Positions 1 through 64,000 of a DNA stretch of 64,000 bases are shown piece by piece. The notes beneath the pieces are model-generated. The model did no database searches and was not told the DNA's origin. It worked only from the letters and a program-made list of their open reading frames with translations. The number at the start of each line of letters is the position of its first letter. The first letter of the stretch is position 1. Source of the DNA: Thermogladius calderae 1633 (GTDB lineage Archaea > Thermoproteota > Thermoprotei_A > Sulfolobales > Desulfurococcaceae); NCBI RefSeq assembly GCF_000264495.1, contig NC_017954.1, positions 1,054,001 through 1,118,000 on the forward strand, given 5' to 3'. The translations under genes and the position numbers were made by a program.

Positions 1-1699
1 CCCGATTTACGTGGAGTGGGCTGTCAACGAGAGGGTCGCCTTCGAGATAGCCTACGGAGCCGCTATAGGCGGCGTAAGGGCGCTGGTCACGATGAAGGCT
101 CCGGGCCTGAACGTAGCCAGCGACCCCGTGCTCTCGGCGGCCTACTCGGGCGTTGAGGGCGGGCTGGTGATACTGGTTGCGGACGACCCAGGCCCTCACA
201 CCACGCAGACGGAGCAGGACAGTAGGTGGTACGCTAAGCTCTCGAAACTCCCCATGTTCACCGCGTCTACCCCGCAGGAGGCCAAGGACACCGTGAAGAG
301 ACTGTTCAGGGTCAGCGAGGAGCTGAAGCTTCCGGTCATCTTCAGGACGACGACTAGGCTCAACCACGCTGTGGGCGACGTAGTCCTAGGCGAGGTCGAG
401 GAGCGCGACGCGAGACCGTCCTTCAAGAAGGACCCCCCGAGGTTCGTGAGAGCCGGGATGAAGTGGAACTTGGAGAGGCACGCCTGGTTGAACGGTGTTT
501 TGAGGAGGGTCGAAGAGGTCGCGTCTAGCCTCGGCTTCAACAAAGTGGAGGGCTCGGGCGAGTACTGCGTGGTCACAGAGGGCGTCGCCTACAACTACGT
601 CTACGAGGCCCTCAGAGGGCTCGGGGAGGCCCGAGTCAAGGTCCTGAGGGTAGACCAGCTGTACCCGGTCCCCAGTAAGTTCCTCGCGGAGAACCTGTCT
701 AGCTGCCGGAGGGTGATCGTTGTCGAGGAGCTGGACCCCTACCTCGAGGCCGAGGTCAAGAAGCTCGCGTACGAGGAGAGGCTCGGCGCCGAAGTAATGG
801 GGAAGGAGGAAGGCCTCCTCCCGCTGGAGGGGGAGCTTAACCCGTCCCTCGTAAAGGGGGCCTTGTACAGGTGGCTCGGGGTACCGCAGGGGCAGGAGTC
901 CACGCCGGCCGCTGACGTGAGATTGCCCGAGAGGCCTCCCCCTCTCTGCCCGGGCTGCCCGCACGCCTTCAGCTATATAGCGCTGAAGCTCGGTATAGCC
1001 AGGGCCGGGTACAAGCTCAGCGAGGTCCCGGTCTTCGGCGACATCGGCTGCTACGCGCTCAGCGTGAACAGGCCTATCGAGGCGATCTGGACCGAGCACA
1101 GCATGGGGGCGAGTATCTCGATGGCTATGGGGCTCAAGGTCGCCGGCTACGACAAGCCCGTAGTCGCCACTATCGGGGACTCGACTTTCTTCCACGCGGG
1201 TATACCCTCCCTCATAGAGGCCGTCCACAAACGCGTCGACATGTTGGTGCTGATCCTAGACAACAGAGTTGTAGCCATGACAGGGCACCAGTCGACACCC
1301 AGCTGGGAGGTCACCGAGTCGGGTAGGCAGGCCCGGGGGATCGACATAGTCGAGGTCGTCAAGTCCATCGGGGTAGACGAGGTGGCGGTAGTAGACCCCT
1401 ACGACTTCAACAAGATGGTCGAGACTGTAGCGTCCATGATCAAGAGGCCGGGGGTCAAGGTGTTAGTAGCCCAGCACCCGTGCCGACTAATGGAGGTCAG
1501 GCAGCTCAAGACGGTCAAGAAGTACAGGGTTATAGAGGACAAGTGCACGGGTTGCAGGGCGTGCGTCAACGTGACTGGCTGCCCAGCACTCTACATCGAG
1601 GACGGGAAGGCGAAGATCGTGGAGGACGACTGCACAGGCTGCGGTCTGTGCGCTAGGTTCTGCCCGTACAAGGCTATAGTCGAGGTGGGCGGGGCTTGA
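1..1699 (+). CDS. iorA: Indolepyruvate ferredoxin oxidoreductase, alpha subunit (5' partial)
   Basis: Thiamine-diphosphate enzyme that oxidatively decarboxylates aryl-2-oxo acids (indolepyruvate, phenylpyruvate) to aryl-CoA and reduces ferredoxin; last step of aromatic amino acid fermentation in the cytoplasm. The frame is open to the window edge and already encodes conserved IorA sequence before the first GTG at position 11, so the true start lies outside the window. About 566 residues are visible: pyrimidine-binding domain, a middle domain, the CPGCPH motif near residue 313, the TPP site (GDSTFF), and a C-terminal double [4Fe-4S] ferredoxin domain with two CTGCxxC-type clusters. The stop overlaps the iorB start by 3 bases (TTGA), so the two are translated together. 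Identification is firm. Confidence 0.96.
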   Translation, partial: PIYVEWAVNERVAFEIAYGAAIGGVRALVTMKAPGLNVASDPVLSAAYSGVEGGLVILVADDPGPHTTQTEQDSRWYAKLSKLPMFTASTPQEAKDTVKRLFRVSEELKLPVIFRTTTRLNHAVGDVVLGEVEERDARPSFKKDPPRFVRAGMKWNLERHAWLNGVLRRVEEVASSLGFNKVEGSGEYCVVTEGVAYNYVYEALRGLGEARVKVLRVDQLYPVPSKFLAENLSSCRRVIVVEELDPYLEAEVKKLAYEERLGAEVMGKEEGLLPLEGELNPSLVKGALYRWLGVPQGQESTPAADVRLPERPPPLCPGCPHAFSYIALKLGIARAGYKLSEVPVFGDIGCYALSVNRPIEAIWTEHSMGASISMAMGLKVAGYDKPVVATIGDSTFFHAGIPSLIEAVHKRVDMLVLILDNRVVAMTGHQSTPSWEVTESGRQARGIDIVEVVKSIGVDEVAVVDPYDFNKMVETVASMIKRPGVKVLVAQHPCRLMEVRQLKTVKKYRVIEDKCTGCRACVNVTGCPALYIEDGKAKIVEDDCTGCGLCARFCPYKAIVEVGGA

Positions 1700-2307
1700 G
1701 CAGGGTGTTCAACATCCTCATATCCTCGGTAGGCGGGCAGGGTGGACTGACGCTGTCGAGGATAATGGCCGTGGCCGCTGTGAGGCAGGGGCTCAGCGCG
1801 AGGACTGGAGAGACGTTGGGGATGGCGCAGAGGTTCGGTAGCGTTCTCAGCTTCGTGAGAGTCGGTGAGGACGTCCAGTCACCGATATTCGGCCCGGGCG
1901 AGGCGGACTACATCATCGGCCTGGAGCTCTTCGAGACTGTGCGGGCCACGAGGTATCTCCGCGACACCGGAGTTGTCTTCGCAGCCGACGAGTACAAGCC
2001 GCCGGTCAGCGCCAGCCTCAGCCCGAAGCCAGCCTGGGGGAGGGAGAATGTCCTTAGGTCCCTTAGAGAGACACTGGGCGAGAAGCTCCTAGTGGTCCCC
2101 GCCAGGGACCTAGCATTGAGGGCCGGCTCGGCTAGGGCCATTAACGTGGTCATGCTCGGGGTCTTCAACGCGCACGCACGCCTCTTCGCCGACGACGTCG
2201 TGTACGAGGCTATCAAGAGCGTTCTCCCGGGGAGGGCGGGGGAGGTCTCCGTCAAGGCTTACGAGCTGGGCAAGGCCTTCTACGCAGAGAGGGCGAAGAG
2301 CGCCTGA
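1696..2307 (+). CDS. iorB: Indolepyruvate ferredoxin oxidoreductase, beta subunit
   Basis: Gamma-type 2-oxoacid oxidoreductase subunit that pairs with IorA; it binds CoA and closes the active site. 203 residues, the usual size. The N-terminus carries the typical glycine-rich strand-loop (SSVGGQGGLTLSRI) followed by the GETLGMAQR segment seen in IorB proteins. Starts with TTG inside the iorA stop codon context, which implies translational coupling and an iorAB operon. The reaction feeds reduced ferredoxin to enzymes such as the NfnAB-like complex encoded just downstream on the other strand. Confidence 0.94.
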   Translation: MSRVFNILISSVGGQGGLTLSRIMAVAAVRQGLSARTGETLGMAQRFGSVLSFVRVGEDVQSPIFGPGEADYIIGLELFETVRATRYLRDTGVVFAADEYKPPVSASLSPKPAWGRENVLRSLRETLGEKLLVVPARDLALRAGSARAINVVMLGVFNAHARLFADDVVYEAIKSVLPGRAGEVSVKAYELGKAFYAERAKSA

Positions 2308-2324
2308 CCTCCTGGTGGTCGTGT

Positions 2325-2870
2325 TTGGGGATCAGGCTGTGCATAGGTAGCGTGAACCCGTCCAAGGTGCGGGGGGTCGTGAGCGCCTTCCAGAGCTACT
2401 TCCCCGTCTCGGATGTCAGGGCGGTGAAAGTGGAGACCGGCCTACCGCCGCAGCCGATCGGCCTCGACGTGATCGTCAGAGGGGCGGAGCTGAGGGCTAG
2501 GCTCGCGATGAGCGGGGACTGCGACTTCAGCACGGGGGTCGAAGCGGGTTTCTACAGGTTTGGCTCGACCTACTTCGACGTCGAGGCCGCGTACGTCGTC
2601 TCGAGGGAGCTCGGGGAGTCGCTGGGGTTCTCCCCCTCGTTCCCGGTACCCCCGTGGTTCGTCGATGAGATACTGTCGGGGAGGTTCAGGGAGCTGGAGG
2701 AGATAGTCGACAGCCTCTACAAGACGGAGAACATAGGGGAAAAGACGGGCTTTATCTCGCTCCTCACCAGGCACGTCGTGGTGAGGTCTGAGCTGTCGAG
2801 GCTGGCTACCCTGATGGCGTTGACGAAAATACTCAATAGAGAGCTGTACGAGAAGGGCGCTCTACGCTAG
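2325..2870 (+). CDS. Inosine/xanthosine triphosphatase-like NTPase (DUF84/YjjX family)
   Basis: 181 residues. The N-terminal CIGSVNPSKVRGV segment and the later ETGLPPQPIG segment are the signatures of the DUF84/YjjX family, which hydrolyses non-canonical ITP and XTP and so keeps deaminated purines out of RNA and DNA. A second conserved block, TGVEAGF, lies near residue 67. It begins with TTG 17 bases after iorB and probably shares that transcript. Its last 9 bases overlap the 3' end of the convergent NfnB-like gene. Substrate is inferred from the family only. Confidence 0.85.
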   Translation: MGIRLCIGSVNPSKVRGVVSAFQSYFPVSDVRAVKVETGLPPQPIGLDVIVRGAELRARLAMSGDCDFSTGVEAGFYRFGSTYFDVEAAYVVSRELGESLGFSPSFPVPPWFVDEILSGRFRELEEIVDSLYKTENIGEKTGFISLLTRHVVVRSELSRLATLMALTKILNRELYEKGALR

Positions 2871-4283
2871 CTCCTTCTTCCTCCTCACGTACAGGTCTAT
2901 CTCCTCAGCAGCCCTCTTCCCGTCCGCCATGGCCTCAACGACCGTCGACTCGCCTCTTATAGCGTCGCCCCCCGCGAAGACGCCGGGCAGGCTCGTCATG
3001 AGGTGGTCGTCCACGGCTATCGTCCCGTCCTCGTTGAACCTCAGCCCGCTCTCCTCCATCAGCACCCTGTTGGGTTCAAGCCCTATCGCTATGACCACAG
3101 CGTCCGCAGGGATCTCGACGTACCTACCCGTCCCGACGATCTTCTTCTTCCCTCTCTGGTCGAGCTCGTTCAGGGGCTCCATGACCTCGAACTTAACAGC
3201 CTTGACGAAACCGTTCTCGTCGCCGATGAACTCGACTGGCTGCAGGTAGTACTTGAACTCCACGCCCTCTTCCTCCGCGTGCAGCACCTCGTCTCTCCTC
3301 GCCGTCTTCAACATGTCCTCCCTGTCCCTCCTGTAGACGACGACCGGCTTACTGCCCAGCCTCAGGGCTACCCTTGCCGCGTCCATGGCAGTGTTACCGC
3401 CCCCGATTATCACCGTGGTCTTCCCGACGTTGATCGGGGTATCCCACTCCGGGAAGAGGTGTGCCCTCATCAGGTTGACCCTGGTGAGGAACTCGTTCGC
3501 AGTGTATATGTTGTTCAAGTCGACGCCCGGGACGTCGAGTAGCTTGGGTGTACCGGCGCCGCTGCCGATGAAGACGGCGTCGTACTCGCTCGTAAGCTCG
3601 CTCAACAGGACGGTCTTCCCCACAACGTGGTTCAGCCTGATCTCGACGCCTAGGTTCTCGATTTTCTTGAGTTCGTGGTCTAGGACGCTCCTGGGCAACC
3701 TGAACTCGGGTATCCCGTAAGCCAGCACGCCGCCAGGCCTGTGGAGGGCCTCGTATACGACGACTTCGTAGCCTCTCAGCCTGAGCCAGCCGGCAACTGA
3801 CAGCCCGGCAGGGCCCGAGCCGACCACCGCCACCCTCCCCTTGACCCCGCTGTTCTTGGACACCATCTCGGCAAGGATCTTCTCGTCCAGTCCGTTCTCC
3901 CTCGCGTAGTCGCCGACGTACCTCTCGAGGAGGCCGACGGAGACGCTCTCGCCTATCTTGGAGACGACGCAGTTGCCTTCACAGAACCACTCCTGGGGGC
4001 AGACCCTGCCCGTTATAGAGGGGAAGAGGTTGTCCTCGTAGACCTTCCTGGCGGCCGCCTCGAGGTCGCCCTTGACAATGTACTCTAGGAAGGCCGGGAC
4101 TTTGACCTTCAACGGGCACGCCTTCGAGCACGGGGCGAACCAGAGTGGGCAGCGGAGGCATCTCGAGGCCTCTCTAACAGAGGTCTCGTAGTCGTAGCCC
4201 AAGACCACCTCGCCGAAGCTCCTCAGCCTCTCGCTTACGGACAGGACCTCGGGCGTGAACCTCTTCTTGACCACACGTGACAT
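2862..4283 (-). CDS. nfnB: NfnB-like NADPH:ferredoxin oxidoreductase large subunit (GltD/SudA family)
   Basis: FAD flavoprotein related to the glutamate synthase small subunit. 473 residues. The N-terminal Fe-S domain shows Cys42, 45, 52 and 56 (RCLRC...PCSKAC) and a second set Cys95, 101 and 105 (VCPQEWFCEGNC). An FAD Rossmann loop (GSGPAG) lies near residue 156 and a second nucleotide loop (IIGGGNTAMDAAR) further on, followed by the closing FAD motif (GVFAGGD). Next to an NfnA-like subunit it most likely forms the NADH-dependent reduced-ferredoxin:NADP oxidoreductase or sulfide dehydrogenase type of complex. A GGTGA ribosome site sits 7 bases before the ATG; the upstream nfnA-like stop is only 6 bases away, so they form one operon. 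Confidence 0.9.
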   Translation of the reverse strand: MSRVVKKRFTPEVLSVSERLRSFGEVVLGYDYETSVREASRCLRCPLWFAPCSKACPLKVKVPAFLEYIVKGDLEAAARKVYEDNLFPSITGRVCPQEWFCEGNCVVSKIGESVSVGLLERYVGDYARENGLDEKILAEMVSKNSGVKGRVAVVGSGPAGLSVAGWLRLRGYEVVVYEALHRPGGVLAYGIPEFRLPRSVLDHELKKIENLGVEIRLNHVVGKTVLLSELTSEYDAVFIGSGAGTPKLLDVPGVDLNNIYTANEFLTRVNLMRAHLFPEWDTPINVGKTTVIIGGGNTAMDAARVALRLGSKPVVVYRRDREDMLKTARRDEVLHAEEEGVEFKYYLQPVEFIGDENGFVKAVKFEVMEPLNELDQRGKKKIVGTGRYVEIPADAVVIAIGLEPNRVLMEESGLRFNEDGTIAVDDHLMTSLPGVFAGGDAIRGESTVVEAMADGKRAAEEIDLYVRRKKELA

Positions 4284-4289
4284 GACCGC

Positions 4290-5114
4290 TCACCTGGCCA
4301 GGTACTTCTCCAGTGCGATCTTCTCGATCTTCTTGAACCTTGCGTCTCTCCTCAGGACGTCGTCCCAGTCGACCAGCCTGGCGTCGAACCAGGGGCCGTC
4401 CCGGCACGCGTAGGCTATCACGCCGTTGTACCTGACCCTACAAGACCCGCACATCCCCGTCCCGTCCACCATTATCGTCCTAACGAGAGCGTAGACCTTC
4501 GCGTCCAGCCCCGCCGTTGCCTCTGCGAGCTTCTTGAGGCTGGCCAGCGCGCCCCCGGCGAAGACGGCCTTAACCTCTCTGCGGGCCACGAGCTCCCTCA
4601 GTAAGTCGATGTAGTGCCCCTTATACCCGGCAGTACCGTCTAGCGTCGTTATGTAGTGCTCGTCGGCGTACTTCGTAGTCAAGTACTTCTCCGGGTACAC
4701 CTCCTTCTCTGTCTTGAAGGTCTGGATCGATATCACCTTGTTACCCAGCTTGGCGAGCTCCTGGGCTAGACCAAGCTGCTCGGCGTGGCCGCAGACAGCG
4801 TCGGACGCCAGCACCACTGTCCCGTAGTCCTCCAGCTTCAGGGGCTTACCCAGAGGGCCTGATACAGCGTACAGCGAGCTCCCCACCCTGAACTCTCTGT
4901 AGAGCTCAACCGAGGTCTTCCCGAGCTTCTTAATGAACATCCCCACCCTGCCACCGTTAATTGTTGCGACCGATAAGGGGACGCGCTCCCCCTTCTCGTG
5001 GGTCATGATTATCACGAACTGGCCTGGCTTCCAGTGCTTGGTGACGTGGGGGGCCTCTACCTCTAGGTAGTAGTCCTGGTCGTTCAGGTCTTCCTTCATT
5101 GTCACACGGAACAT
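4290..5114 (-). CDS. nfnA: NfnA-like FAD/[2Fe-2S] subunit (SudB, dihydroorotate dehydrogenase electron-transfer type)
   Basis: 274 residues, normal length. An N-terminal flavin-reductase barrel carries the FAD motif RVPLSVA near residue 44. At the C-terminus lies the cluster motif DGTGMCGSC with Cys222, Cys225 and Cys237, and Asp217 in the place that supplies the unusual fourth ligand of the [2Fe-2S] cluster in characterised NfnA proteins. The middle NAD-binding loop is atypical: where the family usually has a GGxG(V/I)AP turn this protein reads ASDAVCGHAEQ. First gene of the nfnAB operon, with AGGTG 6 bases before ATG and a TATA box at 5162-5169. It may therefore use a partner other than NAD(H). 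Confidence 0.87.
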   Translation of the reverse strand: MFRVTMKEDLNDQDYYLEVEAPHVTKHWKPGQFVIIMTHEKGERVPLSVATINGGRVGMFIKKLGKTSVELYREFRVGSSLYAVSGPLGKPLKLEDYGTVVLASDAVCGHAEQLGLAQELAKLGNKVISIQTFKTEKEVYPEKYLTTKYADEHYITTLDGTAGYKGHYIDLLRELVARREVKAVFAGGALASLKKLAEATAGLDAKVYALVRTIMVDGTGMCGSCRVRYNGVIAYACRDGPWFDARLVDWDDVLRRDARFKKIEKIALEKYLAR

Positions 5115-5161
5115 GTTAACACCTTTCGTTAGACCTACCTAACCAATAATTATGGTAAGGA

Positions 5162-5169
5162 TATATAAA
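5162..5169 (-). promoter_or_regulatory. TATA box of the nfnAB operon
   Basis: TTTATATA on the minus strand, about 50 bases before the nfnA ATG. The archaeal spacing of about 26 bases puts transcription start near 5139 and gives a leader of roughly 25 bases that holds the AGGTG ribosome site. The surrounding 5115-5262 stretch separates divergent genes and shows nothing else I can identify. Confidence 0.6.
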
Positions 5170-5262
5170 CGGGCTATGTAGTAGACGTTCGGCTATGTAC
5201 GCCACACCCTCTCTACTCATATGTAAAGCGTTGCCGTGTAGTAGTGGGTGAGGAGGTGTACG

Positions 5263-5616
5263 GTGAGCTCTGAGTACCGCGAGGAACTCGTCTCAGAGGC
5301 TAAAGGGCTGGTCGTGAGAGCCCTCTCTGACTACCTGGCCTCCTGTTGCCGGGCTCTCGTATCGGCCGTGGAGATAACGGGGCAGAAGAAGGTCACCATA
5401 TCGCTCCGCGGGTTGTACAAGCGTTTCACCCCTACACCCGGCTTCGACAAGTTGAACCATGCTGTAGAGTACTTGCTCGAGTGTGTGCCAGGGGAGGAGC
5501 TGAGGGCCCTCCTCAGGGTAGTGGAGATCGGTGCAAGCGGGAAGGAGTACTACATCGTGGTCGACTCCGCTATACTGAGAGAGGTGTGCCGTAGCCTGGC
5601 CGGGGGGAACCTTTAA
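5263..5616 (+). CDS. Hypothetical protein
   Basis: I do not recognise this protein. It has 117 residues from the chosen GTG at 5263, which has a perfect AGGAGGTG ribosome site 4-5 bases upstream (5251-5258). A GTG at 5248 in the same frame would place that site inside the coding region, so it is less likely. Predicted to be a soluble mixed alpha/beta protein with a central basic segment (LRGLYKRFTPTPG), four cysteines (a CC pair near residue 28, one near 72 and one near 109), and no signal peptide or membrane helix. It stands alone between the nfn operon and a convergent MFS gene. Confidence 0.7.
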   Translation: MSSEYREELVSEAKGLVVRALSDYLASCCRALVSAVEITGQKKVTISLRGLYKRFTPTPGFDKLNHAVEYLLECVPGEELRALLRVVEIGASGKEYYIVVDSAILREVCRSLAGGNL

Positions 5617-5649
5617 ATCCGCTAGACGGGGGGTTACAACATTGGATGA

Positions 5650-5706
5650 AGAACCGTCGAGCGGCCGAGCGGTGAGGAGATCCCCCTAACGGACACGGCC
5701 GGTTCT
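5650..5706. other. Inverted repeat between convergent genes
   Basis: Seven-base arms AGAACCG (5650-5656) and CGGTTCT (5700-5706) enclose a GC-rich 43-base loop that can fold further (CCGT at 5654-5657 with ACGG at 5695-5698 is an alternative). It lies in the 95 bases between the end of the 5263 gene and the stop of the convergent MFS gene, so a shared terminator-like or RNA structure is possible. I see no tRNA features or C/D boxes in it. Confidence 0.3.
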
Positions 5707-5711
5707 ACTCC

Positions 5712-6869
5712 TCACCCCCGGCTCTCGGGCCGGACGAGACGGAGTAGCAGGACTGCTGAAACGGTGTTCGAGAAGAGGCTGAAGACCGCCACTAGGCTCG
5801 GGGAGGAGGCGGCGAGTACGAGTGCGACGAAGCCGCCGACCATCCAGGAGAGCCCGAAGAACACGCTGAGTAGCCCGTAGGCCAGGGGTCTAAGACCCCT
5901 GTCCACAACCCCGACCAGCCCTGCTCTCACAATGCTCTCCTCGCCGCTCATTACGATACCCCAAGCTAGTGAGGACGCTAGGGCTAGTACCCTGAGCCTC
6001 GTGGAGAGGAGGAACGCGAACAATGTCGAGAGCGCTGGGAGTACTAGGAGGGTCTTCAACGAGTGCTTGTCGTAGAGGACCCCGAGAGGGACGGCGACAA
6101 CGGCGTCGACGAGCATGGCGGCAGTGTAGGCTAGCCCCACCTCCACGTCGCTCATGAGGCCCCACGTCTTGTAGAGGTAGGACGCAACCGACCAGTGTAT
6201 GAAGCCCAGGCCGAGGAAGCTGATCGAGGCGGTGTAGAGCCAGAACCTCGAGCCGAGCTCCCTCATACCCGCCCTTACACTCCTCTTCACTACACTCCTC
6301 ACTCTAGGGTAGAGAAACGCCGAGGTTACCACTAGCGCTATCGCGAATACGCCTGGGACAAACAGGAGGCTGAAGGCTAGAGGGTAGCCGCCGAGACTCA
6401 GGCCCGCCACCACTATTAGGGGGCCGGCGAAGGCGCCTAGCTGGTCGAGGAGCTCGTGTACTCCGAACCCCTTCCCGACCCCTAACGGCTCCGCTACCTC
6501 GGAGAGTATCACGTCCCTGGCAGGCGTCCTCAGCCCTTTACCCACCCTGTCCACGGTGTAGAGGAGCACAGCCTGCCCCCACGAGGTGGCAAAGGCGAGG
6601 AGGGGTATGCTCAGGCAGGTCACAGCGTAGCCCGTCACCGTTAGAGCCCACAGCGCGGCCGAGGAGCCTATGTAGGTGGCCAGGAGTCCGCTGAGGAACC
6701 TGAGCAGCGTCCCCACGAACTCGCCTAGACCAATTAAGCCGACCATGACCTGCGGTGTCTTCAAAAACTCTAGGAAGGCCCCGCTGACGCTCCTACCACC
6801 CTCGTAGACCACGTCGGCCATTAGAGACACTAGGCTCAGCAAAAGGAAGACCAGTAGAGTCCTTCTCAA
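5712..6869 (-). CDS. MFS transporter
   Basis: Major facilitator superfamily permease of 385 residues with 11-12 predicted membrane helices. The loop DRVGKGLRTPARDV matches the conserved basic loop seen in one large group of bacterial and archaeal MFS exporters. The start is taken as TTG at 6869, which has a GGAGGGAGG ribosome site 7 bases upstream; a longer in-frame start at 6947 would run into the neighbouring glycosyltransferase gene. A possible TATA box (CGTTATTTACC, about 6902-6912) suggests its own promoter. Substrate unknown. It is downstream of an osmolyte-type cassette, but I would not infer a link from that alone. Confidence 0.85.
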   Translation of the reverse strand: MRRTLLVFLLLSLVSLMADVVYEGGRSVSGAFLEFLKTPQVMVGLIGLGEFVGTLLRFLSGLLATYIGSSAALWALTVTGYAVTCLSIPLLAFATSWGQAVLLYTVDRVGKGLRTPARDVILSEVAEPLGVGKGFGVHELLDQLGAFAGPLIVVAGLSLGGYPLAFSLLFVPGVFAIALVVTSAFLYPRVRSVVKRSVRAGMRELGSRFWLYTASISFLGLGFIHWSVASYLYKTWGLMSDVEVGLAYTAAMLVDAVVAVPLGVLYDKHSLKTLLVLPALSTLFAFLLSTRLRVLALASSLAWGIVMSGEESIVRAGLVGVVDRGLRPLAYGLLSVFFGLSWMVGGFVALVLAASSPSLVAVFSLFSNTVSAVLLLRLVRPESRG

Positions 6870-6936
6870 AGCATGCCCTCCCTCCGCCTGTATTGTCCGC
6901 CTCGGTAAATAACGGTTAGCCTGTGAGTGAAGGAGG

Positions 6937-8184
6937 CTACTTGCCAAGGGCAGCCCTGGCCCTATCTACGAGCTCTCTCATAAGCTTGCTGAAGAGGAAG
7001 CCGCGGGCCCTCTCGCGGGCGTTTCTCGACATCTCCTTCCACCTCTCCTCGTCTTTCAACAGCGCGTCTACAGCGCTCGCCGCGCCGTTCACGTCGTCGG
7101 GGCCGTTGACGTGCACACCGTCTACCCCGTTCCTCACCAACCACTTCTGCCCGTAGACCGCCGAGGTCACCACCGGGACCCCACCGTACATGAACTCGAG
7201 CTGTGTAAGACCGAAGCCCTCCATCCGCGACATTATGATGTTCAGGTACGAGGTCTTGACCAGAGCCGCCTTCTCCTCGTCCTTCAGCTCCCCAGTCAAC
7301 ACTATGTTCTTCAGGCCTCTCACAGTCCTCTTCACCTCCTCCCACTGGTCTCCGGGTCTACCAGCTATCACGAAGAAGACGTCCCGCCTGTCCTTGAAGT
7401 GCCTCGCGATCTTCGCAACGGCAAGGGGGTTCTTCCTGTACTCGACAGTCCCCAGGTAGGCGACCACTTTAGCGTCCTCGGGTATCCCGTACTTCTCCCT
7501 GAAAGACCTCGTGTCAGCCCTGTCTACAAGCTCCGCGAAGTCGTCGTCGAGGCCTCCTGGGAACAAGTGGATGGAGTCCGGTGGAGCGCCCATAGTGACC
7601 ATCTCCTCCGCTTCAAGGGGAGTGAGGACTAAGACCATAGAGCTGGCCTTGAAGATGAACGGGAACGCTGTAGTGTTCCAGGCCATCCTGTAAGTCCTCT
7701 CTACGAGAGAGTACCTAAGGGGGTCGGGGGGCTGGTAGTGGCTCATGTGCCCCATTACTGTCGGGGGTATTCTCTCGCCCAGGCTCCTCATGAGCTTCTT
7801 CCAGAGGACCCACCTGGCAGTCTCCTCCGGCCCGTTCCAGAGAGTCGAGTGAGTCACAACGAAGTCGAGGCCCAGCTCCCTGTCTATGTTGATGAGTACC
7901 GTGACGAAGTCCCTGAACACTATCCTCCTCGGGGGCCAGGTCGTCTTGTAGCTCGCCACTCTAATAGTCGGGAGCTTTATCGCGGGGTCCTCGCTGTACA
8001 CCACGTAGTTCTTACCGGTCAGCTCTGCCTCTCTCTCGCTAACCACAGGGTTGCCGTCGTGGTATATGCTAGTGATGTACCACGCCTCCAGGCCGAGCCT
8101 CTTCGCGAACTTGACCATTCGCTCCGCGACCAGCTCCTGGCCCTTGCTCGCAGAGGACTGGTACATTATGCTCGCGAAGTTCAT
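6937..8184 (-). CDS. GT4-family glycosyltransferase
   Basis: 415 residues from ATG at 8184, whose ATGA overlaps the stop of the upstream membrane-protein gene. The C-terminal half is a GT-B donor domain: AYLGTVEYRKNP, the ELKDEEKAALVKTS segment and the MEGFGLTQLEFM motif with the conserved acidic residues that bind the sugar nucleotide. The N-terminal half lacks the classical GGxxR start but keeps a Rossmann-type pattern. In the crenarchaeon Thermoproteus tenax a similar glycosyltransferase is co-transcribed with a trehalose-6-phosphate synthase/phosphatase and an MscS-like channel. The same neighbours here suggest synthesis of trehalose or a related compatible solute. Confidence 0.85.
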   Translation of the reverse strand: MNFASIMYQSSASKGQELVAERMVKFAKRLGLEAWYITSIYHDGNPVVSEREAELTGKNYVVYSEDPAIKLPTIRVASYKTTWPPRRIVFRDFVTVLINIDRELGLDFVVTHSTLWNGPEETARWVLWKKLMRSLGERIPPTVMGHMSHYQPPDPLRYSLVERTYRMAWNTTAFPFIFKASSMVLVLTPLEAEEMVTMGAPPDSIHLFPGGLDDDFAELVDRADTRSFREKYGIPEDAKVVAYLGTVEYRKNPLAVAKIARHFKDRRDVFFVIAGRPGDQWEEVKRTVRGLKNIVLTGELKDEEKAALVKTSYLNIIMSRMEGFGLTQLEFMYGGVPVVTSAVYGQKWLVRNGVDGVHVNGPDDVNGAASAVDALLKDEERWKEMSRNARERARGFLFSKLMRELVDRARAALGK

Positions 8185-8816
8185 TGCCTCTTGACCCTGC
8201 CCAGGATGTCGGAGACGATTTTGCCTACCGTGAGGATGATCATTATCACCGTTAGGCCCCAGACTATCGGGATGAGTATCTGTGTCAGGGTCTTCACGTT
8301 GATCCCGCCGACGTCGAGTGCGAAGACCAGCACCGCCAGGTAGAAGAGTAGCCTGAGGTACTCTCCTACGGGGGTGAGGAACTCGAGCGTCCCACCGGGC
8401 TCGCCGCCCTTGTACACGTAGCCTACGAAGGCGTCGACTAGGATGAAGCCCACGACTATTACGATAAAGGCCTTCACGAAGCCGAAGACGTAGACGTATA
8501 CTATGTCCAGTATCACCGCCGCGGCTACGGTGTTGTTGACGAGGCTGAACCAGGTGGCGAGCCCGAGTAAGGTCCCAGCGACCAGTACAACCCACATCGA
8601 GACCCTACCGAAGAACTCGCCTACGGTCATACCCGACCTCAGGATCGCCCTCCCTAGGTGGAACTTTATCATCCAGTCCGAGAAGCCCGTCTTACCCGCC
8701 ATGTAGGTTATGAAGTACTTTACGAGCCTGCCGATGACGTATGTGACGATGACTATTGCGAGGAGTATCAGAGTGGCTATTACGTAGTCTAGGAGAACGC
8801 TAGTGGAGAAGAACAC
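8181..8816 (-). CDS. Multi-helix membrane protein, possibly MscS-related
   Basis: 211 residues with four to five hydrophobic helices (about 9-37, 73-90, 95-128, 146-163 and 180-200). It has the look of small archaeal proteins with conserved TM-helix repeats that belong to the edge of the MscS mechanosensitive family, but I see no MscS beta domain. It starts with GTG at 8816, overlapping the HAD gene by 17 bases, and ends in the ATGA that starts the glycosyltransferase gene. The position between phosphatase and glycosyltransferase genes matches the channel gene of the T. tenax trehalose operon, so an osmotic-release channel is the working guess. Confidence 0.7.
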   Translation of the reverse strand: MFFSTSVLLDYVIATLILLAIVIVTYVIGRLVKYFITYMAGKTGFSDWMIKFHLGRAILRSGMTVGEFFGRVSMWVVLVAGTLLGLATWFSLVNNTVAAAVILDIVYVYVFGFVKAFIVIVVGFILVDAFVGYVYKGGEPGGTLEFLTPVGEYLRLLFYLAVLVFALDVGGINVKTLTQILIPIVWGLTVIMIILTVGKIVSDILGRVKRQ

Positions 8817-9510
8817 CCATAAGCCACCTGTGTAAGTCCTTGAACTCGACTATGTAGTCGAAACTTAAAACTCTAACCATGTGCCGGTTGTACTCGTGGA
8901 GGACGAGAACCTTCACGTCCGCCTTCTCGAAGGCTGGTACGTCGTTCTCGCTGTCGCCGAAGTAGTACACCCTCCCGACCCCCAAGAGCCTCCGTGCCAC
9001 GTCTATAACCCTCGACTTGTCGGGCCTCGCCGCGTAGACGTCGACAAACGGGCTGCCCCGGTAGCTCAGCACGTACAGCCCGCTCTTCTCGGCCTCGTCG
9101 AGGAACGAGCCCAGCCCCTCGGGCTCGCTACCGCAGGCCCTGTAGTCTATGGAGACCCCCAGTAGCCTCTTCTCCAGCGACCTCTTCTCCTCAACGAAGA
9201 CGCACTTCTCCCAAGGGTACATGTGCAAGAGCCTCTCGAGCCCCTCCGATCTCCCCCTCTCAACCACCTCCCTCGCAAGCAGGTAGTAGTCGCCAGCCAC
9301 AATCTCGAGCCCGGTGACCAAGCCCAGTATTCTGGCCCACGGCGCCCTCTCCTTCACAAACCAGTAGTCCTTGCTGGTCGCGACACCGAGGAGAAACTTC
9401 TTAGATAATCCCTCCAGCACGGACGCGAGCTCGCGGGAGGGGAAGGCCCTCTCCCTCGGGGCGTCAATGGGGCTGAGAGTACCGTCATAGTCGAAAATCA
9501 ACGCCTCCAT
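8800..9510 (-). CDS. HAD-superfamily (IIB) sugar-phosphate phosphatase
   Basis: 236 residues. HAD motif I is FDYDGTLSP at residues 6-14 with the nucleophile Asp and the acid/base Asp. Motif II is GVATSKDY (Thr/Ser), then a basic residue in the ARPDKSR region, and motif III/IV is GDSENDVPAF near residue 192. The DYDGTLSP start resembles trehalose-6-phosphate phosphatases, while GDSENDVPAF resembles sucrose- and mannosylglycerate-phosphate phosphatases; both make compatible solutes. There is no synthase domain fused to it. It is first in the cassette. A TATA box (CTATAAGG, 9546-9553) precedes it with a leader of about 14 bases. Confidence 0.8.
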   Translation of the reverse strand: MEALIFDYDGTLSPIDAPRERAFPSRELASVLEGLSKKFLLGVATSKDYWFVKERAPWARILGLVTGLEIVAGDYYLLAREVVERGRSEGLERLLHMYPWEKCVFVEEKRSLEKRLLGVSIDYRACGSEPEGLGSFLDEAEKSGLYVLSYRGSPFVDVYAARPDKSRVIDVARRLLGVGRVYYFGDSENDVPAFEKADVKVLVLHEYNRHMVRVLSFDYIVEFKDLHRWLMGVLLH

Positions 9511-9545
9511 CCCAACACCACAGGAAACTACTAAGAAGGACCACC

Positions 9546-9597
9546 CCTTATAGCCTAGAGACTTTTAATAGCGTTCACGACGAGAATAGTTTAAGTA
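9546..9597. promoter_or_regulatory. Divergent TATA boxes between the HAD cassette and the surface-protein gene
   Basis: Minus strand: CTATAAGG at 9546-9553, about 26 bases before a start near 9524 for the HAD gene. Plus strand: TTTAAGTA at 9590-9597 predicts a start near 9619 for the gene at 9643. The rest of this 130-base gap shows no other feature. Confidence 0.45.
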
Positions 9598-9642
9598 GGG
9601 GTTGTTTTGTAAAAACCAGCTCTGACAGGGATGGGATAGCCA

Positions 9643-11124
9643 TTGAGCCGCGGCTACCAATGGTTTGCCGATGCGGCGGCGTCTCGGATAGCCTTCAGTA
9701 CACGACCAAGGCCGGGAAAATACACTGTACTGCTCTCACTTGTGACCCTAGTCCTCATAGTAACGTCGCAAACCCTAGTAGCCACAGTCTTCAACTACAG
9801 CCCTGTTACCTCTAGAGTGCAGCCGACCGCACCTCCAGTTACACTACAAGGGATACCCACCACCTACTGCCTACTGCTCAGTAGAACGAGTAGAGGGGCC
9901 ATATACTACACAGACTTCGAGCAGTACCCTCCCCAGGGATGGAGTGCTAATGGTGGAGCTTGGCAGAACACGACAGGATACAAGGGGAGTGGTCTATCCG
10001 GTAGCGACAATAATAGAGGTATTGGCGGGGCATCCCAGTACTACTACAACACACTGGTGTCATCCTACTCCTCGCTCTGGTTCTCGGTGAAGGTAAGGTA
10101 CACTAGCGGAGGTGGGTATTACGGACTAGCTATTCTGGACTCAAGGGTAAGGTCGATGGTGACCATAGAGATCACTACGGGGGGAAGTCTTGAAAGCTGG
10201 TCGTATATTAATGCGTGGACTCGATTGTATTCCACACCAATACCAAACTACAACTCGGCAAACTGGTATGTGATAGTAGTCAACTACACCTACTCGGCGG
10301 GGACGCTCACCCTCCAAGCCCGAGTCTACGACGTCTCGGGGAACCTGCTTGTCCAGCGCACGTGGTCAGTAGGGTTCACACCCGGGTACATCGCGTTGGA
10401 AGTCGATGGCGTGACCGCGGTCTTCGACGACTTCATAATCTCCGTTTCTGACCCCAGGTATGTCTCCTTCGTGAACATACCCGCGGGCTACAGTGTTGAG
10501 GTCTGGGACAACCTCGGCAACCTTGTTTCCTCCGGGGTCTCGACCGGGGCCACCTTGTCTCTCAACGTTGTCTCCGACATAGTTGTCGGGACAGGCACAG
10601 ACGGCAGGATACTAGTCAAGGGTTCAGACGGGGCTCTATGCCTCATTTACACGGAGCCGGACTCTATCTTGGGGGATGACGTGTACAGCCTAGTGCTCGG
10701 GTCTTTAAGCTATAATCTCGGCGCGAACAGAACCTCTATAAGCGTTAGTGCGACCTTGTCCAGCTCGCCCACGTCCTACACGGTGGTCGCTTTTCTAAAC
10801 GCGTCGAACACGGACTCCAAGGCCTACTACGCTAGGCTGGTTCTCGATACGGCTTCTAGTAGCTTAACCGGTTTAACAGCCAATATCGCTCTCCGCTCAC
10901 CCGGCGGGTACTCCACGCCTATAGTAGTGGTCAACGGCGTCGCGCAGACGACCTCGACGAGCTTTGTCCTACTACCCACGGGCGGATACGTTGTCGCCAA
11001 TTTAACGGGCTACGCGACTGCGGGTAGTAGCGGCGTCCTGAACATGCTGCTGGAGTACTGCTCCCTCGGCAACGAGCAAGGAGTGTGCGTTTACTACCCT
11101 GTTACGCTCTCCTACCGGGCGTGA
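9643..11124 (+). CDS. Membrane-anchored extracellular protein with jelly-roll (LamG-like) domain
   Basis: 493 residues; function unknown. A single hydrophobic helix at about 28-50 follows a basic N-terminus, so the rest should lie outside the cell, as an uncleaved N-terminal anchor or signal. Residues about 88-265 (from YYTDFEQYPPQGW, rich in Gly, Tyr, Ser and Trp, ending DDFIISV) look like a concanavalin/laminin-G type beta sandwich of the kind that binds sugars. This is followed by a small PEGA-like segment (VNIPAGYSVEVWD) and a beta-rich Ser/Thr-rich tail. Several N-glycosylation sequons occur. Codon use is richer in A/T-ending codons than its neighbours. TTG start assumed. Confidence 0.7.
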   Translation: MSRGYQWFADAAASRIAFSTRPRPGKYTVLLSLVTLVLIVTSQTLVATVFNYSPVTSRVQPTAPPVTLQGIPTTYCLLLSRTSRGAIYYTDFEQYPPQGWSANGGAWQNTTGYKGSGLSGSDNNRGIGGASQYYYNTLVSSYSSLWFSVKVRYTSGGGYYGLAILDSRVRSMVTIEITTGGSLESWSYINAWTRLYSTPIPNYNSANWYVIVVNYTYSAGTLTLQARVYDVSGNLLVQRTWSVGFTPGYIALEVDGVTAVFDDFIISVSDPRYVSFVNIPAGYSVEVWDNLGNLVSSGVSTGATLSLNVVSDIVVGTGTDGRILVKGSDGALCLIYTEPDSILGDDVYSLVLGSLSYNLGANRTSISVSATLSSSPTSYTVVAFLNASNTDSKAYYARLVLDTASSSLTGLTANIALRSPGGYSTPIVVVNGVAQTTSTSFVLLPTGGYVVANLTGYATAGSSGVLNMLLEYCSLGNEQGVCVYYPVTLSYRA

Positions 11125-11154
11125 CGACCTCGAGCCGGCCGCCTCCCAGCAGGC

Positions 11155-12177
11155 CTAGTCCAGCGGCTTGGCAATGTAGATCCCGTCCTGGTTCTCGACG
11201 ACTCTGGCCCTGACCTTCCTCGGGGTATAGTCTTCGACGCCGACCAACGTGACGACCACCCTCTCCTCGGGGTCGACGGCGATCGCCTCCCCTCTTAGCC
11301 AGCCGGGTAGCCTCACGTGGAGGTCGACGACCTCGCCCCTCCTGTAGATCAGCGGTATCCTCGGGGCTCTCCTGAACCCCATGTCTATCTTCCTGTAGTC
11401 GAGGACCACTCCGAACCTCTCCTCAAGGGCGTGGATGTAGTCGTAGAACTCTCTCCAGGAGGGCTCCCTAGCCCCGGGGACCTTCCTCCCGTACTTGTGG
11501 GCCTCGTACTTCTGGACCCCGAACCCGGGGAACCTCTTCCCGACGCCTATTCTGAGACCCCACTCTATTACCCCGACGATGTCCTCGTCGTTGACCCCCG
11601 GTATCCAGACGGGCGCGAGCATGACGTCTACCCCGGTCTCCCTCACCGTGTACTCCACTACTTCCACGACCTTTTCGACCCTGTACCAGGGGACTCCTGT
11701 CAGCCACCTCGCCTTCACAGGGTCCAGCGTGTCGACGCTCACGTTGAGCCTGTCGAGCCCCGCGTCCCAGAGCCTGTCCACGAGCTGTCTAGTGAGCGTG
11801 AAACCCCTCGTCTCCATCGCCACCCTGGGCACGAACCCCTTCAGCTCCTCCACTACCCGGGCTATCTCCGGGTGCGTCGGGGGCTCCCCCACCCCGTCGA
11901 GCAACGCCTCGACCACCTCCCCGTTCTTCAGCCTGTACGCTAGTCTCGCCCAGTCCAGTAACCAGTCGGCGTCGACCACGAACTCGCTCAGCCTCCTCCT
12001 CGAGTAGGGGCCCGCGTCGACGCTACAGTAGACGCAGTTGTAGGGGCAGAGGGTCGTGGCCCTGACCTGGAGTACGTTAGTCCCCCTGTCCAAGACGCCG
12101 AATGCTATGTGCCCGAAGAGCGGGAGGTCGTCAACGTAGACTAGGGTCCTGCCGCCCCACACTCTGGTCGTCTTCAA
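11155..12177 (-). CDS. Radical SAM protein with C-terminal TRAM-like domain
   Basis: 340 residues. The radical SAM cluster motif CPYNCVYC (Cys44, Cys48, Cys51) is followed by the SAM-binding elements DGVGEPPTHPE and the METRGF and LNVSVDT strands. The last ~60 residues (VVVTLVGVEDYTPRKVRARVV) resemble a TRAM/OB RNA-binding fold, as found in tRNA-modifying enzymes. It belongs to an archaeal radical SAM group of unknown substrate; RNA modification is an inference from the tail. It starts with TTG; a 7-bp inverted repeat lies in its leader. Confidence 0.78.
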   Translation of the reverse strand: MKTTRVWGGRTLVYVDDLPLFGHIAFGVLDRGTNVLQVRATTLCPYNCVYCSVDAGPYSRRRLSEFVVDADWLLDWARLAYRLKNGEVVEALLDGVGEPPTHPEIARVVEELKGFVPRVAMETRGFTLTRQLVDRLWDAGLDRLNVSVDTLDPVKARWLTGVPWYRVEKVVEVVEYTVRETGVDVMLAPVWIPGVNDEDIVGVIEWGLRIGVGKRFPGFGVQKYEAHKYGRKVPGAREPSWREFYDYIHALEERFGVVLDYRKIDMGFRRAPRIPLIYRRGEVVDLHVRLPGWLRGEAIAVDPEERVVVTLVGVEDYTPRKVRARVVENQDGIYIAKPLD

Positions 12178-12193
12178 GGGCCTACACCGCTCT

Positions 12194-12219
12194 ACTCGCC
12201 TAAGTCTCGCTGGGCGAGT
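12194..12219. repeat. Inverted repeat ACTCGCC/GGCGAGT
   Basis: Perfect 7-bp arms at 12194-12200 and 12213-12219 with a 12-base loop, 17 bases before the start of the radical SAM gene. A likely shared A/T element (ATTAATAAAC on the minus strand, near 12257-12267) lies farther upstream. The repeat would fold in the leader of that gene or act as an operator; no function is proven. Confidence 0.35.
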
Positions 12220-12300
12220 GTCGGCCTACTGCTCACACCAGCACGCTACTGTTACTGTTTATTAATCGCCTCGGATAAAGATAGAGGGGAGACTGGGAGA

Positions 12301-13644
12301 ATGGTTATACCAGGGGGCAGCTACAGGAGGGGCCCGCCCCCCTACCTTACCATAGGGCTGATCGCCGCGAACACGGCTGTCTACGTCTACACCAGTTATC
12401 AAAACTACCTTTTGGAGTCCTCGGCGTGGTCTATCTACAGCTTGGGGTTCACCCCCTACCTGCTCTTCTCCAGCCCTGTCCAGGGGCTCATCAGGGTCTT
12501 CACAGCGATGTTCACCCACGCGGACATACTACACATATTCTTCAACATGTACTTCCTCTACTTGTTCGGCTACAGCGTGGAGAACTACCTGGGCAGGCTC
12601 AGGTACCTCCTCGTCTACTTCGCCTCCGGGGTCGTCGCAAGCCTCTTCCACACCGCCTTCTCCTCCGTGTCGAACTGGGGTCTACTCATGACGCCCGCTG
12701 TTGGGGCTAGCGGGGCGATATCAGGTGTCCTGGGCGCGTACCTCATACTCTTCCCCAACACCAAGATGAGCATGTGCACGATACTCGTCATCCTCCCCGT
12801 GTGCTTCCCAGTGGCTTCCTACGTCTTCATGATACTCTGGTTCGCCCTCCAGGTGATATACGGGTACTTCACAGCGACCACCATAGCCACCTTCGCCCAC
12901 GTAGGGGGCTTCCTGACGGGTATACTGGGCACGTGGCTCATAGCGCGGAGGCTCACGAAGCAGTACCAGCAGACTACCGGGATGTCTCTAGCAGACATAC
13001 TAGGCTCGCTAGGGATAATACTCAGGGGTAGGAGGGGCCTGGGTAGGGTAGCGAAAGGCGTCCTAGTGGCGCTCATACTCGCTGTCGTAGCAGGCTACCT
13101 CTACGGTGCTCTAGGGTCGGTCTTAGCAGGGCCCCAGACCTACGTCTTGAGCGTGAGCGCCGACGGTGTCGGCGACAAGGTCTTGATGGTCCTCCAGGGC
13201 GGGGCGGTCTACGTGACGACGAGCCAGGTGGACGAGGTCAGGGTCTTGATCAACAGGCTACGAGACACGTTCTTCTACGACCCTGGCTCGGCTAACAACA
13301 CTAGGGTAGTACAGGAGTCGTACGCCACGCAGGTCTCGGGCGTCTCTGTACCGGTCGAGCTTAATGCCGAGGTCACTTACGGCTACAGTGGTGTACTCGA
13401 GAACGCGACCGGCGTAATGCTGTCACGTGTAGTCAACGTCAACCCCTACACCGGGGTCGGGCGGCTGGGGCCTAGTATACAGATATCCTTCAACATCAGC
13501 GCTGCCGAGGTGAACTGGGCCGTGGGCGTCCTAGCCCTGGACGTCCTGGCGATCGCAGTCTCGTCTGCCACTGTTATGGCCGTACTGAGGTCTGACGAAG
13601 CCTCGGCGATAGGCGAGGAGCTCGACTTACTGCCCTTCGCCTAG
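12301..13644 (+). CDS. Rhomboid-family intramembrane serine protease with C-terminal outer domain
   Basis: 447 residues. Residues 15-220 form a six-helix rhomboid core with catalytic Ser137 in GASGAISG and His200 in FAHVGGF; the His73/His78/Asn82 cluster (FTHADILHIFFN) is also typical. The rest is unusual for the family: a helix at about 245-265, a roughly 150-residue beta-rich segment with N-glycosylation sequons (about 270-410), and a final helix at 413-430. It cleaves membrane-spanning substrates; natural targets here are unknown. A TATA element (TTTATTAA near 12258) places transcription start just before the ATG. Confidence 0.9.
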   Translation: MVIPGGSYRRGPPPYLTIGLIAANTAVYVYTSYQNYLLESSAWSIYSLGFTPYLLFSSPVQGLIRVFTAMFTHADILHIFFNMYFLYLFGYSVENYLGRLRYLLVYFASGVVASLFHTAFSSVSNWGLLMTPAVGASGAISGVLGAYLILFPNTKMSMCTILVILPVCFPVASYVFMILWFALQVIYGYFTATTIATFAHVGGFLTGILGTWLIARRLTKQYQQTTGMSLADILGSLGIILRGRRGLGRVAKGVLVALILAVVAGYLYGALGSVLAGPQTYVLSVSADGVGDKVLMVLQGGAVYVTTSQVDEVRVLINRLRDTFFYDPGSANNTRVVQESYATQVSGVSVPVELNAEVTYGYSGVLENATGVMLSRVVNVNPYTGVGRLGPSIQISFNISAAEVNWAVGVLALDVLAIAVSSATVMAVLRSDEASAIGEELDLLPFA

Positions 13645-13774
13645 CCCGGTATCAAGCACCCGCAATGGGCCCCCTTCGCGTACAACGTATCAAGCAGGGC
13701 ACAGGCAATCCGAGGGGTTCCAACAGTACAACGCTAAAGAACGAGTAGGCCAATGGAGGGGCTGGGTTCAAAAA
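13645..13774. other. Short intergenic stretch
   Basis: 130 bases between convergent rhomboid and atpD genes. It contains a T-run on the minus strand just past the atpD stop (about 13769-13773) that could serve termination, and a 10-base direct repeat (GTATCAAGCA at 13649 and 13687). I see no gene. Confidence 0.3.
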
Positions 13775-14410
13775 CTACGTTGAAGGGGCCGCCCGGGTCT
13801 CGAGCATTCTCTTGACCTTTATAGCCCTTATAGTCTCCTCTCTGTAGGCCTCGTCGAACTTCATCGATAGGTACCTTATAGTCCTCTCGAGGCGTGGGAT
13901 GTAGACTTTCTCCAGCATGTTGACCACCCGCTTGAGCCTGGAGATCTCCGCCCCGATGTTCACTAGTGTCTTCTCGTACTCCACGACCCTGGCCACGGAC
14001 TCCAATATGTTGTTCCTCACAGCTTGTAGAGAGGCCAGCTCGGGCAACAAGTCGGGCTGGGGCTCCAGTCGAGTAGAGGGCTCGTAGGTGAACGTCCAAA
14101 CCCCCAGTATGTTCTTGTACCTCGCGTTCAAGTAGACATCCCCCTTTACGGCTACTGTCTGGGCCTCAACAGCCCGCCAACCGTGGATAGACATGGCCGT
14201 GTAGTAGGAAGCCAGGGCCTCGGAGAGGAGCTTGTTCAACCTCCTCCTCTCCTCCACGAGCTTGATGAGGGTCTCGCGGAAGGTCTGGAGTAGGAAGGAC
14301 TCCCTGTCCTTGAGTATGTTGTAGTACCTCCTCGCCAGGGATAGCCTCTTCCTCAGCCTAATAAGCTCCAGCTTCGTGGGCCTGCTGATCTTGATTAACT
14401 GCGTGCTCAC
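13775..14410 (-). CDS. atpD: A/V-type ATP synthase subunit D
   Basis: Central rotor shaft of the membrane ATPase. 211 residues, largely two long coiled-coil helices (about 10-65 and 120-195) around a small beta segment, as expected. It keeps the family N-terminus ([20 protein letters not shown]). It starts with GTG in a GTGA overlap with the atpB stop, and is the last gene of the H-I-K-E-C-F-A-B-D operon. Confidence 0.95.
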
Positions 14411-15795
14411 CTAGACACCCTGTACTTCGGGTGGTACTTCTTCACGAACTCGTCCCTGATCTTAAGCTCCTCTTCGGGGAGTATTGCCAGCAAGTCCCAG
14501 GCCAGGTCGAGCGTCTCCTCTATGCTCCTCCTCTCGGTCTCGCCTTGGTTTATGAACTTCAGCTCGAACTCGTCGGCGAACTCGAGGTACTTCTTGTCCT
14601 TCTCGCTCAGGGACTCGACGCCGACAATCGCGATTATCTCCCTGAGCCTCTGCCCCTCCGCATAAGCCGACATCAACTGGGAGAACACCTGGTGGTGGTC
14701 CTCCCTGGTTTTGCCGGGGCCTATACCCTCCTTCATCATTCTCGAGAGGGATAGGAACACGTCGACTGGCGGGTAGATGCCCTTCCTCCACAGGTCTCTC
14801 GAGAGGACTATCTGGCCCTCGGTGATGTACCCGGTGAGGTCTGGTATCGGGTGTGTTATGTCGTCGTCGGGCATTGTTAGGATCGGCATTATTGTGACGC
14901 TCCCCTTCTTCCCCTCCACTCTACCAGCCCTCTCGTACATCGTGGCTAGGTCAGTGTACATGTAGCCAGGGTAGCCCCTCCTACCAGGCACCTCCTCTCT
15001 AGCAGCCGATATCTCCTTCAGGCTCTCGCAGTAGTTCGTCATGTCCGTGAGGATCGCCAGGACGTGCATGTCCTGTCTCCAAGCCAGGTACTCCGCGGTG
15101 GTGAGCGCGACGCGTGGTAAGGCGAGCTTCTCCACGGGGGGCGCCGAGGCGGGTGCCAGAAACGCCACAGTCCTGTCTATTGCGCCCATTCCTTTCAGCT
15201 CGTTTATGAAGTACATCGCCTCCTCGAACGTGACCCCCACAGCACCGAAGACCACTGCGAAGCTCTCGCCACTGCCCTTCACGCTCGCCTGCCTGACTAT
15301 TTGCATCGCAATCTTGTTGTGTGGTAGCCCGGAGCCGGAGAATATGGGGAGCTTCTGACCCCTCACCAGCGTGAGCATGCCGTCTATGACCGAGATACCC
15401 GTCTCGATGAACTCCGACGGGGGCATCCTGAGAGCCGGGTTCAAGGGGTCGCCGTGTATGTCAAGGTAGTCCTCGGGGAGTATCTCCGGGCCCCCATCTA
15501 TAGGCTTGCCCAGCCCGTTGAATATCCTGCCCAGCATGTCCGTGGACACGGGTATCTTGAGCGTCTCGCCTCTCAGCCGGACGGTCGTCTTACCCGGCGT
15601 TATCCCCAGGGAGGAGCCGAACACCTGTACGACCGTGATCTCCTGGCTTATGTCAACGACCTGCCCCAGCCTCGTTTCTCCCTCTACGTCGATCTCGACT
15701 AGCTCGCCGTAGGCCACCTTGGGTAGCGACTTGACGAAGACCAGCGACCCCTTTGCGCCGGTTATCTGCCTAGTCTCCCTGACGTAGAGGGGCAT
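14407..15795 (-). CDS. atpB: A/V-type ATP synthase subunit B (regulatory)
   Basis: Non-catalytic nucleotide-binding stator subunit of the A1 head. 462 residues from ATG at 15795; a GTG at 15807 is in frame but ATG lies just after the atpA stop and is preceded by GGTGG. The conserved core includes the [21 protein letters not shown] region where the catalytic subunit has its P-loop; here the lysine/threonine P-loop is absent, as normal for B. The segment [17 protein letters not shown] is also typical. Confidence 0.97.
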
Positions 15796-15799
15796 GGCC

Positions 15800-17584
15800 T
15801 CAACCACCCGTAAGCTTCTTTACCTCCACCTCTAGGGTCTGTACGTAGTCGTTGTAGACTTTCTCTACTTCGTGTGGAGCGTAGAGCTTGAGCTTGTAGA
15901 CCATGTAGGGCGACTTCAACTCCCTGATCTTGAACAGGGGCACGTTGCTCTTTATCAGCGAGAGGGCTACCTCGTGGAACCTCCTTATCGCCTCCATGAT
16001 CAGGAACCCCTTCTCGAGTGGTGAGAACGCGTCGTTGGGGTCGTAGGCGTACTGCTGGAGGAAGCCCTCCCTGATCATCCTCGCGACCTCGAGCGTGAGC
16101 TTGTCCTCCTCGGGTAGGGCCTCGGGCCCCACCAGCCTGACGATGTCGAGTAGCTCGGCCTCGCGCTGCAGAATCTTGACGAACATGTTCCTCGTCTCGT
16201 GCCACCTTCCAGCAGAGCGCTCGTCGAGGTACTCCTTTACGTAGTCTACGTAGAGGCTGTAGCTCATCAGCCAGTTTATAGCGGGGAAGTGCCTCCTCGT
16301 AGCCAGGTCGTAGTCGAGAGCGTACAGGGCCTGGACGTACCGGAGCGTGTTCCTTACAACGGGCTCGCTGAAGTCGCCGCCCGGCGGTGAGACAGCGCCG
16401 AATATAGTCACGCTACCCGTCCTCTCCGGCCTACCGAGGGCTACGACCCGGCCGGCCCTCTCGTAGAACTCGGCGAGCCTCGAGGCGAGGTAAGCGGGGA
16501 AGCCCTCCTCGCCGGGCATCTCCTCCATTCTCCCGCTTATCTCCCTCATCGCCTCCGCCCACCTGCTCGTCGAGTCCGCGACAAGCAGCACGTCGTAGCC
16601 CATGTCCCTGAAGTACTCCGCGAGCGTCACCCCGAGCAGGACGCTTGTCTCACGGGCGGCCACCGGCATGTTGCTAGTGTTGGCTATGAAGATGGACCTC
16701 TCCATCATCGGCCTGTTCCTCCTGACGTCGTGGAGCTCTAGGAAGCTCTTTAGGGCGTCCGCCATCTCGTTGCCCCTCTCGCCGCAGCCGACGAAGATTG
16801 CTATGTCGGCGTAGGACCACTTGGCTAGCGACTGTAGCAGGACCGTCTTGCCCGTCCCGAAGCCGCCCGGTACAGCCGCTTTACCGCCCTTCGCGATGGG
16901 GAACATCAGGTCTATAACCCTGATACCAGTGGTCAGGGGCTCGGAGGGCGGGAGCTTCTCCTTGTAGGGTCTGGGTATTCTCACAGGCCACCTGTGGTAG
17001 AGCTTGACCTCGTGCTTCTTGTCGCCCGACTCCACAACTGCCACAACGTCCTCTACGCTGTACTCTCCGTCGCCTGCTCTCCAGGTCAGCGTCCCGCTAA
17101 CCCCCGGTGGAATCATGATCTTGTGCGTAACGATCGGCGTCTCCTGTACAAGGCCTATCGTGTCCCCGGGCTCCACTTTGTCGCCTACCCTGACCCTCTG
17201 GTCGGCCGCGAACACCCATTTAGTCGACCTGTTCAGCGAGTTGACCCTCACTCCTCTCTTGATGAAGATGTCGTTCACGGCTTTGGCGATCTCGACCTCT
17301 GGCCTCTGGAGGCCGTCGTAGATAGTGCCTATCAAACCCGGGCCCAGCTCGGCCGACAAGAGCTCGCCTGTGGCCTCCACTCGCTCGCCGACCGTTAGCC
17401 CGGTCGTCTCCTCGTAGACCTGGATGTAGGCTCTCTCCCCCCTGACGCTTATTACCTCGCCGATCAGGCCCTCCTCGCCGACGTAGACGACCTCGTACAT
17501 CATGGGGGAGGGTATACCGGTCGCTACCACCAGGGGTCCGGCTATCCTGTGGATCCTACCGGTCCTGGAGGGCAAGCTAAACAC
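15800..17584 (-). CDS. atpA: A/V-type ATP synthase subunit A (catalytic)
   Basis: Catalytic subunit. 594 residues from GTG 17584, with P-loop GGFGTGKT at 240-247, the A-specific non-homologous insert (about 110-190), and the GERGNEMAD segment with the catalytic Glu. A TTG at 17575 lies 7 bases after GGGTG and is an equally good start. Its stop lies a few bases before the atpB start. No intein is present, which is worth noting because catalytic A subunits of some archaea carry one. Confidence 0.97.
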
Positions 17585-17909
17585 CCAGCTGATACCCTAC
17601 TATTCGTGAGGCAAACTTTAAGTAATATGCCTTTGGATCGGATTGGAGAAAAACTTCTTTGTCTGGTACGAGGGTCACCACTGGCCCGAACCCCTTCTCG
17701 TTCAAGGCGAGGACGTCTAACCCGGCTTCCCTGGCAAGAGACTCCTCGACAAGGATAGCAGCTGTGTGCTTGTCGTTTTTGAGCTCGCTTAATAATCTCC
17801 ACACCTCCTCCTTAGTCGCCACGACCACGTTCTTAAAACCGATCAGCCTGTAGAAGTGCTCGTGGTCTTTCCTCGAGACGACCACCAATCTTCTCTGCTC
17901 AACCGACAC
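17577..17909 (-). CDS. atpF: A/V-type ATP synthase subunit F
   Basis: 110-residue Rossmann-like rotor accessory protein that binds the D shaft. Recognised by the pattern VVVSRKDHEHFYRLIGF and the central AAILVEESLA strand, and by its place between C and A. The gene overlaps atpC by 11 bases and atpA by 8. Confidence 0.92.
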   Translation of the reverse strand: MSVEQRRLVVVSRKDHEHFYRLIGFKNVVVATKEEVWRLLSELKNDKHTAAILVEESLAREAGLDVLALNEKGFGPVVTLVPDKEVFLQSDPKAYYLKFASRIVGYQLGV

Positions 17910-18705
17910 GCAGGATCCTCCTCGAGACTAGGACTCTCAAGAGCTTGGATTCGTAGTACCTTGTAATCAAAAAATGGGTTAAGAGGTTTAGTAGACCGCC
18001 GGGGAAGTAGAGCGCTGTCTTGGATGTCTCGTTTACGATTTTTGCCTCCTCGGCGAGGTACTTTGCGGGGTCTCTCTCCCAGAGCGACGCTATGCTCGTG
18101 AACCTACTCAAAGCGCCCGCGTAGTAGACCAGGCCCGCGCCTCCAAGCGGCCTCACCAGCTCGTTGAACGCGGCTTCGGTGTCCCACACTTGTTTTATCC
18201 CCAGTTTCTTCCACGACAACGCGTACCTAACGAAGATACCGTAGAGAGCCAGAGCCACCACCGACAAGGGCCCACTGGCCTCCTCGCCCGTGGCCTCCAT
18301 AGAGCTCCTCAACTTCTCTACGTACCTCTTGATCAGGCAGTTTAAGTCCCCTTCGCCACAGGCTCTCGCGAAGTCGTACTGGCTGGGGAGCCTCCCCGGG
18401 TCTACCAGCGCCGACTCCAGATCCTGTAGTACCAGTAGGTCTCCGACTACCCCCCTGTAATCTCCCGGGAGGATCCCCGAGACCTCCCCGACCTCCCTAA
18501 GGAGGATTTCCCTCAGGGACTCGTCTAGCTCCTGTAGCGTGGTAGCCCCGATCGCCTTCGCCAGCTCGAGCCTCGAGTAGGGTGTTGATTGGAGTCTCGA
18601 GACGTCTAGCTCTAAGCCTTCGAGGACTAGACCGATGAGCTCCTCGAGGTAGGGCGGCTTAGACAACCTTATGTAAAGTAGGGCTGTTACGTCCTCCTTG
18701 GTCAA
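17899..18705 (-). CDS. atpC: A/V-type ATP synthase subunit C (rotor collar), divergent
   Basis: 268 residues, shorter than the roughly 330-370 typical of archaeal C subunits. It is all helical and divergent, and is assigned mainly from its operon place between E and F and from the family-like C-terminus (ITRYYESKLLRVLVSRRILRVG region). It should form the socket joining the D-F shaft to the proteolipid ring. TTG start in a TTGA overlap with the atpE stop. Confidence 0.82.
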   Translation of the reverse strand: MTKEDVTALLYIRLSKPPYLEELIGLVLEGLELDVSRLQSTPYSRLELAKAIGATTLQELDESLREILLREVGEVSGILPGDYRGVVGDLLVLQDLESALVDPGRLPSQYDFARACGEGDLNCLIKRYVEKLRSSMEATGEEASGPLSVVALALYGIFVRYALSWKKLGIKQVWDTEAAFNELVRPLGGAGLVYYAGALSRFTSIASLWERDPAKYLAEEAKIVNETSKTALYFPGGLLNLLTHFLITRYYESKLLRVLVSRRILRVG

Positions 18706-19289
18706 ATGGGGAGGTCCCTCGACACCTCTTTTTGGAGCGCGGTGAGCACCCTCTTAAGCCTGGTGTTGTAGGTATTGTCTACGACGACCTCACCGCCGCA
18801 ACACGAAATTCTGACACCACCCATAATGCTGGGGTCCTCGTGCACCTGGTAGTCTAGTCCTCTCTCCTTCAACAACCGCTCTACTGCGGCTCGGTCAACC
18901 GGCGAGACGTACACCTCTAAGGGGGATTGCGGTCTAGCCCCACCACCTAGTTCGCTGAGAGACTCCTCTAGAAGTATCTTGAGAGACTCCTCTCTTCTAG
19001 CACCTCCTAGGCTCCTGAGAAGGGTTATAGCCTTCTCCTCTATCGCTCTAGCCACCTCGGCTTTAGCACTGGAGACAATGAGGCGGGCCCTCCTCCTCGC
19101 CTCTCCTATTCTACTCTCTACCTGGAGCTCGGACCTGATCTTGGCCTTCTCGCTCTCGATAAACCTCTTCCTCCTCTCCTCAGCGTCCTTTACAATGGCC
19201 TCAGACTTCTTGATGGCCTCCCTTATAATCTCGTCTGCCTCTGCCTTCGCTTTCTCGAGGACAACCCTCTTGAGCTCTTCTACGCTCAT
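18702..19289 (-). CDS. atpE: A/V-type ATP synthase subunit E (peripheral stalk)
   Basis: Peripheral-stalk subunit. 195 residues from ATG 19289, chosen because AAGGT lies 7 bases upstream; a GTG at 19295 is too close to it. A long charged N-terminal helix (about 1-95) is followed by a small alpha/beta C-domain ending IMGGVRISCCGGEVVVDNT, the E-subunit signature that contacts the A3B3 head. The Cys-Cys pair in that loop is unusual. It pairs with subunit H. Confidence 0.93.
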   Translation of the reverse strand: MSVEELKRVVLEKAKAEADEIIREAIKKSEAIVKDAEERRKRFIESEKAKIRSELQVESRIGEARRRARLIVSSAKAEVARAIEEKAITLLRSLGGARREESLKILLEESLSELGGGARPQSPLEVYVSPVDRAAVERLLKERGLDYQVHEDPSIMGGVRISCCGGEVVVDNTYNTRLKRVLTALQKEVSRDLPI

Positions 19290-19318
19290 CTCCACTACCT
19301 TCGGCTTTCAGTTGGCTA

Positions 19319-19825
19319 CTACCACCCGACGATTATGAAGGCGATGACCAATCCGAAGACCATACCGAGTATGCCGATTAGCTCCTCGTAGGCTGCCAGT
19401 ATTATACCGGTTCCGAAGATCCCTCCCTTCGTCTTTATCAGCTGAGCGCCAGCTTGTCCACACACTCTCCCCTGCATCCAGGCAGACACCATCTCCGCGA
19501 ACCCTACGAAGAGGCTTACGCCGAACACTACGCCGGCTATCTCAGGGGGCAGTGCACCGCCGTGTTTCGACAAAATGCTTGGTAGGATCATGTAGTACAT
19601 CAAGAACATGTAGACGAACCCGTAGACGAGCGTCTGCGTCATTGGCAAGAAGGCCAGGATGAACACTCTACCTCTCTGTCCCGGGTCCTCGCCTACAGCA
19701 GGTATCCCGGACGCCGTTGCCTCGGTTATCCCTATGGTTGTCCCAATAGCTGCTAGGCCTTCAGCAAGACCTGGCCCTATGAAGCCCAACACCGTAATCC
19801 AGTCGGTCACGCTCCACCACCGCAT
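19319..19825 (-). CDS. atpK: A/V-type ATP synthase proteolipid subunit K
   Basis: Ion-translocating ring subunit. 168 residues forming two fused hairpins (four helices). Helix 2 has LPMTQ (Leu60, Thr63, Gln64) and no acidic residue, helix 3 has Gln118, and helix 4 has the carboxylate Glu148 (with Glu147 beside it). One ion site per four helices is expected. These positions correspond to the sodium ligands of the Enterococcus hirae ring. A strong A/T box 26 bases upstream makes the ATG a likely leaderless start; a GTG 15 bases in has a GGTGGTGG site and could be used in the operon transcript. Confidence 0.94.
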   Translation of the reverse strand: MRWWSVTDWITVLGFIGPGLAEGLAAIGTTIGITEATASGIPAVGEDPGQRGRVFILAFLPMTQTLVYGFVYMFLMYYMILPSILSKHGGALPPEIAGVVFGVSLFVGFAEMVSAWMQGRVCGQAGAQLIKTKGGIFGTGIILAAYEELIGILGMVFGLVIAFIIVGW

Positions 19826-19847
19826 GCTAGATGATGCGTGGCGAAGA

Positions 19848-19857
19848 TTAAAAATTA
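19848..19857 (-). promoter_or_regulatory. Internal promoter before atpK
   Basis: TAATTTTTAA on the minus strand in the 40-base gap after atpI, centred 26-27 bases before the atpK ATG. It suits a leaderless transcript and would boost the ring subunit, which is needed in several copies per enzyme. The same T-run could also end part of the upstream transcripts. Confidence 0.5.
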
Positions 19858-19865
19858 TGTATGAG

Positions 19866-21851
19866 CTATCTCAGCCCGCCGCCCACTCTCACCACGAGAC
19901 TGCCGACACCGCTCGGCGCGATCCTCCGCCCACCGCCCTCATAAAACTTGGACGAGACCTCGTACATTATTAGCCTCAGAGAGTGGACGAAGGGGCTTAT
20001 AGAGGACAAGCCGAGGTTAACGACGTGGAGGGAGAGAGCTGCTAATAACCCTACAACGAACCCTATGACCGGGTATATCATGCCAGCTGTGCCAGCGACG
20101 TTGAACACGAGCGAGTTGATTAACTCGGCCATAATAGCCCCTCCGAGGGCTATACCAGCAATCCTGACGAAGGACAGGACGTCGGCCATTACCCCCAGTA
20201 CGTCGAAGATCCAGAGCATGACGCCGAATGGCCGGTCGACAACCGACTTGAAGACCGCGTACAACACCAGTACCCCGACCGCGAGCTTTGAGGCCATGTC
20301 GCCTGGTATAATCCTCAGTAGACCTAAGACGTCTACGTTGAACCTGAACATCACCTTGATGGCGGGCGGGGCGATCAAGATCAGGGATATCAAGAGTACT
20401 TCCGCCACCACGCCTACCCTGTTTTTGTTCACGAGGTTCTTGTAGAGGCCTATACCGTGGGAGAACAGCACCATGAAGTAACCCACGCCTAGCGCCAGTC
20501 CGAGGTACCTGATTATAACGGGGCCGATCTCCTCCAAGGCTCCCAACTTTGGTGGCAGGCTCGGTAGGACCGAGGGGATTACCATGGCGATGTATTGGCC
20601 GAGTAAGGAGCCGAAGAAGCTGCCCGAGAGCAGCCCCGTTATAATACCTGTCACCCCCGCGTATGTGGCGATCTTTATCAGCCTGCGCAGCGTGTCCTTG
20701 TTCTCGACGAAGTAGGGGAGGACCAGCCTGGCACCTATGATCAGGCCTATCGCGTACCCGACGTCGGGGAACATCAGGGAGAAGAAGACTAGGTAGAGGT
20801 ACGTTAGGAGCGGTGTGGGGTCCCACTCTGTCGGCGAGGGGTAGCCCATTATCTCAGTGAAGAGCTCGAACGGCTTAAAGGGCTTGAGGTTGTTGAACTC
20901 GACTGGAGGGTCGGGGGCCTCCTCGAAGAGCGCGACGCCCCTGTTCTCCCTGGCCACCCTCTCCACCTCCTTTGCTCTCGACTTGAGCGCCCAGCCAGCG
21001 ACGAGGGTCAGGTACTTCGACTCGAGAGCATCTCTAAGTACGCCAATCTTCGACTCCACCGTCTCCGCGAGAACCTTGGCTAGGGCTATCTCGTACACCT
21101 TCCCCGAAACGACCTCGCCGACCTTCTTCCTCAAGTCCCCGGCTCGCGTCCTCGCCTCGTTAAGCCTCTCCTCGATGGCCTGCTTCAGCTGTCCCAGGTC
21201 GCCGAGGGGGAGGCCTGCGACCTCTACTCTCAGGCGCTCGACCTCCTCCCTAACCCTCTCGTAGGACTTCCTCTCGAAGACGAGTACTGCGACCTCTTTA
21301 CCGGGCTGAGCCTCGATCTTGGAGAGGGTCTTGAGCGACGCCTCCTCTAGCTTTGAGACCTCCTCTCTACTCCCGTAGACCGTCCTCACCACGACTAGGT
21401 CTCCGTCGTACTCTAGTACGAGCCCTTCCTCCCCCCGCCCCTGAGCAGCGTCGACGATCTTCTCTAACGCGGCGAGCCTCTCTGCCCTCTGCTCCAGCTC
21501 CGCGAGCTCCCTCTCGAGCCCCCTGACCAGCCTTAGAGTGTCGAGGAGCTCGTTGTACAGCTTCGCGAGCCCCTGGTCCAGGTCCCAGGGTAGCTCCTTC
21601 ACCTCGACCTCGACCGGTGCGGCCAGCCTGTTGGAGAGCTCCTGTACAAGCTTCGCGGTCTTTGACGCGAGCTCCAGCTTCTCGGCAAGCTTCTCGGCCT
21701 CCTTCTTTGTCTCTGTTACCGGAAGAGGCTCTAAGAGGCTCTCCTTGACCAGCTCGTCCAATACTTTGTCGGCGTTGTCGGCTGGGACTACTATGTACGT
21801 CTTCACGGCAACGTCCGGCCTGTTGAGGAAGAGCTTAGATAGCTCGGCCAA
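19866..21851 (-). CDS. atpI: A/V-type ATP synthase subunit I (a-type stator)
   Basis: Membrane stator subunit that provides the ion half-channels. 661 residues: an N-terminal cytoplasmic half with coiled coils (about 35-330), then eight or so membrane helices (about 355-640). The essential arginine facing the ring is Arg563 in SFVRIAGIALGG; a second conserved basic residue is Arg626 in HSLRL. The gene is 3 bases downstream of atpH. Confidence 0.95.
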   Translation of the reverse strand: MAELSKLFLNRPDVAVKTYIVVPADNADKVLDELVKESLLEPLPVTETKKEAEKLAEKLELASKTAKLVQELSNRLAAPVEVEVKELPWDLDQGLAKLYNELLDTLRLVRGLERELAELEQRAERLAALEKIVDAAQGRGEEGLVLEYDGDLVVVRTVYGSREEVSKLEEASLKTLSKIEAQPGKEVAVLVFERKSYERVREEVERLRVEVAGLPLGDLGQLKQAIEERLNEARTRAGDLRKKVGEVVSGKVYEIALAKVLAETVESKIGVLRDALESKYLTLVAGWALKSRAKEVERVARENRGVALFEEAPDPPVEFNNLKPFKPFELFTEIMGYPSPTEWDPTPLLTYLYLVFFSLMFPDVGYAIGLIIGARLVLPYFVENKDTLRRLIKIATYAGVTGIITGLLSGSFFGSLLGQYIAMVIPSVLPSLPPKLGALEEIGPVIIRYLGLALGVGYFMVLFSHGIGLYKNLVNKNRVGVVAEVLLISLILIAPPAIKVMFRFNVDVLGLLRIIPGDMASKLAVGVLVLYAVFKSVVDRPFGVMLWIFDVLGVMADVLSFVRIAGIALGGAIMAELINSLVFNVAGTAGMIYPVIGFVVGLLAALSLHVVNLGLSSISPFVHSLRLIMYEVSSKFYEGGGRRIAPSGVGSLVVRVGGGLR

Positions 21852-21854
21852 ACC

Positions 21855-22163
21855 TCAGCCGACCTCTACGCCTGCTACGAGAGACGCCAGCTTCTTAGCC
21901 CAGGCCTCCACCTTCGGAGCAGCCTTCTCCTTTAGCTCCCGCGCCTTTTCCTCCGCCTCAGCCGTTATCCTCTCCACCTCTCTCTCGACCTCGTCCTCGA
22001 GCCTCCTCTTCTCCTCGGCTATAATCGCCTCGTAAGACCTGTCTCTCAGGATCTCCTCCGCCTTCCTCCTTGCGTTCTCCACTATCTCCCCTGCCTTCCT
22101 CTTAGCTTCCTCCAGTATCTTGAGGGCCTCCGCCTCTATACTGGACACTAGGTCGCTCAACAA
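21855..22163 (-). CDS. atpH: A/V-type ATP synthase subunit H (peripheral stalk)
   Basis: 102-residue, almost wholly charged coiled coil (KILEEAKRKAGEIVENARRK and onward) that pairs with subunit E in the peripheral stalk. First gene of the ATPase operon. It starts at one of two adjacent TTG codons (22163 or 22160), with GGTG 8 bases upstream. Confidence 0.88.
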   Translation of the reverse strand: MLSDLVSSIEAEALKILEEAKRKAGEIVENARRKAEEILRDRSYEAIIAEEKRRLEDEVEREVERITAEAEEKARELKEKAAPKVEAWAKKLASLVAGVEVG

Positions 22164-22215
22164 ACAACACCCAGCTACCCTTAAGCACTACAATCTAGCT
22201 CTATTACGCGACGGG

Positions 22216-22223
22216 TTTTTATA
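22216..22223 (-). promoter_or_regulatory. TATA box of the ATPase operon
   Basis: TATAAAAA on the minus strand. It predicts transcription from about 22193 and a leader of about 30 bases before atpH. Confidence 0.6.
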
Positions 22224-22526
22224 ACATACGCATGGGCAAAAACATAGTGGGGGTCCAATGGCTTCTACAACCTTTCAGTCCCCTGGCCGTTCCCCAGTAC
22301 TGCGCGTCTTCGTAGCACTATCGCGGCGTGGGGCTTTATCATCGCGCAGGTGACCACACGCTCGTACGCGCCAGTGGGCTAGGGGAGGGAGGTTCGTCTA
22401 ATCGTGGGTCGTTCCAGTCGTGCCCCGTGGTCGGTGCTCTCGAGCGCAGCGTTTCCACACCTCACGAGAGCACATTTATTGCGGGCCCGCATAAACACTG
22501 TTAGCTCGCTACCGGCGCGGCGGTTC
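22224..22526. other. Intergenic stretch, no gene recognised
   Basis: About 300 bases between divergent genes. Reading frames here look unlike protein. A weak A/T element (ACATTTATTG near 22470) may serve the gene that starts at 22527. I see no tRNA, C/D box or clear hairpin. Confidence 0.4.
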
Positions 22527-22967
22527 GTGTTGAGGAGGCTCTCGCACGCAATGGTTGGATTTTCGACCGGGCTCCTGGTCGGTAGAATCTCCGTCTCCGA
22601 CGTGCTTTTACTGTCGATTCTCGGAGTCCTCGGAAGTGTCTTCCCGGACTTCGACCTCCGCTACGCCCACAGGATAGCCCTCCACAACCTGCTGTCGTCT
22701 GGGTTAGTCTCTCTAGGCCTCTACTCAGTCCTAGCCATGGCGGGGGTAGACACGCGGACGCAGATCCTGGGCACAGCGTGCTTCCTCGCTGGCTGGCTGA
22801 GCCACTTGCTCCTCGACTCTCTGACTCTCAGGGGCGTCGCGTTGCTCTACCCCTTCAGTAGGAGGATGTACGGGCCGAGGCTTCTCAAGTCTGGGGACTG
22901 GAGAGGAGAGGCTCTCGCCTGGGTGATTAGCGGTCTACTAATCTACGCGGCTCTCAAAACATGGTGA
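22527..22967 (+). CDS. Membrane-bound metal-dependent hydrolase, YdjM/DUF457 family
   Basis: About 146 residues, four helices. The family metal-site motifs are visible: LSHAMVGF, FPDFDLRYAHR, then WLSHLLLDSLT and LLYPF, with the paired His and Asp residues at the membrane face. The family is related to LexA-induced YdjM; its substrate is unknown. Start chosen at GTG 22527 or the next TTG (22530), because the 41 codons before it do not resemble protein although the frame is open. Confidence 0.8.
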   Translation: MLRRLSHAMVGFSTGLLVGRISVSDVLLLSILGVLGSVFPDFDLRYAHRIALHNLLSSGLVSLGLYSVLAMAGVDTRTQILGTACFLAGWLSHLLLDSLTLRGVALLYPFSRRMYGPRLLKSGDWRGEALAWVISGLLIYAALKTW

Positions 22968-22997
22968 AAAACTCGCGTGTTAAGGCAGCCGAGATGG

Positions 22998-24698
22998 TCA
23001 GCCGGCGTACTTGAGGCCCCTTCTCAAGACTACGTATAGACCCACGTTGAGGACTACCACGGCGGCTAGACCCATAGTCACGTATAGCCTGGCCTGGTTT
23101 AACATGTTCTCCGCCTGACCGATCCTGCTCTCGTACTCGTTGAGCTTCACCGTCAGGTTCGCTACAGACGCGTTGCAGTTCCCCGCGTTAACCAGCAGGA
23201 CGTTGACCGTCTCGTTCAGGCTAGCCACCTGTGTCCTGAGGCTGTCGACCGTCTTCGTCAAGTTGTCGATGTAGCCCTGCATCTGGAAGCCGGTCGATAC
23301 GAGTGCCGAGGCAGACGGGTAGTAGAGCCTCGAGTACGACAGCAGAAGTGTCTCGAATACTCCCTGGTCTACCACGCTGCCGAGTGCCAGTGTCTGGTTG
23401 AGGCCGGCCGGCCTGAGTACAAGGGCTAATCCCTCCGAGTAGCCCAGCTTACTGTAATCCCTTACCTCGACCAGGACCCTCGTGCCGGTCCTGACCACGT
23501 CTAGGCTGTAGCCCTGGGATACCAGTGAGCCCACGGTCTCGGGGCTCGACGTGGCGTCGTAAACACCTGGCTGGACGACTGGGAGACCTATGCTAGCCCC
23601 GCCCGCGACCACTGTGAACGGGCTGTAGACTACCACCGTCGAGTTGACCCCGAGGAAGGTGCGGAAGTCGTTCACGATGGATAGGACGTTGGTTACGGTC
23701 ATGTTCAAGAGGGTGTTGTAGGTCTTCTCGTCCACTAGACTCTTTAAGGCGCTGAGCCTCTGGAACAACGGGTAGTACATCAAGTAGACGCCGCCGCTAG
23801 TGTACCAGGTCGCCTTGACGACTAGGGTGCTGTAGAACCTGCAGGACTGGTTGTACGCCCAGACGAGGGCGTCGAGCGGTAGAGACTTGATTAGGTCCCG
23901 GGGGTAGAGCTCGAGTAGGACAGCGGGCTCGGTGAAGCTGCCGTAGAAGCTGTTGAGCCACCCGCTGGACTTAAGAGTCCCCGGGAAGAAGAGCGTGGCC
24001 TTGTTGCTCGAGATAGAGACTATCTTGAACTTTAGGTAGTAAATCCCCTGGGAGACGTTCAGCCCCGAGGGCACCGAGACCGCGAAGCTCGGGGTCTCCA
24101 GCGTCTTGTTGTCGAACTGTTGTACGACGTCGTAGTTGGTGAGGTTGAGCGCTAAGCCGCTACTCGTGTTTGTCAAGACGATCGACGTGTTGAGGGCGCT
24201 CCAGTAGACGCTCCCGTTGAAATCCACAGTGAACAGCTGCGGCGGTATGTAGTTTCCTGTTATGTTGAAGTACGGGTTTATACTCATGGCCGTCGAGTTC
24301 GGATCGACACCAGGCACCCCTATGAACACCGTGAAGTTCCCTCCCCAGACCTCGTTGACGAAGGACTGGTTGACAGAGGAGGCGAGGTCGACCGGCTTGT
24401 TGTCGACGAGAGCCGTCGTCTCGTTGACCACTACAGTAGCGAGACCGAGCGAGGGGTCGACGAGCTTCAGCAGGTGGTAGAGGTAGTCGTAGGGGGGCTG
24501 AGGTCTCACGAGCTCGACTACTGTGCTGTTGGCGTTGAGGGCTCCCGTCGCGTTCAGCAGGTTTAGGTCTGCGCCGGGCGCGTATATTACGATCAGCCTC
24601 ATGGTCTGAGAGAGGTTCTGGGATTCCACCAGGGCGCCACCGGCCAACAACGACAATGCGATGACCAATACTACTAGCAGGGGGAAAGCTCTAATCAC
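22998..24698 (-). CDS. Glycosylated cell-surface protein with coiled coil and C-terminal anchor
   Basis: 566 residues. A cleavable-looking signal peptide (residues 1-25) is followed by a large outer domain with more than twenty N-glycosylation sequons, a coiled coil at about 478-536, and a final helix (about 541-560) with a basic tail that stays inside. The N-terminal strand (MRLIVIYAPGADLNLLN) recalls the first strand of type I phosphodiesterases of the alkaline phosphatase superfamily, but I cannot find the metal ligands, so an inactive relative is only a guess. The layout resembles crenarchaeal surface-layer or sensor-like proteins. GTG start with GGTGG nearby. Confidence 0.72.
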   Translation of the reverse strand: MIRAFPLLVVLVIALSLLAGGALVESQNLSQTMRLIVIYAPGADLNLLNATGALNANSTVVELVRPQPPYDYLYHLLKLVDPSLGLATVVVNETTALVDNKPVDLASSVNQSFVNEVWGGNFTVFIGVPGVDPNSTAMSINPYFNITGNYIPPQLFTVDFNGSVYWSALNTSIVLTNTSSGLALNLTNYDVVQQFDNKTLETPSFAVSVPSGLNVSQGIYYLKFKIVSISSNKATLFFPGTLKSSGWLNSFYGSFTEPAVLLELYPRDLIKSLPLDALVWAYNQSCRFYSTLVVKATWYTSGGVYLMYYPLFQRLSALKSLVDEKTYNTLLNMTVTNVLSIVNDFRTFLGVNSTVVVYSPFTVVAGGASIGLPVVQPGVYDATSSPETVGSLVSQGYSLDVVRTGTRVLVEVRDYSKLGYSEGLALVLRPAGLNQTLALGSVVDQGVFETLLLSYSRLYYPSASALVSTGFQMQGYIDNLTKTVDSLRTQVASLNETVNVLLVNAGNCNASVANLTVKLNEYESRIGQAENMLNQARLYVTMGLAAVVVLNVGLYVVLRRGLKYAG

Positions 24699-24806
24699 AG
24701 CTGTACCACCGTTAATCCTAGTTTAAACAGCACACGAAGTTAAAAAGACTACCTAGAGTCGCGGATCGCCCACGCGAACAATTTAATTCGGTGTTGGGCT
24801 TCAGCA

Positions 24807-25727
24807 ATGAGAGGGCGAGGCCTTGTCCCGGCCATGAAACTGCTCGTCGCAGGCCTACTCCCGTTCGAGTCTGGCAAGACGACGCTTGTCTTGGGACTCG
24901 TCGAGGAAATGAAGGAGAGGGGTCTCAAGGCCGGTTACTTCAAGCCGGTGGCTGGCCACAACGGGTGGTTTCAGGCGGACACCCTCGAGTACACGGTCTC
25001 GCTTGGTGTTCTGGTAGGCCACGACGTGTACGTGGTGGCTGAGAGGCTCGAGATCGTCGAAAAAGTCGCCCTCTTAAACCCGGTTGACGTCCTCTCACTA
25101 CCGATCGACCCCTTCAGTGCGAAGACCACACCTAGAGGCTACGTGGACTTGATGAGCGCCAGCTTAGGGACGGCCGTGATAGCGCGTTTCACTAGGTTGA
25201 GAGGGGGTGTCGTCGAACACAAGTACTACATGGTCGAGGACAACGTTGCCAGGCTGTCGCCTGTTTCGGTCGAGCTTCTCTCGAGGGTACTAGAGGCCGT
25301 CGCGGGCGGCGGTACCCTCGAGAGAATTACCGCGAGGAGCCTCGAGAAGCTCCTAGACGACCCATCGACTTACGCGGAAGTAGACCGCTTCCTCGAGCTA
25401 CTTGGAGGCTACGACCACCTGATCATCGAGGGGTACAACGACGTCTCGGCGCCAACACCCGGCTCCTGTACGGTCGACTACGTCGTAGTCGTGGCGCCCA
25501 CTAGAGCGGCGCTATACGACGGCCGGAAGTACTGTAGGGCAGTAGAGGTGATCGCCCCTGGTAGGCCGTGGGTTGTACGCTCCCTAAGCGTAGTCGAGAT
25601 AGTCGGGAAGCCGATTAAGGTTTTCAACGTTCATCCAATGGGCCATGGTGCTGAGTTTAAAAGAAGCGTGAGCGATATACTTGATACAATAACTGGAGTG
25701 CGTGGACGGGATGGGCGAGCTTTCTAA
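24807..25727 (+). CDS. BioD-like P-loop ATPase
   Basis: 306 residues. The N-terminus LLVAGLLPFESGKTT, followed by GLKAGYFKPVAGH, is the pattern of the dethiobiotin synthetase/CobQ type of P-loop (Lys23-Thr24). A late strand DHLIIEGYND is a Walker-B equivalent. The middle ~100 residues do not match BioD. Crenarchaea carry such predicted ATPases with no known role; no biotin genes are near. A TATA-like ATTTAATTCG about 26 bases upstream makes the first ATG a plausible leaderless start; ATG 24834 is the alternative. It overlaps the next gene by 26 bases and may head a five-gene operon to 28358. Confidence 0.72.
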   Translation: MRGRGLVPAMKLLVAGLLPFESGKTTLVLGLVEEMKERGLKAGYFKPVAGHNGWFQADTLEYTVSLGVLVGHDVYVVAERLEIVEKVALLNPVDVLSLPIDPFSAKTTPRGYVDLMSASLGTAVIARFTRLRGGVVEHKYYMVEDNVARLSPVSVELLSRVLEAVAGGGTLERITARSLEKLLDDPSTYAEVDRFLELLGGYDHLIIEGYNDVSAPTPGSCTVDYVVVVAPTRAALYDGRKYCRAVEVIAPGRPWVVRSLSVVEIVGKPIKVFNVHPMGHGAEFKRSVSDILDTITGVRGRDGRAF

Positions 25728-26649
25728 GCACGGTTTCGCCCCGAGGGCTACGGGTAGTGAGCTTTTAATGGACCTCTTGGACGAGTCTCTCAAGGTGGCC
25801 GCTGAGAGGGACTGCAGAGGCCTCGTGAGGTTCCTCAGGGATAAGTACCTTCTCTACGCCAGGGAGAGGCCGGGTTCCGCCGCATTGTTCAACACGATCA
25901 GGTCTCTCCTGAACTACATTAGGGAGAACGGGTGCACTGGTGTGCGGGGGTTCGTCGAGGAGTTCAGGGAGAGGTACGACAAGGCTTTGTGGGCTGCCAG
26001 CGAGGTGATGGCTAAGCGTGTCGTCGACGGGGACGTTGTTATGACGAACAGTAATAGCGTGGCCGTGAGGAGGCTCTTCGAGATACTCGTGAGGAACAAG
26101 GTCAAGTTCAGCGTCTACGTCCTCGAGTCTAGGCCCGGTATGGAGGGGCTTATACTAGCAGACTACCTCGACAAGCTCGGGGTCGAGACGTACCTCGTCG
26201 TCGACTCCGCTGCGAGGTTCTTCATGAAGAACGTGAACAAGGTCGTGTCGGGCGCAGAGGCGGTGGCCGTGAACGGTGCCGTAGTTAGCAAGGCCGGCAC
26301 GAGCCTTATGGCTCTCGCCGCTAGCGAGGCCAGGGTCAGGTTCTTCGCTATAGCCCCTACGCTCAAGATCAGCCTCGAGACGATCTACGGCGAGCTAGTC
26401 AAGCTACCGGAAGGCGACTGGAGGCTGCTCATGGACGAGGATACGAGGAGGGCGATGCCCGAGAAGTACGCTGCCAGGGCCCCTCTCTATGACGTCACAC
26501 CTCCGAACATGGTCGATGGCATAGCGACCGAGCTAGGCCTTTACCCGCCCCAGTCGATCCCAATCCTTGTCAAGACGATCTACGGGACCTACCCCCCGCA
26601 GTTGAAGCCCCTGGACACGCTCTTCGCCGAGTTGTTGGGAGGTGGTTGA
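25702..26649 (+). CDS. eIF2B-like protein lacking isomerase active-site residues
   Basis: 315 residues, a full-length homologue of its neighbour ribose-1,5-bisphosphate isomerase and of eIF2B alpha/beta/delta. At the two catalytic positions it has Ser117 (in TNSNS, where the isomerase has Cys in THCHS) and Glu186 (in GAEAVAVNG, where the isomerase has Asp in GADTITSNG). It is thus either a non-catalytic partner, an enzyme of a different reaction, or a regulator-type aIF2B. Start is GTG 25702 or ATG 25711; neither has ideal spacing from the GGAG at 25695. The stop is one base before the next start. Confidence 0.85.
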   Translation: MDGMGELSKHGFAPRATGSELLMDLLDESLKVAAERDCRGLVRFLRDKYLLYARERPGSAALFNTIRSLLNYIRENGCTGVRGFVEEFRERYDKALWAASEVMAKRVVDGDVVMTNSNSVAVRRLFEILVRNKVKFSVYVLESRPGMEGLILADYLDKLGVETYLVVDSAARFFMKNVNKVVSGAEAVAVNGAVVSKAGTSLMALAASEARVRFFAIAPTLKISLETIYGELVKLPEGDWRLLMDEDTRRAMPEKYAARAPLYDVTPPNMVDGIATELGLYPPQSIPILVKTIYGTYPPQLKPLDTLFAELLGGG

Positions 26650-26650
26650 G

Positions 26651-27646
26651 TTGAGCACGATACCACAGGAGGTACTGGATATAGCCGAAGGGATAAGGTC
26701 GATGAGGATCAGGGGTGCGGGTAAGATAGCGAGGTCTGCCGCCGAGGCCCTGAGGATAGCCGCGGAGAAGTACCAAGGCGAGAGGGAGCCCTCCGTCTTC
26801 AGGAGGTACATGGCCAAGGTAGCAGACACCCTTATAGAGACGAGGCCGACCGCGGTAAGCCTACCCAACGCCGTCATGTACGTGATGCAGGCGGTCTTCC
26901 AGCAGACAAGCGACTTCGACGAGCTGAAGAAGGGTGTGATAGACGCCGCAAACAGGTTCATCGAAGACAGTCTCAACGCCGTGAAGAGGATAGCCGAGTT
27001 CGGGAGCAAGAGGATCAGGGAGAACTCCGTCATACTAACGCACTGCCACAGCACGGCAGCGGTGTCGGTGATAACAGAGGCTTACAGGCAGGGGAGGGTG
27101 GTGAAGGTCTACAGCACTGAGACGAGGCCCTTCTACCAGGGCAGAATAACCACGAGGCAGTTGCTCGAGAATGGGGTGCCGGTAGTTCAGATCCCGGACA
27201 GTGCTGTGAGGTACATCATGCACGAGGTCGACCAGGTCGTGATCGGTGCCGACACGATAACTAGCAACGGGGCAGTGGTCAACAAGATAGGGACTAGCCA
27301 GGTCGCGCTAGCCGCTCACGAGGCTAGGGTGAGGGTGTTCGTCGCAGCGGAGACTTACAAGTTCTCCCCGATGACCGTTATAGGGGAGCTGGTGCCGATA
27401 GAGTTCAGGGACCCCACCGAGGTCGTCCCCCAGGAGTGGTTGGAGAAGCACAAGAACGTGAGGGTTCTCAACCCGTCCTTCGACGTCACTCCCCCCGAGT
27501 ACGTCGACGCTATAATCACGGAAGTCGGTGTGATCCCGCCGCAGGCGGCCATAATGATCTTGACCGAGAGGCTCGGGTGGGCGATCGATAAGATTAAACA
27601 GGCTGGTTTAACAAAGCTTAGGTTTGAAGACCTCGTGGAGGATTGA
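26651..27646 (+). CDS. Ribose-1,5-bisphosphate isomerase
   Basis: Converts ribose 1,5-bisphosphate to ribulose 1,5-bisphosphate in the archaeal nucleotide-salvage route that ends in type III RuBisCO. 331 residues from TTG 26651, with GGAGGTGG 5-10 bases before it. The substrate-loop RIRGAGKIARSAAEA, the catalytic Cys132 in THCHSTAA and the catalytic Asp201 in GADTITSNGAVVNKIGTS are all present; these positions match Cys133 and Asp202 of the Thermococcus kodakarensis enzyme. AMP phosphorylase and RuBisCO are not in the window. Confidence 0.93.
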   Translation: MSTIPQEVLDIAEGIRSMRIRGAGKIARSAAEALRIAAEKYQGEREPSVFRRYMAKVADTLIETRPTAVSLPNAVMYVMQAVFQQTSDFDELKKGVIDAANRFIEDSLNAVKRIAEFGSKRIRENSVILTHCHSTAAVSVITEAYRQGRVVKVYSTETRPFYQGRITTRQLLENGVPVVQIPDSAVRYIMHEVDQVVIGADTITSNGAVVNKIGTSQVALAAHEARVRVFVAAETYKFSPMTVIGELVPIEFRDPTEVVPQEWLEKHKNVRVLNPSFDVTPPEYVDAIITEVGVIPPQAAIMILTERLGWAIDKIKQAGLTKLRFEDLVED

Positions 27647-27647
27647 G

Positions 27648-27974
27648 ATGAGCGAAGAGACAGCCAAGCTGAAGAGCGAGATAGTGAGACTGATAGACGA
27701 GAGCAGGGACGTGGAGGTCAAGATGGCCTTCTACAGTGACGAGAGAGTGCAGTCGATAATGGACAGGCTGAATAAGGAGTGGGAGAGCAACGGGTACAAG
27801 GGGATACCCCTGGACTATGCCACGGTAGACGAGTTGAAGACCCTCCACGACCTAGCCAGGTTCTACTCGACGCACCCCACGGGAGCCTATAGGGAGTTCA
27901 TGAGGGCTGCCTACGGGATCCCCACAGCTAAGCCCGAGAAGAAGAGCTGGTGGAGGAGGCTCCTGGGCTTATAG
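27648..27974 (+). CDS. Conserved hypothetical helical protein
   Basis: 108 residues from ATG 27648, which follows the isomerase stop directly and has GGAGG about 8 bases upstream. Predicted to be soluble and helical, with a basic, tryptophan-containing C-terminus (KKSWWRRLLGL) that could touch a membrane or RNA. I do not recognise the family. Tight spacing on both sides places it in the same operon as the isomerase and the MIP18-like gene. Confidence 0.72.
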   Translation: MSEETAKLKSEIVRLIDESRDVEVKMAFYSDERVQSIMDRLNKEWESNGYKGIPLDYATVDELKTLHDLARFYSTHPTGAYREFMRAAYGIPTAKPEKKSWWRRLLGL

Positions 27975-27983
27975 GTGTCCTTC

Positions 27984-28358
27984 ATGAGCGGGGCGTCCAA
28001 CGACGAGCTCAAGAAGAAGGTCATAGAGGTTCTCGAGACTATAGCGGACCCAGAGATAGGGATAGACGTCTACAACCTGGGGATGATATACAGCCTCGAG
28101 GTCGGCGATAACAAGGTCAAGATAAGAATGACCTTGACCACCCCGTTCTGCCCTCTCGCCAACATACTGCCGCTCATGGTCGAGGAGGAGTTGAAGAAGA
28201 AACTAGGGGTGGAAGTGGAAATAGAGCTCGTCTTCGACCCACCGTGGAACCCGCTGATGATGACCGAGAAGGGCAGGAGGATGTTCAAGGAGAGGTTCGG
28301 CTACGACATCGTGGAGGAGTACAAGAGGCAACTGGAGTCGGAGAGGTTCGAGTTCTAG
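27984..28358 (+). CDS. MIP18/DUF59-family Fe-S assembly protein (SufT/PaaD-like)
   Basis: 124 residues from ATG 27984 (AGGTG 6 bases upstream). It has the DUF59 hallmarks: TIADPEIGIDVYNLGMIY, the MTLTTPFCPLA strand with the conserved cysteine, and a FDPPWNP loop. Family members help deliver Fe-S clusters to target proteins. SufB and SufC are encoded 33 kb downstream. Confidence 0.88.
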   Translation: MSGASNDELKKKVIEVLETIADPEIGIDVYNLGMIYSLEVGDNKVKIRMTLTTPFCPLANILPLMVEEELKKKLGVEVEIELVFDPPWNPLMMTEKGRRMFKERFGYDIVEEYKRQLESERFEF

Positions 28359-28422
28359 CGACCAAAAAGATTTTTACAATCCGTCTCCTTTTCAATTCAC
28401 ATTGTGAACCGGGGCGAGCTAC

Positions 28423-29805
28423 GTGAGCTGGAGTATACTCAAACTTCTTAGGGAGAACCCTGAGGAGCTTAAGAACCACGTCAAGAAGAGGTTCATGGAC
28501 GTCTCCATAGTTGACGAGGCCCTCAAAGCAGACTTAGAGTGGAGGAGGATACTCGCGGAGATACAGGAGCTCAGGCACAAGCACAACGTGATCAGCAGAG
28601 AGGTCTCGAGGCTACAGGGCCCCGAGAGAGAGGAGAAGATCAAGGAGGCCAAGGAGCTCCTGTCGCTCATCGAGGTGTACGAGAAGAAGCTCAGCGAGGT
28701 CGAGGCTAAGAGGGAGGAGATACTGCTGAAGCTCCCGAACATCGTCCACGAGAGCGTCCCGATCGGCCCGGACGACTCTTACAACGTCCCGATCAGGTTC
28801 TACGGGAGGCCCAGGGTCTGGAAGGGGTACCTGGAGCAGTTCAAGCAGCAGACCGAGAAGTACGGGTTCAAGGTCGACTACGAGCTGATCGACTGGAAGC
28901 CAGTTGGGCACGCCGACATGCTTGAGAACGTGCTGGGGCTCGGCAACACGGTCAAAGCGGGCGAGGTGGCTGGTAGCAGGTTCTACTACCTGTTCGACGA
29001 CATAGTCTTCCTCGACATGGCATTGCTCGCGTACGCCATAGACTACCTTACATCGAGAGGCTACACCCTCGTCCTACCCCCGTACATGCTGAGGTTCAAG
29101 TACATACAAGGCGTCTTAGACTATGCGACCTTCAAAGACGCCATATACAAGGTCGAGGGCGAGGACCTGTACCTGATCGCCACCGCGGAGCACAGCCTAG
29201 CCGCCCTGCACGCCGACGAGGACATACCCGAGGAGGCCCTCCCTCTGAAGTACGTTGGTGTTAGCCCGTGCTTCAGGAAGGAGGCTGGGGCCGGTAGCAG
29301 GGACCTGAAGGGTATCTTCCGCGTCCACCAGTTCCACAAAGTCGAGCAGTTCGTGTACGCGAAGCCCGAGGAGAGCTGGGACGTAATGGAGGAGCTGATA
29401 AACAACGCCGAGGAGCTGTTCAAGGGCCTGGAGCTCCCGTACAGGGTCGTGAACATAGCCAGCGGGGACCTCGGAGCCCCCGCTGCGAAGAAGTACGACC
29501 TCGAGACCTGGATGCCGGCCCAAGGCCTGTACAGGGAGATGGTGAGCTGCAGCAACGTGACGGACTGGCAGGCCTACAGGCTGAAGATCAGGCTCGTGAG
29601 GAGGAAGGGGATGGTGAAGGAGTACGTCCACACACTGAACTCGACGGCCATAGCCAGCACGAGGACTATAACGAGCATACTCGAGAACTACCAGGAGCCG
29701 GACGGCGTGGTAGTCGTGCCCAGGGCTCTGAGGAAGTACTTGGAGCCCTTCAGCAAGGCGCCGAAGGACGCTATACACCCCGTTAAGAGAGAGAAGGCCG
29801 TGTAA
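28423..29805 (+). CDS. serS: Seryl-tRNA synthetase
   Basis: 460 residues, class IIa bacterial/eukaryal-type SerRS, not the rare methanogen type. The N-terminal antiparallel coiled-coil arm that holds tRNA-Ser spans about 30-105. Motif 2 is [21 protein letters not shown] and motif 3 is the [20 protein letters not shown] region. It starts with GTG, about 20 bases after a predicted transcription start (A/T box TTTTTACAAT near 28371). Confidence 0.96.
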
Positions 29806-29913
29806 GACCCTCTCCTACAGCCCGGCCTTTTGTACCAACCAGGCCCGCGACGCTCAACGCCTGCTCAGTGCTTTAAAAGAGATCCCGGTGTCTAGTTTAG
29901 CCTGTGACAGGGC

Positions 29914-30285
29914 GTGGTCTTGTTGGAGGAGCCGGACATCAAGGTGGAGGTCTACCTGGTACTGGGGTTTGACGAGGAGAGCGACAAGGCGCTGAAGGTG
30001 GCCTGGGGTGTCGCCGAGAAGATGCTCGAGAGGGGTATCTGGGTCGTCGTGACGCCCTCTCACGACTGGCTCCTCGACCCTATGCTAGTAGAGGCCTCGG
30101 ACTACCCCAAGGTCTTCGTCAACGGGAGGCTGATGTTCATAGGGAGGTCGCCTACGGAAGAGGAGCTCGTGAACGCGATAGAGGACAGGCTAGGGCTTAA
30201 GACGAGGCCGAGGAGCGAGGAAGCAGCCGTGTACGGGTCGCGGGGTGACGAGGGGTTTCGTGAGGTAGCAATTGCCTACGTTTAG
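29914..30285 (+). CDS. Small thioredoxin-fold-like protein without CxxC
   Basis: 123 residues. The order of strands and helices and the PKVFVNGRLMFIGRSPTEEELVNAI segment recall the second half of glutaredoxin/thioredoxin domains (cis-Pro, then vNG...iG). No cysteine occurs at all, so it cannot do thiol-disulfide exchange; a structural or ligand-binding role is more likely. It has its own A/T box (CTTTAAAAG, 29870-29878) and a GTG start about 14 bases after the predicted transcript end. The assignment is tentative. Confidence 0.6.
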   Translation: MVLLEEPDIKVEVYLVLGFDEESDKALKVAWGVAEKMLERGIWVVVTPSHDWLLDPMLVEASDYPKVFVNGRLMFIGRSPTEEELVNAIEDRLGLKTRPRSEEAAVYGSRGDEGFREVAIAYV

Positions 30286-30301
30286 ACTCCTATTCTCACG
30301 C

Positions 30302-30319
30302 TTATAAGGGTCTTTAAAC
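30302..30319 (+). promoter_or_regulatory. Promoter of the structured RNA gene
   Basis: Two overlapping candidates, TTATAAG (30302-30308) and TTTAAAC (30313-30319). The first predicts transcription from about 30331, six bases before the closing stem of the RNA; the second from about 30342, inside it. Confidence 0.5.
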
Positions 30320-30330
30320 AAAAAGGGAAT

Positions 30331-30512
30331 TGCAGAGCGGGGCTCTACCCAGGGCGGTTTGAGCAAAGCCCGCTAAGTTTCAGCGGGCTCGTATGGCTAT
30401 TTCAGTACACAGTATACGAGCAGACCACCAAACGAGTGACCTAAGGATTCCAGTGGTCACGTTTAGAGTACAGGGCTTTTTTAGAGAGCTTTAGTAGGGT
30501 GGAGCCCCGCGA
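30331..30512 (+). ncRNA. Candidate structured non-coding RNA, multi-helix junction
   Basis: No open frame fits this gap. A 14-bp closing helix pairs 30337-30350 with 30497-30510 (one U-G pair). Inside it are three further helices: 30367-30374 with 30382-30389 (8 bp, 7-base loop), 30388-30394 with 30414-30420 (7 bp, sharing its edge with the previous helix), and 30430-30433/30436-30441 with 30555-type partner 30455-30460/30461-30464 (10 bp with a GA bulge). A late GGGCTTT (30473-30479) could pair with AAAGCCC (30365-30371) as an alternative. The flanking genes end on either side, so this is a free-standing RNA gene. It lacks tRNA features, and is too short and P3-less for a normal archaeal RNase P RNA, and does not look like SRP RNA. 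Confidence 0.6.
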
Positions 30513-30519
30513 TGAAGCA

Positions 30520-31332
30520 CTACCTCTTATCCCTCTCCAAAAGCCACTTGTCCGTCTCTTCGAGCGCGTACTCGACGGCCTCCCTCACGGGCAGCCCCTC
30601 TACGACTCCAACGAATAGCCTGGCCAGGAAGTAGTCCCCGGACCCCGTCTTGTCCCTCACCCTTACTCGCTCCTGCCCGACTACCTCGAAGCCCCCTCTG
30701 TGGACGACTACAGGCGGCTTGAACCCCTCCGTGACGACTACGTAGCCGTCCCGTAGTAGTTTACGCAATTTCCCGAGAGCCTCGTCTTTACTGCTTGACC
30801 CGGTCAACGCGAGGAGCTCAGCTGTGTCCATGTGTAGCACGTCGAAAACACCTATGACCTCGCGCACGTCCGCGCACCCCCTCAAAGCGAGAGGGCCCAA
30901 CCTCCTCTCCCTCACAAAGCCCTGTACGTCACCTGCCAGGACGATCGACTTTGTCCTCACACTCTTCAACAGGCTCGGCGTGACCTCCCCCAGCACTGGG
31001 TTGACCACCGTGTAGCACGAGCCCGAGTGCTCGTCTACGCCACTGAGTTGCGGGGACATCTCCGCGACTTCCATTACTCGTTCTGTGTCGAGGTAGGTTA
31101 TCCTGAACACCATAGAGGTAGCCGAGTAAGAGGGGTTGGCTTTGAACTCCATTAGCCCGTTGACTAGGAAGAGCCAGTGTGGGCCCACGGAGTAGACCTC
31201 TGGTTTAACGCCCTCGTCGAGGAGAGAAAGCGCGGTGTAGTAGACTCCGCCGCCGGTCCTAACCGCGGCCCCACGGCTCGTCACGATGATGTCAACCGTG
31301 GGGTTCCCGTAGACGCAGACCCTCCCACGCAA
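30520..31332 (-). CDS. PfkB-family sugar/nucleoside kinase
   Basis: 270 residues, a short member of the ribokinase superfamily. The N-terminal VCVYGNPTVDIIV strand and GGG turn bind substrate; the C-terminal RDKTGSGDYF holds the anion hole and the catalytic base Asp233. The usual second N-terminal motif (GG-N-A) is altered to GGGVYYTALSL. Substrate cannot be told from sequence; in hyperthermophilic archaea relatives phosphorylate nucleosides, ribose 1-phosphate or sugars. It is 10 bases downstream of the zinc-finger gene. Confidence 0.85.
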   Translation of the reverse strand: MRGRVCVYGNPTVDIIVTSRGAAVRTGGGVYYTALSLLDEGVKPEVYSVGPHWLFLVNGLMEFKANPSYSATSMVFRITYLDTERVMEVAEMSPQLSGVDEHSGSCYTVVNPVLGEVTPSLLKSVRTKSIVLAGDVQGFVRERRLGPLALRGCADVREVIGVFDVLHMDTAELLALTGSSSKDEALGKLRKLLRDGYVVVTEGFKPPVVVHRGGFEVVGQERVRVRDKTGSGDYFLARLFVGVVEGLPVREAVEYALEETDKWLLERDKR

Positions 31333-31342
31333 CTCCCGCCCC

Positions 31343-31594
31343 CTAGCGAGACTTAGCCCTGAAAGCGCTCCTCGCGTGGTAGTCCCGTATGTGGTATATC
31401 AGGTCTTCGACGGTGTAGAAGAAGACCGGCTCTTGCTTCCCCTTCCCGGCGTTTCCGCCGAGGCAGGTCTCCCGGGCGTTAACGCATACCGGGCAGGTGA
31501 TCATCCCGGTTATCCTGTCGCGACACGTATAGAAGACGATCCCATGCGACTCTACCCTGAACTTCTCCCAGCGCGGCTCCCATGTGTAGCTCAT
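31343..31594 (-). CDS. Small zinc-binding protein
   Basis: 83 residues. Cysteines in CRDRITGMITCPVC and RETC, followed by HIRDYH, give a mixed Cys/His set that could hold one or two zinc ions, ending in a C2H2-like helix (DLIYHIRDYH). Similar small proteins are found in crenarchaea without known function. ATG has GGTGG upstream; a TATA box (GTTTAAAC, about 31638-31645) predicts a leader of about 20 bases. It appears co-transcribed with the PfkB gene. Confidence 0.7.
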   Translation of the reverse strand: MSYTWEPRWEKFRVESHGIVFYTCRDRITGMITCPVCVNARETCLGGNAGKGKQEPVFFYTVEDLIYHIRDYHARSAFRAKSR

Positions 31595-31704
31595 TCGACC
31601 ACCTAGTACCCCTCAATGCCGATATCCTGGCTGGGCCGTTTAAACTAGGCAGGCCCCGAAGACAAAAAACCCGAGTGTCGAGGCTTTAGCCAGTCAACAC
31701 GCGA

Positions 31705-31769
31705 GTGATCAGCCGGTTGATCCCTCTTCATCGCCTCCAACTCGGCGGCCTAAAGTAGTCATCACCTAG
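31705..31769 (-). ncRNA. C/D box guide RNA, predicted target 16S rRNA 5' end
   Basis: Read on the minus strand: C box GTGATGA (31765-31759), 13-base spacer, D' box CCGA (31745-31742, one mismatch), 7 bases, C' box GCGATGA (31734-31728, one mismatch), 15-base spacer, D box CTGA (31712-31709). This is the normal archaeal C/D layout and size. The 11 bases next to the D box (GGATCAACCGG) are exactly complementary to CCGGUUGAUCC at the start of archaeal 16S rRNA; the fifth-base rule predicts 2'-O-methylation of the first U after CCGG. The D' guide matches GGCCUAAAG, a segment also found in archaeal 16S rRNA, but less certainly. The C box overlaps the stop codon of the gene upstream. Confidence 0.75.
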
Positions 31770-31956
31770 TCTTATACCATCTGAAGTAGTCTCTTATAAC
31801 GTTCCAGATCAACAGTATCTCGTTAATCCTCCTCTCCGCCTCTACTTTCCTCAAGTACATCTTCTTGACCATGAACTCGAGGCTTGCCTCTTTAATAGCC
31901 TCGAGCTCGCTCCCTACCGACTCGTAGTGTTTAACCTCCTCGCTCATTTCCACCAC
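31762..31956 (-). CDS. Small helical hypothetical protein
   Basis: 61-64 residues, charged and helical with an aromatic C-terminus (IWNVIRDYFRWYKTR). The family is unknown to me. Start is GTG 31956, which overlaps the preceding stop by one base, or ATG 31947. Directly downstream of the metal-dependent hydrolase, so probably co-transcribed. Its stop codon is embedded in the C box of the guide RNA gene. Confidence 0.6.
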   Translation of the reverse strand: MVEMSEEVKHYESVGSELEAIKEASLEFMVKKMYLRKVEAERRINEILLIWNVIRDYFRWYKTR

Positions 31957-32600
31957 TAAGGCGGTGAAGGGACGACGACCTTGCCCTTGTAATCCTCCAG
32001 CTTGAAGGTGTTGGTGGGGAGCTTGACCACCTCGTAGCCTTTCACCAGCTTCAGGAAGTCGTCGACGGGGGCTATGGGCAGGTTCAGACCCCTCACCCAG
32101 TAGTGTATCGGCATGGCGTTGACGGGCTTCGCCTTCTCCACGGTCTCCCAGGCCTCTCTAGCGTCTATGGTGAAGGTCCCGCCGACAGGGAGTATTAACA
32201 GGTCTACGCCGGTGAGCTCGGTTAGGACGTCGCCTGATGGCACGTGCCCTATGTCCCCTAGGTGGGCTACCCTGACCCCCTCCGCCTGCACTACGTAGAC
32301 GTAGTTCTTCCCCCGCCGCCTCCCCTGCGCCTTGTCGTGGTACGTCACAAAGCCCTTTACGACCACGTTGTCGAGCCTGCTCTCACCTGCGAACTCCATT
32401 AGGACCCTGCTCTTGTCCTTCCTCACCACCTCCACGGCGTTGTGGTCGAAGTGGGTGTGCGTGACGAGTATCAGGTCGCCCTTGACAGAGGGGGGCTTTA
32501 AGCCCAGGCTACCCCCGTCGTGGGGGTCTATGACGATGGTGTAGCCGTTGGAGAGAGTTATAGAGACGCACGCGTGCCCGTGCCACGTAATGGTGACCAA
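31956..32600 (-). CDS. Metallo-beta-lactamase fold hydrolase, UPF0173 type
   Basis: 214 residues. Metal-binding motif HTHFDH (His48, His50, Asp52, His53), further ligands in HLGDIGH and a late PIHYW histidine. The start TWHGHACVSI is typical of UPF0173 proteins, whose substrate is unknown. TTG start after a GGGGG stretch. Confidence 0.88.
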   Translation of the reverse strand: MVTITWHGHACVSITLSNGYTIVIDPHDGGSLGLKPPSVKGDLILVTHTHFDHNAVEVVRKDKSRVLMEFAGESRLDNVVVKGFVTYHDKAQGRRRGKNYVYVVQAEGVRVAHLGDIGHVPSGDVLTELTGVDLLILPVGGTFTIDAREAWETVEKAKPVNAMPIHYWVRGLNLPIAPVDDFLKLVKGYEVVKLPTNTFKLEDYKGKVVVPSPP

Positions 32601-32652
32601 AACAGCCCCCTAACACTAAAATAGCTGAAGGCTATCTATTAAGTCTATCCTG

Positions 32653-34065
32653 GTGCCAGGTTTGAGCCCACTCGACTTGACGGGACTAATCGGGGTCGCC
32701 TTGTTTCTCCTGCCGCAGACGTTGTTCTTCGCGTTCTACAGCCTGCTCGGGCTCTACTCTAAGAGGTACTCCGAGAAGAGGGGGTTGGAAGCGTACCTAG
32801 GCGAGACGGTGTCTATCATCATACCAGTGAGGGGGGAGCCCCCCGACTACGTCGAGATGGCGTTGAAGAGGGTGAGCGAGCTGAGCAGTACTGTGGATGT
32901 TGAAGTGATCATAGTCTCCGACGACCCGCCCGAGTTCCTCGAGTACCTCAGGAGGCTCGTAGACGAGTGGAGCAGGAGGCTCAAGGTCTACTACGTGTGG
33001 AGGAGCGAGCCTAGGGGGTTTAGAGCGGGCGCCCTTAACGTGGGCCTGTACGCCTCCACGGGGGACTACGTGTACGTTATGGACGTTGACTCCTTCTTCG
33101 ACCCCTGCCTCGTCCTGAGAGGGGTCTCACTACTCAAGTCTAGCGAGAGGCTAGCGGGCGTCGTGGGGAGGTGGAGCGTGTGGAACAAGGGTAGCAGGCT
33201 CAGCGAGGCGCTGGCGTACAACATGGAGTACGTAGTTAACGTGTTGTTCAAGGCGAGGTCCGCCCTCTCGCTCGACATCTTCCCCCTCGGCACCGGTACT
33301 CTATTCAAGGCGAGCGTGCTGAAGGAGCTTGGCGGGTGGGACGAGGAGAGGTTACAGGACGACATGGACTTGGGCGTGAGGCTGTACAGGAGGGGCTACA
33401 GGGTTGAGTACATAGACTCGTGTAGGGTCTACGTTGAGGCCCCAACGAGATACAGCTCCTTGAGGGTACAGCAGGAGAGGTGGGCTTACGGGGCTACAGA
33501 CGTCCTGCTCGCGAGGCTCGGCGCCCTCCTGAGAAGCCCGGTGAGCCTGGTCAGCAAGGTCGAGTCAGCGCTGTTCTTGGGCCAGTACACTGTAGTCCTC
33601 CTACTGTGGGTAGGCTTTGCTGTCACCGCGACCGTAAGCCTCCTAGGAGGAGTGGACTATACAGCCAAGTACGCGTTTATTACCGGGGCTTGGCTGTTCT
33701 CCCAGGCCCTCTTCGCTGCTGTGGAGACCTACACCCTGGGAGCCGGGTTGAGAGAGAGCGCTGTTAACCAGGGGAGAATGGCCGCTGTCACAGTCGCGTT
33801 GTCGGTGCCGATACTCAGGGGTGTGGCGAAGGCCCTTGCCAGGGCGAGACAGGAGTACAAGAGAACCCCGAAAGGGCTCTTCGAGAGGAGGATGCGCGGG
33901 AAGGGGGTCTCCGGGGAGCTGGCGCTACTAGTGGCTCTAGCAGTCGTCTTATTCCTCGTCGCTCTCCGTAAGTACGTCCTGCTGTCTCTTATTACATGCA
34001 TGTACATGGTCAGCGTTGTATATACTTTAATAAGGTGGCCTAGAGATATAATCGGGTTGAAATAG
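32653..34065 (+). CDS. Membrane GT2 glycosyltransferase (processive synthase type)
   Basis: 470 residues. A leading helix (about 10-33), then a GT2 catalytic domain: DD at 90-91 after the IIVS strand, DVDS at 144-147, ERLQDDMDLG with Asp236-Asp237, and QQERWAYG (273-280), the Q-x-x-R-W motif of cellulose/hyaluronan-type processive synthases. Four or five C-terminal helices follow (about 308-330, 340-360, 425-465). It probably makes or exports a polysaccharide or glycolipid at the cell membrane. GTG start; TTG 32662 is an alternative. Confidence 0.88.
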   Translation: MPGLSPLDLTGLIGVALFLLPQTLFFAFYSLLGLYSKRYSEKRGLEAYLGETVSIIIPVRGEPPDYVEMALKRVSELSSTVDVEVIIVSDDPPEFLEYLRRLVDEWSRRLKVYYVWRSEPRGFRAGALNVGLYASTGDYVYVMDVDSFFDPCLVLRGVSLLKSSERLAGVVGRWSVWNKGSRLSEALAYNMEYVVNVLFKARSALSLDIFPLGTGTLFKASVLKELGGWDEERLQDDMDLGVRLYRRGYRVEYIDSCRVYVEAPTRYSSLRVQQERWAYGATDVLLARLGALLRSPVSLVSKVESALFLGQYTVVLLLWVGFAVTATVSLLGGVDYTAKYAFITGAWLFSQALFAAVETYTLGAGLRESAVNQGRMAAVTVALSVPILRGVAKALARARQEYKRTPKGLFERRMRGKGVSGELALLVALAVVLFLVALRKYVLLSLITCMYMVSVVYTLIRWPRDIIGLK

Positions 34066-34097
34066 CCCGGTTTAAATCCAAACCTTGGTATAGTAGG

Positions 34098-36776
34098 TTG
34101 GAGGGGTCGCGGCTTCTAATGGAGTATGCCAAGGACAACCTCAGCGACGACGAAGTCCTGGGCATGCTGCTGCCTTTTGTGAGAGCCTGGTTTACTCGGA
34201 AGTACGGCAGGATGACCCCGCCGCAGAGGATGGCTATACCGTACATTATGCAGGGACGGAACGTCCTGATATCCTCGCCCACGGGGACGGGTAAGACACT
34301 CGCCGTCTTCCTCGGGATCATAAACAACCTGTACAAGGAGTACCTCGAGAAGGGGGGCCTCCCCGAGGGCATCGTAGTCGTTTACGTCAGCCCTCTCAGG
34401 GCCCTTAACAACGACATGAGGAGGAACATCTACGAGCCGGTCAAGGAGATAGTGGAGGAGGCGAGGAGGCAGGGAGTCGAGCTCCCGGAGATCAAGGTCG
34501 CCGTGAGGACGAGCGACTCTAAGCAGAGCGAGAAGCAGAGGATGCTGAGAGACCCGCCTCACATTCTAATAACCACCCCCGAGAGCCTGGCGCTCTCCTT
34601 GAATGCCCCCAAGTTCAGCGAGAGGCTGAAAAACGCTAGGGTCGTGGTGGTCGACGAGATACACGAGCTCGCCTCCAGTAAGCGCGGTAGCCACCTGAGC
34701 CTCAGTATAGAGAGGCTCGAGAACTTGACGGGCAGGGAGCTCCAGAGAATAGGGCTCAGCGCGACGATCGCCCCCTTAGAGGATGTAGCGTTGTTCCTCG
34801 TGGGATACAGGAACGGGGAGGAGCCCCGGGACTGTGTGGTCGTCGACGCGAGGTTCGCGAAGCCGATCGACATAAGGGTGATCGCCCCCGTCAAGGACCT
34901 GATACACACCCCGGCCGACGCCGTGAACGAGGCGATATACAAGTCCCTGATAGGGATGATCAAGAGGCACAAGACGACACTGGTGTTCACGAACACCAGG
35001 AGCGCCACGGAGAGAGTCGTGTACAAGCTCAGGAAACTCATGGAGAGCGAGAAGGTGGTAGACGTCGACGAGGTCGAGGCCCACCACAGTAGCCTCAGCA
35101 GAGACGTGAGGCTGGAGATCGAGGAGAAGCTGAAGAGCGGGGCCCTGAAGTGCGTCGTGAGCTCCACTTCTCTGGAGCTGGGGATAGACATCGGCCACAT
35201 AGACCTCGTGGTGCTCCTCAGTAGCCCTAAGAGCGTTACGAGGCTTTTGCAGAGGGTCGGCCGGGCGGGGCACCACATAAGAGAGGTGAGTAAGGGCAGG
35301 TTAATCGTGGTGGACAGGGACGACCTAGTCGAGTGCGCCGTCCTCGCAAAGGCGGCCATGGAGAGGAAGATCGACAAGATAAGGATACCCAGGAACCCGC
35401 TAGACGTCTTGGCCCAGCACGTAGTGGGGATGGCGCTCGAGAGGAAGTGGGGGCTCAGGGAGGCGTACGAGTTAGTCAGGAGGTCTTACAGCTTCCGCGA
35501 CCTCCCCTATGAGGACTTCGTGAGCGTCGTGAAGTACCTCGCGGGACAGCTCGGCGACTTCTACGAGTACAACAAGGTCTACTCGAAGATATGGCTCGAT
35601 GAAGAAGAGGGGGTGTTCGGGAAAAAGAAGAGTACGAGGATGATCTACTACCTCAACCTGGGCGTGATACCCGACGAGAGCAAGGCCCACGTCTTCACCA
35701 CCGAGGGCAAGTACGTGGGAGACCTGGAGGAGGCCTTCGTGGAGTACCTGGCGCCGGGAGACCTCTTCGTCCTGGGCGGTAGGGTCTACGAGTACCTCGG
35801 TAGCAAGGGGCTGAAGGTCCTGGTGAGGAGGGCGGACGGGGCTAGGCCTACCGTGCCCAGCTGGTTCAGTGAGATGCTCCCGCTGGCCTTCGACTCGGCC
35901 CTGCTCGTAGGCAGGTTCAGGCGGGCTGTAGCCGACAAGCTCGCGAGAGACGGCTTTGAGGAGGCGGTGAGATACGTCGCGAAGGAGTACAACCTCGACA
36001 AGGATGCTGCCAGGTCCATTGCGGAGTACGTCTGGGAGCAGTACAGCTACACCGGGGGCCTAATACCGAGCGACAAGCTGATCTTGATCGAGGTCTTCGA
36101 CGAGGAGGACAGGCGCAACGTTATAGTCCACAGCCTCTTCGGTAGGAGGGCCAACGACGCCCTGTCCAGGGCGTACGCGTACATCGTCTCGAAGACTGTA
36201 GGAGCCAACGTCAAGATCACGGTAACCGACAACGGCTTCATGCTGACTCTCCCGGGCCACCCCAGCGCGGACTGGGTGGGGCTCTTCAAGTCGATAAACC
36301 CCGACGAGCTCTACGACATCCTGGTCAGGGTCTTGAGGAGGACCGAGCTACTTAAGAGGAGGTTCAGGCACGTGGCTACGAGGTCGTTTATGCTCCTCAG
36401 GCGCTACAGGGACGTGGAGAGGAGTATCCAGAAGCTCCAGGTCAACGCCGAAGAGCTCCTCAAGGCTGTCGAGGAGATAGATAACTTCCCCGTCCTGAGA
36501 GAGACGTACAGGGAGATCCTGGAGGACTACATGCACATAGACGAGGCTAGGAAAGTCCTCGAGTGGGTGAGGGAGGGGGAGGTGGAGGTCAGGCTCTTCG
36601 GGCCTGTAGACGTGCCCAGCCCCTTCGCTCACTCGATAGTAGTACACGGCTACAGCGACGTAGTGCTCATGGAGGACATGAGGAGGATGCTCGCCATACT
36701 ATACGACCAGGTAATGGAGAAGCTGAGGAAGCTGGGTGTACAGCTTCAAGCTGGTGGAGTCGAGGAGGTCTCCTGA
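34098..36776 (+). CDS. lhr: Lhr-family DEAH-like helicase
   Basis: 892 residues, superfamily 2 helicase of the archaeal Lhr-core group, working in DNA repair or recombination. Motif I SSPTGTGKT at 59-67, motif II DEIHE, motif III GLSATIAP, motif VI LLQRVGRAGH. A winged-helix and Lhr-specific C-domain follow (about 430-880), without the large extra tail of bacterial Lhr. TTG 34098 coincides with a predicted transcription start from GTTTAAAT (about 34073); ATG 34119, just before the conserved part, is more likely the real start. The last 31 bases overlap the convergent gene. Confidence 0.93.
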   Translation: MEGSRLLMEYAKDNLSDDEVLGMLLPFVRAWFTRKYGRMTPPQRMAIPYIMQGRNVLISSPTGTGKTLAVFLGIINNLYKEYLEKGGLPEGIVVVYVSPLRALNNDMRRNIYEPVKEIVEEARRQGVELPEIKVAVRTSDSKQSEKQRMLRDPPHILITTPESLALSLNAPKFSERLKNARVVVVDEIHELASSKRGSHLSLSIERLENLTGRELQRIGLSATIAPLEDVALFLVGYRNGEEPRDCVVVDARFAKPIDIRVIAPVKDLIHTPADAVNEAIYKSLIGMIKRHKTTLVFTNTRSATERVVYKLRKLMESEKVVDVDEVEAHHSSLSRDVRLEIEEKLKSGALKCVVSSTSLELGIDIGHIDLVVLLSSPKSVTRLLQRVGRAGHHIREVSKGRLIVVDRDDLVECAVLAKAAMERKIDKIRIPRNPLDVLAQHVVGMALERKWGLREAYELVRRSYSFRDLPYEDFVSVVKYLAGQLGDFYEYNKVYSKIWLDEEEGVFGKKKSTRMIYYLNLGVIPDESKAHVFTTEGKYVGDLEEAFVEYLAPGDLFVLGGRVYEYLGSKGLKVLVRRADGARPTVPSWFSEMLPLAFDSALLVGRFRRAVADKLARDGFEEAVRYVAKEYNLDKDAARSIAEYVWEQYSYTGGLIPSDKLILIEVFDEEDRRNVIVHSLFGRRANDALSRAYAYIVSKTVGANVKITVTDNGFMLTLPGHPSADWVGLFKSINPDELYDILVRVLRRTELLKRRFRHVATRSFMLLRRYRDVERSIQKLQVNAEELLKAVEEIDNFPVLRETYREILEDYMHIDEARKVLEWVREGEVEVRLFGPVDVPSPFAHSIVVHGYSDVVLMEDMRRMLAILYDQVMEKLRKLGVQLQAGGVEEVS

Positions 36777-37501
36777 CCCTCCTCTAGCGACAGCACCTCC
36801 CGCAGCCTCTCTTTTGGAACCCCGAAGACGTTCTCGGCTATAACGGCTATGTAGTCGTCGCTGGGAGTCGACTTGGGGAATCCCAGCCTTATCGCTAGTG
36901 CTCTCTTGAAAGCCTCTTTAAAGGTCTTGTTCCTGATCTCACCCTTCTTTATGCCCTCCGCTATCCTCAGCGCGATGAAGAATCTGATGTAGCTCTTGAT
37001 CGTCTTCTCCTCCTCGCTCATGTTCTCGGAGACGACCTTGAACACCTTCGCGACCTCCTCCTCGCTCATGAAACCGAGTACGAACTTCACGAGAGGGAGC
37101 CTCAGCATTCTAGCCACCGTGTTACTGTCGACGACGTTTGTGGGGGAGACGCCCTTGAGTATGCTCTTCGCCTTCTCCTTGTCCCCGCTCATCAGGCTCG
37201 ACAAGGCCTCTTCAAGCGCCTCCTCGATGTAGAAGATCTTCTTCAAGACCTCCGGGTAGTCCCTGTCTATGTTGAGCCCGTACTTGGCTATCACGTAGAT
37301 GGTCGCCATCTCCTTGTCGTATATGTCGCTGGGGACAGACTTCCCCATTATTGGCTTCAAGCCGTGTCTCTCGTACTCCCTTCTCAACATCTCGACGGCG
37401 TCCGCCCTCCCTATGTTCTCGATGTTGTGTATGAACTTGCTCAGCAAGTAGACGGCCAGCTTGATCCTCTCCCTGTGGGGGCTAGACTCCACCCGTGACA
37501 C
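36746..37501 (-). CDS. Conserved crenarchaeal protein, probably DUF2192
   Basis: 251 residues, soluble and almost all helical (KLAVYLLSKFIHNIENIGRADAVEMLRR start). I believe it matches the crenarchaeal DUF2192 family, whose function is unknown, but cannot confirm this here. Last gene of a four-gene minus-strand operon led by an HTH protein. It starts with GTG inside the end of the 37482 gene. Confidence 0.72.
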   Translation of the reverse strand: MSRVESSPHRERIKLAVYLLSKFIHNIENIGRADAVEMLRREYERHGLKPIMGKSVPSDIYDKEMATIYVIAKYGLNIDRDYPEVLKKIFYIEEALEEALSSLMSGDKEKAKSILKGVSPTNVVDSNTVARMLRLPLVKFVLGFMSEEEVAKVFKVVSENMSEEEKTIKSYIRFFIALRIAEGIKKGEIRNKTFKEAFKRALAIRLGFPKSTPSDDYIAVIAENVFGVPKERLREVLSLEEGQETSSTPPA

Positions 37502-37757
37502 CCCTACACTCCAAGACCTTCTGGAGGACTCTCTTCAACCCTATGTCCAGGCTCACTGCACCAGAGTACACTCTAATAGTGTTTTTCCTAATATTGATTA
37601 CAACCTTAACAACTTTTTCCTCCCTGACACGGAAGAACAAGTTTATCTTGGACGACTTGATCTCGACCCCCGCGAGCTCCGTGTGCCCGAGTCTCCTCTT
37701 CAGGTATCTCACTCCCGCGTCGACCAGGCCCTCAACAAGCTCTTTCGAGGGGGGCAC
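37482..37757 (-). CDS. Hypothetical protein
   Basis: 91 residues, alpha/beta, rich in Lys and Val (KSSKINLFFRVREEKVVKVVINIRKN). Unknown family. GTG start with AGGTGA 7 bases upstream. It overlaps the next gene by 20 bases and follows the 37770 gene by 12, so it is coupled in the operon. Confidence 0.65.
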   Translation of the reverse strand: MPPSKELVEGLVDAGVRYLKRRLGHTELAGVEIKSSKINLFFRVREEKVVKVVINIRKNTIRVYSGAVSLDIGLKRVLQKVLECRGVTGGV

Positions 37758-37769
37758 GCGTGGTCACCT

Positions 37770-38159
37770 CTACCTCCAGCCCTCTCTAAGCCTGACGAGC
37801 CCGAGCGTCTCGCACGCCTCGACTAGCCACCCTGCGTACAGGAACGACACGTAGTCGCAGGCCTGGTTGTCGGGTACTACCACACCCTTGCTGAGCCTCA
37901 TCGCCTCGGAGGCCAGTCTACAGTCCAGCCTGGGGGCGATCTTCCTCTTCAACGCGTCGATCACCTCCAGAAGGCTCCTCCGCTCCTCGAAGAGCCGCAT
38001 AGCGTACTCCATGTCCTCCCTCGTTAAAGTGTAGTCCTCGGGCTTAAGACCCCTCTCCTTCGCGAGCTCGACGTACCTGAGAAGGGTCTCGTAGTCGCCT
38101 ACGACCCTCCCAGTGGCTAGTAAGGGCCTCCTCTCATCACTCCCCTGCGACCGACTCAA
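37770..38159 (-). CDS. Hypothetical protein
   Basis: 129 residues, helical, with three cysteines (RLDCRLAS, DNQACDY, EACETLG). No family recognised. TTG start within the last 23 bases of the HTH gene, which points to coupled translation. Confidence 0.65.
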   Translation of the reverse strand: MSRSQGSDERRPLLATGRVVGDYETLLRYVELAKERGLKPEDYTLTREDMEYAMRLFEERRSLLEVIDALKRKIAPRLDCRLASEAMRLSKGVVVPDNQACDYVSFLYAGWLVEACETLGLVRLREGWR

Positions 38160-38460
38160 CTATCCTCTCTCTCGCCTTCTCCCTCAGTCTCGGGTCGTCA
38201 ATCATAGTGATCAAGGTCTTAACCGAGCTTAATATGTCTTCTATCAGCACCTCGTAGACCCTCTCCTTCTCGTAGGGGGCCAGTATGCTCAGGGCCCTGG
38301 ATATCACCTCGTCGTCGGGGTACGCCCTCCTGTAAACGTACTTCCGGACAGCGGTCGGGGAGACGCCTAGCTCGGAGGCCAGCTGCTTTATACTCCTAGA
38401 TGATAGGAGGACGTCGATTATCTTCAGCCTCGCCTCCCTGCTGACCCAGTGGAAACTCAT
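38137..38460 (-). CDS. Helix-turn-helix DNA-binding protein
   Basis: 107 residues. A clear HTH (SIKQLASELGVSPTAVRKYV, about 22-41) sits in the N-terminal half; the C-terminal half is helical and probably dimerises. First gene of the operon with 37770, 37482 and 36746, so it may regulate its own operon or the divergent gene at 38545. ATG follows a TATA box (TATTTATG) by about 38 bases. Confidence 0.82.
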   Translation of the reverse strand: MSFHWVSREARLKIIDVLLSSRSIKQLASELGVSPTAVRKYVYRRAYPDDEVISRALSILAPYEKERVYEVLIEDILSSVKTLITMIDDPRLREKARERIVESVAGE

Positions 38461-38497
38461 GGTTCTTCATCACAATAATAAACCCAGTTCAGGGTAA

Positions 38498-38505
38498 CAT
38501 AAATA
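38498..38505. promoter_or_regulatory. Shared divergent A/T promoter element
   Basis: CATAAATA on the plus strand, TATTTATG on the minus strand, centred in the 84-base gap between divergent genes. By spacing it could serve the HTH operon (start near 38476) and the 38545 gene (start near 38528), so the two may exclude each other. Confidence 0.4.
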
Positions 38506-38544
38506 CCTTGAAGCTTTCGCCACGAAAGTGCAGGGTGTAGTGTT

Positions 38545-39474
38545 TTGAGGAACAAGGCAGTGGTTTATGATGGCTCCCTAGCTTACGCTGACCTACCGGC
38601 AGTAGTCCTGAATAGGGGTATGGTGCTAGTCAAGAACAGTATGGCCTACGTGGGATTCCAAGACGAGGAGCTACTAGAGGGGCGCGAGCCAGTAATCCTC
38701 CCGAGGTTACTGGGCTCTGTTTGCGCCGGCCGGGTGATCGAGTCGCCCGAGCAACCCTACTTAACGGGGAAGTTCGTAGTAACAAACCCGCTCGTAAGCG
38801 GGTCCAGGAGCGTCCTCGACGTGGACGGCTGCCTCTCGACGTACTTCCAGGTCGACCCCAAGAGGGTCTACGGCACCTACCCTACCGTAGAGCCGGTCAA
38901 CTTGCTCGAGCCCTACGCTTCCCACGCCCTAGAGCTCGCTGGCGAGTCGGAGGGGAACACGCTCGTCTTAGGCTGCAACATCGTCGGGCTCATGACAGCG
39001 ACCGCCCTGAGGGACAGGGGGTTCGAGCCGTACTTGCTGTGCGAGAAGTCCCTTGCTCAGGCCAAGAGGTTGGGTCTGAGAGTCTTCAGGAATGTCGGCG
39101 ACCTGCCAGTCGACCTGGAGACGCTCGTGGTAGTAGAGGTCACGCCGGCTTTGTGGGACTTAGCCGACAGGAGCCCGTTGAGGAGGCTCGTTGTCTCGGG
39201 TTTCTCGGGTACGAGGAGCCTGCGCCTAGGCCTGTCGAGAGAGCTGGTGGTCGTCTACCTCGACACCGCAACCCCCGCTTCAAGCGGGGGGGCCAGGAGG
39301 CTGGCCGAGAAGGCCTTGGGTCTAGTCAAAGTCTTCAACGTGAAGAGCGTCGAGGATGCTGTAGGCTTCCTCCCGCCGAGGGGCCTCGGCACGATACTGA
39401 GGCTCTCCGGGCCTGGTGAAAAGAGCGAGGCCGGTGGCGAGCAGGGCGGGGGTGCGAGCTCTACTCGTTCTTGA
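38545..39474 (+). CDS. Degenerate medium-chain dehydrogenase (MDR) relative without zinc ligands
   Basis: 309 residues laid out like a zinc alcohol dehydrogenase: an N-terminal GroES-like part (ILPRLLGSVCAGRVIES stands where GHExxGxV belongs), then a cofactor domain (NTLVLGCNIVGLMTATAL replaces the GxGxxG loop). The catalytic Cys, His and Glu and the four structural cysteines are all missing, and the Rossmann glycines are partly lost. A non-catalytic or new-function protein is likely. TTG start. The gene has a Gly/Ser-rich tail, and its 3' end overlaps the convergent aminotransferase by 14 bases. Confidence 0.7.
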   Translation: MRNKAVVYDGSLAYADLPAVVLNRGMVLVKNSMAYVGFQDEELLEGREPVILPRLLGSVCAGRVIESPEQPYLTGKFVVTNPLVSGSRSVLDVDGCLSTYFQVDPKRVYGTYPTVEPVNLLEPYASHALELAGESEGNTLVLGCNIVGLMTATALRDRGFEPYLLCEKSLAQAKRLGLRVFRNVGDLPVDLETLVVVEVTPALWDLADRSPLRRLVVSGFSGTRSLRLGLSRELVVVYLDTATPASSGGARRLAEKALGLVKVFNVKSVEDAVGFLPPRGLGTILRLSGPGEKSEAGGEQGGGASSTRS

Positions 39475-40675
39475 TTAAAGCAGACAGCCTCCTCACGCCC
39501 TCGTATATCTCGTCGAACGTCGGGTAGCTGAAGTTGATCCTCATCGTGTTGTGCCCGGTGCCATCCACGAAGAAGCTGGCTCCCGGCACGTAGGCGATCT
39601 TGTACTTGGTGATCGCGACCTCGAGGAGCTTGGTTGTGTTGAAGCCCTCTTTGTCGACCTTCACGAATATGAAGAGGCCGCCGATGGGCTTCGTGTAGTC
39701 TACGTAGTCCGGCAGGTAGTCCTCCATAGCCGAGAGCATGGCGTCCCTCTTCGACTTGTAGTAGGGTGTGGCGACCTTCACCATCCTATCGATCAAACCC
39801 TTCTTCACCGCTTCAGCCACTATGAACTGCGTGAGGGTCGGGCTGTGCAGGTCCAGGTACTGCTTGACCAGCTCGAACTTCCTCGTGAGGTCGTCTATCG
39901 CGGCGATCCAGCCTATCCTCAGCCCTGGAGCCAGCACCTTGCTCACGGTGCTCAAGTAGATGACCCTGCCGTACTTGTCGATGGCCTTCAGGGGTGTCGT
40001 GTCTGCGCCGTCCTCGTATATTATGTAGCTGTAGGGGTCGTCCTCGACCACCATCACATCGTACTCCTCTGCTAACTCGATGATGTGCTTCTTCCTGTCG
40101 AGCGTGAGGGAGGTGCCTGCGGGGTTGTGGCCCACGGGTATGGTGTATATGAACTTCACCCTCTCACCGCTGTTCTTAAGCGACCTAAGCTTCTCCTCCA
40201 GCTTGTGCGTGTCCATACCGTGCTCGTCCATCTCGACCCCCACCAGCTTGGCACCGGCTATCTTGAAAGCCCCTATTGCAGCGAGGTAGGATGGGTTCTC
40301 CGTTACGACGACGTCGCCTGGGTCTATCATGCCCCTGGCCACGATGTCCAGGGCCTGCTGGCTCCCTGTCGTTATGATGAGGTCCTCCGCGTCTGTCTGG
40401 ATCCCCTTCGTCCTCCTCATGAAGTCCGAGAGTGTCTCCCTCAGCTCGATCAAGCCCTTCGTCTCGCTGTACTGGAGAGCGTCGTCGCCGTACTTCAGTA
40501 TGACCTCTCTCGCTATGTCGGCCAGCTCGCTTTTGGGGAAGAGCTTCGGGTCTGGTATACCCCCAGCGAAGCTTATCACGTCCTTCCTGTGCTTTATGAT
40601 CGCCAGCAACTCCCTGATGTCCGAGGCCTTAATACCGACGGCCAGCCTACTATAAAACTTGTCGTAAGCGGGCAT
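39461..40675 (-). CDS. PLP-dependent aminotransferase (class I/II, LysN/aromatic type)
   Basis: 404 residues, fold type I. The PLP lysine is in STVSKVLAPGLRIGW; the substrate/cofactor residues TGSQQALD, NPSY, and the VEDDPYS aspartate are in place. It is closest in look to archaeal 2-aminoadipate/aromatic aminotransferases of the MocR-like branch. It could supply the 2-oxo acids used by IorAB, or act in lysine synthesis; sequence does not decide. ATG 40675 follows GTG 40678. Confidence 0.9.
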   Translation of the reverse strand: MPAYDKFYSRLAVGIKASDIRELLAIIKHRKDVISFAGGIPDPKLFPKSELADIAREVILKYGDDALQYSETKGLIELRETLSDFMRRTKGIQTDAEDLIITTGSQQALDIVARGMIDPGDVVVTENPSYLAAIGAFKIAGAKLVGVEMDEHGMDTHKLEEKLRSLKNSGERVKFIYTIPVGHNPAGTSLTLDRKKHIIELAEEYDVMVVEDDPYSYIIYEDGADTTPLKAIDKYGRVIYLSTVSKVLAPGLRIGWIAAIDDLTRKFELVKQYLDLHSPTLTQFIVAEAVKKGLIDRMVKVATPYYKSKRDAMLSAMEDYLPDYVDYTKPIGGLFIFVKVDKEGFNTTKLLEVAITKYKIAYVPGASFFVDGTGHNTMRINFSYPTFDEIYEGVRRLSALIKNE

Positions 40676-40705
40676 CACAGAGCCCGATTAACAGATATCC
40701 AGATC

Positions 40706-40716
40706 ATATATTAAAA
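40706..40716 (-). promoter_or_regulatory. TATA box of the aminotransferase gene
   Basis: TTTTAATATAT on the minus strand, predicting transcription from about 40685 and a leader of about 10 bases. In the same A/T-rich 130-base gap, TTTTTAAAG at 40767-40775 on the plus strand suits the radical SAM gene at 40807. Confidence 0.55.
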
Positions 40717-40806
40717 ACTTTACCCCCCAAAGTGTGTATATATAATACTTACTCGTTTATACCTACTTTTTAAAGACTGAGTGTAGAATCACAATATAAA
40801 GCCGCG

Positions 40807-42387
40807 GTGTTAAAGCTGGTCGAGTTAAACAGGGTGTTGAAAAACCCTCTCAGGGTCAACGCGAGAGTCGCGTACGTCTACCCCGGTAAGTACGAGGTCA
40901 TGACGTCTAGTCTAGCCCACGACATCGTATACATGTACGTCAACAGAAGAGACGACGTGTATCTCGAGAGGTTCACCGCGGACAGGGGGGAGGCCGGGTA
41001 CAGGAGTATAGAGACGGGTAGTCCACTGAGAGACTTCGACGCGGTGTTTACCACGCTACACTACGAGCTGGACGTCGTCGAGCTCGTCGAGGTCTTGGAG
41101 TCCTCGGGTGTGCCGGCAAAGCGGGAGGATAGAGAGATACCCGTGATCGCGGGCGGGCCTGTTGTCATGGCCAACCCAGCTCCGTACACGAGGATAGTCG
41201 ACGCATTCGTGGTGGGCGAGGTCGAGGCCACGATCGACAGGGTCGTTGACGCTGTCTCCGCTAGGGCTGGCGAGAGGAAGAAGGCCGTCCTCGAGGAGTT
41301 GTCCCAGCTCGACTTCGTCTACGTCCCGGGCCTCAACGAGGGGGCGGTGCGTAGGTACGCACCAAGCCTAGACGACGTCGAGTACCCTGTGAGGCAGGTC
41401 TTCGACCCCGACAGGCAGCCGGCCTTCGGCCTCGGGTTCAAACTCGAGCTGTCCCGGGGGTGCTTGTTCCACTGCTCTTTCTGCATGGAGTCCAGGCTCT
41501 TCCAGCCCTTCAGGCACAGGTCTCTCCAGAAGGTTGTCGAGCTCGTCGAGAAGGGGCTCGAGTACAACGGGCTCGAGAGAGTGGTGTTGTACGCTCTCTC
41601 ATTCCCTGTGACGAGAGAAGACGTGAAAGTACTGGAGTACCTGTCTGGGAAAGGTGTAAGGGCTGTTCTACCCTCTCTCAGGCTCGAGAAGCTCGACGAT
41701 GAAGTCCTGGAGTTGATAAGGCAGGTAGGGCAGAGAGAGCTCACCCTAGCCCCGGAGTCCTTCAGTGTTCTCGCCCAGAGAGTCCTGATGAAGTACCCCG
41801 GGCTCGTGGAATTGGCTAAACACAAGGTCGCGTCGGTCGTAAGAGCCGGTTTCGACGTTAAGCTCTACTTGATATACGGGGTCAAGGGGACGGGGGTCGA
41901 GGATGTGCTGGAGACTGTGAGAGCCGCCAGAGAGCTCGCGGGCACGGCAAAGGAGCGGGGGAGGAGGCTCGTCTTGTCTTTCAATCCGCTCATACCCAAA
42001 GCTAGGACACCGTTCGCCTACATCGGTATGATGGGCTCGGACAGGCTCTCGAGGCTGGAGAAGTTGATAGACAGGGAGTTAAGGGGGTTCGCTAGGATTA
42101 GGGAGTTCAACGTGAAGACCTCGTTTGTCCAGGCGTCTATCTCGCTGGGCGGTGAGCAGGTCGCCGACTTAGTACTGGAGTGGTCGTTGAGAGGCGGGGG
42201 CTACGCGAACTGGTTGAAGTTGGCGAGAGATAAGGGTGTAGACCTGCGCTACGTCTACGACGGGCTTGACCCCGAGTCGGAGCCGCCCTGGTCCAGGATA
42301 GTCGTGGACAGGCTGGAGGAGAAGGTGTTGAGGGCCCAGGTCGAGGCTATTAAACACCTCGTTGGGTCAGTGGGTGAAAAAGAGTAG
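40807..42387 (+). CDS. B12-binding-like radical SAM protein
   Basis: 526 residues. The N-terminal ~200 residues form a Rossmann-type domain of the B12-binding radical SAM group (GPVVMANPAPYTRIVDAFVVGEVE segment). The cluster motif is RGCLFHCSFC with Cys219, Cys223 and Cys226, followed by a TIM-barrel radical SAM domain (TLAPESFS, LSFNPLIPKARTPF). No cobalamin DxHxxG motif is visible, so it may not bind B12. Substrate unknown. GTG start about 10 bases from the predicted transcript start. Confidence 0.85.
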   Translation: MLKLVELNRVLKNPLRVNARVAYVYPGKYEVMTSSLAHDIVYMYVNRRDDVYLERFTADRGEAGYRSIETGSPLRDFDAVFTTLHYELDVVELVEVLESSGVPAKREDREIPVIAGGPVVMANPAPYTRIVDAFVVGEVEATIDRVVDAVSARAGERKKAVLEELSQLDFVYVPGLNEGAVRRYAPSLDDVEYPVRQVFDPDRQPAFGLGFKLELSRGCLFHCSFCMESRLFQPFRHRSLQKVVELVEKGLEYNGLERVVLYALSFPVTREDVKVLEYLSGKGVRAVLPSLRLEKLDDEVLELIRQVGQRELTLAPESFSVLAQRVLMKYPGLVELAKHKVASVVRAGFDVKLYLIYGVKGTGVEDVLETVRAARELAGTAKERGRRLVLSFNPLIPKARTPFAYIGMMGSDRLSRLEKLIDRELRGFARIREFNVKTSFVQASISLGGEQVADLVLEWSLRGGGYANWLKLARDKGVDLRYVYDGLDPESEPPWSRIVVDRLEEKVLRAQVEAIKHLVGSVGEKE

Positions 42388-42400
42388 GGGCTCTACAGTG

Positions 42401-42817
42401 CTACTTTACTACCGGCCTGTACGAGACCAGGTAGTATATGAGCCCCGACTCCCCGTCCTCGTTTACCCTCCTTAGTACAGGCTCGAGTAGCATACCCGTC
42501 TTCAACTCGCTCACGTCTACGTCTGTTATCCTGGTCAACAGCCTCGCCTTCGACTCCGTTGTCTCCACAATACCTATCACGACCGGCCTCTTGTCCTCGA
42601 ACCCCTCGGCGGCGCTGTAGATCACCGTGTAGGTCAACAGGACTGCCCTCTCGTTCAGTAGCTCCACCTCCTCCACTCTCGTTGAACCACAGAGCCGGCA
42701 CCTGTCGTTGTAGGGGTAGACAACGCGGCCGCAGTCCAGGCACTTCGCGGCTTTCAACCTGTAGTAGGTCTGCCTTTCACGCCAATACCTGGGTATAGAG
42801 AACCTCAAGCCGGTCAC
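42401..42817 (-). CDS. DUF35 zinc-ribbon OB-fold protein
   Basis: 138 residues. A zinc ribbon with Cys26, 29, 40 and 43 is followed by an OB fold. In archaea DUF35 proteins bridge acetoacetyl-CoA thiolase and HMG-CoA synthase so that the intermediate is passed between active sites. The gene starts at the GTGA overlap with the HMG-CoA synthase stop. Confidence 0.92.
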
Positions 42818-43872
42818 CCTATCCGCTTGATCAAGTTCCTCGACCTGGCGTAGAACGCGTAGTCGACAACCTTCTTCCTAGACAGGTAGTCTACGACCTT
42901 AGGGGCCTTGTCCCTCTTCTCCAACACCTTGTCTGTCACCACTATACTGTACGCGTCGCTCCCAGCCCCGCTACCGAAGGGGGCGAGCAGTATCCTGGAG
43001 CCCGGTCTAGCCTCGTCGAGCACCTTGGAGAGGCCTATAAGAGCCGAGGAGTTGTAACTGTTACCTATCAACGGCGTGACGAGACCCGGTTTGACCTTCT
43101 CGACGGGGATGTCTAACATCCTGGCCACCTGTACGGGGAACTTGCCGTTGGGCTGGTGGAAGATCGCGTAGTCGAAGTCGCTGGGTCTGAGCCCGGTCTT
43201 CTCCATCAAGCCCTTGACAGCGCCCACGATGTGGTGGAAGTACGCTGGCTCCCCTGTAAAGGCCTCTCCGTGCAGCGGGTATGGGACGTGAGCCCTCCTC
43301 CAGAAGTCGGGCGTGTCCGTCACGTAAGTGTAGCTGGCCTCGAAGACCGCAGCCGCCTCGCTACTAGGCCCTATGACCAGCGCCGTGGCAGCGGAGGAGG
43401 CCGTGTACTCGAGGACGTCGCCGGGGTTCGCCTGGGCGGTGTCCGAGCCTACGACTAGGGCGTACTTTACGAGGCCGGACGCCACCGACGCGATGCTTAT
43501 CCTGATCGCCTCGCTTGCGGCCCTACACGCGAACTCCAGGTCCGTCGCCATGGTAGAGGGCGTTATACCCAGGGCCTCGGCTATGACGGTGGCAGAGGGC
43601 TTGACAGCGTAGGGCTTGCTCTCGGTCCCGAACCACACCGCCCCTATCTCCTTGGGGTTGACACCCGCTCTCTTGAGCGCGTTTAGAGCCGCCTCCCAGC
43701 CCATTGTAATGGCGTCCTCGTCGTAGCCTGCGACGCTCTTCTCGGCTACGTCTAGTTCTCTCGGCTGCTCTGGGTTGAAGCCCCAGACCCTGGTTATCTC
43801 GCTGAGGGGCATACGGTACCTCGGTATGTAGCTACCCCAGCCGACGATCCCGGTCAAGTCCTCGGGCTTCAT
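42814..43872 (-). CDS. mvaS: Hydroxymethylglutaryl-CoA synthase, archaeal type
   Basis: Condenses acetoacetyl-CoA with acetyl-CoA for the mevalonate route to archaeal lipids. 352 residues from ATG 43872, with GAGGT 7 bases upstream. Catalytic Cys116 in LEFACRAAS; the active-site His in FHQPNGKFP; the Glu in FGTESKPY. The partner thiolase, usually next to it, is not in the window. Confidence 0.95.
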
Positions 43873-43877
43873 ACATG

Positions 43878-44993
43878 CTACCTCTTCGCGTAGAGCCAGC
43901 AGGCGACGTAGTGGCCTGGCTCGACCTCGACCATAGGGGGCTCCTGTTTGTCGCAGACGCCCCTCAGCTCCCGGTGCTCGTCTAGAGCCACGCACCTCGG
44001 GTGGAACCTGCAGCCTGGCGGTATGTTTACCGCGCTGGGTACCTCGCCCTTTATCGGCACCTCCCTAACCTTCAGCCTGTTCGAGGGGTCTGGTTCAGGG
44101 ACAGCCGATATGAGGGCCCTGGTGTAGGGGTGTAGCGGGTTTCTGATGACCTTCTCTGTATCGCCCATCTCCACTATCTTGCCCAGGTACATTATGGCGA
44201 TCTTGTTCGCGATGTACCTCGCTATAGCCAGGTCGTGGGTGATGAACAGGTAGGTCAGGTTTAGCTTCTGCTTCAGCTCCAGCAGTAGCTCTATGATCTC
44301 GGCCCTGATAGACACGTCTAGCATGGAGACCGGCTCGTCGGCGACGATGAACCTTGGGTTCAGTATAAGCGCCCTGGCTATGACCACCCTCTGCCTCTGC
44401 CCGCCGGAGAGCATGTGGGGGTACCTGTTCATGAAGTCCTCTGGCGGTGTGAGCTTGACCAGCTCCAGCGCCCTGTGGATCATGTCGTACCTGTCCGACC
44501 TAGTGAAGCCGAATTTGTGTATTATCAGTGGCTCCTCGAGGATCTCGAATATCGTCAACCTAGGGTTGAGGCTGCCGTAGGGGTCCTGCCATATCATCTG
44601 TATCTCCTTGCGTAGCGGGCGCTGGTACTTCCTGGGCACCTTGGAGAGGTCGATGTGCCCGTACTCGGTTATGTACTCGGGCTTGTAGCCCAGCTTCGTG
44701 AAGGAGTCTACCAAGTCCTGGGAGGGCTTGTAGCCTATCTGCCCTCCCGTCACCTCGTAGAGCATTAGCACGGACTTACCCGTGGTGGTCTTGCCACAAC
44801 CACTCTCCCCTACCAGCGCGAAGACGTCTCCCTGCTTGACCTCGAAGCTGACGCTGTCTACGGCCCTAACGTAGAGCGGGGGCCTCCTAGCGAGGACGTC
44901 GGTGATCCCCCTTCTGACGGGGAACCAGACCCTCAGGTCCTTCACGAACAGGATGGTGTTAGAGTCTATGTTCATGAAGCCGGGCGTGCTCAC
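43878..44993 (-). CDS. Oligopeptide/dipeptide-type ABC transporter ATPase (OppF-like)
   Basis: 371 residues. Walker [10 protein letters not shown], signature MLSGGQRQR, Walker [11 protein letters not shown]-loop ITHDLA, then the Opp-type C-terminal domain with cysteines (GCRFHPRC) found in peptide transporters. A roughly 60-residue insert after Walker A (about 88-125) carries YKPSQD. Seven bases downstream of the OppD-like gene. No permease or binding protein is adjacent; the pair may serve a transporter encoded elsewhere. Its 3' end is identical over 65 bp to that of the upstream gene. Confidence 0.9.
43881..43945. repeat. 65-bp direct repeat, copy 1
   Basis: Identical to 45003-45067. Encodes the last residues of the OppF-like ATPase ([18 protein letters not shown]). 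Differences begin at the stop codon (TAG versus TGA) on one side and just before the EPP codons on the other. Confidence 0.9.
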
Positions 44994-44999
44994 GAAGGC

Positions 45000-45968
45000 T
45001 CACCTCTTCGCGTAGAGCCAGCAGGCGACGTAGTGGCCTGGCTCGACCTCGACCATAGGGGGCTCCTCCTTTGAACAGGGCTCGAACACGTACTTGCACC
45101 TAGGGTGGAACCTGCACCCGGGTGGCGGCTGTATTAGATCAGGTGGGACACCGGGTATAAACTCTAGCTTCTTCAGTTCCTTCCTGAGGCTGGGTATACT
45201 GTTGATCAAGGCCCTGGTGTAGGGGTGTAGGGGGTTGTTGAAGACCCTATCCGAGCTCCCTATCTCAACTATCTTACCGGCGTACATTATCGCTACCTTG
45301 TCCGCTATCTCTGCGATCAAGCTCATGTCGTGTGTGATGAGGATTATCGACATCTTCAGCTCCCTCTGAAGCCTCTTTAGCAGGTTCATTATCTGCGCCT
45401 GCACAACGACGTCTAGAGCTGTGGTCGGCTCGTCGGCGATCACTAGAGGAGGCCTGAGCGCTAGAGCCATGGCTATCACGACCCTCTGCTTCATGCCGCC
45501 GCTCAGCTCGTGCGGGTAGCTCCTCACTCTTCTAGGGTCAAGACCCACCATCTTGAGGAGCTCGGCCGCCTCTTGGAGGGCCTCCCTCTTCGTGAGACTC
45601 CTGTGTAGCATTAGGACCTCGGCGATCTGGTCTCCCACCGTGTAGACCGGGTTGAGGGCGTTCATGGCGCCCTGGAAGATCATCGATATGCCCTTCCACC
45701 TAACCTTGACCCTGAACTCCTCCTCCGGCATCTTCAGGATGTCCGAGCCCATGAAGGATATCCTACCGCCAACGATCCTGCCGGGCGGGGGGACGAGCCT
45801 TATGATCGAGTAGGCGAGAGTACTCTTACCGCAGCCGGACTCTCCTGCTACACCGAGTACTTCGCCTTTGTTGAGTTTGAACCCCACGTTGTCGACGGCC
45901 TTGACTATACCCTTCGAAGTGTAGAAATACGTCTTGAGCCCCTCGACCTCTAGTAGCACTTCACTCAA
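45000..45968 (-). CDS. Oligopeptide/dipeptide-type ABC transporter ATPase (OppD-like)
   Basis: 322 residues. Walker [10 protein letters not shown], signature ELSGGMKQR, Walker [11 protein letters not shown]-loop ITHDMS and the Opp-type C-terminal cysteine domain. TTG start; promoter at about 46012-46025. First gene of the pair; HMG-CoA synthase and DUF35 follow within a few bases of the second ATPase, so all four may share a transcript although they have unrelated jobs. Confidence 0.9.
45003..45067. repeat. 65-bp direct repeat, copy 2
   Basis: Same sequence as 43881-43945, at the 3' end of the OppD-like gene. Confidence 0.9.
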
Positions 45969-46011
45969 CTCAAATTACACCCGCACCGCGCTAATGTATG
46001 GATATAGAGCG

Positions 46012-46025
46012 TATATTTTAAAATG
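46012..46025 (-). promoter_or_regulatory. TATA region of the OppD/OppF pair
   Basis: CATTTTAAAATATA on the minus strand, predicting transcription from about 45991 and a leader of about 23 bases. The remaining gap to 46183 holds an element TCTTAAGC (about 46139-46146) that may serve the divergent BtpA gene. Confidence 0.5.
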
Positions 46026-46182
46026 TTTTTATCTTAGACTGTCCTCAACTAAGAGTAAGACCCCTTATTCTACCCGGAGCCTGACAGCCTTCTCTTAACA
46101 CGAGCGTGTCTCTGTGTGTCGCGTACGTTGTGAAACGGTCTTAAGCTTCGTGCCCCATAGATTAGAGCTTGGTGGTCAGGGC

Positions 46183-47070
46183 TTGAAGAGGGAGTTGCTC
46201 GACAAGCTGGTACCCGAGTGGGCTAGAGACCTGTACTCGAAGAGGATGTTCTCGATCCGCGACCTTTTCAAGAACGACAAGGCGATCATAGGCATGGTAC
46301 ACTTACTCCCCTTACCGGGCGCGCCCGGGTACAAGGGTTGGAGCATAGACGTGGTCGAGGAGCACGCGCTGAGGGAGGCGAAGATATACGAGGAGAACGG
46401 CGTTGACGGCGTTATAGTCGAGAACATGTGGGACCTCCCCTACTACAGCGGTGCCTCCCGTATACCACCCGAGGAGATGACTGCTCATGCCGTGGTGGCT
46501 AGGCATGTAGTGAAGAACGTGTCGATACCCGTCGGGATAACCGTTATACACAACGGCGGGAGGGTGGCCCTCGCGATAGCGAAGGCGTCGGGTGCTAGAT
46601 TTGTAAGGGTCTGCCTCTACACGGGGGCGGCTGTCTGGGACACCGGCGAGTTCGACCACGGGGTAGCCGCGGACCTCGTTAGGATAAGGAAAGCCCTCTA
46701 CGCGGAGGACATCAAGTTCTTCGTAGACGTGGTCAAGAAGCACAGCGTGGTGTTCCCCGGTATCGACATCGTGACCCACACGAAGTGGGCCGACTTCTAC
46801 CTGGCCGACGCGGTGATCGTGACGGGGAGGATGACGGGCGAGGAGCCCTCGGTGGAGGACGTCAAGCTCGTCAAGTCGATTGTCGGCGACACACCTGTGA
46901 TCATAGGCAGCGGGCTAACCCCGGAGAACGCCGAGAAGTTGCTGAGGTACGCTGACGGGGCAATCGTGGGCACGTACTTCAAGGTCCACGGGCTGACCCA
47001 GAACCCCGTCGACCCCGAGAGAGTGAAGCGCCTCATGAGCGTCGTCAACAGAATTAGGGGTAAGGCTTGA
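46183..47070 (+). CDS. BtpA/SgcQ-family TIM-barrel protein
   Basis: 295 residues from TTG 46183, which has GGTGG 7 bases upstream; upstream codons in the same frame look non-coding. BtpA-family hallmarks: IIGMVHLLPLPGAPGYKG, DGVIVENMWDLPY, and GSGLTPENAEKLL near the phosphate-binding end. The family (E. coli SgcQ, cyanobacterial BtpA) has no settled reaction. The next gene, a PfkB kinase, starts in the stop codon, so the two probably act in one sugar or nucleoside pathway. Confidence 0.88.
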   Translation: MKRELLDKLVPEWARDLYSKRMFSIRDLFKNDKAIIGMVHLLPLPGAPGYKGWSIDVVEEHALREAKIYEENGVDGVIVENMWDLPYYSGASRIPPEEMTAHAVVARHVVKNVSIPVGITVIHNGGRVALAIAKASGARFVRVCLYTGAAVWDTGEFDHGVAADLVRIRKALYAEDIKFFVDVVKKHSVVFPGIDIVTHTKWADFYLADAVIVTGRMTGEEPSVEDVKLVKSIVGDTPVIIGSGLTPENAEKLLRYADGAIVGTYFKVHGLTQNPVDPERVKRLMSVVNRIRGKA

Positions 47071-48032
47071 GCGAGAAGCGCGTCTTCGTATACGGCGACC
47101 TCAACCTCGACGTGATATACTTCCTCGACACGGACGATCTGGTGTTCAGGGACGTCTCCTACGTTGCGAGGAGAGGACTTTACGTCCCTGGTGGAGTAGC
47201 GGGCAACCTTGCCGTGGCTGCGAGGAGGCTTGGCTCCAGGACGAGCGTGATGGCAAAGGTCGGGGAGGACGTGGTGGGGATGGTGCTGGTCAAAGACTTG
47301 GAGACCGAGGGGGTAGGGGTAAGGTACGTGGCCGCTACTCGCGAGGAGCCCACGGGGACTATGAGCATCTTGGTCAAGCCGGGCGGAGGCAGGGTCATAA
47401 TCGGGTACAGGGGCGCCAACAAGCTGAACACTCCAAGTAACGAGGTGATAGAAAGCGTTGTGTCGAGCGCTGACGCCGTCTTCGCCTACGGGTTCGCAGC
47501 CCGTAACGTGGACAAGGGCGAGTCGCTCGTGGGGCTCCTCACGAGGGCTAGCAGGGAGTCCGTTGTAACAGGGCTCGACCTCAGCGGCTTCAACAAGGGG
47601 GACAGGAGCCTCTTGCTCAAGCTCAAGAAGAACGTCACCTACGCGTTCATCAACATGGACGAGCTCGAGGAGCTCGTCGGCTCGGCCTCCGTGTCGGCTG
47701 CCGAGGCGCTGTACAAGAGCCTCGAACCAGAGGTCCTCTTCCTCAAAATGGGTGGGAGAGGCTCGATGGCGATAGCCGGGGACAAGAAGGTGTCTGTGAA
47801 GGCGTTCAACGTAAGGGCCGTCGACACGACCGGCTCTGGAGACGCGTTCAACGCCGGGGTGCTCTACTCGTTGCTCGAGGGGTTCGACCTAGAAAAGGCC
47901 CTGCTATACGGTAACGCGATGGGGGCTTACAAGGCGATGGGCGTGGGGGCGAGACACCTACCGAGGTCCCTGAGGGAGCTCGAGGAGTTCATCGAGGTGG
48001 TAGGCAGGCTCAGCGGGCGGCACGCGCTCTGA
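47067..48032 (+). CDS. PfkB-family carbohydrate/nucleoside kinase
   Basis: 321 residues, ribokinase type. The first motif PGGVAGNLAVAARRLG (41-56) and the second DTTGSGDAFNAG with the catalytic base Asp259 are intact. TTG start overlapping the BtpA stop (TTGA). The product could be a phosphorylated sugar handled by BtpA. ADP-dependent ribose-1-phosphate kinase, which belongs to this family, would fit the isomerase at 26651, but I cannot tell substrates apart. The 3' end overlaps the convergent methyltransferase by 23 bases. Confidence 0.9.
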   Translation: MSEKRVFVYGDLNLDVIYFLDTDDLVFRDVSYVARRGLYVPGGVAGNLAVAARRLGSRTSVMAKVGEDVVGMVLVKDLETEGVGVRYVAATREEPTGTMSILVKPGGGRVIIGYRGANKLNTPSNEVIESVVSSADAVFAYGFAARNVDKGESLVGLLTRASRESVVTGLDLSGFNKGDRSLLLKLKKNVTYAFINMDELEELVGSASVSAAEALYKSLEPEVLFLKMGGRGSMAIAGDKKVSVKAFNVRAVDTTGSGDAFNAGVLYSLLEGFDLEKALLYGNAMGAYKAMGVGARHLPRSLRELEEFIEVVGRLSGRHAL

Positions 48033-48651
48033 CCACGAGGAAGCTAGCGCCTGGTGCTAGGCCTAAAACGGGCGGCTCGAGAACCTCGGGCGAACCTGGC
48101 GGGTTGCGGAGGGTGGAGACGAGTAGCTCCGTCTCGAACCCCGAGAGCTCGAGCATCCCGGTTAACTCGCTCAGCGAGTAGAACCTGGCGTGCGAGTAGA
48201 ACTTGTGCCCTCTCTCCTTGAGCCGGCTGTAGAAGGTGCCCCATGGACTGTCCCTAGGTATGAAACCCACCACCAGCCTGCCCTCTGGCTTCAGTATTCT
48301 CCTGGCCTCCCTAAGCGCCTTCAAGGGCTCGTCGAGGAAGCATATGGTTATGATCACGAAGACCCCCCCAAAGCTCCCGTCCGGGAACGGCGTGGACTCC
48401 GCGAAGCCTTTGACCACCTTTACTCCGCGTCGAGAGGCGAGCTCCAGTAACCTCTCGGAGGGGTCTAGACCAACGTCTACACCTAGCGGTGCCGCGAACC
48501 TCCCGCTACCCACACCGATCTCCACCCAGGGCCTTGGGACGCCCCGTGAGGCTAGCTCGACAGCCCACAGCTCGGACCTGTATATGTTGGGGTGCTCATC
48601 GTACCAGTTGTCGTACTCAAGCCAGAACTTCTCGAAGGGGTCGACTACCAT
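48010..48651 (-). CDS. Class I SAM-dependent methyltransferase
   Basis: 213 residues from ATG 48651 (GTG 48660 possible). Motif I VEIGVGSGRFA and the acidic GLDPSERLLELA strand bind SAM; FIITICF-type and LKPEGRLVVGFI strands follow. Resembles small UbiE/biotin-synthesis type methyltransferases; substrate unknown. Confidence 0.85.
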   Translation of the reverse strand: MVVDPFEKFWLEYDNWYDEHPNIYRSELWAVELASRGVPRPWVEIGVGSGRFAAPLGVDVGLDPSERLLELASRRGVKVVKGFAESTPFPDGSFGGVFVIITICFLDEPLKALREARRILKPEGRLVVGFIPRDSPWGTFYSRLKERGHKFYSHARFYSLSELTGMLELSGFETELLVSTLRNPPGSPEVLEPPVLGLAPGASFLVVRARAAR

Positions 48652-48660
48652 GACAGCCAC

Positions 48661-48842
48661 AACCCGAGTAAGTTGGGTCTCACGACTGCCCGCCCACGTT
48701 TACACGACAAAACTCAGCCACGGGTGAAACACGTGTGGGTGAATACGTCCCCGACCTACTCATCCACAGGCCTAAGCCTGAGTTGTAGGTCCGAAAATAA
48801 TATTGTTCCAAGAGAACTTATATATGTGTCAGGTGAAACCCT
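48661..48842. promoter_or_regulatory. Divergent intergenic region
   Basis: Contains A/T elements AAAATAATATTG (about 48793-48804) and TTATATATG (about 48818-48826) on the plus strand before the dehydrogenase gene, and two GGGTGAA copies (about 48721 and 48737). No gene seen. Confidence 0.4.
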
Positions 48843-49832
48843 TTGAAGGCCCTCCTCTTAAAGGGCCCGCGGGAGCTGAGCATCGAAGACGTGCCTGAGC
48901 CCCGACCCGAGCCAGGCTGGGTCTTGGTCAAGACCTCTGCGGTAGGCATCTGCGGGACGGACAAGGCCTTCTACACCGGCTCATACCCGTTGTTCAAGAA
49001 GCCGATAGTACCGGGTCACGAGGTGGCTGGAGTGGTCGTCAGCGAGGGGGAGCTCAAAGGCAGGCTGGTCGTCAGCGAGATCAACTTCCCGTGCGGCAGG
49101 TGCGAGTACTGTAGAAGGGGCTTGTACACCCACTGCCCATACAGGAGGACGCTCGGCATCGACTTCGACGGCGGTTTCGCTGAGTACTTCGTCGCCCCGG
49201 AGCAGGCGCTCCACGTAGTAGAGGGGTTGCTCGACCCGGTGGAGGCGACGCAGGTAGAGCCGCTAGCAGCCGTCCTCAACGCGTTCGCCCAGTACCCCCC
49301 TGAGCCCGGGGACAACGTCGCAGTAGTTGGCACGGGCAACCTCGCCCTACTCGCCGCCCAGGTACTCAAGTGGATGGGGGTGGACCCCGTGGTCGTGGCG
49401 AGGAGGGGTAGCTCGAAAGCGCACTACTTCGAGAAGATGGGGTTCACGGTGATGTCTCTCGACGAGGTGAGAGAGTACATAAAGAGGAGGACCCCCGAAG
49501 GCCTGGGCTTCGACATGGTAGTCGAGGCGACTGGAGGGACGCAAGGGCTGGACACAGCGATCGAGATCGCGAGGCCTAGAGGAGTCGTGCACTTGAAGTC
49601 GACACCTGGGTCGAAGTTCACAGTGGACTTGACGAGAGCTGTAGTCAAAGAGGTGAGGATCGTGGGGACGAGGTGCGGGACCTTCAGGGAGTTCAGGAAG
49701 GCGATCGAGCTAATGAGCAGGGGGCTAGTGAAGCCGGTCATCACCAGCGTCTTCGAAGGGATAGACAGCTCCGTAAAGGCGTTCGAGAAGTCCCTTAGTG
49801 AGGGGGAGGTAAAAGTAGTGGTCAGACTCTGA
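48843..49832 (+). CDS. Zinc-dependent medium-chain alcohol/polyol dehydrogenase
   Basis: 329 residues. Catalytic zinc ligands Cys37 (GICGTDK) and the GHE motif (59-61), structural zinc cysteines in CGRCEYCRRGLYTHC, and a Rossmann loop VVGTGNLALLAAQV. Looks like the threonine/sorbitol dehydrogenase branch. TTG start with AGGTGA 7 bases upstream. Convergent overlap of 11 bases with the phosphorylase gene. Confidence 0.9.
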   Translation: MKALLLKGPRELSIEDVPEPRPEPGWVLVKTSAVGICGTDKAFYTGSYPLFKKPIVPGHEVAGVVVSEGELKGRLVVSEINFPCGRCEYCRRGLYTHCPYRRTLGIDFDGGFAEYFVAPEQALHVVEGLLDPVEATQVEPLAAVLNAFAQYPPEPGDNVAVVGTGNLALLAAQVLKWMGVDPVVVARRGSSKAHYFEKMGFTVMSLDEVREYIKRRTPEGLGFDMVVEATGGTQGLDTAIEIARPRGVVHLKSTPGSKFTVDLTRAVVKEVRIVGTRCGTFREFRKAIELMSRGLVKPVITSVFEGIDSSVKAFEKSLSEGEVKVVVRL

Positions 49833-50553
49833 AGCTCGCCAGTGCCTCTAGGAGGATGTCCCCGTAATCCATGGTGTACTTTTTCAGCTCCTCCGCGGTG
49901 GGATATCCCGTCTCCTTTACGAGGCTGTTACTCACAAGTAAAACCGAGAGAGCCCTGAACCCCCTGATCTTGGAGAGGACGTAGAGGACCGCGGTCTCCA
50001 TCTCCACGCTAATAGCGCCCAGGCTCGTCCACTCCCGTGCGAACGCGAACGGGTCGACGTAGAACCTGTCCGCGCTGACCACACTGCCGACGTAGTACCT
50101 GACACCCCTCTTTGCGAATCTCTCCTCCACGTGCTTCAGCAACGCGTAGTCGGCTGCGGCACTTAGCGATATGTTCCCGGGGAAATACTGGGAGTAGATG
50201 CCGCCGCTGTAGTAGCTCGCGTCCGTGGCCAGAACTATGTCCCCAACGTTGAGTTGTACAATCAAGGCCCCCGTTGTCCCGAACCTCGTTATAATCTTAG
50301 CGCCCAACATCCGCAACTCCTCGAAGACTATGTGGGCGGACGCGGCCCCGACCCCGTGGACGGCTATCGAGATCGGTACGCCGGAGTACTCCCCGGTGTA
50401 CACGTAGAAGCCCCTGTTCTCGTTCACCAGCCTCGGGGCTGAGAGGAGGTCTTTTAGTAAGTGAGCCCTCTTAGGGTCGCCGACCGTGACAACCCTCTCG
50501 GCTACGTCGCCCGGCTTTGCTAGTATGTGTAGAGGTTTTCTGAAGTAGCTCAT
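49822..50553 (-). CDS. Nucleoside phosphorylase (uridine/purine type)
   Basis: Splits a nucleoside with phosphate to a base plus (deoxy)ribose 1-phosphate. 243 residues, PNP/UDP hexameric family: VGDPKRA phosphate loop, RFGTTGAL motif, and VEMETAVLY, the ribose-binding Met-Glu segment. Base preference (uridine, adenosine, inosine) is not clear. Last gene of the ECF operon, with a 4-base overlap with the ATPase gene, so the transported compound is probably a nucleoside or becomes one. Confidence 0.92.
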   Translation of the reverse strand: MSYFRKPLHILAKPGDVAERVVTVGDPKRAHLLKDLLSAPRLVNENRGFYVYTGEYSGVPISIAVHGVGAASAHIVFEELRMLGAKIITRFGTTGALIVQLNVGDIVLATDASYYSGGIYSQYFPGNISLSAAADYALLKHVEERFAKRGVRYYVGSVVSADRFYVDPFAFAREWTSLGAISVEMETAVLYVLSKIRGFRALSVLLVSNSLVKETGYPTAEELKKYTMDYGDILLEALASFRV

Positions 50554-51368
50554 AGCGTCAACCTCCTGTAGAGCTCCTCCGCCATGTCGCTTACCCTGAC
50601 TATCCTACCTAGCCCTAGCTTCGAGGCAATTACGCTGACCTGTAACGGTATGTAGCCGTTGGATTCAAGGAAGGCCACGTCCCCGATGACCTCCTCGGGT
50701 GTTCCCTCCCGGACTATCCTGCCCTGGCTCATGAACACTACCCTGTCGGCGAGCTCGGCAATCAGCTGGAGGTCGTGGGCTATTAGTACGACAGAGTGCC
50801 CCTTCTTCGTCAGCTCCCTGAATATCTCGAGGAGGTTGAGGCTCCTCTTGTAGTCGATCCCGGCGAAGGGCTCGTCCAGTACGAAGACGTCTGGGTTAAG
50901 GGCTAGTACTGTAGCTATCGCTAGCCTGTGCCGCTCGCCGAAGCTGAGGACGTGTGGGGATATATCGAGGGGCTTCTTGAGGTCCACCACTTCGAGAGCC
51001 CACTTGATTCTCTCCTCGATTTCCCCCGCCTTGAAACCGAGCTTCTTGAGCCCGACGCTTAGCTCGTCCCTGATAGTGGCCGAGTAGATCTGCGAGTCCG
51101 GGTTCTGGAAGACGTAGCCTACGTGCCTCGCTAGCCTCGAGGTGGGTACTCTCCTCGTGTCCATACCGAGCACTCTGACTTCTCCTCTCCACGGCTTTAA
51201 GAGGCCGTTGAAGTGCTTGGCGAGCGTTGTTTTCCCAGCGCCCGACTCGCCTATGATGCCGACGAACTCGCCCTTCTTCACCGTGAAGTTGACGTCTTTC
51301 AAGACCCAGTCCTGCTTCTTGTTGTACTTGAACCAAACACCCTTTGCCTCTATCAAGACCTCGCTCAA
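50550..51368 (-). CDS. ECF transporter ATPase (EcfA/CbiO type)
   Basis: 272 residues. Walker A GESGAGKTT, Q-loop FQNPDSQ (the ECF-type NPDxQ), signature LSFGERHR, Walker B VFVLDEPF, H-loop IAHDLQ. One of two energising ATPases. The stop overlaps the phosphorylase start by 4 bases. Confidence 0.92.
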   Translation of the reverse strand: MSEVLIEAKGVWFKYNKKQDWVLKDVNFTVKKGEFVGIIGESGAGKTTLAKHFNGLLKPWRGEVRVLGMDTRRVPTSRLARHVGYVFQNPDSQIYSATIRDELSVGLKKLGFKAGEIEERIKWALEVVDLKKPLDISPHVLSFGERHRLAIATVLALNPDVFVLDEPFAGIDYKRSLNLLEIFRELTKKGHSVVLIAHDLQLIAELADRVVFMSQGRIVREGTPEEVIGDVAFLESNGYIPLQVSVIASKLGLGRIVRVSDMAEELYRRLTL

Positions 51369-51369
51369 T

Positions 51370-52230
51370 CTACCTCCCCCCGCTCAGCCTGCCCTTGATC
51401 AGCTCCACCGCCTCGCGGGCTGTGACAGGTATTCTGTCCACCCTGACCCCCTTGTCCATTAACTTGTAGAAGACCTCGGAGATCATGGGCGGCCTAACGC
51501 CCACCCTCATGATCAACTCGTAGTTAGAGAAGACCTCGCTAGGCTTACCCACTGCGACAAACTCCCCCTTGTCCATGATCACGATCTTGTCCGCGATCTT
51601 GCTAGCCCACTCAATCCTGTGCTCGACTACGATTATCGTCATCTGGTAATCCCTCTTGAGCCTGTCGAGCAGGTCGAGCACCCTCCTCGTGCCTCTGTGG
51701 TCTAGCATTGAGGTAGGCTCGTCGAGTATCATCACCTTCGGCCTGAGAGCTAACACAGACGCTATCGCGAGTATCTGCCTCTCCCCGGCCGACAGGCTCC
51801 ACGGCGAAAGGTCCTTCTTCTCCCACAGCCCCACGTACTTTATGATCTCTTCTGCCCTCTCCCTTATCTCGTCCGGCGGGAGACCCAGGTTCTCGAGCCC
51901 GAATATTACCTCCTCGAGGACTGAGGGCATAATGATCTGCGAGTCTGGGTTCTGGAAGACGAAGCCGACGTCCCTCACTATCTCCTGGGGCTGTAACTTT
52001 AGGATATCCCTTCCGAGTATCCTAACCGTGCCCTTTATGGTCCCCTTGACCATGTTAGGGATGATGCCAGTGAGTATGTACATTAGAGTGGACTTCCCGC
52101 AGCCAGAAGGGCCCATTAGTACGACGAACTCCCCTCTCTCAACAGTCAAGTTGAGGTTCTTGAGCGTCCAGTCCTCGGCCATTAGGTACTTGAACCACAG
52201 GTCCCTGATCTCGACGGCGGGCGCGCTCAT
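51370..52230 (-). CDS. ECF transporter ATPase (EcfA/CbiO type), second subunit
   Basis: 286 residues. Walker A GPSGCGKST, FQNPDSQIIMP, signature SLSAGERQIL, Walker B VMILDEPTS, H-loop VEHRIEW. Forms a heterodimer with the next gene product. Spaced 1 base from it, with a GGAGG site. Confidence 0.92.
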   Translation of the reverse strand: MSAPAVEIRDLWFKYLMAEDWTLKNLNLTVERGEFVVLMGPSGCGKSTLMYILTGIIPNMVKGTIKGTVRILGRDILKLQPQEIVRDVGFVFQNPDSQIIMPSVLEEVIFGLENLGLPPDEIRERAEEIIKYVGLWEKKDLSPWSLSAGERQILAIASVLALRPKVMILDEPTSMLDHRGTRRVLDLLDRLKRDYQMTIIVVEHRIEWASKIADKIVIMDKGEFVAVGKPSEVFSNYELIMRVGVRPPMISEVFYKLMDKGVRVDRIPVTAREAVELIKGRLSGGR

Positions 52231-53042
52231 CTCAGACCCTCCACGTAAGCGTACGTCGAGAAACCCGCTAACTTCACCGCGATTACTGAGAGGTAGAAGA
52301 CGGCCAGCACAACGAGCGCTATCATGTCCCTCCTACACCACTTCAGCGGCTTCATGTAGCTCCTCTTACCCGCACCGAACCCCCTCACCATGAGGGTTAT
52401 AGCGGTCTCCCACGTTATGCTCATGATCCTTATGATTAAGGGGACGAATACGGGGATCGTGTAGGCTATTCTCTTCACCGGGTTAGGGGAGTCGACCTCT
52501 ATACCCCTGGACTTCTGGACGTCGATTATCTCCTTGAGCTCCCTGAACGTGATCGGCAGCAGTCTCAGCGAGAGGAAGAGTGTGAAGCCCGCCTTGTATG
52601 GCAGTCTAAGCTTGTCGAATGTCTGGACAAGGTCGTATGGCTTAACGGTCGAGAAGAAGAGTAGCATAGCCGTGATCGGGTTCACTATGAGGAAGAACTT
52701 GCCCGTGCCGACCAGTAGACCGACGTCCGTCACCACGAGGTTTGCGAAGCCTATGTAAAATAAAGGTCTGCCCACGTTCTGATAGAAGCTCGCCCACACG
52801 AGTATGGTGACTATGAAGAAGACTACGCTGTAAGTTATGGTTATTAGCAGCCTCGCCAAAGACAACCTGGCTAGTATAATCCCCACGATCAGGCTTATGA
52901 AGACGAACACGCCTACGCTCCCGTCGAACTGGGTAGCGATCGAGGCGGCGAGTGCGAGTATAAACCAGGCCAGCTTTACTCTAGGGTCCAGCCTGTGTAT
53001 AACGCTGTCGGCCTCGTAGTATAGGCCTATCTCACCGCTCAA
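52227..53042 (-). CDS. ECF transporter transmembrane coupling protein (EcfT/CbiQ type)
   Basis: 271 residues from TTG 53042; the longer frame to 53090 would run further into the upstream gene. Five to six helices, then the two coupling helices with the Ala-Arg-Gly-like motifs KSRG and MVRG that dock onto the ATPases. Starts 11 bases inside the amidohydrolase gene end; ends in a 4-base overlap with the ATPase. Confidence 0.9.
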   Translation of the reverse strand: MSGEIGLYYEADSVIHRLDPRVKLAWFILALAASIATQFDGSVGVFVFISLIVGIILARLSLARLLITITYSVVFFIVTILVWASFYQNVGRPLFYIGFANLVVTDVGLLVGTGKFFLIVNPITAMLLFFSTVKPYDLVQTFDKLRLPYKAGFTLFLSLRLLPITFRELKEIIDVQKSRGIEVDSPNPVKRIAYTIPVFVPLIIRIMSITWETAITLMVRGFGAGKRSYMKPLKWCRRDMIALVVLAVFYLSVIAVKLAGFSTYAYVEGLR

Positions 53043-54348
53043 CTCCACCACACTCGAGTAAATCTTGGCGGACTTCACGGATTTTCTCAAACACTATGTG
53101 CTTTAGCCTATTAAACTCCGCGCTTTTGTTCACGGCCCTCCCCGAGACGACTACCAGCACCGGCCTGTAGTACTGGTGGTCGTAGACGAGGCTGAAGGCC
53201 GCGTCGGTCGGGGACATCTCGCTGGGGTCGACCCAGGGAGGGGGCTCCCAGAGGACTATGTCTGCCGGCGCGCCCGGCGCTATACCGATGTACTCCCACC
53301 CGAGCGCCCTACTACCCTCCCAGACGCTACTCTTGAGCAGGGCGTACACGTCCAGCGGCACCGGCCGCGCGTACCTGCTCCCCTGAGCGGCCAGAGCTAC
53401 TTTCATCTCGAAGAGCGGGCTCATCACGCCGTCTGTGAGAGGTCCGTCTGTGCCGACTGTCACAGGTATGCCTCTCTCGAAGTACTCTAGGACTCTCGCC
53501 ACGCCGGAGCCCCAGCTCATGATCGTGAACGGGCAGTACGACACGTAGGGCCTGCTTTTTGCCAGTAGCTCCAGGTCCCCGTCGTCGACGTAGACAGCGT
53601 GGGCCAGGAGGGGTCTCACCGAGAGCAGGCCCAGCTCGTCGGCCAGCTGCGCCGGCGTCTTCTCGTACCTCTCCTTAGTGAACCTGACCTCGTCTAGCGA
53701 CTCGGCAAAGTGGATGTGTATCTTAACCCCTTGGTCTCGGGAGGCCTCGACCGCCCTCTTGACAGAGTCGAGGGATACCGAGTAGAGGGCGTGGACTCCT
53801 ATCATGCCCCTAACAAGCTCGTCGCTCATGTATCTCGCCGCGAATCTTATGGAGTCCTCTATACTGTGCTTCGGCGGTCCCTCGAACAGCTCTATGACGC
53901 CTAGGCTCAGCGACGCCTTCAGCCCTACCTCCTTGGTGGCCTTCGCAACCTCGTCCTCGAAGAAGTACATGTCGCCGTAAAGTACAACGCCGTTTTCCAC
54001 GAGCTCGACTAGCGCGGCGAGAGCCCCGTAGTAGACGTGCCTGGGCTTAAGGCAGCTCTCCATCGCCCAGACCTGCCTCAGCCACTCGAAACCCGTCTTC
54101 CTAATAGGGGTGCCCTTGAAGACGTACATGGGTATGTGGGTGTGGGTGTTTACAAGCCCCGGCGTGACGAGGTAACGCCTCCCGCCAACTATGAACTCCG
54201 GCCTGTGCTCAAGGGCCTTCTCGTACGGTAGCACGCCGTGTACAACACCCCTCTTACTGTCCACTAGAACGACGTGGTCTTTCAGGAAGCGGTCCCGCTC
54301 GTCTAGAGTGAGGATGCTCCCCCTAATCCCGTAGAGCAAAACCTCCAC
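53032..54348 (-). CDS. Amidohydrolase, SAH/MTA deaminase (ATZ/TRZ) family
   Basis: 438 residues, metal-dependent TIM-barrel deaminase. Metal ligands: NTHTHIP (two His), HIHFAES (His), LLAHAVY (His) and VGTDG (Asp). The family deaminates adenosine-type compounds such as S-adenosylhomocysteine, methylthioadenosine, adenosine or guanine. It sits inside the ECF operon between the substrate-binding and coupling components, so its substrate is likely what the transporter brings in. GTG start. Confidence 0.9.
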   Translation of the reverse strand: MEVLLYGIRGSILTLDERDRFLKDHVVLVDSKRGVVHGVLPYEKALEHRPEFIVGGRRYLVTPGLVNTHTHIPMYVFKGTPIRKTGFEWLRQVWAMESCLKPRHVYYGALAALVELVENGVVLYGDMYFFEDEVAKATKEVGLKASLSLGVIELFEGPPKHSIEDSIRFAARYMSDELVRGMIGVHALYSVSLDSVKRAVEASRDQGVKIHIHFAESLDEVRFTKERYEKTPAQLADELGLLSVRPLLAHAVYVDDGDLELLAKSRPYVSYCPFTIMSWGSGVARVLEYFERGIPVTVGTDGPLTDGVMSPLFEMKVALAAQGSRYARPVPLDVYALLKSSVWEGSRALGWEYIGIAPGAPADIVLWEPPPWVDPSEMSPTDAAFSLVYDHQYYRPVLVVVSGRAVNKSAEFNRLKHIVFEKIREVRQDLLECGGVER

Positions 54349-54382
54349 CGGGACGATGCGGTTAAGTGAGGAAAAAATGTGT

Positions 54383-55216
54383 TTAAGGTTGGCCGACTCT
54401 GTCCTTCCAGTAGAGGCCCCTCATCTTGATCGGGGGGTACAGTAGGTAGCCTAGTATGGGCGTTATGGTCGACGTCACGATGGCGTCGTTGAATATGACC
54501 CAGGGGGCGAACCAGCCCCATATCAGCGGTCTCGGCAACCCTATCACCGGCTCCAGGGCGTCGAGCCACCAGGATATGTACAAAGCTACGTAGACGCTCC
54601 CTATGACGGCGCCCCATATGTAGTACTCTATTATGCTCCTCGGGCTCCTGAAGCTGTGGTCTTTCATGAACTTGTACGGTAGGTAGGCTATCATGAAGTT
54701 GCCTATGAACCCGCCGATACTGCCGATGCTGAGGTAGCCTGTGAGCGCGTCCGCTATAAAGTTGCCTATTGCAGTCCCGAGCGCGCCGGGTACGCCGAAG
54801 AGCATGCCGAAGAGCGGCGCGAGGGCGTTGCCCGGCCTCAACCACGTGAAGCCGGGGATTATCGGGATACCGCCTGTAGCGGCGAGCGAGCCGCCGTAGA
54901 TCGCCGCGGAAAGTGCCGTCACGGTGACGTCTACCGCGTCCCACTTCACGTTGTTCTTGACTATCCTGAAGCTCCTGTCGATAGTGTCGCCGGAAACCTC
55001 CATGAAGAATATAACTGTACCGATCACCCAGAGTATCCCGGCGACGACGAACCAGAAGTCCCTACCCAAGGCTATGAACGGGCGCGAGATGATCCATTCC
55101 TGCCAGTTCGAAAGCCCCTTGCTCACGATGTCGTACGCTACGTAGATGAAGAAGGCGGCAAACAGCAAGCCTATGACTATGCTAAGAGTCCAGAGACCAG
55201 CACCCTTCCCGCTCAC
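54383..55216 (-). CDS. ECF transporter substrate-binding (S) component
   Basis: 277 residues. Two extra N-terminal helices (about 9-29 and 52-75), then a six-helix S-component: ALSAAIYGGSLAATGGIPI, LRPGNALAPLFGMLFGVPGALGTAIGN, GSIGGFIGNFMIAYLPYKF. This is the general S-component pattern, not one of the vitamin types I know, so the ligand is unassigned. Overlaps the small membrane-protein gene by 4 bases. Confidence 0.85.
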   Translation of the reverse strand: MSGKGAGLWTLSIVIGLLFAAFFIYVAYDIVSKGLSNWQEWIISRPFIALGRDFWFVVAGILWVIGTVIFFMEVSGDTIDRSFRIVKNNVKWDAVDVTVTALSAAIYGGSLAATGGIPIIPGFTWLRPGNALAPLFGMLFGVPGALGTAIGNFIADALTGYLSIGSIGGFIGNFMIAYLPYKFMKDHSFRSPRSIIEYYIWGAVIGSVYVALYISWWLDALEPVIGLPRPLIWGWFAPWVIFNDAIVTSTITPILGYLLYPPIKMRGLYWKDRVGQP

Positions 55217-55500
55217 TTCTTACCACCCCTCCTAGCCACGTAAACGGCCAGTGCTATGCCCACTATCAGGATTATGAAGCCTAGCGTTGTCGTGACGGCT
55301 GGGCCCATAGAGCTCTGGTTCAAGCCCACGGCCGCGTAGAAGCCCATCGTCGAGTAGACGTAGTATATGATCATGGCGAAGAGCCACAAGGCGCCCAGCG
55401 CTAGCAACACCAGCCCTCCCCGCTTCTTCGCAAGGTAGAGCGCGATCCCTATTATCAAGAGGATGATCCCGAGCGTTAGTAATACTATGTCCTGCATCAA
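55213..55500 (-). CDS. Small three-helix membrane protein of the ECF operon
   Basis: 95 residues, three helices (about 4-22, 28-50, 68-88) with short basic loops. No family known to me. First gene of the operon; ATG 55497 or TTG 55500, with GGTGG upstream. The operon place suggests an accessory part of the transporter. Confidence 0.7.
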   Translation of the reverse strand: MMQDIVLLTLGIILLIIGIALYLAKKRGGLVLLALGALWLFAMIIYYVYSTMGFYAAVGLNQSSMGPAVTTTLGFIILIVGIALAVYVARRGGKK

Positions 55501-55547
55501 GAGTTGTCCACCTTACGTGTCTTAGTCATATATTTGAGTAGGTGGAA

Positions 55548-55555
55548 AATATAAA
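55548..55555 (-). promoter_or_regulatory. TATA box of the ECF salvage operon
   Basis: TTTATATT on the minus strand. It predicts transcription from about 55525, a leader of about 25 bases and a single transcript of about 5.7 kb to 49822. Confidence 0.6.
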
Positions 55556-55596
55556 CGTTTACACAGATCTATGTGCCGCTTATAGGAGGTAAGCGG

Positions 55597-56046
55597 CTAT
55601 ATCCTGATTAAGGGGGTGCTCCCTTTTAGTAGAACCTCTGCCAGCCTCCTAGTCGAGCGGGTGACCAGGCTGCTTGCCGCAGCCTCGCGGAGGTCGAACC
55701 ACTCCACCCTCCTCGCGTCTCCGCCGGGCCTCAGCTCGCCGCTCAGGGTTTCCGGGTCGAAGAGGACGTCTACTATCACGTAGTGGTACTTGACCCTACC
55801 GTCGTCCCTCACGATCGACTCGGACACCCAGACTACGCCCACCGGCCTCCCCGTAACCCCTGTCTCCTCCTCGAGCTCCCGGACAGCAGCGTCCAGTATC
55901 GACTCGCCGGCCTCTATCGCCCCGCCTGGAACAGCCCACAACCCTACACCGGGAGGGTAGCCTCTCTCGACCAAGATTATCTTCCCGTCCTTGACCACTA
56001 CAGCGCCCACGGAGGCTATCGCGTACTCGGGGTACTCGCGGGGCAA
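55597..56046 (-). CDS. Nudix hydrolase
   Basis: 149 residues. A complete Nudix box from Gly42 to Val64 (G-x5-E-x7-REL-x-EE-x-G) and a preceding GLWAVPGG. Looks like ADP-ribose or nucleoside-diphosphate-sugar pyrophosphatases. TTG start. It lies between two nucleoside-related transport operons but has its own spacing and probably its own promoter. Confidence 0.9.
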   Translation of the reverse strand: MPREYPEYAIASVGAVVVKDGKIILVERGYPPGVGLWAVPGGAIEAGESILDAAVRELEEETGVTGRPVGVVWVSESIVRDDGRVKYHYVIVDVLFDPETLSGELRPGGDARRVEWFDLREAAASSLVTRSTRRLAEVLLKGSTPLIRI

Positions 56047-56141
56047 AAGGGCGCACCCGCAGCGGCCTTTTCACAGCCTTGATAGGATATTATTCCGTTC
56101 ACAGGGGTAAAAACGGGTTAGCCTGGCGCGGGCCCGGGGGC

Positions 56142-57035
56142 TTACTCCCTCTTGTAGGGCACTCCCACGTACTTCGGCGGCCGGGACTTACCAATGACCC
56201 CTGCCACGACTGCCAGTGTCGCCACGTAGGGGATCGTGTTGAAGAGGTCTACCGGTATGATCTCCTTGAGCCACCCAATGTTCTTCACCCACTCGCCGAG
56301 AACCCAGAAGAAACCGAAGAGGAAACTACCCAGTATCCCGAGTATCGGGTTCCAGTTGGCGAAGTTTACTGTGGCCAGCGCTATGAAGCCCCTCCCGGCC
56401 GAGATCTGCTTCGTTATCCCAGCGTTCCAGTCGATACTCAAGAAAGCCCCTGCCAAGCCGGTGAGCAGCCCGGCTATTGCTGAGGCCGCTGTCTGGACCA
56501 GCTCTACTCTCACGCCTACGGAGTCGGCTGCCTCGGGGTTCTCTCCGCAGGCTCTAATAGCGAGCCCGGCCTGCGTCCTGAACAAGAAGTAGTACGATAG
56601 GACGGCTATAACCACTGATGAGAGCGCTATGGGCGACAGCCCGAAGACCTTGGGGACCGTGAGCGATATGTCTATCGTGTAGTAGCCCGCAACGTGGAAG
56701 AAGGCTATAATCGAGTACGCCACGAACCCTACGGCGAACAGGTTGACGCCGGTACCCGTCACTATCTGGTTACCCTTCATGTAGGCTGATATGAACCCGT
56801 GGACTAGCCCCAGTAAGAGTCCCGTGGCCACGCCGGCGAGCACGCCGAGCCACGGGTTTGCGAAGAGGCTGTCCACGTATATTGAGGTGAAGGCAGAGAT
56901 CAGCATAATGCCCTCTAGTCCGATGTTGGCTACCCCTGCCCTCTCGCCTATTATCTCGCCTGTCGCCGCGAGGAGTAGGGGTGTAGACGCGTTGAGGGTC
57001 TGGACAAATAACTGCCAGAGCATGGACCACTCCAT
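56142..57035 (-). CDS. Nucleoside ABC transporter permease (NupQ type)
   Basis: 297 residues, eight or nine helices, branched BPD_transp_2 family. Carries the RACGENPEAADSVGV coupling segment and a typical N-terminal helix run (LLAATGEIIGERAGVANIGLEG). Forms the channel with the adjoining permease. Directly abuts the upstream gene. Confidence 0.92.
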   Translation of the reverse strand: MEWSMLWQLFVQTLNASTPLLLAATGEIIGERAGVANIGLEGIMLISAFTSIYVDSLFANPWLGVLAGVATGLLLGLVHGFISAYMKGNQIVTGTGVNLFAVGFVAYSIIAFFHVAGYYTIDISLTVPKVFGLSPIALSSVVIAVLSYYFLFRTQAGLAIRACGENPEAADSVGVRVELVQTAASAIAGLLTGLAGAFLSIDWNAGITKQISAGRGFIALATVNFANWNPILGILGSFLFGFFWVLGEWVKNIGWLKEIIPVDLFNTIPYVATLAVVAGVIGKSRPPKYVGVPYKRE

Positions 57036-58097
57036 CTACTTCCACCCCCTAGCCTTCCTGAGTATCAGCCTCATCAGGCCGGGTATCGAGAGCGTTATTA
57101 TTATCAGGCCCTGTACCGTCTGGACCATCTCTAGCGGCACGTGCGCCCAGATCTGCATGTTCCTAGACCCCGCCTTCATGACCCCGATGAAGAGAGAGGC
57201 GAACAAGATTCCCAGGGGGTGGTTGTTGCCTATGAGCGACACCGCTAGGCCGTCGAAGCCGAGACCCATCAAGTTGCTCAAGCCTGTCGTTATCGCGTAC
57301 GACGGGGGTCTACCGGAAACCTCGCACACGCCCGCGACGCCTGCTGTCATTCCACCGATTATGAAAGAGTAGAGCGAAACCCTACTCACGTTTATCCCGC
57401 CGTACCTCGAGGCCACGGGGTTGTAGCCCACAGCTCTTATCTCGTAGCCTACGGCGGTCCTCCACAGCAGGAGGTACGTGATCAACAGTACTACTACCGA
57501 CACTATGATGCTCGCGGAGAGCTCCGTCCCGCTGACCAGGAGAGGCAGCCTGCCGGCCGGAGGCACGGAGACGGTCTTAGACGCGTCGAGAGGGTTTGGT
57601 ATGACGTATATCCTCATGGTCTCGACCACCCAGTAGGCTATCCAGTTCAGCATTATCGTCGACACGACCTCGTTAACGCCTCTGTAGGCCTTTAGCACCC
57701 CCGCTATCAACCCCCAGAGGACGCCGAGGGCAGTGCCAAGCGCGAACTCGAGGGGCAGGTAGAGGAAGGATGGCAGTGCTACAACGCCGAACAGCACCGC
57801 GCCTAGCGCGCCCATGTACATCTGCCCCTCGGCGCCTATGTTGAACAGGCCTGCCCTAACACCGACGGCGAACGTTAGAGCCGTCAACATTATGGGTGCC
57901 GCGAAGCTGAGGGTCATCTCCAGCCCGTAGGTCGTCGTGAGCGTTGGGACGAACAACTGGTAGTAGGCGTTCCACGGGTTGTACCCGCCGAGAGCCATGA
58001 CCAACGCGCCTACCAAAATGCCGACTAGTATAGCGACAGCGACTTCCAGGAACGAGAGGGCGTACTCCTTGAGCACCGCGTCGGCCATTCTAGCCAC
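57036..58097 (-). CDS. Nucleoside ABC transporter permease (NupP type)
   Basis: 353 residues, about ten helices, same family; GLFNIGAEGQMYMGA and RAVGYNPVASRYGGI are the conserved segments. Overlaps the ATPase gene by 8 bases. Confidence 0.92.
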   Translation of the reverse strand: MARMADAVLKEYALSFLEVAVAILVGILVGALVMALGGYNPWNAYYQLFVPTLTTTYGLEMTLSFAAPIMLTALTFAVGVRAGLFNIGAEGQMYMGALGAVLFGVVALPSFLYLPLEFALGTALGVLWGLIAGVLKAYRGVNEVVSTIMLNWIAYWVVETMRIYVIPNPLDASKTVSVPPAGRLPLLVSGTELSASIIVSVVVLLITYLLLWRTAVGYEIRAVGYNPVASRYGGINVSRVSLYSFIIGGMTAGVAGVCEVSGRPPSYAITTGLSNLMGLGFDGLAVSLIGNNHPLGILFASLFIGVMKAGSRNMQIWAHVPLEMVQTVQGLIIITLSIPGLMRLILRKARGWK

Positions 58098-59616
58098 CCC
58101 TCAACTGCCTGGCCTGCTCGAGGGTGTAACCGCCCATCATCAAGCCCAAGAGCCTCTCGTCGGCCTCTTTCGCGTCTACTACGCCCATGAACCTACCCTC
58201 GTACATGACCGCGATCCTGTCGCTCAAGTCCATGACCTCGTCTAGGTCTGCTGAGACCAGGAGTATCGCCTTCCCCTGATCCCTCATCTCGATGAGCTTC
58301 CTCCTCACGAACTCCGTTGAAGCGACGTCGAGGCCTCTCGTGGGGTTGGACGCCACGATGATCGAAGGGTTCTTCGAGAGCTCCCTCGCCAATACGAGCC
58401 TCTGCTGGTTACCGCCGCTGAGACTCCTCGCCGGGTTGTTGATGTTCCCTACCACGATATCGTACTCCTTCACGATCTTCGAGACGTGCTCGACTATCGA
58501 CTTCGTCTTCAGCAGCCCGAGGCGGTTTGTGAAGAGCCTGCTCCTCTGCAGACCCAGAATCCCGTTCTCGGCTACACTCATGTTTATGACTAGGCCCATC
58601 GCCACCCTGTCCTCAGGTATGTGAGACAGGCCCAGCCTGTACAGCTCCTGGGGGGTCTTGTTGGTGACCTCTCTCCCGGACAACAGGACTTTGCCTCTAT
58701 CGGCCCTGCGGAGGCCCGTTAGGGCCTCAACCAGCTCTTTCTGACCATTGCCCTCGACGCCGGCTATGCCGAATATCTCGCCTTTCCTCACGCCGAAGCT
58801 GACGCCTTTCACAGCCCACCCGCCCCTATCGCCCCTCACCCACAGGTCTTCGACGACCAGTACCTCCTCGCCCGCTTGAACGGGCCTCTTAGGTATTTTC
58901 AGGAAGACCTCTCTACCCACCATGAGCCTAGCCAGCTCCTCTGGAGTCGTCTTACTCGTGTCGACGACCCCTGTGACCACGCCTCTCCTCAGGACAGTGA
59001 TCCTGTCGGTGATCGAGAGGACCTCCTTCAGCTTGTGCGATATGAACACTATTGACACGCCCTGGTCTCTCAACCTCCTCAGGGTCTTGAAGAGCTCCTC
59101 TGTCTCCATCGGGGTCAGGTTCGTGGTCGGCTCGTCTAGGATTAGGACTCTCACACCCCTGTAGAGGATCTTGAGTATCTCGGTCTTCTGCCTGAGGCCC
59201 ATGGGCAGCGACTCCGTCACGGCGTCTAGGTCGACTTTCAGCCCGGTCTCCTCCATGAGCTTAGCGAGCTTCTCCAAGCTCACCTCGTGCCTGCTCAAGC
59301 CCAGGAATACGTTCTCTTTCACAGTAAAGACGGGGACTAGAGCGGGGTACTGCGCCACCATACCTATACCAAGCCGGAGCGAGTCGCTCGGGCTCGAGAA
59401 ACTGACGGGCCTGCCGTCCACCTTCACCACACCTCTTGTGGGCTTCAGGATGCCGGCCAGGATCTTCATCAGAGTCGTCTTGCCGGCACCGTTCTCACCC
59501 AACAACCCGTGTATCTCCCCCTTCCTCAACTGGAAGTCTACTCCTCTGAGAGCTACTGCCCCGTCGGGGTAGACTTTCACTATCTTCTCCATCTCTACGA
59601 CGTTCTCAGGTGGCAA
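58090..59616 (-). CDS. Nucleoside ABC transporter ATPase, double domain (NupO type)
   Basis: 508 residues with two ATPase domains in tandem. The first has Walker A GENGAGKTT and Walker B VLILDEPTTNL, with a signature changed to ESLPMGLRQK. The second has a weakened Walker A (GVEGNGQKE, no GKT) and a normal signature LSGGNQQR, typical of sugar/nucleoside importers. TTG start with GAGGTGG upstream. Confidence 0.93.
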   Translation of the reverse strand: MPPENVVEMEKIVKVYPDGAVALRGVDFQLRKGEIHGLLGENGAGKTTLMKILAGILKPTRGVVKVDGRPVSFSSPSDSLRLGIGMVAQYPALVPVFTVKENVFLGLSRHEVSLEKLAKLMEETGLKVDLDAVTESLPMGLRQKTEILKILYRGVRVLILDEPTTNLTPMETEELFKTLRRLRDQGVSIVFISHKLKEVLSITDRITVLRRGVVTGVVDTSKTTPEELARLMVGREVFLKIPKRPVQAGEEVLVVEDLWVRGDRGGWAVKGVSFGVRKGEIFGIAGVEGNGQKELVEALTGLRRADRGKVLLSGREVTNKTPQELYRLGLSHIPEDRVAMGLVINMSVAENGILGLQRSRLFTNRLGLLKTKSIVEHVSKIVKEYDIVVGNINNPARSLSGGNQQRLVLARELSKNPSIIVASNPTRGLDVASTEFVRRKLIEMRDQGKAILLVSADLDEVMDLSDRIAVMYEGRFMGVVDAKEADERLLGLMMGGYTLEQARQLRGG

Positions 59617-59641
59617 GGCTCCACCTCAGGCTTACTAATAC

Positions 59642-59682
59642 TATATATATTGTAAACAGTCACGCGGGATTATTTAAAAAAA
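59642..59682 (-). promoter_or_regulatory. Internal terminator/promoter between binding-protein and ATPase genes
   Basis: On the minus strand, seven T residues (59682-59676) follow the binding-protein stop by about 20 bases and run into TTTAAATA, with TATATATA (59642-59650) beyond. The T-run can end part of the transcripts so that the binding protein is made in excess; either A/T element can restart transcription for the ATPase gene. Confidence 0.4.
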
Positions 59683-59702
59683 GCTTGTGATGATAGGCGG
59701 TC

Positions 59703-61010
59703 CTAACCAACGTTTAGGGCCTGCCTGACCTGAGCGATCTTAGCGGCGTCGAAGGGCACCATGTCCTCGATCTGCGCGAACGTTAGGTTACCTACTTTCA
59801 CTCCAGCGGGGTTGCTGATCAACTGGCTCCTCAGGTTGCTCACGGCCTCCCATATCCAGCTGGGCATCTGGCTCCTCATGGCCTGGACCTTCTGGATAAT
59901 GTCGGTCGCGTTAACCTGCCTACCGGCCTGCTGGGCTATCTGGAGGAAGGTCTGGAGGTCATCGACGCTGCTTATGTCGACGCCCCTCACGCTGAGGCCT
60001 AGCTCTAGGACACCTCCGTACTGGCTTATCTTGCCCTCCCTGTACTCCATGGCCCTCTTCACAGCCTCGAAGACGCCTACGTCCACCCTCTTCTCCATGC
60101 TGGCTATCACGAAGCCCGGCGCGATCCAGTCCTGGTCGCTGTCAACACCTATCGCGAAGGGGGGACCAAACTGCTTGCCCGCAGCCTTGCCCGCTGCCTC
60201 GGCCGCCTGTATTATGCCGAGGCCCGTCGCGCCGGCGACGTTGTAGACCACGCACGCGCCCTGGGCCAGCTGGGCCTCGGTCGCCGTCCTGCCCTTGGCT
60301 GGGTCGTTGAAGGAGCCGGTGTAGGTGTAGAGTATCCTGAGGGGCTTCACCTGCTGGCCGGTCTGCTGCGCGTAGACCTGCTCGCCGTACCTAATACCCC
60401 AGTAGTAGCCTGCCTCGAACTTGTAGAGGACTGGGATCTCCATGCCCAGGACTACGCCGACGGCTGAGCAGTTGTAGTAGTGGGCCACCATGCCCGCCAG
60501 CGCGCCCACGAGAGCGCTACCCTCGTGCTCCTTGAACAGGACGCTCAAGACGTTAGACCTGTTCACGTATGCGTCTATGATGGCGAACAGCTGGTTGGGG
60601 TACTCCTGCGCCACCTGGTCTACAGCGGACGACATCAGGAAGCCGACTGCTATTATCACGAGGTACTCGCCGCTGCTCGCTAGCGTCCTCAGGTTCGGCA
60701 GGTAGTCCTGCTCCGTGACGCTCTGCACCTCTCTCACGTCTACGCCCAGCTCCTGCTTGGCCCTCATAGCTCCCATGTAGGCCATGTCGTTGAAACTGAG
60801 GTCTCCTCTACCGCCGATGTCGTACACCACGGCTATCTTGTACTTTGTGGCCGGAGTGGTCGTGGTTGTCGCAGGTGTGGTCGTCGTAGTAACCTGTGGC
60901 GCCGGCTTCTGGGCACTGTAGTAGTACCAGACACCTAGGCCCGCGACCACGACAACAATTATGATCAAGATAGCTACTAGGGTACGAGAGACCCCTCTCA
61001 CCGCGCACAC
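59703..61010 (-). CDS. BMP-family nucleoside-binding protein
   Basis: 435 residues. An N-terminal helix (about 9-29) anchors it, then a Thr/Pro-rich linker (about 37-55) and a periplasmic-binding domain: KIAVVYDIGGRGDLSFND at the start, IIAVGF, then AIGVDSDQDW, the ribose/base-site segment of PnrA/BMP nucleoside receptors. No lipobox cysteine, so a helix anchor replaces the lipid used by bacteria. Start GTG 61010 or 61001. First gene of the importer. Confidence 0.93.
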   Translation of the reverse strand: MCAVRGVSRTLVAILIIIVVVVAGLGVWYYYSAQKPAPQVTTTTTPATTTTTPATKYKIAVVYDIGGRGDLSFNDMAYMGAMRAKQELGVDVREVQSVTEQDYLPNLRTLASSGEYLVIIAVGFLMSSAVDQVAQEYPNQLFAIIDAYVNRSNVLSVLFKEHEGSALVGALAGMVAHYYNCSAVGVVLGMEIPVLYKFEAGYYWGIRYGEQVYAQQTGQQVKPLRILYTYTGSFNDPAKGRTATEAQLAQGACVVYNVAGATGLGIIQAAEAAGKAAGKQFGPPFAIGVDSDQDWIAPGFVIASMEKRVDVGVFEAVKRAMEYREGKISQYGGVLELGLSVRGVDISSVDDLQTFLQIAQQAGRQVNATDIIQKVQAMRSQMPSWIWEAVSNLRSQLISNPAGVKVGNLTFAQIEDMVPFDAAKIAQVRQALNVG

Positions 61011-61041
61011 CCGTACACTTCATGGTATTGGGGGGAGGTCG

Positions 61042-61049
61042 TATATAAG
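61042..61049 (-). promoter_or_regulatory. TATA box of the nucleoside importer
   Basis: CTTATATA on the minus strand, predicting transcription from about 61019, shortly before the GTG start. Confidence 0.55.
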
Positions 61050-61177
61050 CGTAGTGTATAGGTATGGTCGCAATGGAGCACTACTTATGACTCGTATATC
61101 GTATACCCGTACGTCTTTTCTCCGAGCCAGTTTTCCGACGAGATGGCCTATCGGGGCTCAATAAACCCCCTGATAAC

Positions 61178-61187
61178 ATAAATAACA
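61178..61187 (+). promoter_or_regulatory. TATA box of the suf genes
   Basis: CATAAATAAC, predicting transcription from about 61208, ahead of the sufC starts at 61221 and 61233. Confidence 0.45.
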
Positions 61188-61220
61188 TCTAGTAACGATA
61201 TGACGAATTCATAGCTTAGT

Positions 61221-61946
61221 GTGAGTGGTGTTATGGGCCTCCTCGAAGTACGAGACCTGACAGTTGAGGCGGGCGGTAAAGTCGTCGTCGACAACACGAG
61301 TCTGGTAATAGAGGAGGGGGAAGTACTCTACCTGCTCGGGCCTAACGGTACTGGCAAGACCTCTCTGATAAGGAGCATCGTCGGCTACCCCGGCTACAAC
61401 ATCGTGAGAGGTAAAGTCCTGCTTGAAGGCGAGGACTTGACGGGGAGGCCAATGGAGTACAGGGTCTCGAGGGGGCTCGGCCTCGCACACCAGTTACCCC
61501 CCAAGCTGAGCGGCCTAAGGGTGAGGGCGCTCTTAGATGCTATTTGTTCGAGAACTAAGTGCTCCACCGACGAGATAGCCTCGGCGCTACAAATACAGTA
61601 CCTGCTGGACAGGGACTTCGGGAGGGGCTTCTCAGGCGGAGAGCTGAAGAGGGTCGAGCTCGCAACACTCCTCGCGATGAGGCCGAAGGTCGGCCTAATA
61701 GACGAGCCGGACAGCGGGGTGGACGTGGACTCCGTCAAGGTGATCGCTGACGGGATCAGGGCCCTCATGGGTGTCTCGAGGTCGGTTCTCATTGTGACCC
61801 ACAGCGCCTTGATATCAAAGTACATTAGGCCTACAAGAGTATGCCTGATGTTGAACAGGCGTGTACAGTACTGTGGGGGCCCTGAACTAGTGGAGGAGGT
61901 GTTCGAGCACGGCTTCAAGGGGCTGGTTAGAGGAGATCAGGTCTAG
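61221..61946 (+). CDS. sufC: Fe-S assembly ATPase SufC
   Basis: 241 residues from GTG 61221 (ATG 61233 possible). Walker A LLGPNGTGKTS, signature GFSGGELKR, Walker B VGLIDEPDSGVD and the H-loop VTHSA, all in SufC style. It drives cluster assembly on SufB. The TAG stop lies inside the apparent N-terminal coding region of sufB. Confidence 0.93.
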   Translation: MSGVMGLLEVRDLTVEAGGKVVVDNTSLVIEEGEVLYLLGPNGTGKTSLIRSIVGYPGYNIVRGKVLLEGEDLTGRPMEYRVSRGLGLAHQLPPKLSGLRVRALLDAICSRTKCSTDEIASALQIQYLLDRDFGRGFSGGELKRVELATLLAMRPKVGLIDEPDSGVDVDSVKVIADGIRALMGVSRSVLIVTHSALISKYIRPTRVCLMLNRRVQYCGGPELVEEVFEHGFKGLVRGDQV

Positions 61947-63099
61947 AGCCCGCGCTGCCCTTTCAAAGCCGGCGACGTACGGGGACGACGTCGACCTGGC
62001 AGAGTATACAGAGGCTATCGGGAGAGGAGACTTCGACCCCGCCAGGGCAGAGGAAGTGGGGTTCACAACGTCCAGTAAGGCCTACTACCTCCAGATCGAC
62101 CAAAACTACTTCAAGTACCTGAGCAGGTTCAGCGGCGTGGAGATCATGACGACGAGGGAGTTCGTCGAGAACAGGCCCGACGAGGCGAGGGAGTACTACT
62201 GGAGGCTGATAGACCCGGCGAGGGACAAGTACACCGCCACGGCCGCACTCCTCGAGAAGGGGGGTTACTACATCAGGGTTAAGAGGAACACTAGGTTGCA
62301 GGAGCCCATACTGGCGTGCCTCTTCCTGAGTACGCGGGGGATACAGGCACCACACAACATCGTGGTGGTGGAGGAGGGGGCCGAAGCCGTCGTCACGACG
62401 GGTTGCACTATAGCCCCCGAGATGATCGGTGTCCACATCGGGATATCGGAGTTCTACGTGGGCGAGAAGGGGAAGCTCACCTTCGTCATGGTGCACTCCT
62501 GGAACCACGTCTCTCACGTTAGGCCTAGGACGGCCGTTGTAGTAGGCGACGAGGGCTACTACCTCAACTACTACGCTAACCTGTCTAGGGTGAGGACGCT
62601 CCAGACCTACCCTGAGGTTAAGCTCGGCACGAGGGCTAGAGCGGGTGTCTACTCGGTTATACTCGGACTAGGAAAGGCGTCCATAGACTACGGGGGCGCG
62701 GTCTACTTGAACGGGGACGAGGCGAGCGCCGAGGTTGTGTCGAAAGCCCTCGCGAGGGAGGAGGCGAAAGTAGTCACGCGTGGCAGGCTCCACGCCAGGG
62801 GTAGGGGGTCGAAGGGGCACCTGGAGTGCAGGGGGCTCATGCTATCCGAGAAGGCCTACATGTTGGCTGTCCCAGAGCTGTCGTCGGACACTCTGGACGC
62901 GGCTCTCACGCACGAAGCATCCATCGGCAGGCTGGCCGAGGAGGAGATAAACTACCTGGTGAGCAAGGGCTTCAAGAGAGACGAGGCTGTCAGCCTACTC
63001 GTGAAGGGGTTCATCAGCGTAGAGGAGAACATGTTTCCTCCTAGAGTGAGGGGGATCATCAGCAGCGTCGAGAAGCTAGTTGTCGAAAAGTCGTTCTAA
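61927..63099 (+). CDS. sufB: Fe-S scaffold SufB/SufD family protein, unusual start
   Basis: The first ordinary start codon is GTG at 62056 (347 residues), but 43 in-frame codons before it encode EEIRSRARAALSKPATYGDDVDLAEY, which is the normal N-terminus of archaeal SufB/D proteins. The codon where a start is expected (61927) is TTA, one base from TTG, with AAGGGG just before it. The next stop upstream is at 61888-61890 and no ATG, GTG or TTG lies between. The C-terminus (THEASIGRLAEEEINYLVSKG) has the conserved SufB/D helix-turn. It overlaps sufC by 20 bases. About 390 residues if full length. Confidence 0.85.
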   Translation, partial: LEEIRSRARAALSKPATYGDDVDLAEYTEAIGRGDFDPARAEEVGFTTSSKAYYLQIDQNYFKYLSRFSGVEIMTTREFVENRPDEAREYYWRLIDPARDKYTATAALLEKGGYYIRVKRNTRLQEPILACLFLSTRGIQAPHNIVVVEEGAEAVVTTGCTIAPEMIGVHIGISEFYVGEKGKLTFVMVHSWNHVSHVRPRTAVVVGDEGYYLNYYANLSRVRTLQTYPEVKLGTRARAGVYSVILGLGKASIDYGGAVYLNGDEASAEVVSKALAREEAKVVTRGRLHARGRGSKGHLECRGLMLSEKAYMLAVPELSSDTLDAALTHEASIGRLAEEEINYLVSKGFKRDEAVSLLVKGFISVEENMFPPRVRGIISSVEKLVVEKSF

Positions 63100-63483
63100 A
63101 AGCAGCCGCCTAGCTGACCCGCTTGCTTCCTTGCCCAACTTACACGATAACTTTGATGAAGCCTCCGCCGGGAGTTATTAGACCTATATCTCAGCGTCAA
63201 GGCTGTCTCGGACTGGAGAGACTAGGTTAAGGCATATACTCGGCGCTAGCAAGTCGCGGCCCGAGCCAGGGAGTAGGCTTTTTATGCTAAGCCCGCTGCC
63301 CGTGAACAGTCCGGCCACGAGGTTAACAACCCAGCCCTCCGCATAATGTCCAGCGGGTCGGCTAGCCTGGAGCGGTCGACAGACACACCCTCTGGCGTTG
63401 TTTTCGTCGAGTCTCGGGCGTGGAAGGGGGAGACAGGTAAGCACGCACACGTTTATGCGGCGAGGCGGGGTCGGATCGAAAAA
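63100..63483. other. Intergenic stretch with foldable segment
   Basis: 384 bases without a recognisable gene. 63286-63289 and 63291-63298 pair with 63363-63366 and 63351-63358 (12 bp with an A/CGGC internal loop), and the 52-base loop holds two short hairpins (63301-63304/63316-63319 and 63321-63324/63328-63331). ATATA at 63234-63238 would put a plus-strand start near 63262, in front of this fold. No C/D boxes or tRNA arms. Confidence 0.3.
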
Positions 63484-64000
63484 CTAGACTGGTGGGGGTA
63501 GGGGGCCTGTAGGCTGGGGCTGGACTGGTGGCGGTGGGGCCTGTCTCGCCTTCTTTATGCTGTCTCCCAGCGCGATGTAGAGCAGGATCCACGCTACGAA
63601 TCCGGCGATCGAGGCGAATATCGCTATGATGAAGAGTATCCCGGCGGCCAAGTAGAGGGCGTTTTTCTCGACGTCGTTCAGCTTGAAGGAGAGTATTATC
63701 AAGCCGATGTACCCTATGATGATTAGTATGATCCCTACCAACATAATAGGTATCCCAACGATGAACACTACCAAGAGAGCCCCTATCAGGAGCAATATGA
63801 GCCCGTAGTAGAGCCCGACCCTGATCAAGGTCGCCGATGTGGAGAACTCGGGGTTAATCTCCGCGAGCTTCCTTACGCCCGGTACGAAATATCCCCATAA
63901 CCCCACGAGGGCTATGATAGCCCCGACGATCACCACGACGACCATGGCGGCGAGGGCGCCCATGGCGCCCGCTAGCCCGCCCCCAAAGTGGCGTGGAGCT
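63484..64000 (-). CDS. DUF996 membrane protein (5' end may lie outside the window)
   Basis: 159 residues from ATG 63963, but the frame stays open to the window end and the family usually has a slightly longer N-terminus, so the true start may be outside. Four helices (about 5-28, 47-92, 101-130) with the NDVEKNALYLAAGILF and AWILLYIALGDSIKKA segments typical of DUF996. It ends in a proline-rich tail (APPPPVQPQPTGPLPPPV). Function unknown. Confidence 0.8.
   Translation of the reverse strand, partial: APRHFGGGLAGAMGALAAMVVVVIVGAIIALVGLWGYFVPGVRKLAEINPEFSTSATLIRVGLYYGLILLLIGALLVVFIVGIPIMLVGIILIIIGYIGLIILSFKLNDVEKNALYLAAGILFIIAIFASIAGFVAWILLYIALGDSIKKARQAPPPPVQPQPTGPLPPPV

Follow-up and report, generated by a model that had tools for sequence, protein, structure and literature searches.

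A conserved, predicted noncoding RNA gene of the Desulfurococcaceae with a kink-turn motif at the end of its closing helix

Background

What is encoded between the thioredoxin-like gene and the kinase gene that lie head-on in the window, the whole 64-kb stretch of DNA that was analysed from the single contig (1,356,318 bp) of the Thermogladius genome? A preliminary description placed in this gap a structured RNA gene, unassigned and with a promoter of its own, and gave it a closing helix, three inner helices and a long-range pairing between AAAGCCC and GGGCTTT. The locus thus raises the questions whether an RNA gene of this kind is kept in related archaea, which parts of the proposed structure are kept with it, whether it belongs to a known class of RNA, and what such an RNA might do.

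Results

Locus and distribution

Gene order at the locus runs from serS to a 123-aa thioredoxin-like ORF, the RNA and a convergent PfkB-family kinase, and the gap is indeed bounded by the ends of two genes (Table 1). The kinase stop codon abuts the 3' end of the RNA, and in some homologues the kinase reading frame runs into the RNA 3' arm. The upstream ORF has no Pfam or NCBIfam match at 1e-3 and is called thioredoxin-like from our reading of its sequence; the protein is conserved throughout the family and beyond. On the far side of the kinase, 31343-31594 on the minus strand encodes an 83-aa Cys/His-rich protein (CPVC...C, H...YH) without a family match, and a similar ORF comes after the kinase in the homologous loci examined.

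Table 1. Features of the RNA locus and its neighbours (positions in the window)
Feature	Position	Strand	Remarks
Thioredoxin-like protein, 123 aa	29914..30285	+	ORF; conserved upstream neighbour; outside the RNA
TATA box TTATAAG	30302..30308	+	about 28 bp before the conserved start
Predicted mature noncoding RNA, about 190 nt	30330..30519	+	conserved ends, covariation, promoter spacing; ends predicted
Kt-n, non-bulged kink-turn strand	30330..30336	+	UUGC for the outer NC stem, then A, then GA for the sheared pairs
P1 closing helix, 5' strand (kink-turn C stem)	30337..30350	+	all 14 pairs changed on both sides across 33 distinct sequences
Fast-evolving inner domain	30351..30496	+	alignments, fold z-scores; 120-300 nt in homologues
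CAGUAUACGAG motif	30410..30420	+	local form of the recurrent CAGYRNUU / UACGAG inner-domain motifs
P1 closing helix, 3' strand	30497..30510	+	covariation
Kt-b, bulged kink-turn strand	30511..30519	+	3-nt loop GAU, GA, A, GCA (outer NC stem); RNA 3' end
PfkB-family kinase, convergent, downstream	30520..31332	-	PF00294, E 3e-10

Homologues were gathered in three ways: by blastn, by a pattern combining the promoter with the RNA 5' end, and by synteny, in which loci with the thioredoxin-like gene were scanned for a kink-turn plus stem. At least 37 genomes of archaea from hot springs and vents contain the RNA gene: 33 of the 40 in its own family, the Desulfurococcaceae, three in a second family and one (G058) in a third family of the same order. 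Named records with homologues include Thermogladius, Staphylothermus, Thermosphaera and other Desulfurococcaceae, and a genome of the same genus (G002) is 92% identical over the element. The 36 genomes of the first two families form the main set used below, to which G058 is additional. At the loci identified by synteny the kink-turn match lies just downstream of the thioredoxin-like gene and is preceded by a TATA box, features that the few weaker stem matches elsewhere in these loci do not have.

A covariance model of the RNA gave full-length matches in the first two families, one per genome, with E values from 1e-35 to 4e-6. It is not sensitive at greater distance, because it missed two members of the second family known by synteny and matched the member of the third family, which was likewise recognised by synteny, only weakly (E 0.005). 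With this model neither the other families of the order nor the rest of the phylum yielded a convincing member, the single match outside the order (E 0.008) being unconvincing. Short sub-threshold matches in G044 and G020 were rejected as members, as they are promoter-like matches instead. A further weak match (E 0.001), L168 (G024:C1:312118-312231, minus strand) of a related genome, has a TATA box and behind it a GC-rich long-stem sequence that contains GATGAGGC; it has no Rfam match and is possibly another noncoding RNA.

The neighbours of the RNA are not constant. In G012, where the thioredoxin-like gene is found at another place and other neighbours have moved, the RNA remains beside the kinase, and in G058 it follows the thioredoxin-like gene, the place of the kinase being taken by an ORF whose translation reads as IMP-dehydrogenase-like. 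Since the neighbours swap separately in these two genomes, we regard the RNA as an independent gene.

Promoter and RNA ends

The TATA box in front of the closing helix had been noted as standing at the right distance for initiation at the outer stem, and comparison bears this out. All aligned upstream regions of the 36 homologues contain a TATA-like box about 28 bp before the UUGC/AUGC start, with a tolerance of 1-2 bp, and in many of the homologues a conserved A/T-rich stretch follows the box (TTTAAACAAA, 30313-30323). The pattern of promoter plus 5' end matched in 9 of the 40 genomes of the family as compared to none for the reversed control pattern. The RNA 3' end reads AUGARGC in 34 of the 36 sequences and GAUGAGGU in the remaining two (G018 and G047), and in many of the 36 a T-run comes directly after the GAUGARGC end. 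Promoter and conservation together suggest that the gene is transcribed.

Closing helix and terminal kink-turn

The 14-bp closing helix, P1, proved to be exactly as originally drawn (GCGGGGCTCTACCC/GGGTGGAGCCCCGC), and its length ranges from 12 to 21 bp across the homologues. The folding energy of the RNA corresponds to z = -6.1, with none of 200 dinucleotide shuffles as good. The search for compensatory changes in related genomes, proposed as a check in the preliminary description, shows these to be extensive in and around P1. Across the P1 and kink-turn arms of 34 sequences, 93.1% of cells are in standard pairs, 16 of 18 kink-turn and stem pairs show compensatory changes on both sides, and 140 cells are doubly changed as compared to 34.5 +/- 5.2 in shuffles; the signal is lost when the partner strand is slid by 1-3 columns. 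Because many of the homologues had been collected by a scan for pairing, covariation was recounted on eight distinct members whose detection had relied on sequence and on no pairing criterion, and these too contain more double-change cells than shuffles do (17 versus 6.4 +/- 1.6).

The outer end of P1 carries a consensus kink-turn (5' strand UUGC-A-GA, 3' strand GAU-GA-A-GCA), which the preliminary description had missed and which first came to notice through blastn matches of the RNA 5' end in other genera. In the window it is made up of an outer GC stem, A.A at 3b/3n, tandem sheared G.A pairs and a three-base loop, with P1 as the C stem. The combination of C stem, 3-nt loop, tandem sheared G.A/A.G and NC stem is present in 36 of 36 sequences. 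Among these the G, C and GA of Kt-n and the AUGA of Kt-b are invariant and the flanking G-C pairs nearly so. The outer stem covaries between U-A and G-C, and position 3b/3n is occupied by C-G, U-A or A.A; the distant member G058 has AA in Kt-n instead of GA. When the whole window was scanned for a kink-turn plus long stem, the RNA locus scored highest (46), followed by a runner-up at 37.

Inner domain

The part of the RNA enclosed by P1 is poorly conserved and falls into two classes, a short one (genera g1, g6, g7 and g10) and a long one, most of whose members have a second helix, P2 (CCACCACCGCC/GGCGGTGGTGG), along with a GC-rich hairpin. Interiors of the long class are mostly more stable than shuffles (z about -2 to -10), and those of most short homologues are no better than shuffles (z about -3 to +2). 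Here the preliminary description fares differently than at the closing helix, the gap and the TATA box, since its three inner helices and its long-range pairing are not conserved. In the 92% identical G002 seven inner pairs differ, of which six are broken and none is compensated, and in G001 and G003 26 of the 48 inner pairs can form, so that the helices break even among members of the genus; AAAGCCC, one strand of the long-range pair, is absent from the latter two genomes.

What does recur in the inner domain is short motifs at positions that differ among the homologues. CAG[TC][AG]NTT occurs in 25 copies in 27 representatives versus 1.9 in shuffles and TACGAG in 9 copies versus 1.0, counts that are inflated by the relatedness of the sequences. 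No exact CAGYRNUU is present in 11 of the 27 representatives, the window sequence included. The motifs do not stand out as more unpaired, with 0.46 versus 0.44 for the remainder of the inner domain. A second, internal kink-turn as a property of all members was considered and rejected, as the scan for it stayed at chance level and one was seen by eye in genus g10 only. The members from this genus (L033, L034 and L074) have a second hairpin inside the RNA with kink-turn or k-loop bases (GGTGCAGACCC..GGATGAAGCAC), and changes in its stem are compensated in the three species.

Comparison with known RNA classes

None of 4227 Rfam families matched above its curated threshold in the whole window or in 13 homologous loci, and in the gap itself even a permissive scan gave matches at chance level only. 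The covariance-model scan that the preliminary description had called for thus yields no known family. It had also judged the RNA to be neither RNase P nor SRP RNA, and rightly so: the models for archaeal RNase P RNA (RF00373, RF02357) and SRP RNA (RF01857) do not match at the locus, and the genome has ordinary copies of both elsewhere, at G000:C1:242539 (157 bits) and G000:C1:197220, respectively. Its suggestion of a P4-like strand, in contrast, turned out to be wrong, as the P4-like strands are not conserved. With archaeal RNase P RNA the family shares a structured length of 200-340 nt and a probable kink-turn, but it differs in having no P4.

Also to be compared are the archaeal box C/D sRNAs, which have in common with the RNA a terminal kink-turn built of GAUGA and NGA strands, a promoter of their own and, probably, L7Ae as ligand. 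However, the order of the strands is inverted here, the RNA beginning with the D-like strand and ending with the C-like one. In place of short guides it has a 12-21-bp duplex and a 120-300-nt domain, it is several times longer, and most members lack a C'/D' pair. With the bulged strand at the 3' end, the non-bulged strand at the 5' end and the P1 duplex between them, assignment to the box C/D sRNAs was rejected. An ACA box, which an H/ACA guide RNA would carry, was not found at the 3' end of any of the 36 sequences. Contiguous complementarity of at least 9 bp to 16S or 23S rRNA neither recurs between genomes nor clearly exceeds that of shuffles, which speaks against a guide that would pair with rRNA over such a stretch.

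In Y RNAs and CsrB-type RNAs a terminal stem with an open domain, or repeated short motifs, binds protein. The likeness is one of analogy only, as there is no sequence relation and no Ro60 or CsrA partner has been identified, and the RNA described here differs in being archaeal and in carrying a terminal kink-turn. Six L7Ae-bound sRNAs of unknown function from the related archaeon Sulfolobus acidocaldarius (PMC5539422) are L7Ae ligands of the kink-turn type, as the RNA described here may be; no convincing member of the present family was found in the order's other families searched. The open-access literature that was searched contained no account of this RNA. The family is uncatalogued in the libraries searched and lies outside every RNA class tested.

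Discussion

Comparison among genomes supports the existence of a structured RNA gene that has its own promoter and is unassigned to any family, through compensatory changes on the one hand and the absence of an Rfam match on the other, and as far as can be judged from sequence a noncoding RNA gene at 30330-30519 is close to certain. That stem and kink-turn are chance or DNA-level features from which no RNA is made is hardly conceivable, as the compensatory changes are specific to RNA pairing, G-U included, a non-Watson-Crick kink-turn is kept in 36 genomes and the TATA box stands at a fixed distance. An RNA that is kept in most sequenced members of the family, has its own promoter, lacks an Rfam entry and falls into none of the archaeal RNA classes tested suggests an RNA-protein machine that has gone unrecognised.

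But what would such an RNA do? L7Ae is known to bind kink-turns in rRNA, RNase P, SRP, C/D and other RNAs of Sulfolobus (PMC5539422). We suggest that the stand-alone gene gives rise to a stable RNA of 170-340 nt whose two ends pair into P1 with the kink-turn at the very end; that L7Ae, to judge from the motif consensus, would bind this kink-turn, fold the ends back and shield them from the heat at which a hyperthermophile grows; and that P1 would present the fast-evolving inner domain, whose repeated CAGYRNUU and UACGAG motifs may bind a partner protein, so that the RNA would act as a ribonucleoprotein scaffold or as a protein-sequestering RNA. Of this model, the sequences themselves show the conservation of the locus, the covariation of stem and kink-turn, the position of the promoter and the excess of motifs; transcription, binding of L7Ae, the partner and the function of the inner domain are the putative part. 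The model is weakest at the scaffold or sponge, because most of the inner sequence is poorly conserved. Confidence in the mechanism is accordingly low, and we put the model forward tentatively, as the best explanation at hand. Somewhat more doubtful is its extension to a new class of archaeal RNP RNA, in which an inverted terminal kink-turn would lock the ends and a CAGYRNUU inner domain would sequester or assemble protein; such a class would be near-universal in the Desulfurococcaceae and present in two further families.

Two other functions are less likely than the scaffold or sponge, though worth weighing. The RNA might be a guide, H/ACA-like or of a permuted box C/D type, or a U3-like chaperone of pre-rRNA, whose inner loop would pair with rRNA or tRNA. 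Its kink-turn strands do look like degenerate forms of box C (GAUGA) and box D (CUGA in G027 and G049), and the members from genus g10 have a second internal kink-turn or k-loop hairpin; yet the inverted order of the strands, the duplex where a guide would be, the 3' end without an ACA box and the lack of contiguous rRNA complementarity of 9 bp or more that recurs between genomes or clearly exceeds shuffles make this reading unlikely. Equally improbable is a role in cis, as a 3'-overlapping antisense RNA or terminator element for the convergent kinase. In the loci examined the 3' ends of RNA and kinase either adjoin or overlap, and in G012 the two have stayed together, but the RNA of G058 does without the kinase, and neither antisense action nor termination would need a kink-turn or a whole inner domain.

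A trans-acting part in a catalytic or housekeeping machine, such as that of a second RNase P- or MRP-like RNA, is much less probable still. In the window sequence GAGCAAAGCCC and GGGCTTT resemble P4 strands, and RNase P RNA is itself among the kink-turn RNAs; the absence of AAAGCCC from two genomes of the genus and the presence of a normal RNase P RNA in a genome whose RNA locus has no RNase P model match weigh against it. The RNA offers a defined and easily tested candidate L7Ae particle, with ends that are predicted nearly to the base, culturable hosts in Staphylothermus, Desulfurococcus and Thermosphaera, and a kink-turn that makes a pull-down straightforward.

As a separate observation on the host genome, its 23S rRNA gene (G000:C1:424041-427723) exceeds that of most related genera by about 600 bp, which suggests that the gene contains introns.
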